The notes under the pieces are model-generated. The model made no database searches and was not told the origin of the DNA. It was given only the letters and a program-made list of their open reading frames with translations. Positions 1-64,000 of a stretch of 64,000 nucleotides of DNA are shown here, in pieces; position 1 is the first letter of the stretch; each line of letters begins with the position of its first letter. This DNA is from Simiduia sp. 21SJ11W-1 (GTDB lineage: Bacteria; Pseudomonadota; Gammaproteobacteria; Pseudomonadales; Cellvibrionaceae), in contig NZ_CP090959.1 of NCBI RefSeq assembly GCF_024138675.1, forward strand, positions 1,643,501 through 1,707,500, read 5' to 3'. The translations under genes and the position numbers were made by a program.

Positions 1-115
1 GCGGGCGTGCAAAGCCGCCCGGATCAAACTGGTGAATCACCAGAGCCGTGCCCACAATAATGAGAATGGTGGTGAGCCAAAACCCAATGAACACCTTCCA
101 GAACAGGCGGATCAT
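1..115 (-). CDS. cpxA: Sensor histidine kinase, CpxA-like (N-terminal start only)
   Basis: Only the first 38 codons lie in the window; the gene continues past base 1. The reading starts MIRLFWKVFIGFWLTTILII, a short cytoplasmic stretch followed by a hydrophobic segment, as expected for the first membrane helix of a CpxA-type kinase. The start codon overlaps the cpxR stop in an ATGA arrangement, so the two are translationally coupled. The kinase assignment rests on the membrane start and on coupling to a CpxR-like regulator, because no catalytic domain is visible here. Confidence 0.75.
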   Translation of the reverse strand, partial: MIRLFWKVFIGFWLTTILIIVGTALVIHQFDPGGFARP

Positions 116-810
116 GGGGTGGGTTCCAGGGTGAGCATGTAGCCTGCGCCGCGGATATTTATAATTAACTCTTTCGGCCCGCCGGCATCGTGAATTTTTT
201 TGCGAATATTGCTTACGTGCACATCTATAGAGCGATCATAGGCGGTGAGCTTGCGACCCAGGGCGCGCTCTGTAAGGGTATCTTTCGAGAGCACCTCACC
301 GGCCGAGGCCACCAACAGCGAGAGTACCGTGTACTCGGCGCCTGTGAGTTCCAGCTTTTGTTCGTTGTAGTAGCCTGTGCGGTTGCCAGATTGTAGGCGC
401 AGCGCACCGGTGGATTGCGATTCAATTACGGGCTCTGGGCTGGTGGTGCGCCGCAATATGGCTTTAATGCGCGCCAGTAGCTCTCTTGGGTCGCAGGGTT
501 TGGCCAGGTAGTCGTCTGCGCCCAGTTCCAAGCCGATGATGCGATCTACCGGGTCGCCTTTGGCGGTGAGCATTAATACCGGGGTGTTGTTTTGTTCGCG
601 CAGTTGCTTGAGCACATCCATGCCGTTGAGTTCGGGCATCATTACATCTAACACCAGCAGGGCGTAGGCCTGGGCCTTTATGGCTGCCAGTGCTGCGCGG
701 CCATCGTGACGGGTATCTACGGTGAAACCTTCGGTGGTGAGGTAGTTGGCCAAGAGCTCGCACAGCTCGCGATCGTCGTCTACCAGTAATAGCCTGGGTG
801 GGGTATGCAT
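112..810 (-). CDS. cpxR: CpxR-like OmpR-family response regulator
   Basis: A 232-residue two-domain response regulator. The receiver domain (about 5-120) has the acidic triad at D11-D13, phospho-acceptor D55 in LDVMMPE, T82 and K104. The C-terminal OmpR/PhoB winged helix (about 135-228) carries LELTGAEYTVL and SIDVHVSNIRKKI. The LVDDDREL and LGRKLTAYDR stretches resemble E. coli CpxR. In that family the protein is phosphorylated by CpxA under envelope stress and activates periplasmic folding factors. It is divergent from a Spy/CpxP-like gene, and the intergenic region contains a perfect CpxR-type box, which supports the name over a generic OmpR call. Confidence 0.9.
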   Translation of the reverse strand: MHTPPRLLLVDDDRELCELLANYLTTEGFTVDTRHDGRAALAAIKAQAYALLVLDVMMPELNGMDVLKQLREQNNTPVLMLTAKGDPVDRIIGLELGADDYLAKPCDPRELLARIKAILRRTTSPEPVIESQSTGALRLQSGNRTGYYNEQKLELTGAEYTVLSLLVASAGEVLSKDTLTERALGRKLTAYDRSIDVHVSNIRKKIHDAGGPKELIINIRGAGYMLTLEPTP

Positions 811-883
811 GGGCTTCGCTCAACTCGATTTAGCGGTTATTTTCCCTGTAAACACACAACTTTGGCAGGGGCGCTAACCTTTC

Positions 884-898
884 TTTACAGTAGTTTAC
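884..898 (-). promoter_or_regulatory. CpxR box (GTAAA-N5-GTAAA)
   Basis: On the plus strand TTTAC occupies 884-888 and 894-898 with 5 bases between, which is exactly GTAAA-N5-GTAAA on the minus strand, the consensus described for E. coli CpxR. Further half-sites are GTAAA at 848-852 and TTTAC at 914-918. The latter starts 20 bp after the second TTTAC, so it lies on the same helical face. The box lies between cpxR and the Spy/CpxP-like gene and could control both. Confidence 0.75.
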
Positions 899-971
899 CG
901 GCCTTAGCCCCGCTTTACGATTGCGCCCGCTAGCATGGTGTTGTGATTAAATTTTATTGAAGGAGCGCGAT

Positions 972-1487
972 ATGCAACATGTTAAACACACGGCACGGGT
1001 TTTGGGCTTGGCGGCGTTAATTGGCGCAACCAGCATGGGCGTTTGGGCGGGTGCGTCGCACGGTGAGGGGCAGGGCGAGCGGCACTCTGAGGCACAGGCC
1101 GGCTGCGAGCACGCGCCCTTTGCGGGCAAGCGCCACAAGGCCGGTATGCGCCAGTTAATGGGCAAGCTTGATTTAACCGAACAGCAGCAGGCAGAAATAA
1201 AAGCCTTGCGCGAAACCCAGCATCAGGCCATGAAGGCCGAGCGCCAAAAGCTGCACAGCCTGCGCAAGGAATTTCGCGCCCTGGCCGAGGCCGGTGCCAG
1301 TGAAGCAGAGCTTGCCGCCAGCGCCGATCAGATTGCGGGCCTGATGAGCCAGCAAATGGTGGCTAAAACCCTGCACATGCGCGCGCTACGCGAGCGGTTA
1401 ACTGCCGAGCAGCAGGCAAAGCTTGCCGAACTAAAAGCCGAGCGCCGCGCTCACAAAGGCCATAAATCTGAAAAGGATGGGCAATAA
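972..1487 (+). CDS. Spy/CpxP family periplasmic LTxxQ protein
   Basis: A 171-residue exported helical protein. I start at ATG 972 because AAGGAG at 960-965 lies just upstream; an in-frame TTG at 957 overlaps that Shine-Dalgarno and is less likely. Residues 1 to about 28 form a signal peptide. Two LTxxQ-type motifs follow (LTEQQQAEIKAL and LTAEQQAKLAEL), the hallmark of Spy/CpxP periplasmic chaperones and stress sensors. The rest is Ala/Glu/Lys/Gln-rich, as in the helical cradle fold. Family members act as ATP-independent chaperones or as CpxA inhibitors. The divergent cpxR and shared CpxR box suggest it is a Cpx regulon member. I cannot choose between Spy and CpxP. Confidence 0.85.
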   Translation: MQHVKHTARVLGLAALIGATSMGVWAGASHGEGQGERHSEAQAGCEHAPFAGKRHKAGMRQLMGKLDLTEQQQAEIKALRETQHQAMKAERQKLHSLRKEFRALAEAGASEAELAASADQIAGLMSQQMVAKTLHMRALRERLTAEQQAKLAELKAERRAHKGHKSEKDGQ

Positions 1488-1525
1488 GTATGCGCACTAA
1501 GGCTGCGCACAAAGCGTAGGGCGAG

Positions 1526-1551
1526 CAACGGGGCCTGCGCCCCGTTGTTTG
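1526..1551 (+). terminator. Rho-independent terminator (weak U tract)
   Basis: A perfect 9-bp stem, CAACGGGGC (1526-1534) and GCCCCGTTG (1539-1547), encloses a CTGC loop and is followed by TTT. It sits between the convergent Spy/CpxP-like and srmB-like genes. The U tract is short. Confidence 0.55.
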
Positions 1552-1587
1552 ATGCCGCTATTTGCATGTGGTTAATGTAGCTGGCGG

Positions 1588-2967
1588 TTAATCGGCTTCG
1601 TTGCTGTCGGGTGCTACTTTGCGGGTGATTTTCGGTGGCGCGAAGCCATCGCCCAAGTTGGGCACCGCGGTAGGTGCGCGGCGCTTGCCAATATTTTTCT
1701 GGTCGCGCGTGCGCACTTTGGGTTTGTTGTCTTTGGCTTTTTTCTTGGCGGCGCGCTCCAGCGCTGCTTTTTTATCGGCCTTTTTCGGGCCTGCGGCCTT
1801 GCCTGAGGCCTTCACTTTTTCCGGCCCCTGGTAGCGCGATTCAAAGCCCAGCAGCGAAATAATTTCAAAGCGGGTTTGCAGGTAGCGTTCAACGCCGGCC
1901 TTCAGGTTCCATTCTTGCGGGGTAATGAAACTGATGGCGTGGCCATCGGCACCGGCGCGGCCAGTGCGGCCAATGCGGTGGGTGTAGTCGTCGCCGTTGC
2001 GGGCCATGTCGTAGTTTACAACCAGCTCAATGCCGCCAATATCAATGCCCCGTGCGGCCACGTCTGTGGCTACCAGCACTTTTACGTGGCCCTTGCGCAT
2101 CAGCTCCATCACTTTGTTGCGATCGTCTTGGGTCATGTCGCCGTGAATGGCCCCGGTTTTAACTTCCTGGGCGCGCAGGTATTGGCACAGGTGATCTGCC
2201 TGAACGCGGGTGTTGGTGAACACCAGCGCTTGTTCGTAGTTGTGGGTTTTCAGCAACTGGGTAATGGCTTTTTGCTTGTGGTTCTGGCCATCGCTCAGAA
2301 TCACCTGTTGCAAAATGTTGGCCTGGGTTTGGCGGCCGGTAGAAAGGCTTACGCGCTCGGGATTGTTGGTGAGCTGGCCTGCCAGTGTGCCCACGCCTGC
2401 GTGAGACAGGGTGGCTGAAAACAGCCAGGTGCGGCGATCTTTCTTGAGCTTGGCGGCAATGGCCACCATGTCGTCGTGAAAGCCCATATCGAGCATGCGG
2501 TCTGCTTCATCGAGCACCAGCACTTGCAGGTCGTCCATGGCGGGCAGGTTGCGGTTAAAGTGCTCCAGCAGCCGCCCGGGGGTGGCAATGAGGATTTCCG
2601 GGTTTTTGCGCAGTTGCGCGGCCTGGAATTTGTAATCGTCACCGCCACTTACAATGCCCACTTTCAAGTGGGTGAATTTCAAAATCTGTTTGGTTTCTTT
2701 CAGCAGCTGTTTGGCCAGCTCTCGCGTGGGCGCCATGATCAGCGCCAGGGTGCCTGCGGTGCGCGGGATTTCAGCGGTGAGCAGCTGTTGTACCAACGGC
2801 AGCAAAAACGCCAGGGTTTTGCCGCTGCCGGTTTCAGACATTACCAGTAAGTCTTTACCGCTTAGGGCGACGGGCATCACCTGGGTTTGCACCTCGGTGG
2901 GCTCGGTGATGGTCTGGGCTTCCAGCGCTTTGATGAGTCTTTGGTCCAGGCCTAATTCACTAAACAC
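1588..2967 (-). CDS. srmB: DEAD-box ATP-dependent RNA helicase, SrmB-like
   Basis: A 459-residue DEAD-box helicase. I start at GTG 2967 (reading MFSELGLDQ after an AGAGGAAAT Shine-Dalgarno), because the open frame further upstream would run into the ABC exporter gene and does not look like protein. The motifs appear in order: FSELGL/Q motif, ETGSGKT, PTRELA, TPGRLLEH, VLDEADRMLDMGF, SAT, TRGIDI-type VAARGIDI and HRIGRTGRAG. The basic Lys/Ala-rich tail ends with RTRDQKNIGKRRAP, close to the tail of E. coli SrmB, which assists early 50S ribosome assembly. RhlE is the main alternative; the tail motif favours SrmB. Confidence 0.85.
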   Translation of the reverse strand: MFSELGLDQRLIKALEAQTITEPTEVQTQVMPVALSGKDLLVMSETGSGKTLAFLLPLVQQLLTAEIPRTAGTLALIMAPTRELAKQLLKETKQILKFTHLKVGIVSGGDDYKFQAAQLRKNPEILIATPGRLLEHFNRNLPAMDDLQVLVLDEADRMLDMGFHDDMVAIAAKLKKDRRTWLFSATLSHAGVGTLAGQLTNNPERVSLSTGRQTQANILQQVILSDGQNHKQKAITQLLKTHNYEQALVFTNTRVQADHLCQYLRAQEVKTGAIHGDMTQDDRNKVMELMRKGHVKVLVATDVAARGIDIGGIELVVNYDMARNGDDYTHRIGRTGRAGADGHAISFITPQEWNLKAGVERYLQTRFEIISLLGFESRYQGPEKVKASGKAAGPKKADKKAALERAAKKKAKDNKPKVRTRDQKNIGKRRAPTAVPNLGDGFAPPKITRKVAPDSNEAD

Positions 2968-3037
2968 GGTATTTCCTCTGGCAATGGTCAAACGGGGCGC
3001 GAGTATACCGCAATGGCAGGTGGGCTGCGCCAGTGAT

Positions 3038-4840
3038 TCAGCTTTGCTGATCGTTGAATTGTAGTTCGGCCAGGCGCCGGTAGAGGTCGGATTTGGCCAG
3101 CAGTTCGCTGTGGGTGCCCTGGGCCACAATGCGCCCGTTATCGAGTACCACTATGCGATCGGCGTGCAGCACCGTGGCCAGGCGGTGGGCAATGATCAAG
3201 GTGGTGCGCCCCTGCATCAGCTGATTGAGGGCATCTTGCACCTTGCGCTCGCTCTCTGTGTCGAGTGCGCTGGTGGCTTCATCCAGCAGGAGTACATCCG
3301 GGTCTTTCAAAATGGCCCGTGCAATGGCGATGCGCTGGCGCTGGCCGCCCGAGAGCCGCACCCCTTGCTCGCCCAGGTTGCTGGCGTAGCCTTCGGGCAG
3401 TTGGCTGATGAATTCGTGGGCGTAGGCTGCGCGGCTTGCGTTCAGTATGTCTTGCTCGGTGGCACCGGGTTTGCCGTAGCCTATGTTGTAGCTGACATCG
3501 GCGGTAAACAGGGCCGGCTGCTGGGGCACCAGCGCCATGTGCGCGCGCACGGCGGCAGGGTCAAGGCTTGGCAGCGGCTGGCCATCAAGGCAAACGTTGC
3601 CTGTGGCCGGGTCGTAAAAGCGCAGCAGCAATTCAAACAGGGTGGATTTGCCGGCCCCGGAAGGGCCGACCAATGCCACAATTTCGCCTGCGGCAATGTG
3701 CAGGTTAACCCCGGCCAAGGCCTGTTGATCCGGGCGTGACGGGTAGCTGAAGCTTACATTGGTCAGGGTGATGGCCTTGGGCCCGGCGCCGAGCGGCTTG
3801 GGGCTTGCGGGGCTGTGGATGAGCGAGGGGGCTTGCAGCAGCTCCAGCAGGCGCTCGGTGGCGCCGGCGGCGCGCTGTAAATCGCCATACACCTCTGAAA
3901 TGGTGGCCACGGCCGAGGCCACCATAATGGCGTAAAACACAAAGGCGCCCAGTTCACCGCCACTCATGCGGCCTTCAATTACATCCATACCGCCCACCCA
4001 GAGCATGGTGGCGAGCGCCCCAAACACCATGAGAATCACTGCCGCAATTAACACTGCGCGCTGTTTGATGCGCGCCCGTGCCACGCTGAAGGCGCGCTCT
4101 ACCTCGCGGCCAAAGGCCTGTTGCTCGGCCTGCTCGCGGGTATAGCTTTGCACGGTTTTGATCTGGCGAATGATCTCACCGGCGTAGGTGCCAACATCGG
4201 CGATGGAATCCTGGCTTTCACGGGAGAGCTTGCGCACCCTGCGCCCGAACACCAGCAGCGGCACTATCACCAGCGGCACGCACAGCAACACCATGGCGGT
4301 GAGCTTGAGGTTGGTAATCAGCAGTAAAATCAGCGCGCCGGTGAAGGTGAGCGACGAGCGCAGCGCCATGGAAAGGGAGGAGCCAATAATGGTTTGCAGT
4401 AAGGTGGTATCGGTAGTCAGGCGCGACATGATTTCGCCGCTTTTATTGGTTTCAAAATAGCTGGGGTGCAAACTCAGCAAGTGGTTAAACACGGCTGCGC
4501 GTATATCTGCCGTCACCCGCTCGCCGAGCCAAGAGACGAGATAAAAGCGCGCAAAGGTGCCCAGGGCAATGAGTGCGGTAATGGCAAAGATAAACCCCAC
4601 CGCCTGATTGAGCTGCGCGGGCTCAGCCGACACAAAGCCCTTATCAATGAGCATTTTCACGCCTTGGCCCAGCAGTAAGGTGGTGCCTGCGGTAAACACC
4701 AACGCCACGGCCGCCGCCAGCAAGGTGCCCCTGTAGGGTTTAAGAAACTGCCACAGCGAAAACAGTATGCGTAAATCCTGTGCTTGGGCAGATGCAGGTG
4801 TGGCGTGCCTGCTTGGTTGTGGGGCTTGCGCTTGGCTCAT
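3038..4840 (-). CDS. ABC exporter, fused permease and ATPase (MsbA/MDR type)
   Basis: A 600-residue half-transporter. The N-terminal membrane domain (about 30-330) has six hydrophobic segments and the coupling-helix region of type-I exporters. The ATPase domain has Walker A GPSGAGKST (392-400), signature LSGGQRQRIAIARAI (from 496), Walker B DVLLLDEATSALD (from 515) and the IIAHR switch histidine. It would work as a homodimer exporting lipids or hydrophobic compounds. Substrate cannot be read from sequence; MsbA itself is possible, but there is no lpxK or other lipid A gene nearby. The stop lies about 70 bp upstream of the srmB-like start on the same strand. Confidence 0.9.
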   Translation of the reverse strand: MSQAQAPQPSRHATPASAQAQDLRILFSLWQFLKPYRGTLLAAAVALVFTAGTTLLLGQGVKMLIDKGFVSAEPAQLNQAVGFIFAITALIALGTFARFYLVSWLGERVTADIRAAVFNHLLSLHPSYFETNKSGEIMSRLTTDTTLLQTIIGSSLSMALRSSLTFTGALILLLITNLKLTAMVLLCVPLVIVPLLVFGRRVRKLSRESQDSIADVGTYAGEIIRQIKTVQSYTREQAEQQAFGREVERAFSVARARIKQRAVLIAAVILMVFGALATMLWVGGMDVIEGRMSGGELGAFVFYAIMVASAVATISEVYGDLQRAAGATERLLELLQAPSLIHSPASPKPLGAGPKAITLTNVSFSYPSRPDQQALAGVNLHIAAGEIVALVGPSGAGKSTLFELLLRFYDPATGNVCLDGQPLPSLDPAAVRAHMALVPQQPALFTADVSYNIGYGKPGATEQDILNASRAAYAHEFISQLPEGYASNLGEQGVRLSGGQRQRIAIARAILKDPDVLLLDEATSALDTESERKVQDALNQLMQGRTTLIIAHRLATVLHADRIVVLDNGRIVAQGTHSELLAKSDLYRRLAELQFNDQQS

Positions 4841-4909
4841 GGGGCATCCTTGGTGTGGGCAGCTGCGCCTGCCATTGTAGGGCTTAAGGTTGGAATTAGG
4901 GGGTAGGGG

Positions 4910-5926
4910 TTAATCACTGCGTGCGGCTGTACTTGGGCCTGGTAAATAGGGCTCATGCAGATAGGGCCCAAGCAGTGCGTGGAAGCAGGCGTCTATTTCG
5001 GCTTCGGTGCGCAAGGTTTTTACCTTATCGAAAAACAGCTGGGCGCCGGGGTAGTGGCGCTTCAGGTGTGCCAGCCACTGCTTCAGGCGATTGCCCAGGT
5101 ATTTTTTAGGAAACAGCGGTTTGCTTACCTCGTAGTGCTCGCGCACGAGGGCTGCGACCTGCAGCCAGGTGAGCGGCTGGTATTGCTGGCCTGCAAGGCT
5201 TGCCTTGATTTGCAGGCCAAGATCCGGGCAAGACAACAAGCCACGGCCAATCATTACATCGGTACAGCCGCTCTCGGCGCGCGCGCGCTGGTAGTCGGCC
5301 ACACTCCAGATATCGCCGTTGACCACCACCGGAATATTGAGCAGGCTGTTGATGTGGCCCACGCAATCCCAGTAGGCGGGTGGTCGGTAGCCATCGGCCT
5401 TGCTGCGCGCGTGCACCGTCAGGCGGTTGGCACCGGCTTCGGCCGCGGCCTGGGCAATCTCCAGGTAGGGCTTGCGATCGGAATACCCCAGGCGGATTTT
5501 GGCGCTTACCGGGGTGTCTGCAGGCACCAGGTCGCGGGTGGCTTTAATAATGTTGTATACCCGCTCTGGCGTTTGCAGCAGGCAGGCGCCGCCATCGTGG
5601 CGGTTTACGGTTTTTGCCGGGCAGCCGAAGTTGATGTCTACGGCGGCCGCGCCAAGTTGTGCCACCTTGCGCCCGTTGCGGGCTATCCACTCTGGGTTGC
5701 CGCCCAACAATTGCACCGCCACCGGCGTGCCGGACGGCGTGCGTGAAATATCTTTTATGGCCAGTAACTCCGGGCACAGGCGCGTAAACACCTTGCGCGG
5801 CAGGGTGAGGTTAGTTACCCGCACAAACTCCGTGACGCAGCTGTCTATGCCGCCCAGGCGCGTAAGCAGGGTGCGCAGGGGGTAATCCACCACGCCTTCC
5901 ATGGGGGCGAGGGCAATTTGGGGCAT
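4910..5926 (-). CDS. dusC: tRNA-dihydrouridine(16) synthase DusC
   Basis: A 338-residue FMN-dependent TIM-barrel enzyme that reduces uridine to dihydrouridine in the tRNA D-loop. I start at ATG 5926 (MPQIALAPMEGVVDYPLR) rather than an in-frame TTG at 5947. Family marks include APMEGV at the FMN site, CVTEFVRV, and NFGCPAKTVNRHDGGACLL with the catalytic cysteine. The TEFVRV and HDGGACLL forms match DusC rather than DusA or DusB. It is about 70 bp upstream of the ABC exporter on the same strand. No regulatory site is visible. Confidence 0.92.
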   Translation of the reverse strand: MPQIALAPMEGVVDYPLRTLLTRLGGIDSCVTEFVRVTNLTLPRKVFTRLCPELLAIKDISRTPSGTPVAVQLLGGNPEWIARNGRKVAQLGAAAVDINFGCPAKTVNRHDGGACLLQTPERVYNIIKATRDLVPADTPVSAKIRLGYSDRKPYLEIAQAAAEAGANRLTVHARSKADGYRPPAYWDCVGHINSLLNIPVVVNGDIWSVADYQRARAESGCTDVMIGRGLLSCPDLGLQIKASLAGQQYQPLTWLQVAALVREHYEVSKPLFPKKYLGNRLKQWLAHLKRHYPGAQLFFDKVKTLRTEAEIDACFHALLGPYLHEPYLPGPSTAARSD

Positions 5927-6141
5927 AGGGTTTCCGGCTGATAACAAGGGTGTGGGCGCGCATCTTAACTAAACTTCGGCGCAAGTGAGTGAAAATTGCA
6001 CCAAAGCGCCCGTGAAAATGCTATTTTGCGGGGTAATTTGGTTTCCCATGTTACTGAATTTTGTAGATTTTCCCGAAATTTGCTTTCATATGCGCCCCCG
6101 TGGCCAGTGGCCGGCACGGGATTTAACGCGGAGAAATACAC

Positions 6142-6375
6142 ATGCAGCAGGAAATTGTCCAACAGGGCATAGATTTAATGGTGTTTGGCATGGGCACGGT
6201 ATTTGTGTTCCTGACCATTCTGGTCGTTGTGACCGTGACGATGTCTGGCGTGATGTCGCGCTTTTTTCCGGAGGCCGAGCCGCCAGTGGCGCCGCCTGCA
6301 GCTCCGGCAAATCGCGTGGATGACCGCACCTTGGCCATTATCAAAAGCGCCATCGAGCAACACCGTAAACGCTGA
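6142..6375 (+). CDS. oadG: Oxaloacetate decarboxylase gamma subunit
   Basis: A 77-residue small membrane protein. It has one N-terminal transmembrane helix (about 12-38), then an Ala/Pro-rich linker (APPAAPA) and a short charged C-terminus ending HRKR. OadG anchors the OadA-OadB complex and helps assembly, in known members through a zinc-binding tail. The tail here lacks an obvious His/Asp cluster. GGAGAAA lies just before the ATG. It is the first gene of oadGAB, which supports the call for such a short protein. Confidence 0.88.
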   Translation: MQQEIVQQGIDLMVFGMGTVFVFLTILVVVTVTMSGVMSRFFPEAEPPVAPPAAPANRVDDRTLAIIKSAIEQHRKR

Positions 6376-6444
6376 TAGCTCCACTGCATAACGGCTGGGC
6401 TATAAGCCTGGCTACGAACCACAAGAATACAGAAGGGTTAACCC

Positions 6445-8229
6445 ATGACCGCCAGTAATAAAAAGCTCGGTATTACCGATGTGGTGTTGCGCGATGCACA
6501 CCAGTCGCTGTTTGCCACCCGTTTGCGCATAGACGATATGCTGCCCATTGCCGAAAAGCTCGATCAAGTGGGCTTTTGGTCGTTGGAAACATGGGGCGGC
6601 GCCACCTTTGATAGCTGTATTCGCTATCTGGGTGAAGATCCGTGGGATCGCATTCGCGAGCTGAAAAAGGCCATGCCCAAAACCCCGCAACAAATGTTGT
6701 TTCGCGGGCAGAACATTCTCGGCTACCGCCACTACGCCGATGACGTGGTACATAAATTTGTAGAGCGCGCCGCCCACAACGGCATTGATGTATTCCGCGT
6801 ATTCGATGCCATGAACGATGTGCGCAATCTCGAAACGGCGCTCAAGGCCGTAAACAACGTGGGCAAACACGCCCAGGGCACCATCTCTTACACCGTAAGC
6901 CCCGTGCACACGCTGGACATGTGGGTAGACATGGGCCGCAAGCTTGAAGACATGGGCGCAGATTCCATTGCCATTAAAGACATGGCGGGCCTGTTGCGCC
7001 CCTATGAAGGCTATGAGCTGGTTAAACAACTGAAGGCCGCGGTGAATATTCCCATCCAGTTGCACGCACACGCCACCACCGGGCTTTCTACCGCCACTAT
7101 TTTGAAGTGTGTGGAAGCCGGTATTGATAACGTAGATACCGCAATTTCTTCTATGTCTATGACCTATGGCCACAGCCCAACCGAATCTCTGGTGGCCATT
7201 TTACAGGGCACAGAGCGCGACACCGGCCTGGATATCAACCTGCTGGAAGACATCGCCAACTACTTCCGTGAAGTGCGTAAAAAGTACGCCCAGTTCGAAG
7301 GTTCGCTGCGCGGTGTGGATAGCCGTATTCTGGTGGCGCAAGTGCCCGGTGGCATGCTCACCAATATGGAAAACCAGCTGCGCGATCAGGGCGCTACCGA
7401 CAAGTTCGACGAGGTGCTGGCAGAAATTCCAAAAGTGCGCGAAGACCTGGGCTTCATTCCGCTGGTAACACCCACCTCGCAAATTGTAGGCACCCAGGCG
7501 GTGCTGAATGTACTGACGGGCGAGCGCTACAAGTCTATCTCCAAAGAAACCCAGGGCGTGCTCAAGGGTGAATACGGTGCCACACCTGCGCCGGTAAACA
7601 CCGAGCTGCAGCAGCGCGTGCTGGATGGCGCCGAAGCCATTAGCTGTCGCCCGGCAGATTTGATCGAGCCGGAAATGGACAAGCTTGTGGGCGAGCTGCG
7701 TGAAATCGCCAAAGAAAAGGGCATCAAGCTTGCCGAGGGCGAGCGCGAAATAGACGACGTGCTCACCTACGCGCTGTTTACCCAAATTGGCCTGAAGTTT
7801 TTGCAAAACCGTGGCAACGCCGAAGCCTTCGAGCCTGCGCCAACTGGCAAGGGCAAGGCCACCGTGAAAAACGATGCCGGCGACGAGGTGTACACCGTGA
7901 CCGTTGAAGGCAAGCAATACACCGTTACCGTATCTGATGGGGGTGACCTCACAGGCGTTGCACCTGTCGGCGGAGCCTCGGTTACAGCACCGGCGGCAGG
8001 CGCTGCCCCCACTGGTGGCGAGCCTGTGGCTGCACCCTTGGCGGGCAATATTTTCCGCGTATTGGTGAAGCCCGGCCAGCAGGTGACAGAAGGGCAGCCA
8101 ATCCTGGTGCTGGAAGCCATGAAGATGGAAACCGAAGTGAGCGCGCCAAAAGCAGGCGTAGTGGGCGATATCCTCGTGAAAGAGGGTGATTCGGTTGCCG
8201 TTGGCGATACGTTGTTGAATTTAGCCTAG
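6445..8229 (+). CDS. oadA: Oxaloacetate decarboxylase alpha subunit (biotin-dependent)
   Basis: A 594-residue protein. The N-terminal carboxyltransferase TIM barrel has [16 protein letters not shown] (11-26, metal/substrate site), a catalytic-lysine region [11 protein letters not shown] and the HAHATTG metal-binding histidines. A PYC/OadA domain follows, then a Pro/Ala-rich linker (about 500-530) and a C-terminal biotinyl domain with EAMKMETE; Lys560 is the predicted biotin site. It transfers CO2 from oxaloacetate to biotin; OadB then decarboxylates carboxybiotin and pumps Na+. It has an AGAAGGG Shine-Dalgarno, and oadB begins 8 bases after its stop. Confidence 0.95.
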
Positions 8230-8237
8230 GAGTCATC

Positions 8238-9542
8238 ATGGACGCATTGTTAGTGTTATGGCGAGACTCCGGCATGTACCACATGCAATCGGGTCAGCTG
8301 GTTATGATTCTGGTGGGCATGGGCTTGTTGTTTCTGGCCATCCGCAAAGGCTTTGAGCCGCTGTTGTTGGTGCCCATTGGTTTCGGCGGCATTCTTGCCA
8401 ATATTCCGGGCGCAGGCCTTGCGCTTTCTGCCGTGGAAAACGCCGTGTATTTTGCACGCCCCGAAGTGATGGCTGCCATGGCAGATGCGCTGGGGGTGGT
8501 GTATGAAACGCCCGCGCAACTGCTGTTGGCCTACGATCAAGCCAGTGCCGCAGCCCACGTGGCCGCAGCGCAGGTGGCGGCTGATTACAACTATGCCGAT
8601 GGCATGCTGTACCAGTTCTATAACGTTGCCATTGCCAGTGGTGTGGCGCCCTTGCTGATTTTTATGGGCGTAGGTGCCATGACCGATTTCGGCCCGCTAT
8701 TGGCCAACCCGCGCACCCTGTTTTTAGGTGCAGCGGCGCAGTTTGGCATTTTTGCCACTGTGTTGGGCGCGGTGGGTTTGTCGGCCATGGGGATTATGGA
8801 TTTCTCCATTAAAGAGGCGGCCGCCATTGGCATTATTGGTGGTGCAGATGGCCCAACGGCCATTTACGTAACCAGCATTTTGGCTCCCGATTTACTGGGT
8901 GCCATTGCCGTGGCTGCATATTCCTACATGGCGCTGGTGCCATTGATTCAGCCGCCCATCATGCGTGCGTTAACCACGCCTGAAGAGCGCAAAATCAAGA
9001 TGACCCAGCTGCGTGCGGTATCGCGCCGCGAAAAGATCGTGTTCCCGATTTTGCTGGTGATTCTGGTGGCACTGGTATTGCCATCGGCCGCACCGCTGTT
9101 GGGTATGTTCTGCCTGGGTAACTTGATGCGCGAGTGTGGCGTGGTAGAGCGTTTGAGCGATACGGCGCAAAACGCGCTGATTAATATCGTGACGATCTTC
9201 CTGGGCTTATCTGTGGGCTCCAAACTTGCCGCCGATAAGTTTCTGGATCCAAAAACCCTCGGTATTTTGATTCTGGGTATTGTGGCTTTCTGTATTGGTA
9301 CTGCAGCCGGCGTGCTGATGGCCAAGCTCATGAACCGCTTTAGCAAAATGCCCATCAACCCGTTAATTGGTTCTGCCGGTGTGTCGGCGGTACCTATGGC
9401 TGCACGGGTTTCCAACAAGCTGGGCCTTGAGGCCAACCCGCAAAACTTCCTGTTAATGCACGCCATGGGCCCGAATGTGGCAGGCGTGATTGGCTCGGCG
9501 GTAGCGGCGGGTGTGATGATCTCAATGGTATCTGGTATGTAG
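8238..9542 (+). CDS. oadB: Oxaloacetate decarboxylase beta subunit, Na+ pump
   Basis: A 434-residue integral membrane protein with about nine to eleven hydrophobic segments. Conserved stretches include [15 protein letters not shown], the [13 protein letters not shown] loop and the [18 protein letters not shown] region near the C-terminus, all characteristic of OadB/MmdB. It decarboxylates carboxybiotin on OadA and exports Na+ at the cytoplasmic membrane. The segment at about 88-115 (with an Ala/Gln-rich stretch) is longer than I expect for the loop in this family. It is the last gene of oadGAB and is followed by a strong terminator. Confidence 0.95.
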
Positions 9543-9558
9543 TTTTCTCTACGCTTAC

Positions 9559-9588
9559 AAAAAAGGCCTGCTAATGCAGGCCTTTTTT
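9559..9588. terminator. Bidirectional rho-independent terminator
   Basis: GGCCTGC (9565-9571), loop TAAT, GCAGGCC (9576-9582), flanked by an A-run on the left and TTTTTT on the right. It can therefore end both oadGAB on the plus strand and degV on the minus strand. Confidence 0.9.
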
Positions 9589-9607
9589 ATTGGAGCAGGT
9601 TTTACGC

Positions 9608-10585
9608 TTAGTGGTCTGCGCGGGCGAAGGCCAGAGAGAATGCCTTGGGGCCCACGTTTACTGCAGCAGTGGCAGACATCATAGAGAGCATGGTTTTTAC
9701 GCCTTTTTGCTTGGCAAAATCGCGGAATTCCAAGAGGTCGGGGTTGTCGTGGATTTCTTCCAGTAAACCGCCGTAGCTCATGACGATAGTATCTGTTGCC
9801 AGCCCCGAGAGAATGGAGCTCTTGGCGTGTTCAAACAGCTCTTTTAGGGCGTTGTTGTAGCCCTTGGCCTTTTTAAAGGCGTGGGTTTCGCCCTTGTGTA
9901 ATTCAATCACCGGGTTAATACCGAAGGTTTCGGCAAGCTTGTAAGACAGCCAGCTGATTTTGTGATCGCCCTTGCGCAGGTGGCGGCGATCGCGCATGTA
10001 AGACAGGTTGTAAGGCACCATGTAGCCGTAGACGTTATCGCGCAGCTTGTTGATGCGTGCAATGGCTTTGGCCTGGGATTCGCGCTGTTCGTGAATGAGC
10101 TTGGCAAACTCGCACACCAGTACCGCGTGGCCGCTGAACATGGAGTAGCTGTCTAGCATACGGATGCGAAAGGGCGTGGTGCGTTGGGTTTTATCGCGAA
10201 ACTTGGGCTCGTTTATCATGGCCGCTTCGGTTACGCGGTTATACACCTGGCTTTTGCGACTGTTGATGGTAATCACGTTTACCCGATCGTACTTGGGCAA
10301 AAAGGCGCGCTCAAAAATTTCACCTACATCGGCCACCGAGAGCGGCTCGCTCTGGGCTTCGCCGTAGCGGGCTTTGGTGTGGGTTTTGTAGAAGGCGGTC
10401 ATCGCGCCCGGGTCGCGCACATCGTTAAACATGCCATCGGCATGGTTGATGTAAATGGGCAGTACTTCAATGCCGTGTTTGCGAATGAATTCCGGGGTGA
10501 GATCACAGCTGGAATCTACGGCAATGCCAATGCGATCTGTGGGCGAGCTTTCCGTGCGCGTGCGGGGGGTGAGTTGGGTTTCCAT
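9608..10585 (-). CDS. DegV family fatty-acid-binding protein
   Basis: A 325-residue cytosolic protein. An N-terminal tail of about 17 residues precedes GIAVDSSCDLTPEF, the DegV signature with the ligand-contacting serine region. IEVLPIYI and the C-terminal ATAAVNVGPKAFSLAF stretch also fit. DegV/FakB proteins bind long-chain fatty acids; in Gram-positives they present them to the FakA kinase, but no fakA-like gene is here, so its role is unclear. A very strong Shine-Dalgarno (TTAGGAGG) precedes ATG 10585. It is monocistronic, and the shared terminator at 9559-9588 closes it. Confidence 0.85.
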   Translation of the reverse strand: METQLTPRTRTESSPTDRIGIAVDSSCDLTPEFIRKHGIEVLPIYINHADGMFNDVRDPGAMTAFYKTHTKARYGEAQSEPLSVADVGEIFERAFLPKYDRVNVITINSRKSQVYNRVTEAAMINEPKFRDKTQRTTPFRIRMLDSYSMFSGHAVLVCEFAKLIHEQRESQAKAIARINKLRDNVYGYMVPYNLSYMRDRRHLRKGDHKISWLSYKLAETFGINPVIELHKGETHAFKKAKGYNNALKELFEHAKSSILSGLATDTIVMSYGGLLEEIHDNPDLLEFRDFAKQKGVKTMLSMMSATAAVNVGPKAFSLAFARADH

Positions 10586-10686
10586 AATTGCCTCCTAATC
10601 CTTCAATGTAGGCAACTATAAGGCTTGTACACAATGGCCGGTATCAGCGCTAAGACCCAGAGTTTGACGGCTTAAAGCACAGGTTT

Positions 10687-10706
10687 TTGTAAGCTTTGGC
10701 TTACAA
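10687..10706. repeat. Hairpin downstream of cheX
   Basis: A perfect 8-bp inverted repeat, TTGTAAGC and GCTTACAA, with a TTTG loop. It lies just past the cheX stop. There is no T tract on the minus strand, so it may stabilise the mRNA end rather than terminate transcription. Confidence 0.45.
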
Positions 10707-10721
10707 GGCTGGCGCGAAAAG

Positions 10722-11189
10722 TCAGGCGGCGGCGAAGCAGACTTCCAGGGCGGCAAATCCGAGGCCTGTGTTTACCTGTTGGATCATCACCGGGCCCTGC
10801 ACCGGGTGAAGCACCTGGTGGTTCAGGCCTGAGACCGTAGTGGGGCGGGTGAGGCTTAAATCGATGCCCATTTCAAACAGTGCAGGCTTGGCGGCGCCGG
10901 TGATCATATTGGTGAGCTCGCCCACCAGATCGCACACCTGGGCATCTATTTGCGTGTGCTTTTCACCCAGCATGTTGGCGAATATTTCACCAATCAGCTC
11001 TTGGGAAAAACTCACAGCCATGCTGCCTTTTATGTTCTTGCTGTCTAGTGCGATGATGCCTGTTACGATGCCCAACGCTTTGGTGTTTTTTTTGATACCG
11101 CGTTTGCCGGGGCTTGTATCCACTTGTGCCATGGTGAACAGCACTTGGTGTAGCGCCTCGTAAAAGGGTGACAGCAGGTTTTCATTCAT
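10722..11189 (-). CDS. CheX-like chemotaxis phosphatase
   Basis: A 155-residue protein starting at ATG 11189 (MNENLLSPFYEAL); the longer frame upstream adds a non-conserved stretch, and neither start has a clear Shine-Dalgarno. DLVGELTNMITGAAK contains the ExxN phosphatase signature of the CheC/CheX/FliY family, which dephosphorylates CheY-P. Nearby MAVSFSQELIGEIFANMLG fits the CheX core fold. No chemotaxis or flagellar gene is in the window, so it is a stand-alone member; such orphans often work on other response regulators. The family call is good but the partner is unknown. Confidence 0.75.
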   Translation of the reverse strand: MNENLLSPFYEALHQVLFTMAQVDTSPGKRGIKKNTKALGIVTGIIALDSKNIKGSMAVSFSQELIGEIFANMLGEKHTQIDAQVCDLVGELTNMITGAAKPALFEMGIDLSLTRPTTVSGLNHQVLHPVQGPVMIQQVNTGLGFAALEVCFAAA

Positions 11190-11332
11190 CAAACAAACAC
11201 CACAAAACTGCGCGACAAGAGCTGTCAGTATAGATGGCAACTCACAGGCCATCAGGCGCTACGCTTGATAATTGTAAGAACTAAACGCTATTTTAAGTAT
11301 TAGCTGATATTACTAAGCAATGGAGAAAGGGA

Positions 11333-12241
11333 ATGAGAAGGTTATCTTTTATGCGCTTTGGCAAATCCTTTACCGCATTGGCGCTGGGTTTAATGCTGGG
11401 CGCAAGCGCCCTGGCCGATGATCACGCCAAACAAAAAATCGAGGTAATACCCGTGGCCGAGGGCCTGTACATGCTGGTTGGCGCAGGCGGCAATATGGGG
11501 TTATCTGTGGGTGAAGATGGCACCTTTTTGGTGGACGATCAATTTGCCCCGTTAAGTGAAACCATCAGGGCCACCATCGCCACCTTAAGCGATCAGCCCG
11601 TGAAATTTTTGATCAATACCCACTGGCATTACGACCACACCGGCGGCAATGAAAACTTTGGCAAGCAGAAAGCGGTGATTGTGGCGCATAAAAATGTGCG
11701 CACCCGCCTTGAAGCAGGCGGCGTGATTGAGGCATTCAAGAAGTCTGTGCCGCCCGCGCCCGATATGGCCTTGCCGGTGGTTACTTTCGAGCAGGCCATA
11801 ACCTTTCACTTTAATGGCGAGACAATTAATTTAACCCATCCGCAGGCGGCCCATACCGATGGAGATGCGCTGGTGTTTTTTGAGCAGGCCAATGCCGTGC
11901 ATATGGGGGATTTGTATTTCAACGGGTTCTACCCGTTTATTGATGCCAGCAGTGGCGGCAAGATGTTGGGTGTGATTAACGCCGTTGAGGCAGTGCTTGC
12001 CAAAATTGATGACAACACCAAGGTGATTCCCGGCCATGGCCCCCTTAGCAATAAAGCCGAACTTAGGCGCTACCACGCCATGTTAAAAGCGGTGTATGAG
12101 CAGGTGGCACCCATGAAACAGGCCGGCAAAACCGCAGCCCAAGTCATAGCCGCCAAGCCCACCGCGGCCTTTGATAAGCAGTGGGGCAAGGGCTTTCTCA
12201 CACCTGATCAGTGGGTTGGCATCATCTACGAGGCCATTTAA
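11333..12241 (+). CDS. Exported metallo-beta-lactamase-fold hydrolase
   Basis: A 302-residue protein with a cleavable signal peptide (basic start, hydrophobic 12-25, probable cleavage after ALA28), so periplasmic. The di-zinc motif HWHYDH lies at 97-102 within NTHWHYDHTGGNENFG, followed by a later AHTDGDALVFF histidine and PGHGPLSNKAEL near 230. This pattern is shared by subclass-B beta-lactamase relatives and quinoprotein-relay hydrolases, and the substrate cannot be inferred. GGAGAAAGGG precedes ATG 11333. The stop overlaps the next gene's start (TAATG), implying coupling with the GST gene. Confidence 0.85.
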   Translation: MRRLSFMRFGKSFTALALGLMLGASALADDHAKQKIEVIPVAEGLYMLVGAGGNMGLSVGEDGTFLVDDQFAPLSETIRATIATLSDQPVKFLINTHWHYDHTGGNENFGKQKAVIVAHKNVRTRLEAGGVIEAFKKSVPPAPDMALPVVTFEQAITFHFNGETINLTHPQAAHTDGDALVFFEQANAVHMGDLYFNGFYPFIDASSGGKMLGVINAVEAVLAKIDDNTKVIPGHGPLSNKAELRRYHAMLKAVYEQVAPMKQAGKTAAQVIAAKPTAAFDKQWGKGFLTPDQWVGIIYEAI

Positions 12242-12855
12242 TGAAAATTATTGAAACCAAAAGCGCGCCCAATGCCCGCCGGGTGCGCATGTTTTTGGCA
12301 GAGAAGGGCCTGCTTGATGAGGTGCAGTTTGAACAGGTAGATATTGCCGCCGGTGAGAATTTATCTGAGGCTTACCGGGCTAAAAACCTCACCACCAAAA
12401 TACCGGTGCTGGCGCTGGATAGCGGTGAGTTTATTGGTGAATCTGTGGCGATCTGCCGCTATTTTGAGGCCCTGCACCCGAGCCCTGCGCTCATGGGTGA
12501 AACGCCTCTTGAACAGGCGCAAATTGAAATGTGGCAGCGGCGCGCGGAGTTTCATTTAATGCTGCCGGTGGGCATGTGTTTTCAGCACACCACCGGCTAT
12601 TTTAAAGATCGCATGGTGCCGGTGCCTGCTTACGGCGAGCAATGTGGCAAAGATGCGCGGGCGTTTATGGCGCAGCTTGATGCGCACTTGGCCGGCAGTG
12701 AATTTTTGGCAGGCCCCCGGTTTTCCATAGCAGACATCACAGCGCTCTGCGCGGTAGATTTTGCCCGGGTGGTGAAAATTCGCATCAGTGATGAATGGGC
12801 GCATTTGGCGCGCTGGTACAAGCAGGTAGCCGGGCGCCCGAGCGCGGCAGCCTAG
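12241..12855 (+). CDS. Glutathione S-transferase family protein
   Basis: A 204-residue two-domain protein. The thioredoxin-like N-terminal domain (about 1-80) has SAPNARRVRMFLAEKGL, the cis-proline in TKIPVLAL and the glutathione gamma-glutamyl contact ES in GEFIGESVAICRYFE. The all-helical C-terminal domain has FSIADITALCAVDFA. The start ATG overlaps the stop of the exported hydrolase gene by one base, so the pair is probably co-translated, although one product is predicted periplasmic and the other cytosolic. A terminator follows. Confidence 0.88.
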   Translation: MKIIETKSAPNARRVRMFLAEKGLLDEVQFEQVDIAAGENLSEAYRAKNLTTKIPVLALDSGEFIGESVAICRYFEALHPSPALMGETPLEQAQIEMWQRRAEFHLMLPVGMCFQHTTGYFKDRMVPVPAYGEQCGKDARAFMAQLDAHLAGSEFLAGPRFSIADITALCAVDFARVVKIRISDEWAHLARWYKQVAGRPSAAA

Positions 12856-12871
12856 TTTGGCCGGTGCGCCC

Positions 12872-12903
12872 AAGCCGCGTACTGAAAAGTGCGCGGCTTT
12901 TTT
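12872..12903 (+). terminator. Rho-independent terminator
   Basis: AGCCGCG (12873-12879) pairs with CGCGGCT (12892-12898) across a 12-nt loop and is followed by six T. It ends the hydrolase-GST operon. Confidence 0.75.
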
Positions 12904-12914
12904 GTGCCAGCGGC

Positions 12915-13373
12915 TTAGGTGGGCAGTACCTGTGAATTTTTAATGGTTTGCAGGCTAAAGGTTGACACAATATTTTTCACGCCCGGGAATTTCAGAATGC
13001 GGCGCATGCTGATATCGGCAAAGTCATCAATGTTGCGCGCCACCACACGCAGCAGGAAGTCGTAATCGCCGCTGGTGGCGTAGCACTCCATGATATGGCC
13101 CTCGGCGGCCACCGCCTCCAGGAAGGCCTCGGTGTCTTGCTCTAAGCGCTGATCAAGGGTGACTTGCACAAAGGCTGTCACATCCAGGCCGAGCTTGCGC
13201 TGGTCAACAATGGCGGCGTAGCCGCTGATCACGCCGGCTTCTTCCAGCTGCTTTACGCGGCGAAAGCAGGGCGATTCACTCAACCCCACTTTTTGGGCCA
13301 ACTCTACATTGCTGGCGCGGCCGTTTTGCTGCAGCAGCCTGAGAATTTGTCTTTCGCTATCGCTGAATTTCAT
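12915..13373 (-). CDS. Lrp/AsnC family transcriptional regulator
   Basis: A 152-residue protein. The N-terminal winged helix-turn-helix (about 1-60) reads ILRLLQQNGRASNVELAQ then LSESPCFRRVKQLEEAGVI. The C-terminal ligand-binding RAM domain (about 70-145) includes HIMECYATSGDYDFLLRVV. The family regulates amino-acid metabolism with amino acids as effectors; the effector here is unknown. It is monocistronic and convergent with the GST gene. Confidence 0.9.
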   Translation of the reverse strand: MKFSDSERQILRLLQQNGRASNVELAQKVGLSESPCFRRVKQLEEAGVISGYAAIVDQRKLGLDVTAFVQVTLDQRLEQDTEAFLEAVAAEGHIMECYATSGDYDFLLRVVARNIDDFADISMRRILKFPGVKNIVSTFSLQTIKNSQVLPT

Positions 13374-13465
13374 GGTGATGCTTGCCTGTATGTCTGTGCT
13401 TGCGGCAAGAATATCGCAGTTTTACGGGCAGGGTAATGCGGTGGGGTGAAGCAGGGGCGGAACAG

Positions 13466-13486
13466 GGCGGGCAACCGGTGCCCGCC
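13466..13486 (-). terminator. Hairpin, possible ppnP terminator
   Basis: A perfect 8-bp stem, GGCGGGCA (13466-13473) and TGCCCGCC (13479-13486), lies just beyond the ppnP stop. There is no T tract, so it may be a weak terminator or an mRNA-end hairpin. Confidence 0.4.
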
Positions 13487-13493
13487 TGCGGGC

Positions 13494-13775
13494 TTATTCG
13501 TACTTGCAGAGGTAGGCGGTTTGCTCGGTGGTTTTTACGTTAAAGCTCAGGTTGGCTTCAACAATAAAGGTTTCACCGGCGTTGAAGGTTTGCCACTCGG
13601 TAGCACCCGGCAGCTTAACGGTCATGGCGCCACTCACTACGGTCATGTATTCGCGCTTATCGGTGGCGAATTCGAACTCGCCCGCAGCCATTACGCCCAG
13701 AGTGGCGGGCAGGTCGGCGGTTTGAAAGGCGATGGAGGTTACTTGGTTGTCGAAATAGTTGTTTACTTTAAACAT
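13494..13775 (-). CDS. ppnP: Pyrimidine/purine nucleoside phosphorylase PpnP
   Basis: A 93-residue single-domain cupin-like protein starting at ATG 13775; the longer open frame upstream runs through the tRNA-Asn terminator and is not coding. [18 protein letters not shown] and the C-terminal TAYLCKY match E. coli PpnP (YaiE, 94 residues). The family phosphorolyses several nucleosides to a free base and ribose 1-phosphate. It is a single gene, and the tRNA-Asn terminator insulates its upstream side. Confidence 0.9.
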
Positions 13776-13839
13776 GGCGGTATTCCTGTGATCACTTGCG
13801 GTTAGGGGTGGCCGGCGCCTGTATCGGTCGCTTGGGCAT

Positions 13840-13870
13840 AAAAAAACCCTGAATACGGGGTATTCAGGGT
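13840..13870 (-). terminator. Rho-independent terminator of tRNA-Asn
   Basis: ACCCTGAATAC (13846-13856) pairs with GTATTCAGGGT (13860-13870), an 11-bp perfect stem. The A-run at 13840-13846 becomes the U tract on the minus strand, directly downstream of tRNA-Asn. Confidence 0.85.
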
Positions 13871-13879
13871 TTTTGAATT

Positions 13880-13954
13880 TGGCTCCGGTGGCTGGGATCG
13901 AACCAGCGACCAACGGATTAACAGTCCGCTGCTCTACCGCTGAGCTACACCGGA
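13880..13954 (-). tRNA. tRNA-Asn (anticodon GTT)
   Basis: A 75-nt cloverleaf with encoded CCA. Acceptor TCCGGTG pairs with CACCGGA; the anticodon loop CTGTTAA reads GTT; the T-arm is GCTGG-TTCGATC-CCAGC; the discriminator is G. It is an isolated tRNA gene with its own terminator. Confidence 0.97.
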
Positions 13955-14137
13955 AAAAAGCGCTTCCTCTGTGGAAGTGGCGCGTATCTTATTGTCAGAA
14001 TTAAAAGTGGTCAAGGGATTTTTATAAAAAAATTCATGGGCTTACGGTGATTGTTTAGTGCGTAACCAGCTTGTTTGTTTGGTGTGCAGCCAGCCGGGTT
14101 TTTTGCAATCTGCGCCGCCTGCCACCACACTTTAGCC

Positions 14138-14776
14138 ATGGAATCTTACTCTGGGCCATCAACTGGCCATATCGAAAACCCCCTGTATCACGCTGTGGGT
14201 GAATATGTGTGCCAGTGCCAAGCGCGGGGCTTACAGGCGTTAAGCGAGGCGGAGCTGCTGAGCTGGTTGCGTGGCCAATTGCTGGTTGAGCAAGCAGCGT
14301 TGGCCGGGCAGGGGCTTTACCGGGTGCATTTTCTGATGCGCAATGCGCTTTATCACTGGGCCCGGGCGCACGCCCAGTGGTGCTGGGGCTTCAGTGCTGC
14401 GGGGGTTGAATGGCGGCCGCTGACGGGCACGGCCAGTGCGCAGGCTGTGATGATGCCCAATTGCAGCGGTGTGAGTGGCGAGCTTGCCGACTACTACCTG
14501 GATTTTGCCAATTTGTCGCTCTCTGAAACGGCCGTAGATGAGCTACTAGCAGGTTTTTGGCGCCAGTATGCCCGCTACGCGGGCGCAGAAGGCGAGGGCC
14601 TGGCCGCCGCGCTCGATACCCTTGGGCTGACAACGCTTACCGATTACGCGAGCCTGAAGCGCCAATACCGGCGCCAGGCCATGGCAGTTCACCCAGACAG
14701 AGGCGGCTCAAACCAAGCCTTGCAGGCACTTAATCAGGCCTTTGAGCTGGCCTGCCTGCACCTACCCGCAAATTAA
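14138..14776 (+). CDS. DnaJ-related J-domain protein
   Basis: A 212-residue protein from ATG 14138 (MESYSGPSTGHIENPLYHAV); a longer frame from 14075 adds an unconvincing leader. The N-terminal about 140 residues resemble the DNAJ_related N-terminal family, with LLSWLRGQLLVEQAALAGQGLYRVHFLMRNALYHW-type helices. The J domain is at the C-terminal end, with the HPD triad at 185-187 in AVHPDRGGSN, and it lacks the G/F and zinc regions of DnaJ. It probably stimulates a DnaK ATPase for unknown clients. Its stop lies 15 bp from the stop of the convergent methyltransferase. Confidence 0.8.
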   Translation: MESYSGPSTGHIENPLYHAVGEYVCQCQARGLQALSEAELLSWLRGQLLVEQAALAGQGLYRVHFLMRNALYHWARAHAQWCWGFSAAGVEWRPLTGTASAQAVMMPNCSGVSGELADYYLDFANLSLSETAVDELLAGFWRQYARYAGAEGEGLAAALDTLGLTTLTDYASLKRQYRRQAMAVHPDRGGSNQALQALNQAFELACLHLPAN

Positions 14777-14791
14777 CGGCGGGTGCGGGGC

Positions 14792-15835
14792 TCACTTGGT
14801 GAGCCTTATCACCCTGAAACTGCCATTCTTGGCCACTTCAGCCACCTTGCTAAACAGGCCCTGGGCGTGTTTTTCGAGCCCGACAAACTGGTTTACCACC
14901 ACCAGTGCCGTGCCCTTGGGCGTGAGCCATTGGTGCATGGCGGCCACAAAGCGTTGGGTGATGTTGGCCTCTGGGGAAAAGCCCTGATGAAAAGGCGGGT
15001 TGCACAGCACTAAGTCTACAGCGGGGCGCAGGGGGTGTTGTTGGTTGTCTAGCCCCCGGTCGCCGGTAAAGCCCTCGGCAAAATCGCCGCAGTTTCTGGC
15101 GTAGGCGCTGAGCGCGGCGGCGCAGTTATCGGTGCCAAGCCACTGGGTGGCGGGTGTGTTGAGAAGTGTGCGGGCCGCCAGGGTAATAAAGCCATAGCCG
15201 CAACCGAGGTCTAGCACCCGGTGGGTGCGCGGTGCCAGTTCCTCTGCCAGCAGTTGCAGCTGCTCAATTAAAAATACGCTGCCATCGTCGATTTTTTGCC
15301 AGCCAAAGGTGCCGGGTTTGCTGTACAAAGGCTGCTCGCCCCAGTGTTGGGTGACTCTGAGCTCCGGGTAGTTCTGGCTTTCCAGTGGCGCGCCATCTGG
15401 CGCGCGCGATTGAATGCAGGCCACATAATAGTTGCCGTGCTTTTTTACCTGTTTGTTGCCAAAGCGTTTGCCGGCAAGATCTGCGTAGCTTTTTAGCCCT
15501 TCATTTTTTTGGCCAATAAGAATGAGCTGCTGCCACTGGGCGTGATGCTCTGCCAGCTGGTTCAGCAGGTGGTGCACCACGGGGCGCTCTTTGGAAACGC
15601 GGTACACCACCTGCGTGAAGTTTGCCCCAGCAAAGGCCGGGGTTAAATCCCAGTCGTTAAAGATGTTGTTCGGGCTGTTAATTTGCTGGTGCACATCAAA
15701 GCGGTTGGTAACCGTGCAGGCCACAGGTACCGGCAATTTGAGCCCCAGGGCGTTTTCATCGGCCAGCCACAGGGTGCTCCCGGGTTGGTGGCCAAGCGCT
15801 TCTGCCAGATGTTGTTCGGGGGTGTTGCATTTCAT
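14792..15835 (-). CDS. RsmC/RlmG-type rRNA guanine-N2 methyltransferase
   Basis: A 347-residue tandem-domain methyltransferase. The degenerate N-terminal half (about 1-170) holds VYRVSKERPVVHHLLNQL. The catalytic half has the SAM motif VLDLGCGYGFITL (about 207-219) and the NPPFHQG motif IV, the mark of guanine-N2 methyltransferases. RsmC modifies 16S G1207 and RlmG modifies 23S G1835; domain layout fits both and I cannot decide. rsuA, another rRNA-modifying gene, is immediately upstream on the same strand (27 bp). Confidence 0.85.
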   Translation of the reverse strand: MKCNTPEQHLAEALGHQPGSTLWLADENALGLKLPVPVACTVTNRFDVHQQINSPNNIFNDWDLTPAFAGANFTQVVYRVSKERPVVHHLLNQLAEHHAQWQQLILIGQKNEGLKSYADLAGKRFGNKQVKKHGNYYVACIQSRAPDGAPLESQNYPELRVTQHWGEQPLYSKPGTFGWQKIDDGSVFLIEQLQLLAEELAPRTHRVLDLGCGYGFITLAARTLLNTPATQWLGTDNCAAALSAYARNCGDFAEGFTGDRGLDNQQHPLRPAVDLVLCNPPFHQGFSPEANITQRFVAAMHQWLTPKGTALVVVNQFVGLEKHAQGLFSKVAEVAKNGSFRVIRLTK

Positions 15836-15861
15836 AGTGGCAAGCCGTGGTTGGGGTTGGG

Positions 15862-16551
15862 TTAAACCGCTGCAATTTCTTCAGGTGTGAGCGGGCGGTA
15901 CTGGCCTTCGGCGAGTTGGGGATCCAGTGCAATGGCGCCAATGCGTTCGCGATGCAGGGCTGTTACCCGATTGTTTACCGCACCTAACATGCGCTTAACC
16001 TGATGGTAGCGACCTTCGCTGATGGTGATCCGGCATTGGTTGTTGGGCAGCGATTGCACCTCTGCAGGGCGCGTGGGGTGGGTTTCATTTTTCAGCAAAA
16101 TACCGGCTTTAAACAGCGCCGGTGCGCTCTCGCTCAAGGGCTCTGCCAGGCTTGCCAGGTAGGTTTTTTCACAGGCGCGCCGGGGGCTGGTGATGCGGTG
16201 GTTCCAGCGGCCATCGTCGGTGATCAGCAGCAGGCCTGTGGTGTCTAAATCGAGCCTGCCCACAATTTGCAGGCCGTGCTTGTTGGGTTCATCCAGCAAA
16301 TCCAGCACCACCGGGTGGTGCGCATCGACAGTTGCGCACAAATAGCCTGCGGGTTTGTGCAGCATAAAATAGCGCGCACCGGGGGCTTTTAAGTGCTCGC
16401 CATCCAAGCTTACCTGATCTTCAGCGCGTACCGGGAAGGCGGGGCTGTTAACGGGCTTGCCATCAACACACACACGGCCTGCCTTAATGGCAGCCTGTAC
16501 GGCCTTGCGGGATAAATCTGTCGCCTGGCTGACCCAGCGATCAATTCTCAT
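15862..16551 (-). CDS. rsuA: 16S rRNA pseudouridine(516) synthase RsuA
   Basis: A 229-residue protein starting at ATG 16551 (MRIDRWVSQATDLSRKAV); the frame continues upstream but inside the tetR gene. The N-terminal S4 RNA-binding domain (1-60) ends at DQVSLDG. The catalytic domain carries YFMLHKPAGYLCA and GRLDLDTTGLLLITDDG with the catalytic Asp, plus EGRYHQVKRMLGAVNNRVTAL near the end. Length matches RsuA (about 231). Its start overlaps the 3' end of the TetR gene by 11 bp, so the two may share a transcript. Confidence 0.88.
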   Translation of the reverse strand: MRIDRWVSQATDLSRKAVQAAIKAGRVCVDGKPVNSPAFPVRAEDQVSLDGEHLKAPGARYFMLHKPAGYLCATVDAHHPVVLDLLDEPNKHGLQIVGRLDLDTTGLLLITDDGRWNHRITSPRRACEKTYLASLAEPLSESAPALFKAGILLKNETHPTRPAEVQSLPNNQCRITISEGRYHQVKRMLGAVNNRVTALHRERIGAIALDPQLAEGQYRPLTPEEIAAV

Positions 16552-17242
16552 GGGTGGAGCCCGCCTTGGTTGTGTGGATGTGCTCTTGCTGGTGGAAGGG
16601 GGCAAGATCCAGATAATAACCTTGTGCAATATCATCCAGCTGGCTGCGGGCGGCCGGGGCCAGGTAGGGGCGCTCCAGGCTCAGCACCTGGTACACGGCG
16701 CGCCTGATGAGTTGCGCGCTATTGGCTTCTACATCCACTTCCAGTGTGGTGGAGATAAAGCTGATCCAATTGGTGAGCAGTATCCAGGCGTTGTAGCTTA
16801 AATCGCGTTGGGTTTCGGGGGGTGCCTGCAGCAAGCCCGAAGCCGCCAATGCGCTGTGCAGTTGCAAGCTCTTGGTAAACACAGCGTTAAAGGTGCCCTT
16901 ATGCAGCCGGGCCAGGTGCGGCGCTTCACTGAAGATGTGCTCGGTATCGCGGTAAAAATAGCGGTGCGCCCACATGGCTTGGGTGAGCTCGTTCAGCAAC
17001 TGTGCCTTGTGGGCGAGGGTGAATTGGCTGCCCTCTGGCAATTCCATCAGGCCCAGCACCGCGTGGCGGTGTGCCAGGTAGAGTTGTTCGATAATCGCGC
17101 TTTTGTTGCGGAAGTGGTAATAGAGATTGCCCGGTGAAATACCCAGCTCGCCGGCTATGTGATTGGTGGTGGTGCTGCGCTCACCGCGGGCGTTAAAGAG
17201 CGCGAGGCTTGTGGTGAGAATGCGATCACGGGTACTGGACAT
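16541..17242 (-). CDS. TetR/AcrR family transcriptional regulator
   Basis: A 233-residue regulator from ATG 17242 (MSSTRDRILTTSLALFNARG). The N-terminal helix-turn-helix (about 5-55) reads TTTNHIAGELGISPGNLYYHFRNKSAIIEQLY, a clear TetR form. The rest is a helical effector domain. It is divergent from an aldehyde dehydrogenase whose promoter contains a short palindrome, so repression of that gene, and of itself, is the likely role. An aldehyde or fatty-acid-type ligand would fit but is a guess. Confidence 0.88.
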   Translation of the reverse strand: MSSTRDRILTTSLALFNARGERSTTTNHIAGELGISPGNLYYHFRNKSAIIEQLYLAHRHAVLGLMELPEGSQFTLAHKAQLLNELTQAMWAHRYFYRDTEHIFSEAPHLARLHKGTFNAVFTKSLQLHSALAASGLLQAPPETQRDLSYNAWILLTNWISFISTTLEVDVEANSAQLIRRAVYQVLSLERPYLAPAARSQLDDIAQGYYLDLAPFHQQEHIHTTKAGSTHEN

Positions 17243-17295
17243 CAACAGATTTACCTTGGATTTCAGCGCGCGATTATAGCGGCAAGCTGCGCCCC

Positions 17296-17324
17296 TTGAC
17301 AGGCTAGAGTAAAAACTCTAAAAC
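17296..17324 (+). promoter_or_regulatory. Sigma-70 promoter with embedded operator palindrome
   Basis: TTGACA (17296-17301), 17-bp spacer, TAAACT (17319-17324). The spacer holds TAGAGT (17305-17310), AAAA, ACTCTA (17315-17320), a perfect 6-bp inverted repeat reaching into the -10. It lies between the TetR gene and the aldehyde dehydrogenase gene, about 115 bp before the latter's start. It fits a repressor site for the neighbouring TetR protein. Confidence 0.65.
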
Positions 17325-17438
17325 TGCAGCTTGGTTTTGCACATCAGCGATTCAAATCAACAGGCTGGATTGGTTGCCCGGAGTAATTGCCAAGGTTTAC
17401 CGCGCAGGCTCCACCCAACGCAAGCCCCAGGAGACGCA

Positions 17439-18875
17439 ATGAATACCGCAACACAGGCTTTCACCACAGAAGATATCAGCGCCGAGGCGCTCGGCGATTT
17501 GTTGGCCCGCCAGCGCGCCTCCTACCGGGCAAACCCCATGCCTTCGGCAGACGAACGTAAGGCGAAACTCGCGCTATTAAAAGAGATGGTATTGCGCCAT
17601 AAAGATGCCCTGATGGATGCCATGAGCGCCGATTTCTCGGCGCGTTCGCGCCATGAAATGCAGCTGGCTGAAATCTTGGGCCTGATTGAAATGATTGGCT
17701 ATTTGAGCAAGCGCCTCGGCAAGTGGATGAAGCCCGAGCGGCGAAGCCTGGCGTTGCATCTGCTGCCTGGCAAGGCGCAGGTAATTTACCAGCCGCTCGG
17801 AGTGGTGGGCATTATGGTGCCGTTCAACTACCCGCTGTTGCTGGCCTTGGGGCCTTTGGCCACGGCGCTGGCTGCGGGTAATCACGCCATGATAAAAATG
17901 CCCGAGGCCACGCCGCGTACCTCGGCCTTATTGGCCGAAGTGATTGCAGAAACTTTCACGCCTGAAAGTGTCACCGTTGTTAATGGCGGCCCGGCCGTTG
18001 CTGCGCGCTTTTCGGAATTGCCCTTTGACCACATTTTATTTACCGGTGCCGGCAGCATTGGCAAGCATGTGATGCGCGCTGCCGCTGAAAATTTAACCCC
18101 GGTCACGCTTGAGTTGGGTGGTAAATCGCCGGTGGTGGTTGGCCCGGATTTCCCGCTGGAAGAGGCGGCGCGGCGCCTGTGTTACAGCAAATCCATGAAC
18201 GCCGGCCAAACCTGTGTCGCTCCCGATTACATTTTTGTGCCCGAGGGGCAGGTGGATGCCTTCAAGGCCGCCTATAAAAAAGCGTTTAACACCTTTTACC
18301 CCAAAATTTCCGACAACAGCGATTACACGGCCATTATCAGTGAGCGGCACCAAAGCCGTATTGCTGGTTGGGTAGAGCAAGCGCGCGCTGCAGGTGCACA
18401 GGTGGAGCCTGTGACCGATGAGCAGGTGGATGATGGCACGCGCCGCCAGGTGCCCTTATTGGTGACCAATGTGGATCGCAGCATGACGCTCATGCAGGAA
18501 GAAATTTTTGGCCCGGTGTTGCCGATTATGGCCTACAAAAATCTGCAGGAAGCGGTTGATTACATCAACGAGGGGGATAGGCCGCTGGCGCTGTATTATT
18601 TCGGGTTTAATAAAGCGCACCAGCAATTAATTTTGAATTTCACCCACAGTGGTGGGGTGGTGTTTAACGAATCTATGCTGCATGTTGCCGTTGATGATTT
18701 GCCCTTTGGTGGTGTGGGCGCGTCGGGTATGGGGCACTACCACGGCAAAGAGGGCTTTATAACCTTCAGCAAGCCTAAAGCTGTGTTGTACAAGCCCAAG
18801 TTTAACGGCATGAAAATGTTGTACCCGCCATACGGTGGCTTGGTTGATAAGGTGCTGGGTTTTTTAATCCGCTAG
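17439..18875 (+). CDS. Aldehyde dehydrogenase, coniferyl-aldehyde type
   Basis: A 478-residue NAD(P)-dependent aldehyde dehydrogenase starting at ATG 17439 behind an AGGAGA Shine-Dalgarno. Catalytic residues are E225 in LELGGKSP and C259 in NAGQTCVAPDY, with VPFNYPL at the cofactor site and FTGAGSIGKH for NAD binding. The C-terminus is hydrophobic (YGGLVDKVLGFLIR), as in membrane-associated class-3 and coniferyl-aldehyde dehydrogenases. It oxidises aldehydes to acids; the true substrate may be coniferyl or long-chain aldehydes. It is divergent from a TetR regulator. Confidence 0.88.
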   Translation: MNTATQAFTTEDISAEALGDLLARQRASYRANPMPSADERKAKLALLKEMVLRHKDALMDAMSADFSARSRHEMQLAEILGLIEMIGYLSKRLGKWMKPERRSLALHLLPGKAQVIYQPLGVVGIMVPFNYPLLLALGPLATALAAGNHAMIKMPEATPRTSALLAEVIAETFTPESVTVVNGGPAVAARFSELPFDHILFTGAGSIGKHVMRAAAENLTPVTLELGGKSPVVVGPDFPLEEAARRLCYSKSMNAGQTCVAPDYIFVPEGQVDAFKAAYKKAFNTFYPKISDNSDYTAIISERHQSRIAGWVEQARAAGAQVEPVTDEQVDDGTRRQVPLLVTNVDRSMTLMQEEIFGPVLPIMAYKNLQEAVDYINEGDRPLALYYFGFNKAHQQLILNFTHSGGVVFNESMLHVAVDDLPFGGVGASGMGHYHGKEGFITFSKPKAVLYKPKFNGMKMLYPPYGGLVDKVLGFLIR

Positions 18876-18894
18876 CATGCCCCTTGCGCTTTAG

Positions 18895-18927
18895 GCTTTG
18901 GGCGGCGTGCTTACCGCCGCCCAAAGC
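18895..18927. terminator. Strong hairpin between convergent genes
   Basis: A perfect 13-bp stem, GCTTTGGGCGGCG (18895-18907) and CGCCGCCCAAAGC (18915-18927), with a 7-nt loop. It lies between the aldehyde dehydrogenase and truC stops. It lacks a U tract on either side, so termination is inferred from position and stem strength. Confidence 0.55.
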
Positions 18928-18955
18928 TGCCTGATACAGTGGCCGTTTTTCACTT

Positions 18956-19789
18956 TTAGCCGTGCGCTAACCACTTGGGCGCAATGGCCACGGCCCAATC
19001 TGGCTCCTGCCAATCAATCCTTTTAATTGCCTGAATAAATTTTGGTGCGGCTGCGCAATTTAGTGTGAGCCTTGTGCCTGTTACCGGGTGGCTGAAATCT
19101 AGACCCACCGCACTTAAAAGCAAATGATCTGCCTGAAAAGTGTTGGCAAAAAAACGGTTGTGCACACTTTTGCCGTGTTTGGCATCGCCAATGATGGGGT
19201 GGCCTGCGTGTTTCAGGTGGCGACGAATTTGATGCTTGCGCCCGGTGTGGGGTTCGCACAACACCAGTGAGTAGCGGCTAACCGGGTAGCGATCTACCGC
19301 GTAGGGCAGCTCGCAAGTGGCAAGCGTTGTGAAATCTGTTATTGCAGGCTGGGCGGCTTTATCTTGTTGCTTGTGTTTATCGGCAATGCGATCAAGCTTT
19401 ACCGAAAGCGCATAGTCCAGGCGCTGGCTGGGCATGTAGCCGCGGCACAGTGCCAGGTACTGTTTTTTGATGGTTTTATCGTTAAATTTTTCACTCAGTG
19501 CGCGCGCCACATCGCCGTTTAAGGCAAATACCAACAAGCCGGAGGTGGGTTTGTCGAGCCGGTGCACAGGGTAGACGTGTTGGCCAAGTTGATCGCGCAA
19601 CAGCTGCACGGCAAAGCGGGTTTCATGGCGATCAATCGGGCTGCGGTGCACTAACAGGCCGGTAGGTTTGTTGATCACCACCAGGTGTTCATCCTGATAC
19701 ACAACCGGCAAGGTTTCTTGGGCGGCTTCAGGTATGGGGCCCGCTTGGGTGCCGGGCTTGTTAGCCTCGGGCTCGAAGGTGTGAGTCAC
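18956..19789 (-). CDS. truC: tRNA pseudouridine(65) synthase TruC-like
   Basis: About 278 residues from GTG 19789; an in-frame TTG at 19825 is also possible and neither has a good Shine-Dalgarno, so the start is uncertain. The conserved part begins at VVYQDEHLVVINKPTGLLVHRS. It contains the RluA-family catalytic motif HRLDKPTSGLLVFAL, DRIADKHKQQDKAAQPA and GRKHQIRRHLKHAGHPIIGD, closely matching TruC of E. coli. TruC makes pseudouridine 65 in tRNA-Ile and tRNA-Asp. There are about 33 extra N-terminal residues compared with E. coli. folD lies upstream on the same strand. Confidence 0.87.
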   Translation of the reverse strand: MTHTFEPEANKPGTQAGPIPEAAQETLPVVYQDEHLVVINKPTGLLVHRSPIDRHETRFAVQLLRDQLGQHVYPVHRLDKPTSGLLVFALNGDVARALSEKFNDKTIKKQYLALCRGYMPSQRLDYALSVKLDRIADKHKQQDKAAQPAITDFTTLATCELPYAVDRYPVSRYSLVLCEPHTGRKHQIRRHLKHAGHPIIGDAKHGKSVHNRFFANTFQADHLLLSAVGLDFSHPVTGTRLTLNCAAAPKFIQAIKRIDWQEPDWAVAIAPKWLAHG

Positions 19790-19844
19790 GTGGGTTGCTC
19801 TGGGGTGTGAAAGATAACGCGGCAAGTGCAGCTAAAGTGCGCGC

Positions 19845-19877
19845 GCCGGGTGCTGCGCGCAGAGCGCCGCACCCGGC
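19845..19877 (-). terminator. Hairpin downstream of folD
   Basis: GCCGGGTGC (19845-19853) pairs with GCACCCGGC (19869-19877), 9 bp with a 15-nt loop, just past the folD stop. There is no U tract, so this is only a possible terminator. Confidence 0.4.
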
Positions 19878-19883
19878 AAGGGC

Positions 19884-20726
19884 TTAAATGGATTTTTCGC
19901 CAGAATCCACAGATTGGTATATCAACGTGTTGATGGTCATAGGGCCTACACCGCCTGGTACCGGCGTGTAGGCGCTTACGCGGTCTTTCAGCGGGGTGAG
20001 TTCAATATCGCCCACGCCGCCCGGGTGGTAGCCGGCATCTACCACAACGGCGCCGTCTTTAATCCACTCGGCCTTGATAAATTCAGGTTTACCCACCGCA
20101 CCTACGACTATGTCTGCCTGCTTGATGTGGTCGGCCAGATTCTGCGTGCGCGAATGGCAAATGGTGACCGTGGCATTGGCGCCCAGCAGCATCATGGCCA
20201 TGGGTTTGCCGAGGATAGGGCTGCGGCCAACCACTACTGCATGTTTGCCGGCAATCTCGATGTTGTAGGCCTCCAGCAGGCGCATGATGCCCTTGGGCGT
20301 GGCGCAACCGTAGGCAGCTTCACCCATGCTCATGCGGCCGAAACCGAGGCAGGTTACGCCGTCTACATCTTTTTCCAGGGCGATAGCATCGAAGCAGGCG
20401 CGCTCATCAATTTGTTCTGGTACCGGGTGCTGCAGCAAGATGCCGTGCACATTGGGGTTGGTGTTGAGCTCATCAATTTTGGCCAGCAGTTCTTCGGTGG
20501 TGGTAGAAGCCGGCATTTCCACGCGAATAGAACCCATGCCAATGCGCTCGCAGGCGTTGCCCTTCATCTTTACATAGGTGGCGCTGGCTGGGTCGTCGCC
20601 CACCAAAATGGTGGCCAGAATGGGGGTTTGGCCGCCGCTTTTTTCTTTGAGTGCGCCAACGCGCGCGCTGAGTTCTTGTTCGGTTTTTTGGGCAAGGGCT
20701 TTGCCGTCGAGAAGCAGGGCGGCCAT
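19884..20726 (-). CDS. folD: Bifunctional methylenetetrahydrofolate dehydrogenase/cyclohydrolase
   Basis: A 280-residue protein from ATG 20726 ([14 protein letters not shown]). The catalytic YVKMK lies at 51-55 (Tyr51, Lys55). [25 protein letters not shown], the NADP site [17 protein letters not shown] and the C-terminal [17 protein letters not shown] complete the FolD signature. It interconverts 5,10-methylene-, methenyl- and 10-formyl-THF in one-carbon metabolism. It is a single gene and no regulator site is visible. Confidence 0.95.
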
Positions 20727-21133
20727 GGGCGTTCTTTCCTGTGTGGTAGCATCAAAAGTGGTGGCTAAAAGGGGCAAAGTTGCAGCGTAAATGCGTAAAT
20801 ATCTGACTATTTGATCAGAAATTTGCAGCTCTTGCCTGAGGGCGCGCATTGTCCCACAGCTCTTTACAGGCGCCAATAGGGAGTGGCCCTGTGCTGCCAC
20901 AATGGAGTTTGGCTACAGGGCTCTGGCCATGCTCTCGCAAAATGCAGCTGCTGCCTGAGGGGTTGATCTGCATGGGGCTTTTATACGTATCGACTGGCGC
21001 CACGGGCTTTGGAGTGCGGCCGTTAGAGCCAAACCAGAGGTTGGTGCGGGCCATGGCCTGTGGTCGGGTAATTGAAAGGAAAAGCCCTGTATTTTCAAAT
21101 ACCTAGTTAATATAAAAAATTGGATTTCTCTTG
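20727..21133. other. Intergenic region folD to tRNA cluster
   Basis: About 400 bp with no convincing gene. It contains an imperfect 19-bp direct repeat (20824-20842 and 20943-20961, 17 of 19 identical, starting TGCAGCT and ending GCCTGAGGG) and a GCCCTGT/ACAGGGC inverted repeat (20886-20892, 20915-20921) between the copies. The folD promoter must lie at its left edge, but I see no clear -35/-10. Confidence 0.5.
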
Positions 21134-21162
21134 TTGACGCGGGTAGGGCGCATGGGTATGAT
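21134..21162 (+). promoter_or_regulatory. Sigma-70 promoter of the tRNA-Pro-Arg-His cluster
   Basis: TTGACG (21134-21139), 17-bp spacer, TATGAT (21157-21162), followed at once by GCGC. A GC-rich discriminator of this type is typical of stringently controlled stable-RNA promoters. tRNA-Pro begins 40 bp downstream. Confidence 0.75.
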
Positions 21163-21202
21163 GCGCACCACTTGAAACGGCAAGCCGCCGTAACGGGTAA
21201 GT

Positions 21203-21279
21203 CGGAGTGTAGCGCAGTCTGGTAGCGCGCCTGGTTTGGGACCAGGATGTCGGGGGTTCGAATCCCTCCTCTCCGACCA
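21203..21279 (+). tRNA. tRNA-Pro (anticodon TGG)
   Basis: A 77-nt gene with encoded CCA and anticodon TGG in the loop TTTGGGA. The acceptor strands CGGAGTG and CTCTCCG pair except for a U-U mismatch at 6-67. The T-arm has one G-U pair. It is first in a three-tRNA operon. Confidence 0.95.
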
Positions 21280-21316
21280 ATTTTTAAAGCGTTTGTTGCA
21301 CCGAGGTGTCGTTCAC

Positions 21317-21393
<77 letters not shown>

Positions 21394-21516
21394 TTCTTGG
21401 CCCTGGTAGAAACCCGGTACCGAATCAGTACAAAACCAGCTCCCAGCGGATTTGTTACCTACACTGATTTCATCTTCTAGTATCAATCTAGAATTGCAGC
21501 AGATCAGCACCTCTAT

Positions 21517-21593
21517 GGTGGGCGTAGCTCAGTTGGTAGAGCCCTGGATTGTGATTCCAGTCGTCGGGGGTTCAAGTCCCCTCGTCCACCCCA
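21517..21593 (+). tRNA. tRNA-His (anticodon GTG)
   Basis: A 77-nt gene including the G-1 that is specific to tRNA-His and faces C73. Acceptor GTGGGCG pairs with CGTCCAC with one G-U pair; the anticodon loop TTGTGAT reads GTG; CCA is encoded. It is last in the cluster. Confidence 0.97.
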
Positions 21594-21702
21594 TTTTCCC
21601 CTTATATTTTTTACCTATCTGCTCGCAGGTCTCGCTTATTTGCTGAAGCCGGGCGGTGTTTGTTCGTCTTTAGTTTTTGTGCAAATACCTAAGGGCAAGC
21701 CC

Positions 21703-22716
21703 ATGATTGATTTCAGATCCGATACCGTAACCCGCCCCTGTGCGGCCATGCGCAAAGTCATGGCTGAGGCAGAGGTGGGGGATGATGTGTTTGGCGATGA
21801 TCCCACCGTTAATATGCTTGAAGCTTGGGCCGCAGAAAGGCATGGTTTTGAGGCGGCGCTCTTTACGGCCTCTGGCACCCAGGCGAATTTGCTGGGAATT
21901 TTGGGCCACTGCGAGCGGGGCGATGAATACATATGTGGCCAGCAGGCGCACAATTATCGCTATGAGGCAGGTGGTGCGGCGGTGTTGGGTTCTGTACAGC
22001 CGCAGCCTTTACCAAACCAGCCAGACGGCACCCTTGCCCTTGCCGATATTGCCCAGGCTATTAAGCCCGATGACAGCCACTTTGCACGCACAAAGTTAGT
22101 TAGCCTGGAAAACACCATAGGCGGCAAGGTGTTGCCATTGGGTTACACCCAACAAGTGCGCGCGCTCGCAACAGAAAAAGGCTTGCAGCTTCACCTTGAT
22201 GGAGCGCGCGCCTACAATGGCTCGGTGGCCATGGGTGTTGATATTGCAGAGCTTGCCCAGCCTTTTGATTCCATGACAATTTGTTTGTCTAAGGGGTTGG
22301 GTGCGCCAGTGGGTTCACTGTTGTTGGGTCCGCGCGATTACATTCAGCGCGCCCGGCGGCTGCGTAAGATGTTGGGTGGTGGCATGCGCCAAGCCGGAAT
22401 TCTGGCGGCTGCAGGGTATTATGCGTTGCGACACAACGTCGAGCGACTCGCCGAAGATCACGAAAACGCGCGGTATTTGGCGCAACAATTACAGCAGTTG
22501 GCAGGTTTCGATACTGCTGCTCATCCCGTACAAACAAACATCGTTTTCGTGGATGTGTCATCCAGCATTGATATCCATGGGTTGGCCAAGCAGCTGCACA
22601 CACAAGGTATTTTTATTATTCCAGGCTACCAAGGCATGCGCTTGGTGACACACAAAGACATTGATCGTGCAGCGATTGATACATTCATTGGCAGCGTGGC
22701 GCGCGCGCTGACCTAA
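21703..22716 (+). CDS. ltaE: Low-specificity L-threonine aldolase
   Basis: A 337-residue PLP enzyme from ATG 21703 (MIDFRSDTVTRP). The frame is open upstream to 21640, but the family start is MIDxRSDTVT and AAGGG precedes this ATG. VGDDVFGDDPTVN, ASGTQANLLG and the Schiff-base lysine in CLSKGLGAPVGS are diagnostic, as is RKMLGGGMRQAGILAAAG. It cleaves L-threonine and L-allo-threonine to glycine and acetaldehyde. It lies after the tRNA cluster, and 58 bp separate it from the next gene. Confidence 0.95.
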   Translation: MIDFRSDTVTRPCAAMRKVMAEAEVGDDVFGDDPTVNMLEAWAAERHGFEAALFTASGTQANLLGILGHCERGDEYICGQQAHNYRYEAGGAAVLGSVQPQPLPNQPDGTLALADIAQAIKPDDSHFARTKLVSLENTIGGKVLPLGYTQQVRALATEKGLQLHLDGARAYNGSVAMGVDIAELAQPFDSMTICLSKGLGAPVGSLLLGPRDYIQRARRLRKMLGGGMRQAGILAAAGYYALRHNVERLAEDHENARYLAQQLQQLAGFDTAAHPVQTNIVFVDVSSSIDIHGLAKQLHTQGIFIIPGYQGMRLVTHKDIDRAAIDTFIGSVARALT

Positions 22717-22774
22717 GTGCACCGCGAGCCATGGCCGCACGTGATACATTCGTGCGCCATTCTGGAGAAGGGCC

Positions 22775-23671
22775 GTGAAACATTGTTGTTTTTTAGGCGC
22801 GGTTTTATGCGCATGGTTAATGCCAGGTTTTGCTGAAACGCCAGTGCAACCTGTTTCGTTTACTGCGATAGCTGGCAATGTGCCCTATAGCGCTATCGCG
22901 AATTTGCCTTTTAATGAGCCAGACCTGCGCATCGCCTACGGTCACGAACAAAGTCAATACGGACTCTTGTGGCGGGCGAGGGGAGAGCGGGCCACAAGCC
23001 AGCGCCCGCTGGTGGTTTTTATCCACGGTGGTTGCTGGTTGAGTGCCTACGATATTAAGCACAGTAACGCCCTAAGCAGCGCGCTGGCGGATGTGGGATT
23101 TGCGGTGTGGTCACTTGAATATCGGCGTACCGGGGCATCCGGAGGTGGTTGGCCTGCGACATTAAATGATATCCGGCAGGCACTCGGGGCCATCGAAAAA
23201 TTAGCCATCGCCAATCTCGACTTTGACGGCCTCGTGTTGGTAGGGCATTCTGCTGGGGGGCATTTGGCACTGCTCGCAGATGGCGACGCGGTGAACACTT
23301 CCGCCACAGCGGGTTCGGCATTAACTGTGCGCGCACTCGTGGGCCTGGCGGCCATTGTTGATCTTGAGCGCTACGGTCAAGGGGGAAATAGCTGTCAAAG
23401 TGCGGTGTCGAAATTTATGGGGGGCGATCTGTCGACTCGACCTGCGGAGTATCAAAGCGCCAACCCTGCCGGGCGGCGATTAACTGTGCCGACATTCCTG
23501 TTGCACGGCACAGACGATCACATTGTGGGCCCCGAGCAGGCCCGCCATGCAGATGCGCGCACAGTGCTCGTGCCGTCCGCCGGTCATTTTGATTGGCTCC
23601 ACCCGGGCAGTGAAGCTTTTGGCGTTCTCGTTAAGACCTTAGAGAAGATTTCCGATAATGAGCAAAAGTGA
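22775..23671 (+). CDS. Exported alpha/beta hydrolase, kynurenine formamidase-like
   Basis: A 298-residue hydrolase starting at GTG 22775 with GGAGAAG just upstream. Residues 1-20 look like a signal peptide (hydrophobic core 6-17, cleavage after GFA20). HGGCW (84-88) is the oxyanion-hole motif of the esterase/arylformamidase group, GHSAGGH holds nucleophile S159, and HGTDDHIVG and SAGHFDWL give the Asp and His. Its last 14 bp overlap kynU, so formylkynurenine hydrolysis is a natural guess. Known bacterial KynB enzymes are cytosolic and metal-dependent, so an exported serine-hydrolase form would be unusual. Confidence 0.7.
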   Translation: MKHCCFLGAVLCAWLMPGFAETPVQPVSFTAIAGNVPYSAIANLPFNEPDLRIAYGHEQSQYGLLWRARGERATSQRPLVVFIHGGCWLSAYDIKHSNALSSALADVGFAVWSLEYRRTGASGGGWPATLNDIRQALGAIEKLAIANLDFDGLVLVGHSAGGHLALLADGDAVNTSATAGSALTVRALVGLAAIVDLERYGQGGNSCQSAVSKFMGGDLSTRPAEYQSANPAGRRLTVPTFLLHGTDDHIVGPEQARHADARTVLVPSAGHFDWLHPGSEAFGVLVKTLEKISDNEQK

Positions 23672-24908
23672 CGTTGTTCCCGCAGCCATTAAAAGGTTGG
23701 ACGCAGAAGATCCACTAGCGCAAAAGCGAGCTGATTTTTATTTGCCACCTTCGGTTGTCTATTTGGATGGCAACTCGCTAGGCCCCATGCCAATCGCTGC
23801 GCAGGCCCGTGCTCGCGCTGTGGTTGAGCGCGAGTGGGCTGAGGATTTAATCACTAGCTGGAATGTGAATCGCTGGATTGAGTTGCCGACGATTGTGGGT
23901 GACAAAATAGGTCGCTTGATCGGGGCCGACAGCGGGCAGGTTATTTGCGGGGATTCTACATCAGTCAATTTGTTTAAGGTGTTGGCCGCAGCTTTAAGCC
24001 TGCAACCTAAGCGATTTAAGGTATTGTCGCAGCAGGGAAATTTCCCGACGGATTTGTACATGGTGCAGGGGCTGGCCGCGCTGTTAGGTGAGTCTCGCTG
24101 TCAATTGCTGACAGCGTCTGCAGAGGATTTGTTGGGCCAGCTGGATGAATCTGTCGCAGTGCTTTTGTTGACACAGGTGGATTTTCGCACCGGCAAGTTA
24201 CATGACATTCGTAAAATCACTGAGCTTGCGCACGAAAAGGGCATCGTAGTTATATGGGATCTCGCTCACAGCGCGGGCGTCATTCCACTGTCGCTCGATG
24301 ATTGGCAGGTGGATTTTGCGGTGGGCTGTGGCTACAAGTTTTTAAATGGTGGCCCGGGTGCGCCGGCATTTCTGTACGTGGCCAAGCGTCATCAAGGCGC
24401 TTGTCAGCAACCTTTGTCTGGCTGGATGGGGCACCGTCAACCGTTCGAGTTTTCCGATGACTATCACGGCCACGCAAGTGTTAAACAATTTCTATGCGGT
24501 ACGCCCGGTGTGCTCGGTATGAGCGTGCTTGATGCCGCGCTGTCTGTGTTTGAGGGCGTGCAAATACAGGCGCTGCGCGAAAAATCCCTGGCATTGATCC
24601 AGCTGTGCAGGCGTTTGGTGGCTGAGCGCACAGCCTTGAGTGAACTACAGCTGCTTACGCCTGAAGAGCCCGAGCAATCCGGTAGCCAGTTGGCCTATGC
24701 GCACAGCGAAGCTTACGCCATTTGCCAGGCGTTAATCGCGCGAGGCGTGATTGCAGATTTTCGGGCGCCCGATATATTGCGGCTCGGTTTTTCGCCACTA
24801 TTTCTGCGTTTCGAGGATATCTATTTAAGTGTGTTGGCGCTTGAGGAAATTGTGGTGGAGCGGCAGTACTTATCACCCCGGTTTCAGGCGCGACATGCAG
24901 TGACCTAG
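23658..24908 (+). CDS. kynU: Kynureninase
   Basis: A 416-residue PLP enzyme of fold type I. Family features are VVYLDGNSLGPMP (33-45), LSQQGNFPTDLYM, the Asp/His pair WDLAHSAG (200-207) and the Schiff-base lysine K227 in CGYKFLNGGPGAP. It cleaves L-kynurenine to anthranilate and alanine, or 3-hydroxykynurenine to 3-hydroxyanthranilate. It overlaps the formamidase-like gene by 14 bp. Tryptophan dioxygenase (kynA) is not in the window. Its TAG stop and the stop of the convergent kinase share a palindromic CTAG. Confidence 0.95.
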   Translation: MSKSDVVPAAIKRLDAEDPLAQKRADFYLPPSVVYLDGNSLGPMPIAAQARARAVVEREWAEDLITSWNVNRWIELPTIVGDKIGRLIGADSGQVICGDSTSVNLFKVLAAALSLQPKRFKVLSQQGNFPTDLYMVQGLAALLGESRCQLLTASAEDLLGQLDESVAVLLLTQVDFRTGKLHDIRKITELAHEKGIVVIWDLAHSAGVIPLSLDDWQVDFAVGCGYKFLNGGPGAPAFLYVAKRHQGACQQPLSGWMGHRQPFEFSDDYHGHASVKQFLCGTPGVLGMSVLDAALSVFEGVQIQALREKSLALIQLCRRLVAERTALSELQLLTPEEPEQSGSQLAYAHSEAYAICQALIARGVIADFRAPDILRLGFSPLFLRFEDIYLSVLALEEIVVERQYLSPRFQARHAVT

Positions 24909-26380
24909 TGGCTGGGCGTTCCCGGCAGGCGGATTTTAAAGCTGCTGCCCAAGCCCGGTGTCGATTCCACCCCAATAGTGCCGCCGTGGTGTTCGGTAAT
25001 AATAAAATAGGAAACAGAGAGCCCAAGGCCCGTGCCTTCGCCCACTTCTTTGGTGGTAAAAAACGGTTCAAAAATATGCCGCCGCACAGATTCCTGAATA
25101 CCTGGGCCATTGTCGGTTACTTCAATGCAAAACCAGTCGTTTTCTTCAAAGGCATTTAGCGTAATGGTGGGGTTCAGCGGTGGCCCGTATTCCTGCTGCT
25201 GAAAGGCCTGAAAAGCATTGCGCAATAAATTCAAAATCACCTGCTGAATCTCTACCGCAGAGCAGGTGATGGGTGGCAGATCTTGCGCGTAAAGTTTGAC
25301 GATATTGGGCAGCTCGGTATCTTCGCCGGTATCGAGCTGCATGCTGTGAATGGCGAGCTCCAGGGAGTTGTCTAGCAGTTCGGGAATGTGTGTGGGCGCG
25401 TGATCGCGATACTGGTTGCGCGAGAACTCCAGCATATTGCTGACAATGCGCGCCGAGCGTTCGCCGGCTTCGCGAATGTGCTGCAAAAATTTCGGAATTT
25501 CACGCAGCTCCCAATAGCGTCGGGCTTCATCCAGTGAAATGCCGTGCGCGGCGGCCTGCTCTTGGTTCATGGGCAGGTTTGGGTCTAGGCGCCGGGAGAT
25601 ATTTTGTACGTTGTTTAAAATGGCTGCCAGCGGATTGTTGATTTCGTGCGCCATGCCTGCTGCCAGTTCGCCCAGCGACAACATTTTTTCATTTTGAATC
25701 ATCATGGTTTCGACGCGCACCCGCAGGGTGACGTCGTCTATGCGGATAACCGCGCCGCCTAACTCTTCGGCCATCAAGGGGTAGACGGTGATGTCTGAAT
25801 AGCGGCAGTTGCTGCCGGTGCCTTGTTGGATGTTTTCCAGGGTTTGGGGCACTTGGCTGTCTATGGCCATTTCAATGGTGTCAGTGGTGATGGCGATTTC
25901 CGGGTAGATGTCGTCAATGGGCTGGCCCAGCGCTTTGTTCGAGCTGATGCCAATCAGGCGCTCGGCGGCGGCATTCCACAGGGTAATGTGGCCCTGGCGG
26001 CTTACGCCAATGAGCACCGAGGGCATGGAGTTGATAATGGAGTGCAGGTAGTCCTGGGTTTCGCGCAGCAGTTCTTCTGCGATTTCGTGACGGGCCAGGG
26101 CATCGGTGAGTTGGTTGTTGCTGGTGCGCAGCGAATCAGTACGCTCTTCAATGCGCGCTTGCAGTGACGCCTTGGCCTGCTCCAGGCTGTTCTGCGCGCG
26201 CTTGTATTTAACGCGGCTTTTTTGCAGCAGCAGGATCATCACGCCCTGCAGTACAGAGAGGCCCGCAAGCACCCAAAATGCCGTTGAGGCGTGGCCGCCG
26301 GCGTCGGCCTGGGCTGGTTGGCTGAACAGCCAAAGGGCAGGGCATGTGCCCATCAAAAGCTGCATTGCATTGCATTGCAT
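24905..26380 (-). CDS. Orphan PAS-domain sensor histidine kinase
   Basis: A 491-residue kinase. The N-terminus has a hydrophobic segment (about 8-25) and a second one at about 33-53, then a coiled coil (about 58-110) and a PAS domain (about 110-220, SVLIGVSRQGHITLWNAAAERLIG). The HisKA box is GELAAGMAHEINNPLAAI with H245. The ATPase domain has NLLRNAFQAF (N box), DNGPGI (G1), FEPFFTTKEVGEGTGLGLS (F and G2) and the final GLGSSFKIRLP. No response regulator is adjacent. The start is ambiguous because it lies in four tandem ATGCA units; ATG 26380 and 26365 are both in frame. Confidence 0.88.
   Translation of the reverse strand: MQCNAMQLLMGTCPALWLFSQPAQADAGGHASTAFWVLAGLSVLQGVMILLLQKSRVKYKRAQNSLEQAKASLQARIEERTDSLRTSNNQLTDALARHEIAEELLRETQDYLHSIINSMPSVLIGVSRQGHITLWNAAAERLIGISSNKALGQPIDDIYPEIAITTDTIEMAIDSQVPQTLENIQQGTGSNCRYSDITVYPLMAEELGGAVIRIDDVTLRVRVETMMIQNEKMLSLGELAAGMAHEINNPLAAILNNVQNISRRLDPNLPMNQEQAAAHGISLDEARRYWELREIPKFLQHIREAGERSARIVSNMLEFSRNQYRDHAPTHIPELLDNSLELAIHSMQLDTGEDTELPNIVKLYAQDLPPITCSAVEIQQVILNLLRNAFQAFQQQEYGPPLNPTITLNAFEENDWFCIEVTDNGPGIQESVRRHIFEPFFTTKEVGEGTGLGLSVSYFIITEHHGGTIGVESTPGLGSSFKIRLPGTPSH
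26361..26380 (-). repeat. Four tandem ATGCA units at the kinase start codon
   Basis: On the plus strand TGCAT is repeated four times without interruption; read on the minus strand it gives overlapping ATG codons at 26380, 26375, 26370 and 26365. Only the first and last are in frame with the kinase. Confidence 0.85.
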
Positions 26381-26503
26381 GGCGGTGCGGGGCTCCGGTT
26401 CGTGAAGCGGCTATTGTATCGACTTTTGTAGGCCCTGCCAGTTGATCATTTTGTGGCCAAAAAGCGTATATAAATCAAATTGTTAGCTTTTTTTCAAAAG
26501 TCG

Positions 26504-26531
26504 TTGACAGGCCCGGTTAAACGCGTAGAAT
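26504..26531 (+). promoter_or_regulatory. Sigma-70 promoter of tRNA-Val/tRNA-Asp
   Basis: TTGACA (26504-26509), 16-bp spacer, TAGAAT (26526-26531), then a GCGCGG discriminator typical of stable-RNA promoters. tRNA-Val starts 17 bp further on. Confidence 0.75.
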
Positions 26532-26548
26532 GCGCGGCTCTGAACAAC

Positions 26549-26624
26549 GGGTGGTTAGCTCAGTTGGTAGAGCGGCGCCCTTACAAGGCGTAGGTCACAG
26601 GTTCGACCCCTGTACCACCCACCA
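26549..26624 (+). tRNA. tRNA-Val (anticodon TAC)
   Basis: A 76-nt gene. Acceptor GGGTGGT pairs with ACCACCC; the anticodon loop CTTACAA reads TAC; the T-arm is ACAGG-TTCGACC-CCTGT; CCA is encoded. Confidence 0.97.
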
Positions 26625-26671
26625 TATTCAGGCAGCGGTTAACCATGTTAATTGCGCCTACCCGGTTTAGC

Positions 26672-26748
26672 GGACCGGTAGTTCAGTTGGTTAGAATGCC
26701 GGCCTGTCACGCCGGAGGTCGCGGGTTCGAGTCCCGTCCGGTCCGCCA
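26672..26748 (+). tRNA. tRNA-Asp (anticodon GTC)
   Basis: A 77-nt gene. Acceptor GGACCGG pairs with CCGGTCC; the anticodon loop CTGTCAC reads GTC; discriminator G and CCA are encoded. It is the second gene of the Val-Asp pair. Confidence 0.97.
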
Positions 26749-26773
26749 TTATTTGACTAGCCTCTAGTCTTAC

Positions 26774-26802
26774 AAAAAAGCCCCGATTTTCGGGGCTTTT
26801 TT
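26774..26802 (+). terminator. Rho-independent terminator of the Val-Asp tRNA operon
   Basis: GCCCCG (26780-26785), loop ATTTT, CGGGGC (26791-26796), with an A-run on the left and TTTTTT on the right. Confidence 0.92.
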
Positions 26803-27020
26803 GTGCCTGCCTGTTTTCACCATCAGCCCTTTCTTACCAAATCATAGGGTTTTTGATCCATTTGGCCGCTGTTGCGTACACACTCGGGCGTTTTCGCAGT
26901 TTGTGACTATACTCAGGCCTTCGGTATTCATTGTGGGCGGTGTCACCTGTTCGTCATCAATGGGTTATAGGCTTTATGGGAGCGCACAAATTACCTGGCG
27001 CCATAAAAAGGATGAGAGTT

Positions 27021-27107
27021 ATGCAAGATTATGTAGAAGAGTTGCTCGAACTGTTGTCGGAAGACGACTACGAAGATGCCTGGGTGAGCGAATCCATCGA
27101 TTTCTAG
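27021..27107 (+). CDS. Possible small acidic protein (28 residues)
   Basis: A short open frame from ATG 27021 to TAG 27107. AAAAAGG at 27005-27011 lies 9 bases upstream; another in-frame ATG at 27012 is too close to that site. The peptide starts MQDYVEELLELLSEDD and ends in SIDF. It holds 11 Asp/Glu and no Lys or Arg, and its first half could form an acidic amphipathic helix. It sits between two terminators, after the tRNA operon and before the coiled-coil gene, so it would be its own transcript. I do not recognise a family; a chance ORF cannot be excluded. Confidence 0.4.
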   Translation: MQDYVEELLELLSEDDYEDAWVSESIDF

Positions 27108-27221
27108 TCATTTAGCGCTAGCTCGCCCGCGGCCGGCCGGTCATCAATCTGGCGAATCCATCACACCGCAAGTCTGCGTTGTCGATCATACTTACAGCCT
27201 CTATAGTTAATCAGAATATTT

Positions 27222-27256
27222 GCCCTGGCCATGACGGCTGGCGGCAGGGCTTTTTT
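27222..27256 (+). terminator. Rho-independent terminator before the coiled-coil gene
   Basis: GCCCTG (27222-27227) pairs with CAGGGC (27245-27250) and TTTTTT follows (27251-27256). It would end transcription from the small acidic ORF. It lies only 20 bp before the next ATG, so attenuation of that gene is also possible. Confidence 0.6.
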
Positions 27257-27276
27257 GCCTGTTTGGGAAGTTTGGT

Positions 27277-28614
27277 ATGCCGTTAGATGTCAATGAGCTG
27301 GCAGAAGCCATCTACGTTTATGAAGGAAATCGCATTATTCGGGAGATGTTATACCCCGAATTTGAGGCGATTCTGGACGGCTATGTTCCCATCCCCGAGT
27401 TTGCAGGCAAGCAAATTCGGGCGGTTTATGTGCGCATTAACAGCCATTTGTTTGTTAAGGCGGCGGTGTTTTTCCTCATTGAGTTTGATACCGAAGGCTT
27501 TCCAGACAGGCGCTGGAACGTGCCGCTGGGCCAGCTGGCAGATTCCGCCACCAATGGCCCGGATTTAGGCGCCGGTGCCATTCGCCTTGCCTGTGCCTCC
27601 CAGTGCCCCATTGAGTGGCACCAGCCGCGCATGTGGGATCCGAGTGTTGCCACGGGCAAGAACAACTTCGCACTGCTGAAGAAATACGTTAAGGCCAATA
27701 AGCTGGGGTTGATTTGGCGCCAGTCTGCCGAGGTGCCGCAGGCAGTGCCAAGTCACGCCGTAGACACCGCGTCTGCGCGCGCGCTCAAGGCCAAATTTGA
27801 AACCGAGGCGCGCACCCATGTGGCCCAGCTGCTGAAAGAGCAGCGTTTTAAAATGAGTGTGCAGCGCAACCAGTTCCAGCAGCAGGTTGATAGCCTCAAG
27901 CAAGAGCATCAAAGCCGCTTGGCGCGCTACCAGGAAGCGTTGGCCGAGCGCGAGAAAGAGTTGGTTGCCTTGCATGGCGCCAACCAGCAGTTAAAAGAAA
28001 AGATGGATGCCCAGATGTCAAAAATGGCGGGTATTCGCGAATATTTTGAACACAAGCTCAAATCGGCACAGGCCGGTGAGCAGGAGAGCGTCCAATCGCT
28101 GCGCGAGCAATACGAGCTTGAGATGCAAATGAAGCTCGAGGCCGCCACCTCCGATTTGCAGGATATGATTCAAATGCGCGATATGGAGCTTCTCTATCGC
28201 AACGAACAAGAGGCGAGCCTCAACGAAGAAATTGCCCGCCTGCGCGCCGAAGTGCAGAGTTTGATGGGCAATTCAGGCGATGAGATTCTCGAGCGCCTGC
28301 AGCAGTACGGCATAAATTTTGTAGCCTACCAACCGGGCGCGGGGCACATCACCATTCCCGTGGCAGAGCTTACCGAATACACAGAAAACCCGCAGGATTA
28401 CGCTGCCAAAAAGTGTGGCCTGACCCCCAGCCAATACCAAAGCTGGCTGGCCCACTACAACAACCCCAGCTGCTGCGCCCTCAAGGCTGATGGCAGTGTT
28501 TGTGGCGCGCACATTGAGCGCGTACACAACCCCAACGATTTTCACCCGGGCGAAAATGACCGCTGCGCTGAACATCGCACGCCTGTTGCCCGGCAATTTG
28601 CGGTGCTTTCCTGA
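27277..28614 (+). CDS. Coiled-coil protein with C-terminal Cys/His cluster, unknown function
   Basis: A 445-residue protein with no signal peptide or membrane segment. The N-terminal about 150 residues form a globular domain (FAGKQIRAVYVRI, FFLIEFDTEGFPDRRWNVPL). Residues about 165-345 are a long Glu/Gln/Lys/Arg-rich coiled coil. The C-terminal about 90 residues contain a Cys/His cluster, NNPSCCALK, DGSVCGAHIERVHNP and NDRCAEHRTP, that could bind zinc. The layout suggests a cytosolic structural or scaffold protein. The next gene (a PLP enzyme) begins 11 bp after its stop, so they may be co-transcribed. No function can be assigned. Confidence 0.75.
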   Translation: MPLDVNELAEAIYVYEGNRIIREMLYPEFEAILDGYVPIPEFAGKQIRAVYVRINSHLFVKAAVFFLIEFDTEGFPDRRWNVPLGQLADSATNGPDLGAGAIRLACASQCPIEWHQPRMWDPSVATGKNNFALLKKYVKANKLGLIWRQSAEVPQAVPSHAVDTASARALKAKFETEARTHVAQLLKEQRFKMSVQRNQFQQQVDSLKQEHQSRLARYQEALAEREKELVALHGANQQLKEKMDAQMSKMAGIREYFEHKLKSAQAGEQESVQSLREQYELEMQMKLEAATSDLQDMIQMRDMELLYRNEQEASLNEEIARLRAEVQSLMGNSGDEILERLQQYGINFVAYQPGAGHITIPVAELTEYTENPQDYAAKKCGLTPSQYQSWLAHYNNPSCCALKADGSVCGAHIERVHNPNDFHPGENDRCAEHRTPVARQFAVLS

Positions 28615-28625
28615 GCATAGCGCCT

Positions 28626-29555
28626 ATGTTGCTGCCCGATTTAGCCCGCGTTGCAGCGCAAGTTCCCTTAGAGCGGCTGCACTGGCAGCCCATGGCCGAG
28701 CAGGGGCTTGAGTGCTGGATACGGCGCGATGATTTACTGCCCGCATGGTGCCAGGGCAACAAATTCTACAAGCTCTATTACAACCTGTTGCAGGCCCCCG
28801 AGGGTGTGCCGCTGGTGAGCTTCGGCGGCGCCTTTTCAAACCATTTATACGCTCTTGCAATGGCCTGCCAGGCGCTGGAGCGCCAAGCTATAGGCATAGT
28901 GCGCGGTGAGCGGCAGGCGCGTCTTTCCCCCACGCTCGAAGACGCAGAGGCTGCGGGCATGCAGCTTGTTTTCGTCTCAAGGCAGGCCTACCGCACGCTG
29001 TGTGCACTTGAAGGCCGGGCATTAATGCAGGCAGTGGCCGAGCAATTGGGGGCGGGCGAGTATTGTGTTATTCCCGAAGGTGGCGCCAATGCCCTGGGGA
29101 TGCGCGGCTGTGAGGTGCTTGGGCAAGATATCGCCAGGCGCGGCGAGTTTACCGAGGTGTGCCTGGCCGCCGGCACTGCCACTACCCTTGCGGGCGTGGC
29201 GAAGGGCTTAGGCCAAGCCGGACGCGTGGCCGGGGTGTCTGTATTGGGGCCCTTAAAGGCCGGCAGCCTGCCGCTCGCGGCCCGGGTGTGCGGGTTGCTT
29301 GGCGAGCCGCAACTGCAAAACTGGCAGTTGCTCGAAGGCATGGCGCCCGGGCGCTATGGCCAGTGCACTGAAGCCTTGGCGGCCTTCATGGCAGATTTTT
29401 TTGAGGATACTGGGGTGCAGCTTGATCATGTGTATACTGCCAAGCTGTTTTGGGTATTACAGCATCTGGCAGAAGCTGGGCGCTGGCCGCGCGGTAGCCG
29501 GGTGTTGGCCATTCACACCGGTGGTTTACAGGGTTTGCGCGGGTTGGAACTTTAA
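28626..29555 (+). CDS. PLP-dependent ACC deaminase/D-cysteine desulfhydrase-like enzyme
   Basis: A 309-residue fold-type-II PLP enzyme. IRRDDLLPAWCQGNKFYKL contains the predicted Schiff-base Lys46 in the GNK motif, FGGAFSNHLYALA is the substrate/phosphate-binding loop, IPEGGANALGMRG follows, and the C-terminus has LAIHTGG. The family includes 1-aminocyclopropane-1-carboxylate deaminase and D-cysteine desulfhydrase. The usual ACC-deaminase residues cannot be confirmed here, so D-cysteine desulfhydrase-like activity is the safer guess. It lies 11 bp after the coiled-coil gene and 14 bp before the cNMP/rhodanese gene. Confidence 0.85.
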   Translation: MLLPDLARVAAQVPLERLHWQPMAEQGLECWIRRDDLLPAWCQGNKFYKLYYNLLQAPEGVPLVSFGGAFSNHLYALAMACQALERQAIGIVRGERQARLSPTLEDAEAAGMQLVFVSRQAYRTLCALEGRALMQAVAEQLGAGEYCVIPEGGANALGMRGCEVLGQDIARRGEFTEVCLAAGTATTLAGVAKGLGQAGRVAGVSVLGPLKAGSLPLAARVCGLLGEPQLQNWQLLEGMAPGRYGQCTEALAAFMADFFEDTGVQLDHVYTAKLFWVLQHLAEAGRWPRGSRVLAIHTGGLQGLRGLEL

Positions 29556-29569
29556 AGGGTAAAAGCACA

Positions 29570-30700
29570 ATGGATGCGGCGATGTCTACAGACAGCAAGG
29601 GTTTGGATTTTGGGTGGGTGCGCACGCTGGTGCCGCTCAAGGCCATGGGTGATGCACACCTGCAGGAGCTTTTGCAGCACTGCCCTGAGCAGATGGTGTT
29701 CAAGGGCCAATCGCTATTTGAGGCCGGTAGTTTTGATCGCCAACATATCTACCTATTGCATGGCGATGTGGAGTTTTCCCACCCCAATGGCGTTACGGAA
29801 ATTATCAAGGGCCGCAGCAGCCTGTTCCCTTTGGTGCCCATACAGCCGAGGCCCTGCACCGCCACTGCGCTCACCGATTGCAGTGTATTGCGCGTTAACA
29901 GCGAGCAGCTCGATAAATTGCTTACCTGGAGCCAGGTAGCAGAGTATTTGAAAATTGATACCGCCTATCAGCCAGAGCTGGATGAAGATGTGGATTGGAT
30001 GCTCACCATCTTAAAATCCAACCTGTTTTTCAAGGTGCCGCCCACCAACATTGGCGAAATCTTCAGCCGCTTGAAGCCCCGTGTAGTGGAGCAGGGCGAG
30101 GTAATTTTGCGCCAGGGTGAAGTGGGTGATGGTTGCTACTTTATCAAAGAGGGCACCGCTGAAGTGTTGCGCTCGAAAGATGGTATTCAAAAGCCGCTGC
30201 ACCTTGCCGATATTGGCGCTGGGCGCTGTTTTGGTGAAGACGCGCTGGTGAATGAAACCGTACGCAACGCCACCGTGCGCATGACCAGCGACGGTGTGCT
30301 GATGGTGATGGATAAACAGGATTTCATTCGCCTGCTCAAAGAGCCAAAGGTAAACAGCCTGCCTCTGACGGCGCTGGGTAACGTGCAAGAGCAGGCGGTA
30401 CTTATTGATGTGCGCACTGAAGATGAATACGCCATGGGCCATTTGCCCCAGGCGGTGAATATTCCTGTGAGCCTGTTGCGGTTGAAAACCCGTATGCTCG
30501 ATAAAGCGCAAGAGTATGTGCTTTATTGTGATACCGGCAGGCGCTCAAACGCCGCCACCTATTTATTGCAAAAGCTGGGGTATCACGTGAGCTATCTGGA
30601 TCGCGGGGTAAACCAAGACCCTAACTTGCGCCTGCAATTACTTAAGGCTGGCGATGATTACTTGCTGCGCGGCGGTAAAGCCGAGCGGGTAGACGCATAG
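29570..30700 (+). CDS. Double cNMP-binding domain protein with C-terminal rhodanese domain
   Basis: A 376-residue cytosolic protein. The first cyclic-nucleotide-type beta-roll (about 18-120, LLQHCPEQMVFKGQSLFEAG) is degenerate. The second (about 148-265) is better conserved, with EVILRQGEVGDGCYFIKEGTAEVLR and GRCFGEDALVNETVRNATVRM, close to the phosphate-binding cassette. A rhodanese domain (about 280-365) follows with DVRTEDEYAMGHLPQAVNIP and the active-site loop CDTGRRSNA (Cys320). It may sense a cyclic nucleotide to control sulfur or redox chemistry. It has no DNA-binding domain, unlike CRP. Its 3' end overlaps the convergent DUF1853 gene by 43 bp. Confidence 0.85.
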   Translation: MDAAMSTDSKGLDFGWVRTLVPLKAMGDAHLQELLQHCPEQMVFKGQSLFEAGSFDRQHIYLLHGDVEFSHPNGVTEIIKGRSSLFPLVPIQPRPCTATALTDCSVLRVNSEQLDKLLTWSQVAEYLKIDTAYQPELDEDVDWMLTILKSNLFFKVPPTNIGEIFSRLKPRVVEQGEVILRQGEVGDGCYFIKEGTAEVLRSKDGIQKPLHLADIGAGRCFGEDALVNETVRNATVRMTSDGVLMVMDKQDFIRLLKEPKVNSLPLTALGNVQEQAVLIDVRTEDEYAMGHLPQAVNIPVSLLRLKTRMLDKAQEYVLYCDTGRRSNAATYLLQKLGYHVSYLDRGVNQDPNLRLQLLKAGDDYLLRGGKAERVDA

Positions 30701-31635
30701 GGCCAGTTATCGGCCACCAGCATGCGGCGCTGGCCCTCACACCAATTGCCCGATTCCAAATAAACCCCGGCCACCAGCAGTGGCTGGGGTTTTTCTATTT
30801 GGCTGTGGCGGCCGAGAATGGCGGCAAATGCCTTGCTATCTAGCAGTAAGGGCTGTGTAAGCTGCGCTGGCGGCCAGTGCCCAAGCGCGTCTGCCCGCAG
30901 GCATTCGCGGGCCCCAATGCAAGCGCCCGATAACCAGTACTGCCGCGGCAATATCAGCCATTGATCGTAATCCTGCCCATTGCATTGCGAAACATGTTGC
31001 CAGCGCCCGCGCAGGTGGCCGGGGTTGATCATGGGGTGTTGTGGCAGCTTTTGCGCATTGAGGGCATTGCTTTCGTCTGCATAAAACAGCCAACCCTGTA
31101 CCAGCGCCTGGCTTTGCCAGTTGGCCTCTGTGCGGGCGGGTAAGCGTTTTGCTGCCAGCCAGTGATCAATGTGGGCTTGTGCCTGCGGCTGCTGGGCCAG
31201 GGGCAGCTGGTGGCCTAAAAGCCGTTCGGTTTTGATATCCAGCCGGTCTATGGCATTGGGGCCAATAAAGTGTGCCAGAGAATCGCCTGTGTGCTGGCAG
31301 AGGTAGAGCTTGGCTGCAAGCTCGGTATGCACGTAGGTGTTGTTCTGGGCATCGTAGTGCAGTAAATCCAGTGCCCCCAGTGTGCGGCCCTGCTCGCTGA
31401 TTTGCCGGTTGACGGCCACAGGCGTCCAGCCGAGCCTTTGGCTTAGCAGGTGTTCCCACAGCTGTTCGTAATAGTGCCCCAGCCGTGGTGCCGGTTCGAA
31501 GTTTGCCCGCGCTGCTTGCGGGTATTGTGCAAGGCGTGCTTGCAGGCTGTTCAGGTAATCGAAGGCGGGCCCGCGCAAGAGTGAGGGCGCGTGCATGCAC
31601 CAAGTGAGATCTTGCGAAATTTGCCGGTAGTCCAT
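30658..31635 (-). CDS. DUF1853 family protein
   Basis: A 325-residue cytosolic protein. ANFEPAPRLGHYYEQLWEHLL and GALDLLHYDAQNNTYVHTELAAKLYL match the DUF1853 family; the Asp and the Glu/Lys of this stretch recall a PD-(D/E)XK nuclease-like core. Trp-rich WLFYADE and a Cys-containing tail follow. The function of the family is unknown to me. Its 3' end overlaps the cNMP/rhodanese gene on the opposite strand by 43 bp. It is divergent from nadK with a 90-bp gap. Confidence 0.8.
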   Translation of the reverse strand: MDYRQISQDLTWCMHAPSLLRGPAFDYLNSLQARLAQYPQAARANFEPAPRLGHYYEQLWEHLLSQRLGWTPVAVNRQISEQGRTLGALDLLHYDAQNNTYVHTELAAKLYLCQHTGDSLAHFIGPNAIDRLDIKTERLLGHQLPLAQQPQAQAHIDHWLAAKRLPARTEANWQSQALVQGWLFYADESNALNAQKLPQHPMINPGHLRGRWQHVSQCNGQDYDQWLILPRQYWLSGACIGARECLRADALGHWPPAQLTQPLLLDSKAFAAILGRHSQIEKPQPLLVAGVYLESGNWCEGQRRMLVADNWPYASTRSALPPRSK

Positions 31636-31725
31636 TGTCTTCCCGCGTGTGCCTTAGGATGAGGCCATGTTAAATGACGCATCAGACGTTATACTGTCCT
31701 GCCCTAAGAGCAGAGTGTCAATAAC

Positions 31726-32607
31726 ATGGCAGAGTTTTCCACGGTTGGATTAATTGGTCGATTGGGCGGCGATCGCGCCGTGTACACCTTGAAGCGGCTA
31801 ATCAAATTCCTGGAGCGCGAAAATAAGCACGTTTTGCTAGACGACACGCTCACGCGGGATTTTCCGGGCCATAACTGTGAAGTGGCCAACCGCGAAACCT
31901 TGGGTCAGCGCTGTGACCTGGTAATTGTGGTGGGTGGCGACGGCAGCCTGCTGGGGGCGGCGCGCTCGCTGGCCAAGCACAAGGTGCCCTTGCTGGGCGT
32001 TAACCGTGGCCGGCTCGGGTTTTTAACCGACATCACACCCGATGAAATTGAAGAGAAAACCGCCGAAGTGTTGGCCGGTAAATTCATGATGGAGTCGCGT
32101 TTTTTGCTGGATATGGCCGTTACCCGCAACGGTAAAGCCGTGGGGCAGGGCGACGCACTTAACGATGTGGTGCTGCACCCGGGTCAATTTATCCGCATGA
32201 TCGAATTTGAGCTCTATATCGATGGCCAGTTTGTGTATAGCCAGCGCTCAGATGGGCTTATTATTTCCACGCCCACCGGTTCTACGGCCTATGCTCTTAG
32301 TGGTGGTGGGCCCATCATGCACCCGAGGCTCGAGGCGATTGTACTGGTGCCCATGAACCCCCACACCCTATCCAGCCGCCCCATTGTGGTAGACGGCAAT
32401 AGCGAAATTAAAATTTTGGTGGGCGAGCACAACACCACCTCGCCACACGTAACCTGTGACGGCCAAACCCATGTGGTTGCCGAACCCGGCGATGAAATTC
32501 ACGTGCACAAAAAGCCCCACCGGTTGCAGTTGATTCACCCGCTGAATCACAACTTTTACGAAACCTGCCGCACCAAGTTGGGGTGGGGCAGTCACCTGGT
32601 AGACTGA
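31726..32607 (+). CDS. nadK: NAD kinase
   Basis: A 293-residue enzyme that phosphorylates NAD to NADP. The diagnostic GGDGS lies at 70-74 (VVGGDGSLLGAAR), followed by GVNRGRLGFLTD, the NAD-binding NDVVLHPG and the SDGLIISTPTGSTAYALSGGGPI motif, and PHTLSSRPIVV. Length matches NadK of E. coli (292). It is the first of six co-directional genes ending with pepN, and 20 bp separate it from the phosphoesterase gene. Confidence 0.96.
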   Translation: MAEFSTVGLIGRLGGDRAVYTLKRLIKFLERENKHVLLDDTLTRDFPGHNCEVANRETLGQRCDLVIVVGGDGSLLGAARSLAKHKVPLLGVNRGRLGFLTDITPDEIEEKTAEVLAGKFMMESRFLLDMAVTRNGKAVGQGDALNDVVLHPGQFIRMIEFELYIDGQFVYSQRSDGLIISTPTGSTAYALSGGGPIMHPRLEAIVLVPMNPHTLSSRPIVVDGNSEIKILVGEHNTTSPHVTCDGQTHVVAEPGDEIHVHKKPHRLQLIHPLNHNFYETCRTKLGWGSHLVD

Positions 32608-32627
32608 CGAAGTATTGAGGTTCACCA

Positions 32628-33584
32628 ATGGCGGCGTACAGCGGCTACGACATAATCGGCGACGTACACGGGTGTGCACTTGCCCTGGAGCGCCTGCTGG
32701 ATAAGTTAGGTTATACCTCGGTGAACGGTGTGTTTACCCACCCTAGCCGGCAGGCCATTTTTGCAGGCGATATCGTAGATCGTGGGCCCCGGGTGCGCGA
32801 GGCGCTGGCAATCGTTAAAGCCATGTGCGATGCAGGCACTGCACAAATGGTGATGGGTAATCACGAGTTTGATGCCATCGCCTACCACACCCCGGCGCCC
32901 GCTGATTGCGAGCGCAGCTATCTGCGTGATCACACAGAGCGCCACAACCGCTTGATTGCCGAGACCTTGGCGCAGTTTGAAGATCACCCAGAAGAATGGG
33001 CGGCCTACCTCGAATGGTTTAAAGGTTTGCCGTTATTTTTGGAATTTCCGCATTTTCGCGTGGTGCATGCCTGCTGGGATCAGCGGGTAATTGATGAACT
33101 CAAGCAGCGCTATCCCGATCACTGCATTAACGATGCATTTTTAACCGCCGTGGCAGATCCGCAATCGTTTGAGTGGTTGTGTATCAACCGCCTAACCCGC
33201 GGGCGCGATTTGCCGCTGCCAAAAGGCACTGCCATGCGCAGCGCCGAGGGTTTTGAGCGGCGCTCATTCCGGGCGCGTTTTTGGGGTCGTAAACCAAAAA
33301 CCTACGGCGACTTGGCCTTCCAGCCAGACCCATTACCCGCAGCCATTGCGAGCCAGCCCATCAGCGCGGAAGACCATTTAAAAATCACCCGCTACGGCAA
33401 ATCGGAAATTCCGTTATTTGTGGGCCACTACTGGCTTTCCGGCAGGCCTAAGCCCATTGCCGACAATCTGGCCTGCCTTGATTACAGTGCGGTGAAATAC
33501 GGCCGTCTGGTGGCTTATTCCATGGACGATGAAACTCAACTAAGCCCGGAGAAATTTACCTGGGTGAATGTGGATACGCCCTAG
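32628..33584 (+). CDS. Calcineurin-like metallophosphoesterase
   Basis: A 318-residue protein with the full metal-binding set: GDVHG (11-15), GDIVDRG (47-53) and GNHE (77-80), then VVHACWD and VGHYW for the later histidines. The layout resembles PrpA/ApaH-type protein phosphatases and diadenosine tetraphosphatases, but the long insert at about 130-250 (RFWGRKPKTYGDL) is not typical of either, so the substrate is unknown. It follows nadK and its stop is 2 bp before the rhomboid start, implying co-transcription. Confidence 0.88.
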   Translation: MAAYSGYDIIGDVHGCALALERLLDKLGYTSVNGVFTHPSRQAIFAGDIVDRGPRVREALAIVKAMCDAGTAQMVMGNHEFDAIAYHTPAPADCERSYLRDHTERHNRLIAETLAQFEDHPEEWAAYLEWFKGLPLFLEFPHFRVVHACWDQRVIDELKQRYPDHCINDAFLTAVADPQSFEWLCINRLTRGRDLPLPKGTAMRSAEGFERRSFRARFWGRKPKTYGDLAFQPDPLPAAIASQPISAEDHLKITRYGKSEIPLFVGHYWLSGRPKPIADNLACLDYSAVKYGRLVAYSMDDETQLSPEKFTWVNVDTP

Positions 33585-33586
33585 CA

Positions 33587-34465
33587 ATGAGTAACCAATG
33601 GTTTTGTGCAGAGCGGTTGCCGCTCGATGTCAATTTAGCGCCGGTCATAAATGCGCTGCGCGCACGCGCCATTCCCTGCTGGGTGAGTGAAGAGGCGGGG
33701 CGGCAATGCATCTGGTTGCAGGCCCAGGCGCACCTGCCAATATTGGCGGAAATTTTACAAGCCGCCGGGCGCGGTGAGCTGGAGGTTGATAGCGAGCTGG
33801 AGATTGATAGCAAGCCAGCCCCTATGCCGCGCGTTGCCAAAGCCCGGCAGTGGCCGCCGGTTACTTTGTGTCTGCTGGTGTTGAGCGCGCTCGGTGCGCT
33901 GTTGGTGGAGTTTGATCAAGGCAGCACGATTGCCCAGCTTACATTTACCGAAGCCCGCGTGCGCGGCAACGCGCTCTACTTCTCAGACTTGGCCAGCGCC
34001 CTGGAACAGGGCCAGTGGTGGCGTTTACTCACGCCCATGTTTTTGCATTTCGATTTTTTTCACCTGCTCTTTAACAGCCTGTGGGTGTGGGAGTTTGGCC
34101 GGCGCATAGAGTTGCAGCGCAGCGGCTTGTGGTTAATTTCGCTCACCCTGTTTGCCTCGCTCGGTGCCAACTTTATGCAATATGCCATGAGCGGGCCGTC
34201 GTTGTTTGGTGGCATGTCGGGCGTGTTGTATGGCTATGTGGGTTACATACTGGTGTGGGCGCGATTGTGGCCTGCCAAAAGCTTTGGCGTGGCGCCCGGT
34301 ATTCTCGGGTTTATGTTGATTTGGTTGGTGCTGTGTTTTACCGGCGCCGTAGATACGTTTATTGATGGCGAAGTGGCCAATGGCGCGCATCTCGGTGGGC
34401 TGCTGGGTGGTTTGCTGTTTGGTTTTCTTGATGTGTTGCGGGCAAAGCTGCTGGCCCGAAATTAA
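33587..34465 (+). CDS. Rhomboid family intramembrane serine protease
   Basis: A 292-residue membrane protein. A cytosolic N-terminal domain (about 1-85) precedes six hydrophobic segments. The catalytic serine is S211 in FGGMSGVLYGYVGYI and the histidine is H268 in NGAHLGGLLGG. FHLLFNSLWVWEFGRRIE (about 158-175) is the L1 loop motif. This resembles GlpG. It cleaves transmembrane substrates within the inner membrane; the substrates are unknown. Its ATG comes two bases after the phosphoesterase stop. Confidence 0.92.
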   Translation: MSNQWFCAERLPLDVNLAPVINALRARAIPCWVSEEAGRQCIWLQAQAHLPILAEILQAAGRGELEVDSELEIDSKPAPMPRVAKARQWPPVTLCLLVLSALGALLVEFDQGSTIAQLTFTEARVRGNALYFSDLASALEQGQWWRLLTPMFLHFDFFHLLFNSLWVWEFGRRIELQRSGLWLISLTLFASLGANFMQYAMSGPSLFGGMSGVLYGYVGYILVWARLWPAKSFGVAPGILGFMLIWLVLCFTGAVDTFIDGEVANGAHLGGLLGGLLFGFLDVLRAKLLARN

Positions 34466-34481
34466 TTTTAAGGTTCTATAA

Positions 34482-34736
34482 ATGGATTACAAAACCCTGC
34501 TCGATAATTTAACCCCAGAGGTGTACGAAAACCTAAAGCGCGCAATTGAATTGGGCAAGTGGCCCGATGGCCGCGCGCTTACCCAAGAGCAGCGCGCAAC
34601 CTGTATGCAGGCAGTCATCGCCTATGAACACAAGCATTTGCCACCCGAGCAGCACACAGGGTTTATACCGCCTAAGCCGCACCAGCATTGTGGTGAGCCT
34701 GGCGACGACGAACAGCCCGTAACCTGGAAACACTGA
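34482..34736 (+). CDS. DUF1315 (YeaC-like) family protein
   Basis: An 84-residue cytosolic protein. The N-terminal half (LTPEVYENLKRAIELGKWPD, then LTQEQRATCMQAVIAYE) is the conserved DUF1315 region, like E. coli YeaC. The C-terminal His/Pro-rich tail (KPHQHCGEPGDDEQ) could bind metal. Function is unknown. Its TGA overlaps the ATG of the next gene (TGATG), a sign of translational coupling. Confidence 0.88.
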   Translation: MDYKTLLDNLTPEVYENLKRAIELGKWPDGRALTQEQRATCMQAVIAYEHKHLPPEQHTGFIPPKPHQHCGEPGDDEQPVTWKH

Positions 34737-35572
34737 TGCCACGTTTCGAGGGAAGTTTACGTAAAATGGGCGCCCGGTTGGGCGCAGGCAGTGAGGCTGA
34801 AGTGGATTACAGTATGCGGGTGGGTGATGCCTGTGTGCCGTTAAATCCGCTTTTGGGTAAGCCTGTGTCGCTCACCTTTACCGGCACTATCGAATGCATT
34901 CACTGTGCGCGAGTCACTAAAAAAAGTTTTAGCCAGGGTTTTTGTTACCCCTGTTTCCAAAAGCTTGCCCAGTGTGATCGCTGTATTATGAGCCCGGAGC
35001 TGTGCCATTTTGATCAAGGCACCTGCCGCGAACCCGAGTGGGCCGAAACCCACTGCATGACCGATCACATTGTGTACCTTGCCAATTCCTCGGGTTTAAA
35101 AATCGGCATTACCCGCGGCACACAAGTGCCCACGCGCTGGATTGATCAGGGCGCGGTGAGTGCCGTGCCGCTGGTGCGCGTTGCCACCCGTCAGCAAGCG
35201 GGCCTGTTGGAAAGCGCCATGAAAGAACATGTGGCCGATAAAACCAACTGGCGCACCATGCTCAAAAATGCCCAGCCCGAGATTGACATGCACGCCGAAT
35301 TCGAGCGGTTGGCAGAGCTTGCCGAACCCGCCATTTGCGAGCTGCAAGAGCAGTTTGGTTTACAGGCCATTCAGTTGTTGGATGGCTCGGCGGTGCAACA
35401 CATTAACTACCCGGTAGCCCAATACCCGGGCAAAATCACCTCGCACAATGCAGAAAAAACACCGGAAATTGCCGGTGTGTTGCAAGGCATTCGCGGCCAG
35501 TACTGGTTACTGGATACCGGCGTGATTAACCTGCGTAAGTACACAGGCTACCAAGTGTCGTTTTCTTTTTGA
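34736..35572 (+). CDS. DUF2797 family protein with Cys-rich zinc-ribbon-like region
   Basis: A 278-residue cytosolic protein. Cys54, 57, 70, 73, 80, 83, 90 and 97 are arranged mostly as CxxC pairs (CIHC, CYPC, CDRC), consistent with zinc binding. After them, HIVYLANSSGLKIGITR (about 111-127) and the charged VPTRWIDQGAVSAVPLVRV are a GIY-YIG-like core, so a nucleic-acid role is possible. The rest matches the DUF2797 family, whose function I do not know. It is coupled to DUF1315 and is 9 bp from pepN. Confidence 0.85.
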   Translation: MPRFEGSLRKMGARLGAGSEAEVDYSMRVGDACVPLNPLLGKPVSLTFTGTIECIHCARVTKKSFSQGFCYPCFQKLAQCDRCIMSPELCHFDQGTCREPEWAETHCMTDHIVYLANSSGLKIGITRGTQVPTRWIDQGAVSAVPLVRVATRQQAGLLESAMKEHVADKTNWRTMLKNAQPEIDMHAEFERLAELAEPAICELQEQFGLQAIQLLDGSAVQHINYPVAQYPGKITSHNAEKTPEIAGVLQGIRGQYWLLDTGVINLRKYTGYQVSFSF

Positions 35573-35581
35573 GGTAAATTC

Positions 35582-38242
35582 ATGACCGAGCAGCAAGCGC
35601 CCAATGTTATCTATCTGGCCGACTACCAGCCGCCCACCCACTGGATTGATGAAACGCATCTGGATGTAGATATCAAACCCAACGCCACCCGTGTGACCGC
35701 GCGGTTAAAAATCCGCCCCAATGAGGCGCGCGGTGAGCAGACTCTGGTGTTAGACGGTGAAAATCTAGACACCCGGCGCGTGTGCTGGAATGATCGCGCG
35801 CTCGCCCCGGCAGACTACACCATTGAAGGCAGCCAGTTGATTCTAACGGGCATTTCCGAACCCGGCTGGTTGACCACAGAAGTGGTGATAGACCCTGAAA
35901 ACAACACCGCACTCGAAGGCCTTTACCGCTCGCGCACCATGTATTGCACCCAGTGTGAGGCCGAGGGCTTTCGTAAAATCACCTGGTATTTAGACAGGCC
36001 CGATGTGATGAGCGTGTTCACCACCCGCATCGAGGCCGATAAAACCACCTGCCCGGTACTGCTCTCAAACGGTAATTTAGTTGAGGCAGGAGAGGTGGGC
36101 TCGGGGCGCCATTTTGCCGCTTGGCACGACCCCCATAAAAAGCCCAGTTACCTGTTTGCACTGGTTGCAGGCGAGCTTGCCTGTGTGCGTGATGCATATA
36201 CCACAGCCTCTGGCCGCAAGGTTGCCATTGAAGTTTTTGTGGAGCCGAAAGATCTCGATAAATGCGATCACGCCATTGATTCCTTGAAGCGCGCCATGCG
36301 CTGGGATGAAACCGTGTACGGCCGCGAATACGATTTGGACATCTACATGATTGTGGCGGTAGATGACTTCAATATGGGTGCCATGGAAAACAAGGGGCTC
36401 AATATTTTTAACACCTCTTGTGTATTGGCCAACCCGAAAACCACCACCGATGTGGGTTTTCAGCGCGTAGAGGCGGTGGTGGCGCACGAGTATTTTCACA
36501 ACTGGTCTGGCAACCGCGTAACCTGCCGCGATTGGTTTCAATTAAGTTTAAAAGAGGGGTTTACCGTTTATCGCGATGCGCAATTTTCAGCCGACATGAA
36601 TTCGGCAACCGTTAAGCGCATTGAAGATGTAAACCTATTGCGCACTGCGCAGTTTAAAGAAGATGCCGGCCCCTTGGCGCACCCGGTCAGGCCCCCCTCG
36701 TTTATAGAAATATCAAACTTCTACACGCTTACCGTGTACGAAAAGGGCGCCGAAGTGGTTCGCATGCTCGCAACCCTTCTTGGGCCGGAAGATTTTCGCC
36801 GCGCTACAGATTTGTATTTCGAGCGTCACGACGGCCAGGCAGTGACCTGCGATGATTTTGTGCAGGCCATGGAAGATGTGAGCGGGCGCGACTTCACCCA
36901 GTTCAAGCTGTGGTACTCCCAGGCCGGCACGCCAGAGGTGGCGGTGGCGGCGCACTATGATGAAAACGCACAGCAATATCGCCTGCGTTTTAGCCAAAGT
37001 TGCCCACCCACGCCTGAGGCCGACACCAAGGCGCCGTTTCATATTCCCGTGCGTATTGCCCTGCTGGGGGATGCAGGCCAACTGCCGCTGCAACTCAAAG
37101 GCCACACACCTGACGATTTGCCGGCAGACAACACAGAAATGATGCTGGAGCTGACCGAAGCGGAGCAGGAGTTCACCTTTACCGGGGTGAAAGAAGCGCC
37201 GGTTCCGTCATTGCTGCGGGGCTTTTCTGCGCCAGTGAACCTGCGTTACGAATACACAGAGGCCGAGCTGGTTCGCCTGTTAACCGGCGATACGGATTTG
37301 TTCAACCGCTGGAGCGCCTCACAGGAACTGGCTGTGAGTGCGGTAAAAGGCGCGTTACAAACCTTTGATGCCGAGCATGACTTTGCAGGTGCAATTACCC
37401 CAGGTGATGCCTGGGTGGCAGCGCTGGCGGCAAATCTTGAGCATCCCGAACTGGATCCGGCGGTTATGGCGTATATGTTGCAATTGCCCTCTGTAAGCTA
37501 TCTGCACGACCGGTTGCCACAGGCCGATATTTTGGCACTGCATAAAATACGTGAAGCCTTGGTGGCGGCATTGGGCCGGGCTTTGGCCGTGCCACTTTCG
37601 GCCAAGCTCAAGGCCTACGATATCAGCCAGCCCTATGCGGTAAACGCCGAAGCTGTTGCCCAGAGAAGCCTGAGCAATACCGCGCTGTTAATGCTTGCAC
37701 GCGCCGGTGATGCCGAGGCGTTGGCCCAGGCGGTTAGGCGCTACCAGGGTGCAAACAATATGACGGATCAGCTGGCGGCACTGAAGGCCATAGTGGCGGC
37801 TCACCCAGAGCCCGTGGTGCAGGCACACCTTAATGCCTTCTACGCGCAATGGGCCGATGAGGCGCTGGTGGTGAATCAATGGTTAACGCTGCAAGCGAGC
37901 CGCGACGTGCCGCAGGCGCTGGACGATGTTCAGGCGCTTACTGAACACGCCTGTTTCAGTTGGACCAACCCCAACAAGGTGCGTGCGTTGGTGGCAGGCT
38001 TTGCCAGCCAGAATCCGGGGCAGTTTCATCGCGCTGATGGCCGTGGCTACCATTGGCTTGCCGATGTGATTATTCGCCTGAATCAGGCCAATCCGCAGTT
38101 GGCATCGCGCCTGGTCACGCCACTGGCGCAGTGGCGTAAGTTCGGTGAGCGCGGCGCGTTGATGCGTGAGGCGCTAGCGCGTATTAACGGCCAGCCGTTA
38201 AGTAAAGATGTGTACGAGGTGGTGGCCAAGGCATTGGCCTAA
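35582..38242 (+). CDS. pepN: Aminopeptidase N
   Basis: An 886-residue M1-family zinc aminopeptidase. The exopeptidase motif GAMEN lies at 266-270, and the zinc site HEYFHNWSGNRVTCRDW starts with HExxH at 302-306 and E325 as third ligand (LKEGFTVYRD). The N-terminal beta domain, catalytic domain, beta-sandwich and C-terminal helical domain are all present. The length matches E. coli PepN (870). It removes N-terminal residues from peptides in cytosolic protein turnover. It is the last of the nadK-to-pepN run. Confidence 0.96.
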   Translation: MTEQQAPNVIYLADYQPPTHWIDETHLDVDIKPNATRVTARLKIRPNEARGEQTLVLDGENLDTRRVCWNDRALAPADYTIEGSQLILTGISEPGWLTTEVVIDPENNTALEGLYRSRTMYCTQCEAEGFRKITWYLDRPDVMSVFTTRIEADKTTCPVLLSNGNLVEAGEVGSGRHFAAWHDPHKKPSYLFALVAGELACVRDAYTTASGRKVAIEVFVEPKDLDKCDHAIDSLKRAMRWDETVYGREYDLDIYMIVAVDDFNMGAMENKGLNIFNTSCVLANPKTTTDVGFQRVEAVVAHEYFHNWSGNRVTCRDWFQLSLKEGFTVYRDAQFSADMNSATVKRIEDVNLLRTAQFKEDAGPLAHPVRPPSFIEISNFYTLTVYEKGAEVVRMLATLLGPEDFRRATDLYFERHDGQAVTCDDFVQAMEDVSGRDFTQFKLWYSQAGTPEVAVAAHYDENAQQYRLRFSQSCPPTPEADTKAPFHIPVRIALLGDAGQLPLQLKGHTPDDLPADNTEMMLELTEAEQEFTFTGVKEAPVPSLLRGFSAPVNLRYEYTEAELVRLLTGDTDLFNRWSASQELAVSAVKGALQTFDAEHDFAGAITPGDAWVAALAANLEHPELDPAVMAYMLQLPSVSYLHDRLPQADILALHKIREALVAALGRALAVPLSAKLKAYDISQPYAVNAEAVAQRSLSNTALLMLARAGDAEALAQAVRRYQGANNMTDQLAALKAIVAAHPEPVVQAHLNAFYAQWADEALVVNQWLTLQASRDVPQALDDVQALTEHACFSWTNPNKVRALVAGFASQNPGQFHRADGRGYHWLADVIIRLNQANPQLASRLVTPLAQWRKFGERGALMREALARINGQPLSKDVYEVVAKALA

Positions 38243-38386
38243 ACGGGTGCCAGCCCGAGCCTGCTGTGGTAAATTTGTGGGCTAGGTTTCACACCCGAGG
38301 GCACGGCGGCCACCCCCGTTGCGGGTAACCAGCCTGCTGGCCGTTAGATTTAATGAAAAAGTACCGGTGACAAGAAAGGAGCGAGC

Positions 38387-39103
38387 ATGTCCCCCAAGGT
38401 AATTGTTGCAATTTGCAGCGCAGGATTTTTATTGGCTGCAAGCCAGGTGTGGGCACAAAAGCTCTACAAAATAGTGGATGAAAACGGCAATGTAACCTTT
38501 TCCCAGTTTCCCCCCAAGGAAAAATCTGAAAACACCAAAGTGGAAGACGTGCACGTAAAAAGTTCCGGTGGTAAAACGCCGGTGCGCTATGTGGGCACCA
38601 ATGCCTATTGTGGAGATATTCGCCTGCCCACAAGCTACACAGGTTCAAGCCGCCATTCGGAAGAGTACCGCGCGAAATATATGCAATCCAAACTGGATGA
38701 CTGGCGTGAACGTTTGCGTGATATCGAGCAATCCAGCCAAGAGCGTGCGCGCCGTAAACTCAACCAGGGCTCGGGCGGTGGTATTGCCTACAGTGCCAAG
38801 CAAAATAGCCAATACCAGCAAAGTATGGCGCGCGATACCGAGCGCATGCGTGAATTGCGCTGCGCCATCAATTGGGCGGAAGAGCAAAATAGCAGCACAG
38901 CCGAAGTGATTCGCGAAAGCGGCGAAGAAACCCAGCGGTTACAACAGGTGCATGCCGAGCTTGAGCGCAGGATGATTGATCAGTGTGGCCGCGAGCCGCT
39001 GTTAGACCCAACAGACCCGCGCAATGCAAAAGATCGTCGCCAGTGGCGTGCCTGCTCGAAAAAATTCCGCAACGATATGCGCAAAGTAGAGCGCGAACTC
39101 TAG
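38387..39103 (+). CDS. Exported DUF4124 domain protein
   Basis: A 238-residue exported protein. Residues 1-23 form a signal peptide (SAGFLLAASQVWAQ, cleavage after WAQ or near). The DUF4124 domain (about 24-70) has LYKIVDENGNVTFSQFPP, typical of the family. The rest is a charged helical region rich in Arg/Glu/Ser with several Cys (NAYCGDI, RELRCAINW, IDQCGREP). Function is unknown. AAGGAG precedes ATG 38387. It is closed by a terminator-like hairpin. Confidence 0.85.
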   Translation: MSPKVIVAICSAGFLLAASQVWAQKLYKIVDENGNVTFSQFPPKEKSENTKVEDVHVKSSGGKTPVRYVGTNAYCGDIRLPTSYTGSSRHSEEYRAKYMQSKLDDWRERLRDIEQSSQERARRKLNQGSGGGIAYSAKQNSQYQQSMARDTERMRELRCAINWAEEQNSSTAEVIRESGEETQRLQQVHAELERRMIDQCGREPLLDPTDPRNAKDRRQWRACSKKFRNDMRKVEREL

Positions 39104-39142
39104 GGTGTGTTTTAGCCCGTTTTAGCGAATTTTCTAAAAAAT

Positions 39143-39176
39143 AAGCCAGTGAGCCATTAGGCGCACTGGCTTTATT
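39143..39176. terminator. Bidirectional terminator-like hairpin
   Basis: AAGCCAGTG (39143-39151) pairs with CACTGGCTT (39164-39172), followed by TATTCTGTTT. The left side is also A-rich. It separates the DUF4124 gene from the convergent prepilin gene. Confidence 0.65.
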
Positions 39177-39249
39177 CTGTTTGACTTTGGCCTGTACTTT
39201 TTTGCCGTTACCTGCCTGGCCTGTGCTAACTGCTGGCAAGTAAGAGCCC

Positions 39250-39771
39250 TCAATAGCGGCAGCGGGTGGGCAGGTAGGCCAGTTCAATATCTGTCAGGTT
39301 TTCTCCAGCACCCTGCATGCCCTCAGGTACGGCGCTTAAGCCGCACACCCAAGACACAGGGCTTAAGGGGGAGCCTGCCACATACACGGGGTAGAGGGTT
39401 ACCACCTTGCCCGTTTGCCCCTCGGCAATTTTATTGCCTAATTCCAGATGCAATGCGCCGTCTGCCAGCGTTACGGCCGCTAAATAATTGCCCACAATTT
39501 TATCGGGGTTTGGCATACCCAGTGTTTCATTGTTGGCAGGGAATTCCCCCATGAGTTTGTAGTAGGCCACTACCTGCTGCTGGTAATCCTTAACAAGTTC
39601 CAGGCTTTCATCAATTTGCACACGGGTCATGCGGCCCTTGGTGTTGGGAATGGCAAGCGTCACCAATATGGCAATAATGGCGAGCACTATCATCATTTCA
39701 ACCAGGGTAAAACCTGCTTGAACGGGCAGTAAAGGGTGGCTTTTAGCCTGAGGTACAGTTGGTTTGCGCAT
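39250..39771 (-). CDS. Type IV prepilin-like protein
   Basis: A 173-residue prepilin with an unusually long 20-residue leader ending QAG. PilD would cut G20/F21, giving mature FTLVEMMIVLAIIAILVTLAIP with Glu at +5. The C-terminal domain has one Cys pair (WVCGL and PTRCRY) that could form the D-loop. It may be a major or minor pilin or a pseudopilin. No pilus assembly genes are in the window, so it is an orphan pilin. The start and next gene are separated by an 80-bp gap with a GCATAGC/GCTATGC inverted repeat. Confidence 0.88.
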   Translation of the reverse strand: MRKPTVPQAKSHPLLPVQAGFTLVEMMIVLAIIAILVTLAIPNTKGRMTRVQIDESLELVKDYQQQVVAYYKLMGEFPANNETLGMPNPDKIVGNYLAAVTLADGALHLELGNKIAEGQTGKVVTLYPVYVAGSPLSPVSWVCGLSAVPEGMQGAGENLTDIELAYLPTRCRY

Positions 39772-39852
39772 GGCGCTAGCATAGCCGGTTTGCTGAGCTA
39801 TTTCAGCTATGCCAGCACCCCAATGCGCAATGGCGGTGGTGCTTAGTTGTGC

Positions 39853-40404
39853 TTAAGCAACCAATAAATAGCGATCCATCTTTGCCTGAATAGTGGCCTC
39901 AAGTGACTTGGCATCAAAGCGCGAAAGATCTTTTAATAGTGAGGGCTTAACCCGGTGCAAATGCAAAATGGGGGATGACTTGTTTAGCTCCCGCAAGTCT
40001 TTGTTGGTGATCACCGGTAAAAACGGCTCACCTTTGGGCATGCGCTCGGCCACGGCCTTAAGGCCCTGGGCCAAGGGCGTGAACTGGAACTTGCCGGTAC
40101 CGCGATTGCGTTTGCCGAGCATCAAGCCCGATTTACCCAGCGCCTCACCTGGCACAATGAACAGGCCCGTGCGAATAACGGCATCGGCGCAAATGGCTTG
40201 GTAGGTATCGTGGTGGGCATCCTGATTGGGCAACACCAGCAGTTTGCTGTTGTCTGCGGTCACGGGCCAGATGTTATAGTTTGCGTACACCTGTTCTACA
40301 GAGCCTGAAAATACGCACAAAGACGCCTCAAAGCGCTTTAAAAAGTTAACCGCGCGCTCTTTGTAAACTATGCCCGCCAGATTCCATATGAGTTGCTGCG
40401 ACAT
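39853..40404 (-). CDS. Hypothetical protein, unknown family
   Basis: A 183-residue protein starting at ATG 40404, six bases after GGAGG; the GTG just before it is also possible. No signal peptide or membrane segment. A mixed alpha/beta start (LIWNLAGIVYKERAVNFLKRF) is followed by a mid-region with NQDAHHDTYQAICADAV, a basic Gly-rich GKRNRGTGKFQFTPLAQG stretch and a Lys-rich end. I recognise no catalytic motif. It is divergent from the AraC/HDOD gene with a 138-bp gap that could hold shared promoters. Confidence 0.6.
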   Translation of the reverse strand: MSQQLIWNLAGIVYKERAVNFLKRFEASLCVFSGSVEQVYANYNIWPVTADNSKLLVLPNQDAHHDTYQAICADAVIRTGLFIVPGEALGKSGLMLGKRNRGTGKFQFTPLAQGLKAVAERMPKGEPFLPVITNKDLRELNKSSPILHLHRVKPSLLKDLSRFDAKSLEATIQAKMDRYLLVA

Positions 40405-40542
40405 CACCTGCCTCCGTCTAATAAGCTAGAGTGTATGGCAGTCACGTTTACTTCCCCACGACCTAAGGCGCCGAATAAATGATCAATTCCGCCAACTTTC
40501 ATTGCCATTACCGGGCCGGCTTCGGTTCGCAGAGGTGCAGTT

Positions 40543-42354
40543 TTGGCACTGGCTGAGCAGGCGCTGGCGGCCAAAGTGCTGGTGCCAGGCCTTGATTGTG
40601 CCTCTGGCGGCGCGCCTTGGGTGAAGGCGGGTGTGTTACAGGAATATGTGGGGGCGCAGGGTTGGTTTCGTTACTTCCAGCAGCTGCAGGCCGCACAGCT
40701 GGGTGTGGCGGGCTATTGGTGGTTGGCAAATCCCAATTTGCAGCAGGCGTTAAGTGCCCACGGTGGGGTGATGGCCAGTTGGTTGCCGGGCTTCAGCGTT
40801 GATCTTACCCAGGCCACTTCAGGTTGCCTGAAGTTAAAGCACCCTCAGCCCTGGCTTGTGGTCTATGGCAGTGCGCTGCTTTGGCATTTGGCGCGCCAAG
40901 CCTGGGGCAGCGGGGCCAAACTGACCTCACTGGTGGTGCCCGCCCGCGAAGAGGCAGCTTTGGGGCTGCTGGGAGCCTACAGCGAATCCCTCGCGGTGGC
41001 GGATACCGAGGCGGCTGAGTTGCACTTTTCGCCGGAATTGCTTACCCAACGCTTTGTGACCCACAACGCCAAATTACTCCCCCTGTTTGCCGACAGTTTA
41101 AGCTTTTTGCGCCCAGGTGGTGATGCAGGTTTGGCAAGCCAGATCTACCAGCTTTTAGACGCAATACCGTCGTTGGAGTCGGCCACGCAAGCCTGGGTAG
41201 CATCAGAGCTTGCCATCAGCGAGCGCACCCTAAACCGGCAGCTCTCAGAGCAGGGCTTGAGTTACCGCGAGCTGATCACGGCATACCGCAATAGTCAGGC
41301 GGTAACCCGCCTGTGTGACGGTGAATCCATTGATCGCTTGGCGGCCTATTTGGGCTTTTCAGAGCGGGCGGCATTTGAGCGGGCTTTTAAGGGTTGGCAG
41401 GGGGTAACGCCGGCAAAATTTCAGGCGCAATACCGGCGCTTGTCAAAAGACATAGATGTAGAAGTGCTCATAACGCCCGAGCGCTTACCGAATTTACCGG
41501 CCATTGCCTCGCAGCTACTGGGCATGGTGCAAGACGACGATGCCAGCCTTGAAAAAATTGCCGCATTGGTAGAGCAAGATCCGGTATTAACGGCCAAGCT
41601 AATCAGTATTGCCAGCAGTGCCTATTACGGCATGAAGCGCTCGGCCACCATCAAAGAAGTGGTGGTGCGGGTGTTCGGCGTTGATAAACTGCGATTTCTG
41701 GCGCTGGCTGTTTTGGCCGCAGGCAGTTTTAAGCTTGAGCGTTGCCCGGCATTTTCGCTGGAGCGCTTTTGGTTGATGTCTTTAGGGGTAGCCCAGATTG
41801 CCACTAATGTGTATCGCAAACTGGGCAAATCAAGTGAAGATCAGGCAGATATTTACCTGGCGGGTTTGCTGCACAATATTGGCCGGCTGGTATTGGTGCA
41901 GTGCTTTCCCGCACGCATGCAAGCGCTGCTTGCGCCCTTAACCGGCAATGAGTTGCCCCAGGAGTTGCTGGCCATGGAAAAACTCAAACTCGGTGTAGAT
42001 GCTTGCGAGGCGGGCGCGGTACTACTCGCCAAGTGGCAACTGCCGCGCTCGGTGAGCGTTGTCATGCGCCAACTGGCCGTAGACAAGGTGGCCATGATGC
42101 CTGAGGCCCAGCTATTGCTGGATGCCGAAGAGTTTTTATTGGCGTTGTCGGCAGTGCCTGCCGCTAGCCAAAGTGGGGCGCCCGAAGTTGATGCCGCCGC
42201 AAAAACACGCACTGCTGTAAACGCTTTTGCTTGCACCATTGCCGAGGCCATGGCGGTTGCGCCTGATAAAATCTCCCCGGTGTTGGAAGAGTTTGCCACA
42301 CGGCTGCCCGAGCTTCAGGCAACGGCCAAAGCCATTCATACAGATGCCGCCTAA
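40543..42354 (+). CDS. AraC-type helix-turn-helix fused to an HDOD domain
   Basis: A 603-residue protein from TTG 40543, with AGAGG at 40531-40535 seven bases upstream; the frame has no in-frame ATG before it. Residues about 1-205 resemble the N-terminal domain of OruR/ArgR-type AraC regulators. Residues about 212-299 are an AraC double helix-turn-helix (ELAISERTLNRQLSEQGLSYREL and IDRLAAYLGFSERAAFERAFKGW). Residues about 310-510 are an HDOD domain (LPNLPAIASQLL, EQDPVLTAKLISIASSAYYGM); the HD pair is HN in LLHNIGRL. HDOD modules act in signalling without hydrolysis. The combination is unusual. Confidence 0.82.
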   Translation: MALAEQALAAKVLVPGLDCASGGAPWVKAGVLQEYVGAQGWFRYFQQLQAAQLGVAGYWWLANPNLQQALSAHGGVMASWLPGFSVDLTQATSGCLKLKHPQPWLVVYGSALLWHLARQAWGSGAKLTSLVVPAREEAALGLLGAYSESLAVADTEAAELHFSPELLTQRFVTHNAKLLPLFADSLSFLRPGGDAGLASQIYQLLDAIPSLESATQAWVASELAISERTLNRQLSEQGLSYRELITAYRNSQAVTRLCDGESIDRLAAYLGFSERAAFERAFKGWQGVTPAKFQAQYRRLSKDIDVEVLITPERLPNLPAIASQLLGMVQDDDASLEKIAALVEQDPVLTAKLISIASSAYYGMKRSATIKEVVVRVFGVDKLRFLALAVLAAGSFKLERCPAFSLERFWLMSLGVAQIATNVYRKLGKSSEDQADIYLAGLLHNIGRLVLVQCFPARMQALLAPLTGNELPQELLAMEKLKLGVDACEAGAVLLAKWQLPRSVSVVMRQLAVDKVAMMPEAQLLLDAEEFLLALSAVPAASQSGAPEVDAAAKTRTAVNAFACTIAEAMAVAPDKISPVLEEFATRLPELQATAKAIHTDAA

Positions 42355-42466
42355 TAGCCCGGTAACAAATCTGTGCCGCAGAGGCTGACATCTGCCATTA
42401 CTGCCCGGCGCTCGCTATGAGCGCTACAAGTCATTAACATGCTCTCCCAGTTGCTGGGGGAATGTC

Positions 42467-43225
42467 ATGCCGATTGAACTTTATTATCTGTTATTGCTGG
42501 TAACCGGATTTGTTGCCGGCATCATAAATACCCTTGCCGGTGGCGGCAGTAATTTAACGGTGCCTGCGCTCATGGTGATGGGCATGCCCGCCGATGTGGC
42601 CAATGCCACCAACCGGGTAGGGGTGTTGTTTCAAAGTGTGAGTGCCGTGCGGGGCTTTCATCAACACGGCAAGCTCCCCTGGGACGCCGTTACCCCCATT
42701 GTGATGCCCACGCTCATTGGCGGTGCCTTGGGCGCGTTGGCTGCAGTATTTGCGCCGAACGAGATTCTAAAGCCTTTGCTGTTGGGCACCATGATTGCCA
42801 TGGCGCTGGTTATTTTAATCAGCCCTTCGGTGGTGGCCCCGGGCGCTGATGAAAAACCCAAAACCGTTGCAGAGTCTCCCCTGGGGCTTGTGGGTTTGCT
42901 GTTTGCGGGCTTCTACGGCGGTTTTGTGCAGGCGGGTGTGGGGTTTGTGTTATTGGCGGCCATTACCGGTGCCTTGCGTTTTGATCTGGTGCGCGCCAAT
43001 GCGCTCAAAGTGATTTGCGCACTGGGCTTTACCTTAGTGGCACTCATAATTTTTATTATTGATGATTTGGTAGCCTGGGTGCCGGGCCTGGTGCTGGCCG
43101 TGGGGGCCATATTCGGTGCACAACTTGCGGTGAAATTTGCCATTAAGGTAGAGCAGCGGGTGTTGAAATGGTTTTTACTGGTAATGACTCTGGTGGCGAG
43201 TGCCGCCGCTTTACTCAGCGGCTAG
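42467..43225 (+). CDS. TSUP family permease (TauE/SafE-like)
   Basis: A 252-residue membrane protein with about seven to eight hydrophobic segments. The N-terminal GFVAGIINTLAGGGSNLTVPAL motif and a repeat-like GFYGGFVQAGVGFVLLAAITGAL in the second half are typical of the 4-toluene sulfonate uptake permease superfamily (sulfite exporter TauE/SafE). The likely role is export of sulfite, sulfoacetate or a similar organic anion; substrate cannot be determined. It is a single gene. Confidence 0.88.
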   Translation: MPIELYYLLLLVTGFVAGIINTLAGGGSNLTVPALMVMGMPADVANATNRVGVLFQSVSAVRGFHQHGKLPWDAVTPIVMPTLIGGALGALAAVFAPNEILKPLLLGTMIAMALVILISPSVVAPGADEKPKTVAESPLGLVGLLFAGFYGGFVQAGVGFVLLAAITGALRFDLVRANALKVICALGFTLVALIIFIIDDLVAWVPGLVLAVGAIFGAQLAVKFAIKVEQRVLKWFLLVMTLVASAAALLSG

Positions 43226-43231
43226 TTTCGC

Positions 43232-43310
43232 AAGGTGCCTGAATTAGGAAGTACCTAAATTGAAAGATGCCTGAATTGCAAAGTACATGAATTGAAAAGT
43301 AGCTGAAACA
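43232..43310. repeat. 16-bp degenerate tandem repeat, five units
   Basis: Units start at 43232, 43249, 43265, 43281 and 43297. The common pattern is AAGTACCTGAATTGAA-like (for example AAGTACATGAATTGAA at 43281-43296). The first unit is 17 bp and the last is truncated. It lies between the TSUP permease and the b561 gene, outside any convincing ORF. Possible roles are a protein-binding array or a relic of slippage. Confidence 0.7.
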
Positions 43311-43509
43311 GATGCACAAAAGCCCGCAAAGTAACTGGGCAATCTAAGCACAGCTGCAAACGACTAGCGGGCGTTCTGTTTGGTGAGAGGTAGGTGTGAA
43401 AAGTTGGCTGCCAATGGTAAGTGCGGGGCGCAATAAAGCTCCAAATGAACCAGTGGCTGCCGGTTTGGTGCAGGCCTTGCAAGCGTTGAGGATTGCAAGG
43501 CCAGGCAAT

Positions 43510-44037
43510 TTACAGCATGCGGCTTAATATGCTTTTCTTTTCGCCTTCAAATAAGTGATAGAGCACAGCAGTTAGGTGCAATACTACAACGGCCAGCAGT
43601 ACCCAGGGTGCATATTCGTGCACTTCATGAAAAAAGCCTGCCAGTGCCCGGTTTTCTTCGAACAACAAAGGCACAGATACGCCCCCGAACTTGATAGCAG
43701 AGCCTGCAAAGTTAGCCATTGCCCAGCCGCTTAGGGGCACAATGGCCATTAATAAATACAGCAAGTGCTTGGTAGATTTTGCCAATACTCGCTCTGTTTT
43801 ACTAAACGCTTCCGGCAGCTTGGGCGCGGGTTTCTTAAAGGCCCAGGCGATGCGGGCAATCAACAGCCAGATGAATACAAAGCCCGTGGCTTTGTGCAAT
43901 AGGATTAGATCAACCCGCCCGGGGGCATCGCGATCCAGTCCACTCATGTAATTGCCCACGGCAATCAGGCCAAAAATCATCAGCGCCATCAACCAATGGA
44001 GGCTGCGGCTAACTAAGTGGTAGCGTTCGGTGTTCAT
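43510..44037 (-). CDS. Cytochrome b561
   Basis: A 175-residue membrane protein of the bacterial cytochrome b561 family. Four hydrophobic helices (about 13-33, 47-65, 88-110, 140-163) hold paired histidines, seen in YHLVSRSLHW (H7, H14), LLHKATGF and VVVLHLTAVLYH, for two b hemes. Members move electrons between ubiquinol and periplasmic acceptors or superoxide. It is monocistronic and lies downstream of batD. Confidence 0.9.
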   Translation of the reverse strand: MNTERYHLVSRSLHWLMALMIFGLIAVGNYMSGLDRDAPGRVDLILLHKATGFVFIWLLIARIAWAFKKPAPKLPEAFSKTERVLAKSTKHLLYLLMAIVPLSGWAMANFAGSAIKFGGVSVPLLFEENRALAGFFHEVHEYAPWVLLAVVVLHLTAVLYHLFEGEKKSILSRML

Positions 44038-44056
44038 AGGTTTTCCTTTTACGCAC

Positions 44057-45865
44057 TTAAACCTGTTCCGGGTAGAGGGGTTTTAGTGGCTGATTCTCTT
44101 TTTGCTTATCGGTTGCCGCACTCACCGGATTAGCCGCACGCACCTCGGCAAGCAGGCTGCTAATTTCGCCTGCAAAATGACTGTGCGCGCCGTAGGCCAT
44201 GGCTTCAAGCGCGTTAATTTGCGCAACCAGTGCAGGGTAGTGGCCGAGCCTTTTAGCCAGGGGCGCTTTGCCCAGTGGTTCAGACCAACGATTTAGCCAG
44301 CGAAGAATAGCAGTTGCATTGGCGGGCGTCATGGGTTGGCTGCACAGGCGCTCAAGCTCGGTCACAGGCGCGCCGGGTGCCGGCGCGCTGGTTGTATCAT
44401 CCGGTGCTGCAAGGCCCTCTTTTGGCGCTCGCGCCCATAGCCAAATAAGCCCACACAGGGTTGCAATATTGGTGGCTGCCAGTGCAAGCGTTAGCCAAAA
44501 CCATGGGTTTGGTGGCTGTTGTGTTGCAGCATTGGGTGCGGCTAAGGGCGGGTTCGGCTGTGTTTCGTCATCAGCTTCGGTGGGGCTATCAGAGGCAGCT
44601 TGTGGCTCTCTGTGAGGTTGGGCCTGGCCATCATGGGGTGCGCTGTTTGCCAGTGCCGGGTTGTTGGCCACTTCAACGGTGCGCGCGGGCAAGCGGGCGG
44701 TTTCCATTTGTTGGGTGTTCAGGTTCCACCAGCTGAGTGTCACTTCAGGCAGGGTAAACCTGCCGGCCTGCGTGGGCACAATGGCAAGGCTTTCTGCAAC
44801 TGTGGCCGTCAAGCCATCGCTGCTTGTTTGGTCGTTGCGCTCTGTGGGTTCTTGGTAATATTTCAGCCCCCGGGGTGCTTTGAGTGCAAGGCTGGGTATC
44901 TGGTTTTCCGTAAGCCCTTGGGCCGAAATAATAATATGGCGGTTAATGGGTTCGCCCACAGTCCATTGAGTGTTGCCCTCGCTCCAGGATTCAGACAGCG
45001 ACAGCTGTTGGGCAGGCAACCAGTGTTCGCCTTGGTAATTGGCCGGTTGTGGCTGCACCTCAAGGGTGAGGGCTTTCGAGCGCAGGCGTTTGGTTGCGCC
45101 TGTGCTGTATTGAAACGGGTTGTTCCAGCTTCTGTCGCTGCCTGTTGCTACGGTAAACACTTGTTGCGGTATTTCCAAACGCCCGCTTTTTTGTGGGAAG
45201 AGCGCGTAGCGCCATTCTTTTATGGTGTAGAGTTTTTCGCCCACGCGCTTTTGATATTGGGTGTCGTCAAGGTTTACCAGCAGGGCATCGGGAAGTGAAA
45301 GATTGGATGCATCCTGAATGCGCAGGGGGATGGCGGTGGCGAGTTTCAAGCTGACAATCACCTGCTCTTGCACATAGGGTGTTGCGTTATCAACCGATAA
45401 ATCCAGATACACATCAGCGCGCGTATCGCCAGCCGCCGGTGCCGCGGACACATCAATTAAAATGGCGTTGCTGTAATTGCCCATGTATTCAAATGAGGGG
45501 ATAACCAGTTGGCCTTGGGCCTTGGGTGCAAGGGTGAGTTGCCACTCGGTAAAGGCTTCAATTTGGCCGTTGATATTGCGGTACTGGCTACTTTGGGTTT
45601 GCCCTAAAATATCAAACTGTTTTTCCAGTTGGCTGAAATCCGGTGCTGTATTGCTTTGCGGTGATACGCGCACTTGCAGCGCGAGCGTTTCATCCAGGCT
45701 CAGTTGCGCGCGATCTACCCGCGCGCTGATGTCTTGGGCTTGCGCCCAGGGGCTAAGGGCAAGTTGCACCAGTATCAGCACAGTTAACAGCCACAGTGTA
45801 CGGGCTGTATTTCCTGCCGGGTAGCCATTAAAAACAGGCAGGGTTTTACCAACGTTCATGGGCAT
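44057..45865 (-). CDS. batD: BatD-like protein
   Basis: About 602 residues from ATG 45865 (ATGs at 45868 and 45859 are also plausible; GGAGA is just upstream). The signal peptide (about 15-40, TLWLLTVLILVQLALSPWAQA) precedes a large periplasmic BatD region with repeated beta-sandwich stretches. A Pro/Gln/Ala-rich linker (about 410-460) and one membrane helix (FWLTLALAATNIATLCGLIWLW) lead to a short cytosolic tail. BatD is part of the Bat complex with MoxR, thought to aid envelope protein folding or stress tolerance. Its start overlaps batB/C by 20 bp. Confidence 0.85.
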   Translation of the reverse strand: MPMNVGKTLPVFNGYPAGNTARTLWLLTVLILVQLALSPWAQAQDISARVDRAQLSLDETLALQVRVSPQSNTAPDFSQLEKQFDILGQTQSSQYRNINGQIEAFTEWQLTLAPKAQGQLVIPSFEYMGNYSNAILIDVSAAPAAGDTRADVYLDLSVDNATPYVQEQVIVSLKLATAIPLRIQDASNLSLPDALLVNLDDTQYQKRVGEKLYTIKEWRYALFPQKSGRLEIPQQVFTVATGSDRSWNNPFQYSTGATKRLRSKALTLEVQPQPANYQGEHWLPAQQLSLSESWSEGNTQWTVGEPINRHIIISAQGLTENQIPSLALKAPRGLKYYQEPTERNDQTSSDGLTATVAESLAIVPTQAGRFTLPEVTLSWWNLNTQQMETARLPARTVEVANNPALANSAPHDGQAQPHREPQAASDSPTEADDETQPNPPLAAPNAATQQPPNPWFWLTLALAATNIATLCGLIWLWARAPKEGLAAPDDTTSAPAPGAPVTELERLCSQPMTPANATAILRWLNRWSEPLGKAPLAKRLGHYPALVAQINALEAMAYGAHSHFAGEISSLLAEVRAANPVSAATDKQKENQPLKPLYPEQV

Positions 45866-47921
45866 CATTCTCCGGTGCTTGCCATTCGCCGCGTTTAATG
45901 GCTCGGCGGCGCTCTCTGTATTCGTATTCAAATTTTCGGCGCAACAGGCCTGAGGGATCATCTTCTACCTGACGTAGCCATTGCTCCATGGCCTGGCGCT
46001 CTTCCGGACTCAGGTGATCAAGTGCATCCGGGCGCCCGTATGTTTCGCCCTGTGGCTCGCCTGCTTGCCCGGTTTCAGGCGGGTTATTGCTATAGGGCGA
46101 TTCTGCCAGTGAATCTTCAGGTGCCCCGGGCTGTGCGCCCTGTTCTTGCGATTGGGCCTCGCTGTTTGGTGGCTCGCGATCTTCCGGGTTGTTGCCCGGA
46201 TTTTCGTCAGCTGTGTGGTCGGGGTTATCGGCCGCGTTAGCCTGGGGTGACTCAGTGGGATTTTCCTGCTCACCTTTTTGATTGTGAGGGGTTTGGTCTG
46301 CTTGCTCGTTTTGTGAATCTGGGTTTTGTGAGCCGTTGTTCTGTGAACTGTTGTTTTGTGAACCAGAGTCATCCGGGCTCTGCTCGCCGTCGGTGTTTTC
46401 ACCCTGTGGATTTTCCTGGTTTTGGCCCTCGTTGTTCTCGCCTGGCTGGCTCTCGTTTTCCGGGTTGTCAGCTGGGGGATTTTGATTCTGTTGCTCTTTA
46501 ATAGATTCCAATAATTCCAGGTTTGCCTTGGCATCGTTCATGTCGGGTGCAAGTTCAAGGGCCTGCTGGTAGCTTTCCATCGCTTTATCGATATCGCCTG
46601 CCTGAGCGTGGGCATTGCCGAGGTTGTACCAGTCGTCGGCGGTTGCTGTGTCTTGTTGGGTGAGGTTGCTCAGAGTTTCAATGGCTTGTGGGTAGTTTTT
46701 TGCCCGGTATTGCGCGGCCGCTCGCCAGCGGGGGTCGTTAAACTCGTGGGCGGCAACTTCCGGCGCATCACTTTCCAGCGCTTTCTGGCCCCGTTGATCG
46801 CGGTTTAGCCAAAGCTTGTCCCAAAAGTTTAAGGGGCTGGCCTCGGCTGCTTGCGATTGTTCTGTGGTGCCACTGGCCGGGCTATTCGCCTGGGCAGCCT
46901 CTGGCAACATGAGCGTGGTGCCAAGAGCGATGGGCAAGAGAAAAAACAAATTTTTTCTAAAGCCGTAGGCGGCAAGTGGCAGCAATAGCCACGCAAGCCA
47001 AATGCCTTCATCGCGCCAGCTGTCGAAATCACGCTCTACCTCGCGCCCACCACGCGTGTTGCTGAGCGGCTTGGCGAGTGCGCGAATATCATCATCGGTA
47101 AAGGTGAGGTCTTGGTAGCTCCCGCCGGTGCTGGCAGCCAGCTGGCGTAAGAGCGCGCGATCGTTTTTTACCATCACAATATTGCCGGCGCGGTCTTTGG
47201 CGAAACCGCGCTCACCCAGGGGAATAGGAGCACCTGTTTCATCGCCCAATCCAATAATGTGCAGTTGGTAGGGGGTTGGTTTTAACGTATCAACCAAGGT
47301 AGGCAGAGCCTCCGGTGCTACGCCGTCGGTAATTAACACGATGCGGGCACGGGCAAGGTGTGCCTGGTTCAGTTGTTCAACGGCAAGGGTCACTGCCTGC
47401 TCTAGGTTACTGCCGGTGAGCGGCATGATGTCGGGCGTGAGTGCGGGAATCAGATTTTTCAGCGTGCGCGCATCGTCTGTTAGTGGGGCAACGAGGTGTG
47501 CATTGCCGGCGTAGGCAATGAGCGCACGCTGGCCTTCGCGCTGCAAATTGAGCGCATCTGTGAGTTTTTGTTGGGCGCGTTTAATCCGGCTGGGTTTTAC
47601 ATCTTCTGCCAGCATTGATGGTGATAGATCCAGCAAAAATACCGTGGCATCGTCTGTTTTCAAGACCGGTGTGGGCAATTTATTCCAGGCGGGCCCGGCC
47701 AGCGCAACGCATGCAATAACCCAACTGCCTGCCAATAAAGGCCACACCAGTTGCCGCTTACCTTTATGGGCAATATTTAATTGCTTGAGCAGGGCCGGGG
47801 CTATGTGGGTTTGCCAGACGGCCACGCTCGCCGTGCGTTTGTTTAGCCAGTAGGCTAGTAACGGCAGTAGCGGTAATAAAAGCAGCCATACAGGCCTTAA
47901 AAAATGAAATTGATCAAACAT
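45846..47921 (-). CDS. BatB/BatC fusion: VWA domain and TPR protein
   Basis: A 691-residue protein. The N-terminus has two membrane helices (about 10-25 and 60-78); the VWA domain (about 90-290) has the MIDAS motif DLSPSM (98-103) and LITDGVAPE. A third membrane region (about 310-345) precedes a TPR (about 430-476, DDWYNLGNAHAQAGDIDKAM). Residues about 479-630 are a low-complexity Asn/Gln/Pro/Glu/Ser tract with few hydrophobic residues, and the end is basic. BatB and BatC are separate proteins in many bacteria; here they are fused. It overlaps batA by 8 bp. Confidence 0.88.
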   Translation of the reverse strand: MFDQFHFLRPVWLLLLPLLPLLAYWLNKRTASVAVWQTHIAPALLKQLNIAHKGKRQLVWPLLAGSWVIACVALAGPAWNKLPTPVLKTDDATVFLLDLSPSMLAEDVKPSRIKRAQQKLTDALNLQREGQRALIAYAGNAHLVAPLTDDARTLKNLIPALTPDIMPLTGSNLEQAVTLAVEQLNQAHLARARIVLITDGVAPEALPTLVDTLKPTPYQLHIIGLGDETGAPIPLGERGFAKDRAGNIVMVKNDRALLRQLAASTGGSYQDLTFTDDDIRALAKPLSNTRGGREVERDFDSWRDEGIWLAWLLLPLAAYGFRKNLFFLLPIALGTTLMLPEAAQANSPASGTTEQSQAAEASPLNFWDKLWLNRDQRGQKALESDAPEVAAHEFNDPRWRAAAQYRAKNYPQAIETLSNLTQQDTATADDWYNLGNAHAQAGDIDKAMESYQQALELAPDMNDAKANLELLESIKEQQNQNPPADNPENESQPGENNEGQNQENPQGENTDGEQSPDDSGSQNNSSQNNGSQNPDSQNEQADQTPHNQKGEQENPTESPQANAADNPDHTADENPGNNPEDREPPNSEAQSQEQGAQPGAPEDSLAESPYSNNPPETGQAGEPQGETYGRPDALDHLSPEERQAMEQWLRQVEDDPSGLLRRKFEYEYRERRRAIKRGEWQAPENDAHERW

Positions 47922-48939
47922 GCTTCACCTCAGAGGCAAAGAATCTGTTGGCCAGCTGCGCCCAAACCAATGCAGTAATGCTTAAGAGCAATGCCAGCGC
48001 CAGTGGCCAGTGAAACAGAGACTGGCTGGGCCTGAACACTTCGGCATCTTGAGCTGCGGGTTCCAGTTCATCCAAAAGCGCGTAAATTTGATGCAATTCT
48101 TGCGGGTTGTGGGCGCGGAAATATTGGCCGCCGGTGAGTTTGGCGATGTGGGTTAATGTGGATTCATCTAAATCAACGGAGGGGTTCACAGTGCGGGCAC
48201 CAAACTGTGAACCCAGTAAGCCCGGCACCTGCATTTGGCTGGCGCCCAGGCCTATGGTGTAGATTTTTACATTGGCCGCCGCCGCCACTTCAGCGGCTTG
48301 GCGAGGGCTGATGGTGCCCGCGGTGTTGGCGCCATCGGTGAGTAGAATCATAACCCGTGAAGCTTCTGGCCGTTCGCGCAGCCTTTTTACTGCCAGGCCT
48401 ATGGCATCGCCGATGGCGGTGTTTTCACCGGCAAAGCCGAGTTGTGCCTCTTGCAATAAGCGCCCAACGGTTGTGCGATCAAAGGTGAGCGGTGCCTGCA
48501 GATAGGCTTGGGTGCCAAATAAAATCAGCCCCAGGCGGTCGCCATGACGGCGTGTTACAAATTCTTGCACCACCGCTTTTACCGCCACTAGCCGGCTTAC
48601 GGACTGGTTATTGAATTGCATATCGGGTGTTTTCATGGAGCCTGAAATGTCTACGGCCAGCAGTAAATCGCGGCCACTTGCGGGCAGCTCTATAGGCTCG
48701 CCTTGCCAGCGGGGGTTGCTGGCCGCGGTTAGCAGGCAAAGCCAGATGGCACTCATTACCAGTAGGCCTTTGCGGTTTTTATGTTGGGCTTGAGTATCAC
48801 TGTTTGTATTGGCGCCGCGCAATATGGCCGCCGGTACCGCGAGCGTTGGGCTTGTGCGTGCAGCATTGGGCAGCCATGCGCGAACAAGCCAAGGCAGGGG
48901 TAATAGGGCAAACAGCCAGGGCCATTCAATGCTGAGCAT
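47914..48939 (-). CDS. batA: BatA-like VWA domain membrane protein
   Basis: A 341-residue protein. Hydrophobic helices at about 5-22 and 58-73 precede a VWA domain (about 88-285) with a perfect MIDAS DISGSM (97-102), the threonine in LTFDRTTVGR, and LTDGANTAG. A C-terminal helix (about 312-332) anchors it. The domain faces the periplasm or cytosol depending on orientation; in this family it partners BatB and MoxR. It overlaps DUF4381 upstream by 14 bp. Confidence 0.88.
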   Translation of the reverse strand: MLSIEWPWLFALLPLPWLVRAWLPNAARTSPTLAVPAAILRGANTNSDTQAQHKNRKGLLVMSAIWLCLLTAASNPRWQGEPIELPASGRDLLLAVDISGSMKTPDMQFNNQSVSRLVAVKAVVQEFVTRRHGDRLGLILFGTQAYLQAPLTFDRTTVGRLLQEAQLGFAGENTAIGDAIGLAVKRLRERPEASRVMILLTDGANTAGTISPRQAAEVAAAANVKIYTIGLGASQMQVPGLLGSQFGARTVNPSVDLDESTLTHIAKLTGGQYFRAHNPQELHQIYALLDELEPAAQDAEVFRPSQSLFHWPLALALLLSITALVWAQLANRFFASEVKHV

Positions 48940-49438
48940 CTACGGCCTCCGTGAGGTAATGCTGGAGCCAGCGCCGAACCGCCTCTACACAGGCTGCGAT
49001 TTGCTCGGGCGTTAAGGTATTGCCCGGTTGATAGGCTTGCACCAATAGCATTTGGCCCATGTGTTCACACTGTGTGCCTGAACCCTGCGCGCGGCTATTA
49101 ATAAACGTGAGCCAGGCTTTATCTGTGAGGTGAATGGCCTGCGGCTCACCACGGCTGAGAGCCGCGCGCCGCAGCAATGCATTCAGGGCTTGCGCGAGTT
49201 GTTGGGCGTTGTTGTGGCGTTGGTAGTGGGAATAGGCTCTCGCCAATTCCGCCTGCGCCTGCATTAACAAGGCATTGCGCGCAGCCGTTACCTGGCGCCT
49301 TTGTTGGTACTTCCAAAAGCCGAGCGCAATTAGCAACAAAAGTATTAAACCCAGCAGCCACCAGCCAGGGGCGGGTGGCCAACCCCCCACCTCGGCGGGC
49401 AGGTGAATGTCTTTAATGGGGAGTTCATTGGTTTGCAT
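48926..49438 (-). CDS. DUF4381 family membrane protein
   Basis: A 170-residue protein with one transmembrane helix (about 27-45, WWLLGLILLLLIALGFW) after LPIKDIHLPAEVGGWPPAPG, the family start. The cytosolic helical part follows (about 50-165, with ALNALLRRAALSRG). DUF4381 is regularly found between DUF58 and BatA genes in moxR operons. Its function is unknown but it is an expected member of the complex. It lies 3 bp from the DUF58 stop. Confidence 0.85.
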   Translation of the reverse strand: MQTNELPIKDIHLPAEVGGWPPAPGWWLLGLILLLLIALGFWKYQQRRQVTAARNALLMQAQAELARAYSHYQRHNNAQQLAQALNALLRRAALSRGEPQAIHLTDKAWLTFINSRAQGSGTQCEHMGQMLLVQAYQPGNTLTPEQIAACVEAVRRWLQHYLTEAVDAQH

Positions 49439-49441
49439 GGG

Positions 49442-50380
49442 TCAGCGGGCTCCCCGGGTAGCGCGGTTACGGCCGAAGTGTTGTATCAACCAAGGCAACA
49501 GCGGGGTAGAGATTTCCAGGCTGTAAAAGCTTAAACCGAGTTTACGAGCGCTGGCTTCCAGAGATTGGCAGCGCTGGCCAAATGCCCGGCTAATGGCGGC
49601 TGCCTGTGGCGCGTTGAGTTGCAGGCGCTGCGTGCCGTTGCTGATGGCCAGCCGGCTGTCTGCCGGCGGTTGCGCTTCCAGTTGATCGTACAGGTGAATC
49701 AGCAGCACATCATTGTGCCGGCCGATAAGCGACAACTGGCGCTCGGCGGCGGGCGTCCAATCGGAAAAGTCGCTGATAATCGCCAAGGTAGTACCGGGTT
49801 TCAGCGCGCGCGCACACTGGCTTAGCTGGTTGCCAAGGCTCACTTCTTCGGCCAGGCCGAAAGGTTGGGTGAGGGCATGGTTGCAGGTGTGCAGCTGGTT
49901 AATCATGTTGAGCATGGCGTGCTGGCGGCCCTTGGGGCGCAAATCTGTAATGCCGCTTGCATGGGCGAGCATTGCGCCAATGCGATCGCCGGCCTGGCTT
50001 GCCGCCCAGCCCAGCAGGCAGGCCAGGTGCGCGGCGTACACAGATTTAAAACACTGCCGGCTGCCAAAGAACATGCTGGCGCGCTGGTCTACCAACAAAA
50101 ATACCGGTTTTTCCCGCTCTTCACTGTAGAGCTTGGTAAAAGGCTTTTGTGCCCTGGCGGTTACGCGCCAATCGATAGTGCGCACATCATCGCCGGGTTG
50201 GTAGGCCCGAATTTCGGCAAACTCCATGCCGCGCCCACGAAAGTGGGTGCGCCTGGCGCCGTGCAGCAGGCTTTGGCTGCGGGCTTTGGCTGGCAGCGAT
50301 AAGTCCTTCGCCGCCAGCCGGGTTTGCACCAGGGCGCGAAGGTCTGTGTAGGGGCCTTTCGGTTGCAGGAAGTCGTTCAT
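49442..50380 (-). CDS. DUF58 family protein (MoxR-associated)
   Basis: A 312-residue cytosolic protein. The DUF58 signature is GRGMEFAEIRAYQPGDDVRTIDWRVTARAQKP, followed by a VWA-like region (VFLLVDQRASMFFG). DUF58 proteins occur next to MoxR ATPases and contain a degenerate VWA-like fold; they are thought to bind MoxR substrates. Here the DxSxS metal site is DQRAS, a weak form. Its ATG overlaps the moxR stop by one base (TGATG). Confidence 0.88.
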   Translation of the reverse strand: MNDFLQPKGPYTDLRALVQTRLAAKDLSLPAKARSQSLLHGARRTHFRGRGMEFAEIRAYQPGDDVRTIDWRVTARAQKPFTKLYSEEREKPVFLLVDQRASMFFGSRQCFKSVYAAHLACLLGWAASQAGDRIGAMLAHASGITDLRPKGRQHAMLNMINQLHTCNHALTQPFGLAEEVSLGNQLSQCARALKPGTTLAIISDFSDWTPAAERQLSLIGRHNDVLLIHLYDQLEAQPPADSRLAISNGTQRLQLNAPQAAAISRAFGQRCQSLEASARKLGLSFYSLEISTPLLPWLIQHFGRNRATRGAR

Positions 50381-51339
50381 CAGCTAACGGCTACAACGTC
50401 CAACAGCTTTTCTATTACCTGGTCTACATTTACCCCGCTGGCCTCTGCTTCAAAGGTAAGCAGTAAGCGATGGCGCAACACATCGGGCACTAGGGCTTGT
50501 ACGTCTGCGGGGGTCACAAAATCTCGGCCGTTCAGCCAGGCGTGGGTACGCGCAACGCGCTCAAGCGCAAGTGTTGCGCGAGGGCTTGCGCCATATTCCA
50601 GCCACCCGGCCAACTCATTGTTGTACTTGGCCGGGTGGCGGGTGGCATCTATTAAATGCACTATGTAATCCTCAATGGCCTCCGAGACATGCAGCCCCAG
50701 TATTTCCTTGCGCGCGGCCAGCAGCTGGGCCTGGCTAAGCGGCGCCGGCGGCTCGCTTGATTGATTCAAATTTTCTTCGCGCACCAGTTTTAATATGGCC
50801 TTTTCGGCCTCAACCGACGGGTAGCCCACCTTTACGTGCAGCAAGAAGCGATCGAGTTGCGCCTCTGGCAGGGGGTAGGTGCCTTCTTGCTCAATGGGGT
50901 TTTGTGTGGCCATAACCAAAAACAGGGTGGGCAGCGGGTAGGTGTTGCGGCCCACAGTAATTTGGCGCTCGGCCATGGCCTCCAAAAGTGCCGATTGCAC
51001 CTTGGCCGGCGCACGATTGATTTCATCGGCCAGTACCAGGTTGTGAAACACCGGCCCTTGCTGGAACTCAAAGGTGGCGGTTTCTGCGCGGTAGATGTCT
51101 GTGCCGGTGACATCGGCAGGCAGCAAATCGGGAGTGAACTGCACCCGGTGGAAGCTGCCCTCAACACCTTTGGCCAGCTGTTTGATAGCCTTGGTTTTTG
51201 CAAGGCCCGGGGCACCTTCAACCAGCAAGTGGCCATCGGCCAAAAGCGCAATAAGTAGACGTTCAATCAGGTCGTTCTGGCCAACTATTTGGGCATTCAA
51301 CCAGTCTTTCAATTGTGAGACTTGTGCTTGTGTGGTCAT
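50380..51339 (-). CDS. MoxR family AAA+ ATPase
   Basis: A 319-residue ATPase from ATG 51339 (MTTQAQVSQLKDWLNAQ); the frame extends upstream to a TTG at 51366 that is part of a promoter-like TTGACA. Walker A GAPGLAKT lies at 42-49, Walker B is LVLADEINRAP (about 101-111), and sensor 1 is TQNPIEQEGTYPLPEAQLDRF. The C-terminal lid has SPRATLALERVARTHAWLNG. MoxR ATPases act as chaperones for VWA-protein complexes. It is first of the six-gene bat operon and is divergent from gdh2. Confidence 0.92.
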   Translation of the reverse strand: MTTQAQVSQLKDWLNAQIVGQNDLIERLLIALLADGHLLVEGAPGLAKTKAIKQLAKGVEGSFHRVQFTPDLLPADVTGTDIYRAETATFEFQQGPVFHNLVLADEINRAPAKVQSALLEAMAERQITVGRNTYPLPTLFLVMATQNPIEQEGTYPLPEAQLDRFLLHVKVGYPSVEAEKAILKLVREENLNQSSEPPAPLSQAQLLAARKEILGLHVSEAIEDYIVHLIDATRHPAKYNNELAGWLEYGASPRATLALERVARTHAWLNGRDFVTPADVQALVPDVLRHRLLLTFEAEASGVNVDQVIEKLLDVVAVS

Positions 51340-51554
51340 AGGATTGTTGTTCGTTATACCTGTCAAAAAGAAGGATTGCAGTTACTAGACCGAGTCATAG
51401 ACAGCAATATCACGCGTTGGTTCTTTATTTGGGGGCACAATGAGTTGATACAAGGGCTGTTTTTGGTGCGATTGGTCTATGCTTTGTACAGTTCGGCGAC
51501 GTTGGCTACTTTTTGCCCGACAAGAGGGCCCGGTTGAACTGAATAGAGCGTAAA
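51340..51554. promoter_or_regulatory. Divergent intergenic region, moxR and gdh2
   Basis: A 215-bp gap between divergently transcribed moxR and gdh2. On the minus strand TTGACA (51366-51361) lies just upstream of moxR but has only a weak -10 at standard spacing. On the plus strand no convincing -35/-10 pair is seen. Short open frames here have no homology I recognise. Confidence 0.35.
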
Positions 51555-54500
51555 TTGCCTGAAACTACACAAAAGGACGGCAGGCTGCGCTTGCCACTAT
51601 CGGTGCATAACGGAACGCGGGGCGTTCTTCGGAGATATTACGTGGATACAAGTTTGGTTGCGGCTGACAACAAAGACGCGTTTATAAGCCAGCTATCGGC
51701 ACTCATTGAGGAGCGCCTCAGCGGCAAGAAGGCTCAGCAGGTTAAGGCCTTTGCCGTGGAGTACTACGATCAGTTCCCCATAGACGAGCTGGAAGGGCGC
51801 AAGATCAGCGATATCTACGGCGCCGTTTATGGCTGGTGGAATATGATCAACCAGCGGCCGGCGGCACCGGAGCCGAAGGTGCGGGTGTTCAACCCGAGCC
51901 TGGATGAAGATCACTGGCTTTGCCCCCACACGGTGGTGGCCGTTGTACAGAGCGACATGCCATTTTTGGTGGATTCCATTCGCATGGAGCTAAATCGCCG
52001 TGGCATTTCTGTACACACTGTGTACTCCAGCATTCACAATGTTGGCCGCGATGAGGCCATGAAACTCACCGAGATAGTGCCGCGCCATGAAGCAGCCCCT
52101 AAGAAAAAGGGTGTGAGCTTTGGTAAAGAGGCGCTGATTTACTTTGAAATTAACCTGCATACCGATGCCGAAGAAATGGCTGAAATTGTGGCCAGCCTGC
52201 GGGATATTCTACTTGATGTAGACGTGGTTGTGCGCGATTACAAGCCCATGCTGGCAGCCGTTGGGCAGGTAAGTAAAAATTTGGCCAAGGTTCCCGACAG
52301 CGAGCACGTGGTGGATTTGGCAGAGAGCTGTGAATTCGTACGCTGGCTGGCCGATGGCCACTTTACCTTTATGGCCTACTCAGAGTACGAATTTTTTGAT
52401 CAAGACGGCACCCGGGCGCTGCGCGAGGTCACTGATAAACGCCTGGGCCTGTTCCACCGGCACTCTAAAGATACCGGTGCGGTGGTTATCGATGATTTTA
52501 ACGCCGGTATGGCGCGCTTTCATTTAACGCCAAAGGTGTTGGCGTTCTCTAAATCTTCTGTGCGTTCACGGGTGCATCGCCACGCCTATTCAGATTATGT
52601 TGTAGTCAAGCGCTACGACAAAAACGGCAAGGTTGATGGCGAATGCCGGTTTATGGGCCTGTACACTTCTCCCGTGTACACCCTAAGCCCCACTAAAATT
52701 CCACTGATTCGCAAAAAAATCGAGCAGGTAATCGAACGTGCCGATTTAGATCCGCAAAGCCACGACTGTAAAGCCCTAAAACAAACGCTTGAGACTTTCC
52801 CGCGCGATGAGCTATTCCAAAGCAGTGGCTCTGAGCTGTTTGAAACCTCTGTTGGGGTAATGCGCATTAATGAGCGCTACCGCGTAAAGCTGTTTATGCG
52901 CCGCGATCCCTACGGCAAATTTGTAAACGCACTTTTGTATGTGCCGCGCGATATTTTCAGCACAGCCATACGCCTTAAAATTCAGGAGTTAATCAGTAAA
53001 TCCATTAACGCCAAAGAGTGTGAATTCACCACTTATTTTTCCGAATCTATTCTTGCGCGCGTGCACCTGGTGTTTCGGGTAGATCCAAGCAAACCCATTG
53101 AATATGACGTGCGCAAGCTGCAAGAAAAAATTATAGATATCACCCGCACCTGGGAAGATCATCTGCACGCTGCACTGGTAGAAAATCACGGTGAAGAAAA
53201 GGGTGCGCGCTTGTTTAAAAGTTACCAGCACGCCTTTAGCAGCGCCTATCGCGAACACTTCGATGCGCGGGCTGCGGTGTTTGATATTGAAACCATGGGC
53301 AATATCATAGGCCCCGATGCCCTGGGGATGAGCTTTTACCAGCCTGTGGGCGTTGAGAAAAACTCCTTCAGGTTTAAGGTGTTTCAGCGCAACACCACCC
53401 TTGAGTTGTCAGACGGTATTCCGGTGCTTGAGCGCATGGGCATGCGGGTTATTGGCGAGCACCCTTACCGCATTGATGTGGGCGAAGATCGCTATTGGAT
53501 GCACGATTTCGAGCTGGTCTATGACTTGCCAGCCGACATTGACGTGCATTCTGCGCGGCATTTGTTTCAGGAAGCCTTTGCTGCCGTATGGGGCGGACGT
53601 ACCGAAAACGACAGCTTTAACCAGTTGGTGTTAGGGGCATCGCTTGAGTGGCGCGAAGTGGCGATTTTGCGTATTTACGCGCGCTACATGAAGCAGACGA
53701 CCTTTAATTTCAGCCAGACATACATAGCCAATACCCTGGCAAATCACATGGCCATTACCCGCAATTTGGTGGCGATGTTCAAGGCCAAGTTTGATCCGGC
53801 AGAAAACGACGGCTCTGAAACCGCTGTTAGCCGAATTAAACAATTGGAAACCGAGATTCTCACAAGCCTGGATAATGTCGATAACCTCAACGAAGATCGC
53901 ATTATTCGCCGTTATCTGGATATGCTAAACGGTAGCCTGCGCACCAACTTTTTCCAGAAGGGCAGCGATGGTGAGCACAAAGATTACATATCCATCAAGT
54001 TCAGCCCGCGCTCAATTCCAGAAATTCCGGAGCCGCGCCCGCTGTTTGAAATTTTTGTGTACTCGCCCAGAGTAGAAGGTGTGCATTTGCGTGGCGGTGC
54101 AGTTGCGCGCGGTGGTTTGCGTTGGTCTGATCGCTTGCAAGATTATCGCACCGAAGTGTTGGGCCTGGTTAAAGCGCAGCAAGTGAAAAACGCCGTGATT
54201 GTGCCCAACGGCGCCAAGGGCGGGTTTGTTTCCAAGCAGCGCCCCAAGGGCGGCGACCGCGAGGCCATCCAGAAAGAAGGCATTGAATGTTACAAAATAT
54301 TTATTCGCGGCCTTTTGGATGTTACCGATAACCTGATTGATGGCGCCGTGGTGCCACCGAAATCTGTGGTGCGCCACGACAGCGACGACCCCTACCTGGT
54401 AGTGGCCGCTGATAAAGGCACGGCCACCTTCTCTGATATTGCCAACGGCATTTCCAAGGAATACAACCACTGGTTAGGTGATGCCTTTGCCTCGGGCGGA

Positions 54501-56519
54501 AGCCAAGGTTACGACCACAAAGGTATGGGTATTACCGCGCGCGGCGCCTGGGTGGGTGTTAAGCGCCACTTTATGGAGAAGGGGTTAAACACACAAACGA
54601 CGGATTTCACCGTGATTGGTATCGGTGATATGGCAGGCGATGTGTTCGGCAACGGCATGTTGATGTCTGAGCATATTTGCCTGGTGGCGGGCTTTAACCA
54701 TTTACACATTTTTATTGATCCAACGCCGGATTCCGCTAAATCATTTAAAGAGCGCAAGCGGTTATTTGAGTTACCACGCAGCAGTTGGACAGACTACAAC
54801 CAAAAACTCATCTCCAAAGGTGGCGGGATTTTCGAGCGCTCTGCGAAATCTATTCCCATAAGCCCTGAGATGAAAAAAGCTTTCGCTATTAAAGAGGATA
54901 AGCTTACCCCAACAGATTTGATTTCCGCCTTGCTGAAAGCGCCAGTAGATTTGATTTGGAACGGCGGCATTGGCACCTATGTGAAATCAACCCAAGAAAG
55001 CCACGCGCAGGTGGGCGATAAAGCCAACGATGCGCTGCGGGTAAATGGCCGTGATCTGCGCTGTAAGGTGTTTGGTGAGGGCGGCAATCTGGGTATGACC
55101 CAGCTCGGGCGTATTGAGTTTTCGCTGGCCGGCGGTGCCTGTAACACAGACTTTATCGATAACGCCGCCGGTGTTGACTGCTCAGACCACGAAGTAAATA
55201 TCAAGATTTTGCTCAATGAAGTGGTGTCTGGCGGCAATCTCACCGAGAAGCAGCGCAATAGCTTGTTGGGTGAAATGACCGATGATGTGGCCGATTTAGT
55301 GCTCTACAACAACTACCGGCAAACCCAGGCCATTAGTATTGCCCAGTTTCAATCGCGCCAGCGGGTAGGGGAATATCGCCGGTTTATTAATGCCTTGGAG
55401 GCCAGTGGGCGCCTGAATCGTGCGCTTGAGTTTCTACCGCCCGATGATGTTCTGGTAGATCGCCAATCCCAGGGTAAATCGCTCACCCGGCCCGAGCTTT
55501 CTGTGTTGGTGTCTTATGCAAAGGTGCAGCTCAAAGAAGAGCTGGATGTGCCCGCCATCACCGATGATGCCTACATAGCCTCTATTGTGGAAACGGCGTT
55601 TCCCGCCGAGGTGCGCAAGCGTTACAAAGAGCAGGTGTACAGCCACCGCTTGCGCAGTGAAATTATTGCCACCCAGCTTGCTAACGACATGGTTAACATC
55701 ATGGGCATTAATTTTTGTCAGCGGCAGATGGAATCCACCGGCAGCAACCCCGCCGAAGTGGCCAAAGCCTATGTGGCGGCGCGCGATATTTACGAGCTGG
55801 ATGCCTTCTGGCGCGACATTGAAGCGCTCGACTACAAGGTGGATGCCCAGCTGCAACTGGACATCATGAGCCGCATGATGCGACGCATCCGCCGGGCATC
55901 GCGCTGGTTCTTGCGCAACCGTCGCACCAACCTGGATGTGGCCACCGAAGTTAAAGCTTTCCGTGCGCCGCTCACCAAGTTGCGTATTGCGCTGCCCGAC
56001 ATGATTCGCGGCGAACCCAGAAAGCAGTGGGAGGCGGAATCCAGGCGCCTGATTGCCGCCGGCGTACCGGAGCCGGTGGCAGCACGAGCGGCCATTCCCA
56101 TCAACGTGGCGCCAGGTTTGAGTATGGTAGAGGCCGCCGTGCAGTCTAAAACCGATATTCTGCGCGTTGCGGAAATTCAAATGGCCGCCAGCGACTTTTT
56201 GGGGCTGGATTGGTTTGCCGATGAGATCTCTAACGTAAAAGTTGAGAACTACTGGCAATCCATGGCCCGTGAAGCCTTCCTGGATGATCTGGATTCGCAG
56301 CTGCGTTGCATCACGGTTTCGCTGATTCGCTTGCTGGAAAAAGATCAAAGCATTGAAGCGGCCCTGGCCATCTGGGCAGACCGCCACAAGGTGCTGGTGG
56401 ATCGCTGGCGTTCCATGATTGCCGATTTGCGTGGTGCAACTGGCACCGATTACGCCATTTTCTCTGTGGCGTTGCGTGAATTGCTGGATTTGGCACAGGC
56501 GAGTCAGTTCAGCCAATAA
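51555..56519 (+). CDS. Large NAD-dependent glutamate dehydrogenase (GDH2, 180-kDa type)
   Basis: A 1654-residue enzyme starting at TTG 51555 (MPETTQKDGRLRLPL); no in-frame ATG precedes it and the next M is about 97 residues in, so the TTG is plausible although the ribosome site is weak. The N-terminal half has ACT-like regulatory segments. The catalytic core has the sequence GGLRWSDR, KNAVIVPNGAKGGFV, the NAD site and the long C-terminal region. It converts glutamate to 2-oxoglutarate and ammonium with NAD. Such 180-kDa enzymes are known in Pseudomonas, and they allow growth on glutamate, histidine or arginine. It is divergent from moxR. Confidence 0.92.
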   Translation: MPETTQKDGRLRLPLSVHNGTRGVLRRYYVDTSLVAADNKDAFISQLSALIEERLSGKKAQQVKAFAVEYYDQFPIDELEGRKISDIYGAVYGWWNMINQRPAAPEPKVRVFNPSLDEDHWLCPHTVVAVVQSDMPFLVDSIRMELNRRGISVHTVYSSIHNVGRDEAMKLTEIVPRHEAAPKKKGVSFGKEALIYFEINLHTDAEEMAEIVASLRDILLDVDVVVRDYKPMLAAVGQVSKNLAKVPDSEHVVDLAESCEFVRWLADGHFTFMAYSEYEFFDQDGTRALREVTDKRLGLFHRHSKDTGAVVIDDFNAGMARFHLTPKVLAFSKSSVRSRVHRHAYSDYVVVKRYDKNGKVDGECRFMGLYTSPVYTLSPTKIPLIRKKIEQVIERADLDPQSHDCKALKQTLETFPRDELFQSSGSELFETSVGVMRINERYRVKLFMRRDPYGKFVNALLYVPRDIFSTAIRLKIQELISKSINAKECEFTTYFSESILARVHLVFRVDPSKPIEYDVRKLQEKIIDITRTWEDHLHAALVENHGEEKGARLFKSYQHAFSSAYREHFDARAAVFDIETMGNIIGPDALGMSFYQPVGVEKNSFRFKVFQRNTTLELSDGIPVLERMGMRVIGEHPYRIDVGEDRYWMHDFELVYDLPADIDVHSARHLFQEAFAAVWGGRTENDSFNQLVLGASLEWREVAILRIYARYMKQTTFNFSQTYIANTLANHMAITRNLVAMFKAKFDPAENDGSETAVSRIKQLETEILTSLDNVDNLNEDRIIRRYLDMLNGSLRTNFFQKGSDGEHKDYISIKFSPRSIPEIPEPRPLFEIFVYSPRVEGVHLRGGAVARGGLRWSDRLQDYRTEVLGLVKAQQVKNAVIVPNGAKGGFVSKQRPKGGDREAIQKEGIECYKIFIRGLLDVTDNLIDGAVVPPKSVVRHDSDDPYLVVAADKGTATFSDIANGISKEYNHWLGDAFASGGSQGYDHKGMGITARGAWVGVKRHFMEKGLNTQTTDFTVIGIGDMAGDVFGNGMLMSEHICLVAGFNHLHIFIDPTPDSAKSFKERKRLFELPRSSWTDYNQKLISKGGGIFERSAKSIPISPEMKKAFAIKEDKLTPTDLISALLKAPVDLIWNGGIGTYVKSTQESHAQVGDKANDALRVNGRDLRCKVFGEGGNLGMTQLGRIEFSLAGGACNTDFIDNAAGVDCSDHEVNIKILLNEVVSGGNLTEKQRNSLLGEMTDDVADLVLYNNYRQTQAISIAQFQSRQRVGEYRRFINALEASGRLNRALEFLPPDDVLVDRQSQGKSLTRPELSVLVSYAKVQLKEELDVPAITDDAYIASIVETAFPAEVRKRYKEQVYSHRLRSEIIATQLANDMVNIMGINFCQRQMESTGSNPAEVAKAYVAARDIYELDAFWRDIEALDYKVDAQLQLDIMSRMMRRIRRASRWFLRNRRTNLDVATEVKAFRAPLTKLRIALPDMIRGEPRKQWEAESRRLIAAGVPEPVAARAAIPINVAPGLSMVEAAVQSKTDILRVAEIQMAASDFLGLDWFADEISNVKVENYWQSMAREAFLDDLDSQLRCITVSLIRLLEKDQSIEAALAIWADRHKVLVDRWRSMIADLRGATGTDYAIFSVALRELLDLAQASQFSQ

Positions 56520-56522
56520 GCT

Positions 56523-56744
56523 ATGGGCGGCCAGGTTGAGGTGCAGTTAGCCATTAGCCGTGATGAGCTGCTCCGGTTGTACCGGGGCAGCGCGCGGGTG
56601 GTGTCGGCTGTGGCGGTAGATGGCCGCCGCATTCGCTTCCCCGCTGACGCGCTAAGACGCCTGGTGACCGACAAAGGCGTGTATGGGCGTTTTGCCATAG
56701 AGTTTGACGATGCCAACCGATTGATCGCCGTTCGCCCTTTGTAA
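56523..56744 (+). CDS. DUF2835 family protein
   Basis: A 73-residue cytosolic protein starting 3 bases after the gdh2 stop. The core, with ISRDELLRLYRGSARVVSAV, DGRRIRFPADALRRLV and GVYGRFAIEFDDANR, matches DUF2835, a small family of unknown function found in Gammaproteobacteria. It is probably co-transcribed with gdh2. Confidence 0.85.
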   Translation: MGGQVEVQLAISRDELLRLYRGSARVVSAVAVDGRRIRFPADALRRLVTDKGVYGRFAIEFDDANRLIAVRPL

Positions 56745-56833
56745 GCCCCCGTGCGGCATTTGCCTGTACGGGTGCATGGCTGCGCGCTTTCCAGTATCCT
56801 TGCCCGCCAGAACACACCTGATGGGAAGCCTCC

Positions 56834-57856
56834 ATGTACGCCATTGCCAAACCCCTGTTATTTGCCCTTAACCCGGAAACAGCCCACCACTTCTCCCTGG
56901 ATATGCTGGGGGCCTGTGAGCGCTTGAAGCTCTTGGGATTTATGGCGCCTGAAGTACACGGGCGGCCTGTGGAGCTAATGGGGTTAACCTTCCCCAACGC
57001 CGTGGGCTTGGCCGCAGGCCTTGATAAAAATGGCGACTACTTCAATGCGCTGGGGCGTTTGGGCTTTGGCCATGTGGAAATTGGCACCATTACCCCGCGC
57101 CCGCAGCCGGGCAACCCCAAGCCGCGGCTGTTCCGTTTGCCCGAGCAGCAGGCCATCATCAATCGCATGGGTTTTAACAACAAGGGTGTTGATCACCTGG
57201 TACGGCAAGTCAAACGGCGCCGGTTCGACGGCATTTTGGGTATTAACATCGGCAAGAACTTTGACACGCCAGTGGAAAAGGCCTTTGAAGATTACCAAAT
57301 TGCCATGGCCAAGGTTTACCCCTATGCCGATTACATTACGGTAAATATTTCTTCGCCCAATACCCCGGGGCTTAGAAGTTTGCAGTACGGCGAAAGCCTC
57401 AAACAATTGCTGGATGTGGTAAAAGAAGAGCAGGCCAAACAGGCGCAAGTGGTGGGTAAATACGTACCCCTTGCCATTAAGGTTGCGCCAGATCTCACCA
57501 TTGATGAAGCAGAACAGGTGGCGAATGCCATTTGTGGTGCCGAGATGGACGCCGTGATTGCCACCAACACCACGCTTTCACGAGAATTGGTGCAAGGCTG
57601 TGAGCACGCCGATGAGGCAGGCGGGTTGAGTGGCGCGCCAGTGCGCGAAAAGGCCACAGAAATTATTCGCCTGTTAAGTGCAGAGCTTAAAGGGGAGGTG
57701 CCTATTATTGGCGTGGGCGGTATTTGCAGTGGTGAAGATGCCGCGGAGAAAATTCAGGCGGGTGCGTCACTTGTGCAAATGTACAGTGGGTTTATTTATC
57801 GCGGCCCAGAGCTCATTGCCGAAGCCGTAGACGCCATAGATTCCTTGGCAAAATAA
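56834..57856 (+). CDS. pyrD: Dihydroorotate dehydrogenase, quinone-dependent (class 2)
   Basis: A 340-residue FMN enzyme of pyrimidine synthesis. The N-terminal helical extension (about 1-45, [20 protein letters not shown]) that reaches the membrane marks class 2. Catalytic segments are [43 protein letters not shown] with the catalytic Ser, [22 protein letters not shown] and [28 protein letters not shown]. It oxidises dihydroorotate to orotate and passes electrons to ubiquinone. It is monocistronic with a good terminator. Confidence 0.96.
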
Positions 57857-57871
57857 CGCGTTTTTTAACGC

Positions 57872-57901
57872 AAAAAAAGGCAGCGCATTGCGCTGCCTTT
57901 T
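57872..57901. terminator. Bidirectional rho-independent terminator
   Basis: GGCAGCGC (57879-57886), loop ATT, GCGCTGCC (57890-57897), with seven A before and TTTT after. It serves pyrD on the plus strand and rmf on the minus strand. Confidence 0.9.
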
Positions 57902-57928
57902 ACTTAGCATAAATGACTTTGCATAAGT

Positions 57929-58138
57929 TTAAGAGGCGAGGTTGCTAAGCTTTTGTGCGCACGCCGCCATATTGTAACCATTCCAATGATCTTCCCGCGC
58001 TTCGCGCCAGCCGCTTAGCCACTCTTGCCGGGCTGCGCCTTGCTGGTGAGGGCAGAGATCGCGGGACCGACCTCTAATTGCTGCCATGTATCCTTTGTTG
58101 AATGCCAATTCGATCTGGTTACGTTTTTGTCTTTTCAT
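57929..58138 (-). CDS. rmf: Ribosome modulation factor
   Basis: A 69-residue basic protein from ATG 58138 (MKRQKRNQIELAFNKGYMAAI); the longer frame upstream is not conserved. RGRSRDLCPHQQGAARQEWL and GWREAREDH closely match E. coli RMF, which dimerises 70S ribosomes into 100S hibernating particles in stationary phase. Compared with E. coli it has a C-terminal extension (about 14 residues, NGYNMAACAQKLSNLAS). Its upstream region holds a UUCG-loop hairpin. It is divergent from rlmKL across a long gap. Confidence 0.92.
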   Translation of the reverse strand: MKRQKRNQIELAFNKGYMAAIRGRSRDLCPHQQGAARQEWLSGWREAREDHWNGYNMAACAQKLSNLAS

Positions 58139-58193
58139 AAATAAAGCACCTTGGCTGTTTACTATTTCAAACTCGTTACCGAACAATGTTGCA

Positions 58194-58207
58194 GTCACCG
58201 AAGTGAC
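58194..58207 (-). repeat. UUCG-tetraloop hairpin upstream of rmf
   Basis: GTCAC (58194-58198), CGAA, GTGAC (58203-58207). On the minus strand it reads GTCAC-TTCG-GTGAC, a C(UUCG)G tetraloop on a 5-bp stem, which is exceptionally stable. It lies 56 bp upstream of the rmf start, so it may be in the rmf leader or mark an operator. Confidence 0.6.
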
Positions 58208-58396
58208 GGCGATTTCAGGCCTCTCAGGTTAGTGTGTGGGATGGATTAGCAATGAATGTCTGGCGCTCCAGCGGGCAGGGCAAGGGCTGTGTTTTTCGCA
58301 GGTTGTTTTGGGCTGTGCAAGTTTACTTTCCTTCTGCCTGTTGCCTAGTTTTACCGGCCAATACCTTGTACGGCCTACCGCATGAGCGTAACGGTA

Positions 58397-58418
58397 GCCG
58401 GCGGGCTCGCCCGCCGGC
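58397..58418. repeat. 10-bp GC-rich hairpin in the rmf-rlmKL gap
   Basis: GCCGGCGGGC (58397-58406), TC, GCCCGCCGGC (58409-58418), a perfect 10-bp inverted repeat. CTACCG/CGGTAG (58375-58380, 58392-58397) abuts it on the left and shares base 58397, and GCACAGG/CCTGTGC (58450-58456, 58465-58471) follows. Confidence 0.75.
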
Positions 58419-58916
58419 CGTGGGTGTGCAAGCATCAAGGCCCGCTGAGGCACAGGGCCATAGGCCTGTGCAGCTGGCTTGTGCTTCATAGTGAACAGCG
58501 TGACTAGCGCACCCTGTATCACCCGGCCCCAATCCCGTTGGTATCCCTACACAGGTATTGAGGATGACTATTTGGGCCAAAGCCTGGGGCTCTGGCGGGT
58601 CCTTAATGAGCGTAGGGCAATTCCAGCAGGTAAGTAAGGTGGAATCGTGCAAAGGCCCCAATGTGTTTTATACCTGCGCTATGCAGGCCAAGCGGGATTT
58701 TACCCGTTACAATAGCGCCCTTTGTGGGCGGATGATCAGTACACCAAAATCGGTTCTGCTTGTGAATGAATAAAATCTTCTATGTTCACAGCCTATTATT
58801 GTTCAAGGCTATATTGTGAAGGTTTTATGATAATTACACCTAAATACTAGCCCAAATATCTGAATTTATGCCGAAATGGGTGCGAATACGCACGTTTTGA
58901 GGTGGGAACTCCCGTT

Positions 58917-61109
58917 ATGACCAAATATGATTTTTTTGCCACCTGCCCAAAAGGCCTGGAAAACCTGCTGTTTACAGAGCTTCAGGCGCTGGGCGCCGAA
59001 ACCCTGCGTGAAACGGTGGCGGGTGTGTATTTCACAGGGGAGCTTAGCCTTGGCTATCGCGCGTGCTTGTGGAGCCGTCTGGCCAACAAAATTCTACTGC
59101 CACTCAACCAGTTTTCTGTGTCCAGCGATCAGGATTTATACGATGGTGTGGCGGCGGTGCCGTGGGCGGAGCACGTGAGCCCGTCGTCCACCTTTGTGGT
59201 GGATTTCTCGGGCAGCAGCTTTGCCATTCGCAATACCCAGTTCGGCGCCCTTAAAACCAAAGATGCCATTGTGGATGCGTTGCGCACGGCCACTGGCGAG
59301 CGGCCCTCTATTGCAAAGCAAAACCCCGATTTGCGGGTTAACGTGCGGTTATCGCGCGGGCGCGCAACCGTGAGCCTGGATCTCTCCGGTGAAAGCCTGC
59401 ACCGCCGGGGCTACCGCCTGAAGCAGGGGGCCGCGCCCTTGAAAGAAAACCTGGCCGCGGCTGTGTTGTTGCGTGCAGGCTGGCCTGCAGTGGCGGCCAA
59501 GGGGGGCGCCTTAATAGACCCGATGTGCGGCTCTGGCACCTTGTTGATTGAAGCCGCGCTAATGGCCGCAGACATTGCGCCGGGCCTATTGCGCCCGCGT
59601 TTTGGCTTTGAGCGCTGGCTGCAACACCAGAACGATTTGTGGCTGTCGCTGCGTGAAGAGGCCCGTGAACGAAAGCGTGCAGGCCTTGCCAAGCCCCTGC
59701 CTGAAATTCGCGGATACGATGCCGATGTGCACGTTATTCGCGCGGCCGAGGCAAATGTGCTCACCGCCAAGCTCGATCACTGGGTGAGGCTCAGTCGCAA
59801 AGAGCTCAAAGATTTTACCCAGCCCACCCATAAGCAGCTGGAGGCGGGCATGGTGGTGACCAATCCGCCCTACGGTGAGCGCCTGGGCGATGCCGATGCG
59901 CTGGCATATTTGTATCGCTACTTAGGCGATCGCATGCGTGAATCTTTCGGCGGTTGGCAGTTGGCAATTTTTACCGGCAACCCGGCCCTGTGCCATGAGC
60001 TGGGTATGAAGGCCCATAAAAAATACAAGCTCTATAATGGCACCCTGGAAAGCGAGTTATTACTGTTTGATGTGCATGCGCGCGACGAGCAGGCACTTGC
60101 CGCCGCCCGTGAAGCCCAGAGCCTAGAGCGCCGCGCCTATGTGCCCGCAGAGGTCACGTTGAGTGCCGGTGCGGAAATGTTTGCCAACCGCTTAAAGAAA
60201 AATCAAAAGCAGTTGGCGAAATGGCTGAAAAAAGAATCCATTGAATGCTACCGCTTATACGATGCCGACATGCCCGAATACGCCGTCGCTATTGATGTGT
60301 ATGGCCCCTTGGTACATGTGCAGGAATACGCCGCGCCCAGCAGTGTGGATGAGCGCGCAGCCAAGCGCCGTTTTGATGATATAAAAGCGGCAATTCCCGT
60401 GGCCTTGGGGGTAGACCCCGCCGATGTCAGCTATAAGCAGCGGCGTCGCAATAGCGGAAGTAGCCAATACGAGAAGTTATCTGTGCGCACCAAGCGCGAG
60501 CCCATCAGTGTGCGTGAAGGGCAGGTGAAGTTGTTGGTGGATGTGTGGCAGTACCTCGATAGCGGCCTGTTTTTGGATCATCGCCCACTGAGGTTGCGCA
60601 TTGCCAGCGAGGCGCGCAACAAACGTTTTCTGAATTTATTCTGTTACACCGCAAGCGCCAGCGTGCACGCAGCTGTGGCGGGTGCCAAGTACACGCTGAG
60701 TGTGGATATGTCGCGCACTTATCTGGATTGGGCGCGCAAAAATTTCGCAGAAAATGGTTTGGGCGAACAGAAAAACCGCCTGGAGCAGGCCGATTGCATG
60801 CAGTGGCTTCGCACGGCAGAAGGCGAATACGATCTGATCATGTTAGACCCGCCGAGCTTTTCCAATTCCAAGCGTATGGATGGCGTATTGGATGTGCAGC
60901 GTGATCATGGGCAGCTAATCGACGATGCCATGCGGCTATTAGCCGCCAGCGGTACCTTGTACTTTTCAAACAATCTACGCACTTTCGTGCTGGATGAAAG
61001 TGTGCAGGCGCGCTACAACGTAGAAAATATTTCCCCTCAAACGCTGGATAAGGATTTTCAGCGCAACAGCAAAATACACCAGTGCTGGAAAATCACGCAT
61101 CGCGATTGA
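58917..61109 (+). CDS. rlmL: Bifunctional 23S rRNA methyltransferase RlmKL
   Basis: A 730-residue fused enzyme from ATG 58917 (MTKYDFFATCPKGLENLL). The N-terminal THUMP domain (about 45-155) and RlmL half (about 160-400) have GALIDPMCGSGTLLIEAALMA and NPPYGERL and methylate G2445. The RlmK half (about 430-730) has FLNLFCYTASASVHA and LDPPSFSNSKRM and methylates G2069. Length and motif order match E. coli RlmKL (702). It is divergent from rmf, linking two ribosome-related genes. Confidence 0.95.
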   Translation: MTKYDFFATCPKGLENLLFTELQALGAETLRETVAGVYFTGELSLGYRACLWSRLANKILLPLNQFSVSSDQDLYDGVAAVPWAEHVSPSSTFVVDFSGSSFAIRNTQFGALKTKDAIVDALRTATGERPSIAKQNPDLRVNVRLSRGRATVSLDLSGESLHRRGYRLKQGAAPLKENLAAAVLLRAGWPAVAAKGGALIDPMCGSGTLLIEAALMAADIAPGLLRPRFGFERWLQHQNDLWLSLREEARERKRAGLAKPLPEIRGYDADVHVIRAAEANVLTAKLDHWVRLSRKELKDFTQPTHKQLEAGMVVTNPPYGERLGDADALAYLYRYLGDRMRESFGGWQLAIFTGNPALCHELGMKAHKKYKLYNGTLESELLLFDVHARDEQALAAAREAQSLERRAYVPAEVTLSAGAEMFANRLKKNQKQLAKWLKKESIECYRLYDADMPEYAVAIDVYGPLVHVQEYAAPSSVDERAAKRRFDDIKAAIPVALGVDPADVSYKQRRRNSGSSQYEKLSVRTKREPISVREGQVKLLVDVWQYLDSGLFLDHRPLRLRIASEARNKRFLNLFCYTASASVHAAVAGAKYTLSVDMSRTYLDWARKNFAENGLGEQKNRLEQADCMQWLRTAEGEYDLIMLDPPSFSNSKRMDGVLDVQRDHGQLIDDAMRLLAASGTLYFSNNLRTFVLDESVQARYNVENISPQTLDKDFQRNSKIHQCWKITHRD

Positions 61110-61139
61110 GATTGTTAATATTTCTGTGTGGTTTAAGCT

Positions 61140-61175
61140 AAAGCGCCAAAGGCAGATGCCGGTGGCGCTTTTTTT
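61140..61175 (+). terminator. Rho-independent terminator of rlmKL
   Basis: AAGCGCC (61141-61147) pairs with GGCGCTT (61164-61170), followed by a run of T to 61175. A smaller GGCA/TGCC stem sits inside the loop. Confidence 0.8.
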
Positions 61176-61205
61176 ATGTTTTTTAGCGGGCGCTACTAAT
61201 GATTG

Positions 61206-62570
61206 CTACAGGCCGCACTCGGTGCGTATGGCGCGGGCAAAGGCCTGGCTTGCTGCGCCAAGTTCAGCGCGCCTTGCGGCACCTGTGCCTTCGCTATAAC
61301 AAAAAGACAGCCGCAGTTGGTTGAGCCCCGCCTTGGGGTTGCGCACGCGTGCATCGGCCGGAAAAAAGCTGAAAGTAGGGATGGTAACTACCCCGTATTC
61401 GGCCACTAAACGCTCGGTAAAGGCCTTATCGCAGCGAATGCTTGGGTGGTTTAGGGTAAAGACCGAGAAAAAACCGGCGCCCGGTGTGGTCCAGCCAAAT
61501 AGCTCTGGTGTATCCCCCAATTTTTCTGCAAGCGTTGAAAGCAGTATTTCACGATTTTCCCGGTACACACGGATTTTTTCTTCGGCTACCGGCCACAGGC
61601 TTTCGCGCGGTTTAAATTGATCATCCAGCAAAAACGATTCAAAGCCACAGAGTGCCTCTGGGTTGTGCATTAAAAAGTCTGCACTGGCTTCGGTCATTAG
61701 CAGCTGGGTGAGCGGCACCTTGGCACCGCCTGCAATGGTGAGTGTGGCCTCGGTATAAATGAATCCGATGCGCGGGCCCGGCAGGCCAATTTTAGAGGCG
61801 GTAAACAGGTGTACTGTTTGCTCGGGCGCCAGGCTTATGAAGGGCAGGGGGCGCGCCTCGGGTGCTTCAAAATTGATATAGCTGTAAGGAGCATCCTCAA
61901 CCAATAATACATCGGCATTGGCCAGCACCTTGATGATTTCCTGGCGCCGTTGCGCGCTAAAGGATATGCCGCCGGGGTTATGGCCATCGGGTACTGTGTA
62001 GTAAAAGGCAACGTCGTAGCCGTCGGCGCGCGCTTGCCTGATTTGCGCGGCCAATGCCTCGCAATCCGGGCCTTCGTTATCCATTTCTACCGAATAGATG
62101 CGCGCCTTTTGGTAGAGGCTGGCCCGCGCAAGGAAGCCCGCGTAGGTGGGGGCATCGGTGATGTAGGCCACTTTGTTGCCCGAGCGCTCAAACAGTGAAC
62201 ACAATAAATTGATACCGCCGGTGGAACCAACGGTGGGAATCAGGTGTTCGGGCGCTAAATCTGCCTTGAAGTCTGCCCCGTATATGTTGGCGAACAACTC
62301 ACGGGTGCGCAGTGCGCCTTGGGTATCTGTGTAGCCGTAAAGCGGCTGCAAAACCGCTTTGGTGCCCGTGGTTTGCCCGAGGTGCGCGTAGTAGGCATCT
62401 TTGTGGGCCAAAAACGCCGTAGGGTCTGTAACCTCGGGGTGCGGGTAGCCAGCGCCCAGGTGGTGTAGGGCCAGGCCCTTGGATTTGGCAATTTGCGCAA
62501 GCTTCGGCAGGGCGGCGGCCATTTCGCGGGTTACGCTCACGGGAGCTTGGGTGAGTTGGGTTGCATGCAT
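61206..62570 (-). CDS. PLP-dependent aminotransferase (class I/II)
   Basis: A 454-residue fold-type-I aminotransferase. GSTGGINLLCSLF (cofactor phosphate region), AYITDAPTYAGFLARA, TVPDGHNPGG with the conserved Asn, VEDAPYSYINF and the Schiff-base lysine in FTASKIGLPGPRIGFIYT are present. The C-terminal Arg in LNQLRLSFCYSEG would bind the substrate carboxylate. The VPDGHNPGG and ASKIGLPG forms fit the LysN/MocR-like (2-aminoadipate or aromatic) group, but the donor is unknown. It is divergent from uvrB. Confidence 0.85.
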   Translation of the reverse strand: MHATQLTQAPVSVTREMAAALPKLAQIAKSKGLALHHLGAGYPHPEVTDPTAFLAHKDAYYAHLGQTTGTKAVLQPLYGYTDTQGALRTRELFANIYGADFKADLAPEHLIPTVGSTGGINLLCSLFERSGNKVAYITDAPTYAGFLARASLYQKARIYSVEMDNEGPDCEALAAQIRQARADGYDVAFYYTVPDGHNPGGISFSAQRRQEIIKVLANADVLLVEDAPYSYINFEAPEARPLPFISLAPEQTVHLFTASKIGLPGPRIGFIYTEATLTIAGGAKVPLTQLLMTEASADFLMHNPEALCGFESFLLDDQFKPRESLWPVAEEKIRVYRENREILLSTLAEKLGDTPELFGWTTPGAGFFSVFTLNHPSIRCDKAFTERLVAEYGVVTIPTFSFFPADARVRNPKAGLNQLRLSFCYSEGTGAARRAELGAASQAFARAIRTECGL

Positions 62571-62699
62571 GGTTTGGTCACTGACAGCGATAATAGTCTC
62601 GCCATGATGCGTAATGGCGCTTGAAATCTCAAGAGAGCGGTCGCTGGTAGTGCTTTGCTTTGTTAAACTTTTGCGCCTGGTGCCCCTCTGGAATTTGCT

Positions 62700-64000
62700 A
62701 TGAAGCCTTTTGTTGTAAACAGTAAGTTTGAGCCCGCTGGCGATCAGCCCACGGCCATAGCAGGCCTTGTGAAGGGGCTAGAGGCAGGCCTTGCGCACCA
62801 AACGCTGCTGGGTGTTACAGGATCGGGTAAAACCTTCACCATCGCCAATGTGATTGCCCAGATGCAGCGCCCCACCATGGTCATGGCACCCAACAAAACC
62901 CTGGCTGCGCAGTTATACGGTGAATTCAAGGAATTCTTTCCGGAAAACGCAGTGGAGTATTTCGTGTCTTACTACGATTACTACCAGCCGGAAGCCTATG
63001 TGCCGTCGTCAGATACGTTTATTGAAAAAGACGCCTCGATAAACGAGCACATAGAGCAGATGCGTCTATCTGCCACTAAAGCGCTTATGGAGCGCAAAGA
63101 CGCCATTGTAGTGGCGACGGTTTCCGCGATTTACGGCCTGGGTGACCCAGAGGCCTACCTGAAAATGGTGATCCATCTGGTGCGCGGTGATCGGGTAGAT
63201 CAGCGCACCTTGCTGCGCCGCTTGGCGGAGTTGCAATACACCCGCAATGACATGGATTTTCACCGTGCTACCTATCGCGTGCGCGGTGAAATAATTGATA
63301 TCTACCCGGCAGATTCCGATGCCGATGCCGTGCGCGTTGAATTGTTCGACGATGAAATTGAACAAATCACATTGTTTGACCCGCTCACCGGTGCCCCTAT
63401 TCGCAAGGTAGCACGCTTCACTGTTTACCCCAAGTCTCACTATGTGACGCCCCGCGAGCGCATTTTGGAGGCAGTTGAACAAATTAAAGTGGATTTGGCC
63501 GAGCGGCTTCTGCATTTGCGCGCCACCAATCAACTGGTTGCCGCCGAGCGTCTGGAGCAGCGCACCCGTTACGATATAGAAATGATGGTGGAGCTGGGCT
63601 ACTGCAACGGCATTGAAAACTATTCCCGCTATTTGTCTGGCCGCGAGCCCGGGGCTGCGCCGCCCACACTGTTTGATTACCTGCCGCCCGATGCCTTGCT
63701 GGTGATTGATGAATCCCACGTGGGCATTCCGCAAATCGGTGGTATGTACCGCGGTGATCGCTCGCGCAAGGAAACTCTGGTGGAATACGGGTTTCGCTTG
63801 CCCTCGGCACTAGATAACCGCCCCATGCGCTTTGATGAATGGGAGCGGCTGGCACCGCAGATGATTTTTGTATCGGCCACCCCTGGCGATTATGAAAAAG
63901 AACACGCAGGCCAAGTGGTAGAGCAGGTGGTGCGTCCCACGGGGCTTGTTGACCCGCAAGTGGAGGTGCGGCCCGCGCAAACCCAGGTGGATGATGCGCT
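62700..64000 (+). CDS. uvrB: Excinuclease ABC subunit B (cut by the window end)
   Basis: The first 433 codons are present; the gene runs past base 64000. It starts at ATG 62700 ([20 protein letters not shown]). Helicase motif I is [12 protein letters not shown], and the damage-loading beta-hairpin is [21 protein letters not shown]. Later [19 protein letters not shown]-type [16 protein letters not shown] and SATPGDYE follow. UvrB verifies DNA damage and loads UvrC in nucleotide excision repair. No CTGT-N8-ACAG LexA box is seen in the 129-bp upstream region. Confidence 0.96.

Follow-up and report, generated by a model that had tools for sequence, protein, structure and literature searches.

The HDOD protein SadB has been described in more than one way. 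In Pseudomonas aeruginosa, it binds AmrZ, which leads to the proteolysis of AmrZ by Lon, and the same account has it not binding c-di-GMP (PMC13104612, reporting Ben-David et al., 2025, in the part of the text available). In Pseudomonas fluorescens, SadB binds c-di-GMP, according to the available part of PMC6543031. Another HDOD protein, GsmR, affects the transcription of flagellar genes, and the available sections of two articles describe it as being without phosphatase or phosphodiesterase activity (PMC4114195, PMC6543031). The function of HDOD domains is unsettled: the published views of SadB span from a c-di-GMP receptor to an adaptor that sends a transcription factor to proteolysis.

We analyzed a window of 64,000 nucleotides (the whole stretch of DNA studied here) from Simiduia sp. 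21SJ11W-1, in which a single gene encodes both an AraC-type DNA-binding domain and an HDOD domain. The fusion is a case of an HDOD domain naturally tied to a DNA-binding domain beside a candidate operator, in culturable marine bacteria, and its DNA-binding output could serve as a direct read-out of what the HDOD domain senses. The candidate cis element, conserved in the genus, is the main new result of this analysis.

The fusion gene and its domains

The fusion gene occupies positions 40543..42354 of the forward strand and encodes 603 amino acids in a single open frame that begins with TTG. A Shine-Dalgarno-like AGAGGTG (40531..40537, forward strand) was read off the sequence 5 nt 5' of this codon, and the TTG is aligned with the ATG of an orthologue 72% identical in sequence. 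The fusion was found full length and at the same place in all four Simiduia genomes, with the other three proteins showing 72, 57, and 51% identity to the window protein; the window's own genome (G000) is a single contig of 3.96 Mb.

From the N to the C terminus, the protein consists of a weak Arabinose_bd sensor region, an AraC double helix-turn-helix (HTH), a short linker, and an HDOD domain. The HTH_18 match (residues 220-295; 41200..41427, forward strand) scored 54.8 bits in Pfam (cut-off 33.6, E 1.2e-14) and was aligned with AraC proteins encoded elsewhere in the same genome. The HDOD match (PF08668, residues 315-509; 41485..42069, forward strand) scored 146.7 bits (cut-off 22.9, E 7.8e-43), and all three orthologues match this family too. 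The preliminary description had placed AraC and HDOD parts in one gene at 40543-42354; the coordinates were exact, the frame is unbroken, and both Pfam domains are above their cut-offs. It had also called the N-terminal half a normal AraC regulator, which is borne out for the double HTH and only partly for the sensor: the Arabinose_bd (PF12625) match at residues 46-170 (40678..41052, forward strand) is weak, with 21.3 bits against a cut-off of 27.6. Two orthologues scored 23.3 and 21.7 bits with this family, and the third was not listed at E 0.01. Assignment of the fusion to the AraC/XylS family comes from HTH_18, the second Pfam model, HTH_AraC, being just under its cut-off (26.2 vs. 26.6 bits). 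The best NCBIfam model was the AraC-type QhpR (NF049968), at 87.5 bits, far from the 250 bits that would make the fusion an equivalog. No YbaK-type family was listed by Pfam at E up to 1, so the fusion does not have the architecture of SadB. Each of the solved structures among the matches listed fits one half, HDOD or AraC, and none spans both. The predicted fold of the fusion was unusable (AlphaFold with two sequences, mean pLDDT 38.8).

At the position of the HD metal-binding pair, the alignment of the four orthologues shows HN, HN, HN, and HA; in the window protein, the residues are H444-N445 (41872..41877, forward strand). The preliminary description had singled out this replacement. It is present, but it is nothing special, as HN is usual in the nearest stand-alone HDOD relatives: among the best 20 of the class sample, 15 had HN and none had HD. 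In the HDOD matches from the order set, a simple pattern found the motif in 23 of 29 proteins, with HN in 11 and HD in four. Because the HD pair is lost, metal-dependent hydrolysis of the HD type is not expected of the HDOD half, which should be non-catalytic with respect to that reaction. No AraC gene was found in the 5.5-10 kb around each of the 20 HDOD relatives, and an origin of the fusion from an adjacent AraC-HDOD gene pair was rejected on this account.

The candidate operator and the divergent genes

In all four Simiduia genomes, the pilin gene, small gene, fusion, TauE, and cytochrome b561 follow one another in this order and keep their relative strands (families were scanned with Pfam in the window and recognized by sequence likeness in the other three genomes). 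The small gene (39853..40404, reverse strand; 183 aa from its ATG) is divergent from the fusion, is syntenic in the four genomes, and is the putative target of regulation. It belongs to no Pfam family, and no convincing solved relative of its product was found (best E 0.046). Just downstream on the same strand lies a type IV pilin-like gene with N_methyl and Pilin matches in Pfam (39250..39771), a possible co-target, and this gene adjoins a DUF4124 gene (38387-39103). The seven flanking genes at 35582-45961 encode an M1 aminopeptidase, the DUF4124 protein, the pilin, the small protein without a family, TauE, cytochrome b561, and BatD.

A 36-bp element (40458..40493, forward strand) sits between the small gene and the fusion, in a region that is otherwise poorly conserved. 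In the window it reads ACGAC-N6-CGCC-N6-ATGAT-N6-CGCC, and the consensus over the four Simiduia genomes is AYGAY-N6-SGCC-N6-ATGAT-N6-SGCC, that is, two half-sites AYGAY-N6-SGCC at a lag of 21 bp. AraC proteins are generally known to read two direct-repeat half-sites about two helical turns apart. The 36-bp element has the layout of an AraC operator, which makes it a candidate site, and it lies within the interval 40405-40542 that had been proposed beforehand for DNA binding by the fusion.

The best block of 26 columns contained 14 invariant columns, vs. at most eight in 300 dinucleotide shuffles; when the close genome G002 was left out, there were again 14, vs. at most 12 in the shuffles. The column repeat at lag 21 was reached by none of 2000 column shuffles at any lag from 5 to 25, for a stretch that was picked after the element had been seen. 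The kinship of the genomes is not modelled in either shuffle test. A first version of the motif, 26 bp long, matched exactly at one or two sites in each genome; when up to one mismatch was allowed, it had 85 matches vs. 12 in the reversed control. As this version was not specific, it was replaced by the complete 36-bp form. Each of the four genomes has a single exact copy of the 36-bp pattern, in every case at the fusion promoter. Since the pattern was derived from these same four sites, the only new information is that further exact copies are lacking. Allowing up to two mismatches gave 130 matches in the four genomes vs. 110 in the reversed control, so that no wider regulon or second conserved target is visible. 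No match to a sigma-70 promoter was found in 40380-40600.

The distance from the element to the start of the small gene is 49-53 nt in the four genomes, and that to the start of the fusion is 36-67 nt (for G001 and G003, measured to the first listed start codon). This spacing, nearly constant on one side and variable on the other, suggests that the main target is the small gene, possibly with the pilin gene, and that the fusion also regulates itself. The better fixed position relative to the small gene would also suit a different account, which we regard as unlikely, namely that the element belongs to another regulator or to the small gene's own promoter and that the fusion acts elsewhere. However, two small-gene orthologues without an adjoining fusion (L051 and L052) carry no half-site in the 461 and 270 nt searched upstream of them, and the 21-bp direct repeat, an arrangement typical of AraC operators, recurs at another AraC gene. 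That gene is divergent from a GMC oxidoreductase gene (families scanned in G000 only), and in each of the four Simiduia genomes the stretch between the two contains TTGAY-N6-SGCC twice, at a spacing of 21 bp (L126 3547-3582, L127 3704-3739, L128 4054-4089, and L129 4231-4266). The HTH of this second AraC protein shares 33% identity with the HTH of the fusion; similar site letters are therefore no proof of shared recognition, and the likeness is one of layout. Among seven more AraC loci in the window's genome, none had an exact site, and six had none even at one mismatch. In the seventh, a one-mismatch element of like layout (L132 1078-1113) precedes the AraC gene by about 80 bp.

The neighborhood was also compared with that of relatives. 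The small gene family is present in 29 of the 58 genomes searched, the window's own included. G029, of the same family of bacteria, has the M1 aminopeptidase gene, the small gene, and TauE together, with neither fusion nor pilin, and its pilin and DUF4124 pair is placed elsewhere in the genome. Because the flanking genes are joined there without the fusion, the fusion gene appears to have been either gained by the Simiduia lineage or lost from G029.

Further observations concern the wider surroundings of these families. Four pilin relatives in other genera (48-50% identity) were examined, and three of them lie beside a DUF4124 gene, as in the window. Ten of the 20 small-gene-family loci that were fetched lie within about 4 kb of an HDOD gene, and the locus of the paralogue in the window's genome (L060) also has a cNMP-binding gene nearby. 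The stand-alone HDOD gene near the small-gene paralogue (the HDOD gene is L007) was considered as the source of the HDOD part of the fusion and set aside, as it proved to be among the weakest matches to the fusion profile in its own genome. In G012, again of the same family of bacteria, a stand-alone HDOD gene is divergent from a gene that resembles, by eye, a TauE-family transporter gene (L151 1382-2197 and 2560-3327); this pairing recalls the order of fusion and TauE, possibly by chance. Elsewhere in the window, positions 29570-30700 (forward strand) encode two cNMP-binding stretches and a rhodanese domain beside a gene for a PLP-dependent enzyme, and a 445-aa neighbor at 27277-28614 had no Pfam match at E 1e-5.

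The proposed mechanism and the role of the HDOD half

The account that we think probable, with due reserve, is that the fusion is a one-component regulator of the AraC/XylS type with a fixed, non-catalytic HDOD domain, which would bind 40458-40493 and control itself and the small gene, its activity being tuned by the HDOD half. As a first step, the AraC half would bind the direct-repeat element between the divergent genes, which is the step that the sequence supports best. As a second, the fusion would regulate both itself and the divergent small gene, the latter probably along with the pilin gene that comes next. In the third, the HDOD half would act as a binding module and not as a hydrolase, and its partner, more likely a protein than a nucleotide, would alter the activity, dimerization, or stability of the attached regulator. 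By analogy, the HDOD half would exert in cis the kind of effect that SadB has on a transcription factor in trans. We lean toward protein binding as its role; this rests on the analogy with SadB, whose architecture differs.

c-di-GMP-binding AraC regulators exist. It is conceivable, though rather improbable, that the HDOD half is a receptor for c-di-GMP or another nucleotide, which would make the fusion a one-component c-di-GMP-responsive transcription factor. In the available text of PMC6543031, SadB of P. fluorescens F113 bound c-di-GMP in SPR assays, and VfmE is named a c-di-GMP effector in the title of PMC9045272. SadB of P. aeruginosa, however, is reported not to bind c-di-GMP in the portion of PMC13104612 available, and none of the seven flanking genes scanned at 35582-45961 encodes a c-di-GMP or chemotaxis component. 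The c-di-GMP or chemotaxis-like control that the preliminary description had raised as a possibility thus finds no support in these neighbors.

A role of the HDOD half as a binding module also has to be weighed against the possibility that this half is a passive passenger or a dimerization aid without a signal of its own. The loss of the HD residues and the poorly conserved C-terminal tail (32-49% identity of the three orthologues to the window protein) would agree with a passenger, but the HDOD domain is 67-85% identical in the same comparison and the sensor 36-63%. A domain more conserved than the sensor is not what is expected of a passenger, and we consider this explanation doubtful. The sensor and the C-terminal tail are the least conserved parts of the fusion. 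Identity was 59-84% over residues 196-296, which contain the HTH, and rose to 88-93% to each of the three orthologues over the junction (residues 270-312, the end of the HTH and the linker; 41350..41478, forward strand). No other stretch in the comparison is as well conserved as the junction, which has a near-unbroken invariant run at residues 270-301. Across the four genomes, the HTH, the junction, and the HDOD domain showed little amino-acid change while silent sites were near saturation, so that dN/dS could be computed for some pairs only. By these comparisons, the fusion protein is under constraint.

A continuous frame and a nearly invariant junction common to four genomes, whose other members are 51-72% identical to the window protein, leave next to no room for a frameshift, an assembly join, or a read-through of two genes, the first two of which had been named beforehand as possible refutations and are ruled out. 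The single TGA flagged in the G003 orthologue (L013 1501-3225) is its own stop codon, which ends an open frame of 574 codons; as the match ends with this frame, stop codon included, the G003 gene is not interrupted.

Distribution of the fusion and comparison with known systems

We searched 145 genomes of the order (four of Simiduia, 86 from the rest of the family, and 55 from the rest of the order), with at most nine candidates scored per genome. Among the matches listed, the fusion was full length in the four Simiduia genomes (E 4.3e-168 or better) and in none of the 141 outside the genus, 135 of which had matches at E no better than 5.3e-28 and six no match. In searches of the class (369 genomes, E 1e-26) and of the phylum (398 genomes, E 1e-32), in which the best three candidates per genome were scored, only G000 had a match that spanned both halves; the genome sets of order, class, and phylum overlap. 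None of the 355 plasmid records with a match covered 80% of the fusion protein at one place.

As a control of sensitivity, AraC and HDOD proteins from the window's genome were joined end to end and scanned with the profile built from the four fusions. With the AraC protein first, eight of 16 constructs gave a match spanning both parts (about 92-102 bits) and the other eight gave separate, weaker matches; with the HDOD protein first, all 16 gave separate, weaker matches. The class threshold of E 1e-26 (about 94 bits) would detect most controls of the spanning kind and not the rest, and that of E 1e-32 would miss every joined control, so that the phylum search excludes close relatives only. As the thresholds could miss remote fusions, absence elsewhere means here that no close relative and no spanning match were seen.

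Four listed matches from other genera ran from HTH positions into HDOD, and none was an AraC fusion on reading. In L149 and L150 (427 aa), the HDOD domain stands behind an N-terminal part that resembles, by eye, a cNMP-binding domain; L151 is an HDOD protein of 271 aa; and in L014, HDOD is followed by a part like L017, which Pfam assigns as HDOD-GAF-histidine kinase. In the apparently spanning plasmid match (H1), the alignment passes from an AraC gene into an epimerase gene in antisense. The available text of the open-licence literature on HDOD domains, including PMC6756136 and PMC4395418, describes no AraC-HDOD protein. In what could be sampled, the full-length AraC-HDOD fusion thus appears restricted to Simiduia; the fusion might have turned out to be common or already characterized, and it was not seen outside the genus in the genomes sampled.

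The AraC/XylS regulators with an Arabinose_bd domain, among which QhpR scored best, resemble the fusion in their double HTH and in the presence of a divergent gene, and the direct repeat beside the fusion, as a candidate operator, would be a further likeness. The fusion differs from them in its C-terminal HDOD domain, in an Arabinose_bd match below the cut-off, and in its score with the QhpR model (87.5 bits vs. 250). The stand-alone HDOD proteins of other Gammaproteobacteria (276-327 aa) supply the best 20 relatives of the HDOD half and mostly have HN as well; unlike the fusion, they have no AraC part.

SadB of Pseudomonas is like the fusion in being a non-catalytic HDOD protein tied to the control of a transcription factor (PMC6543031 and PMC13104612, in the parts available). 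SadB consists of YbaK-like and HDOD domains and acts on a separate protein, AmrZ, whereas in the fusion, HDOD is joined to the regulator itself. It may even be, although we think it quite improbable, that the HDOD half recruits a protease or other partner in cis and that a surface or second-messenger signal would thereby set the survival of the regulator on the promoter of the small gene and the pilin gene. If true, such a cis-adaptor would be a new way of controlling an AraC protein. GsmR of Xanthomonas is likewise an HDOD protein with a link to transcription and is described as a response regulator in the available part of PMC4114195. The fusion differs from it in having a DNA-binding domain built in. 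To our knowledge, GsmR has no such domain.
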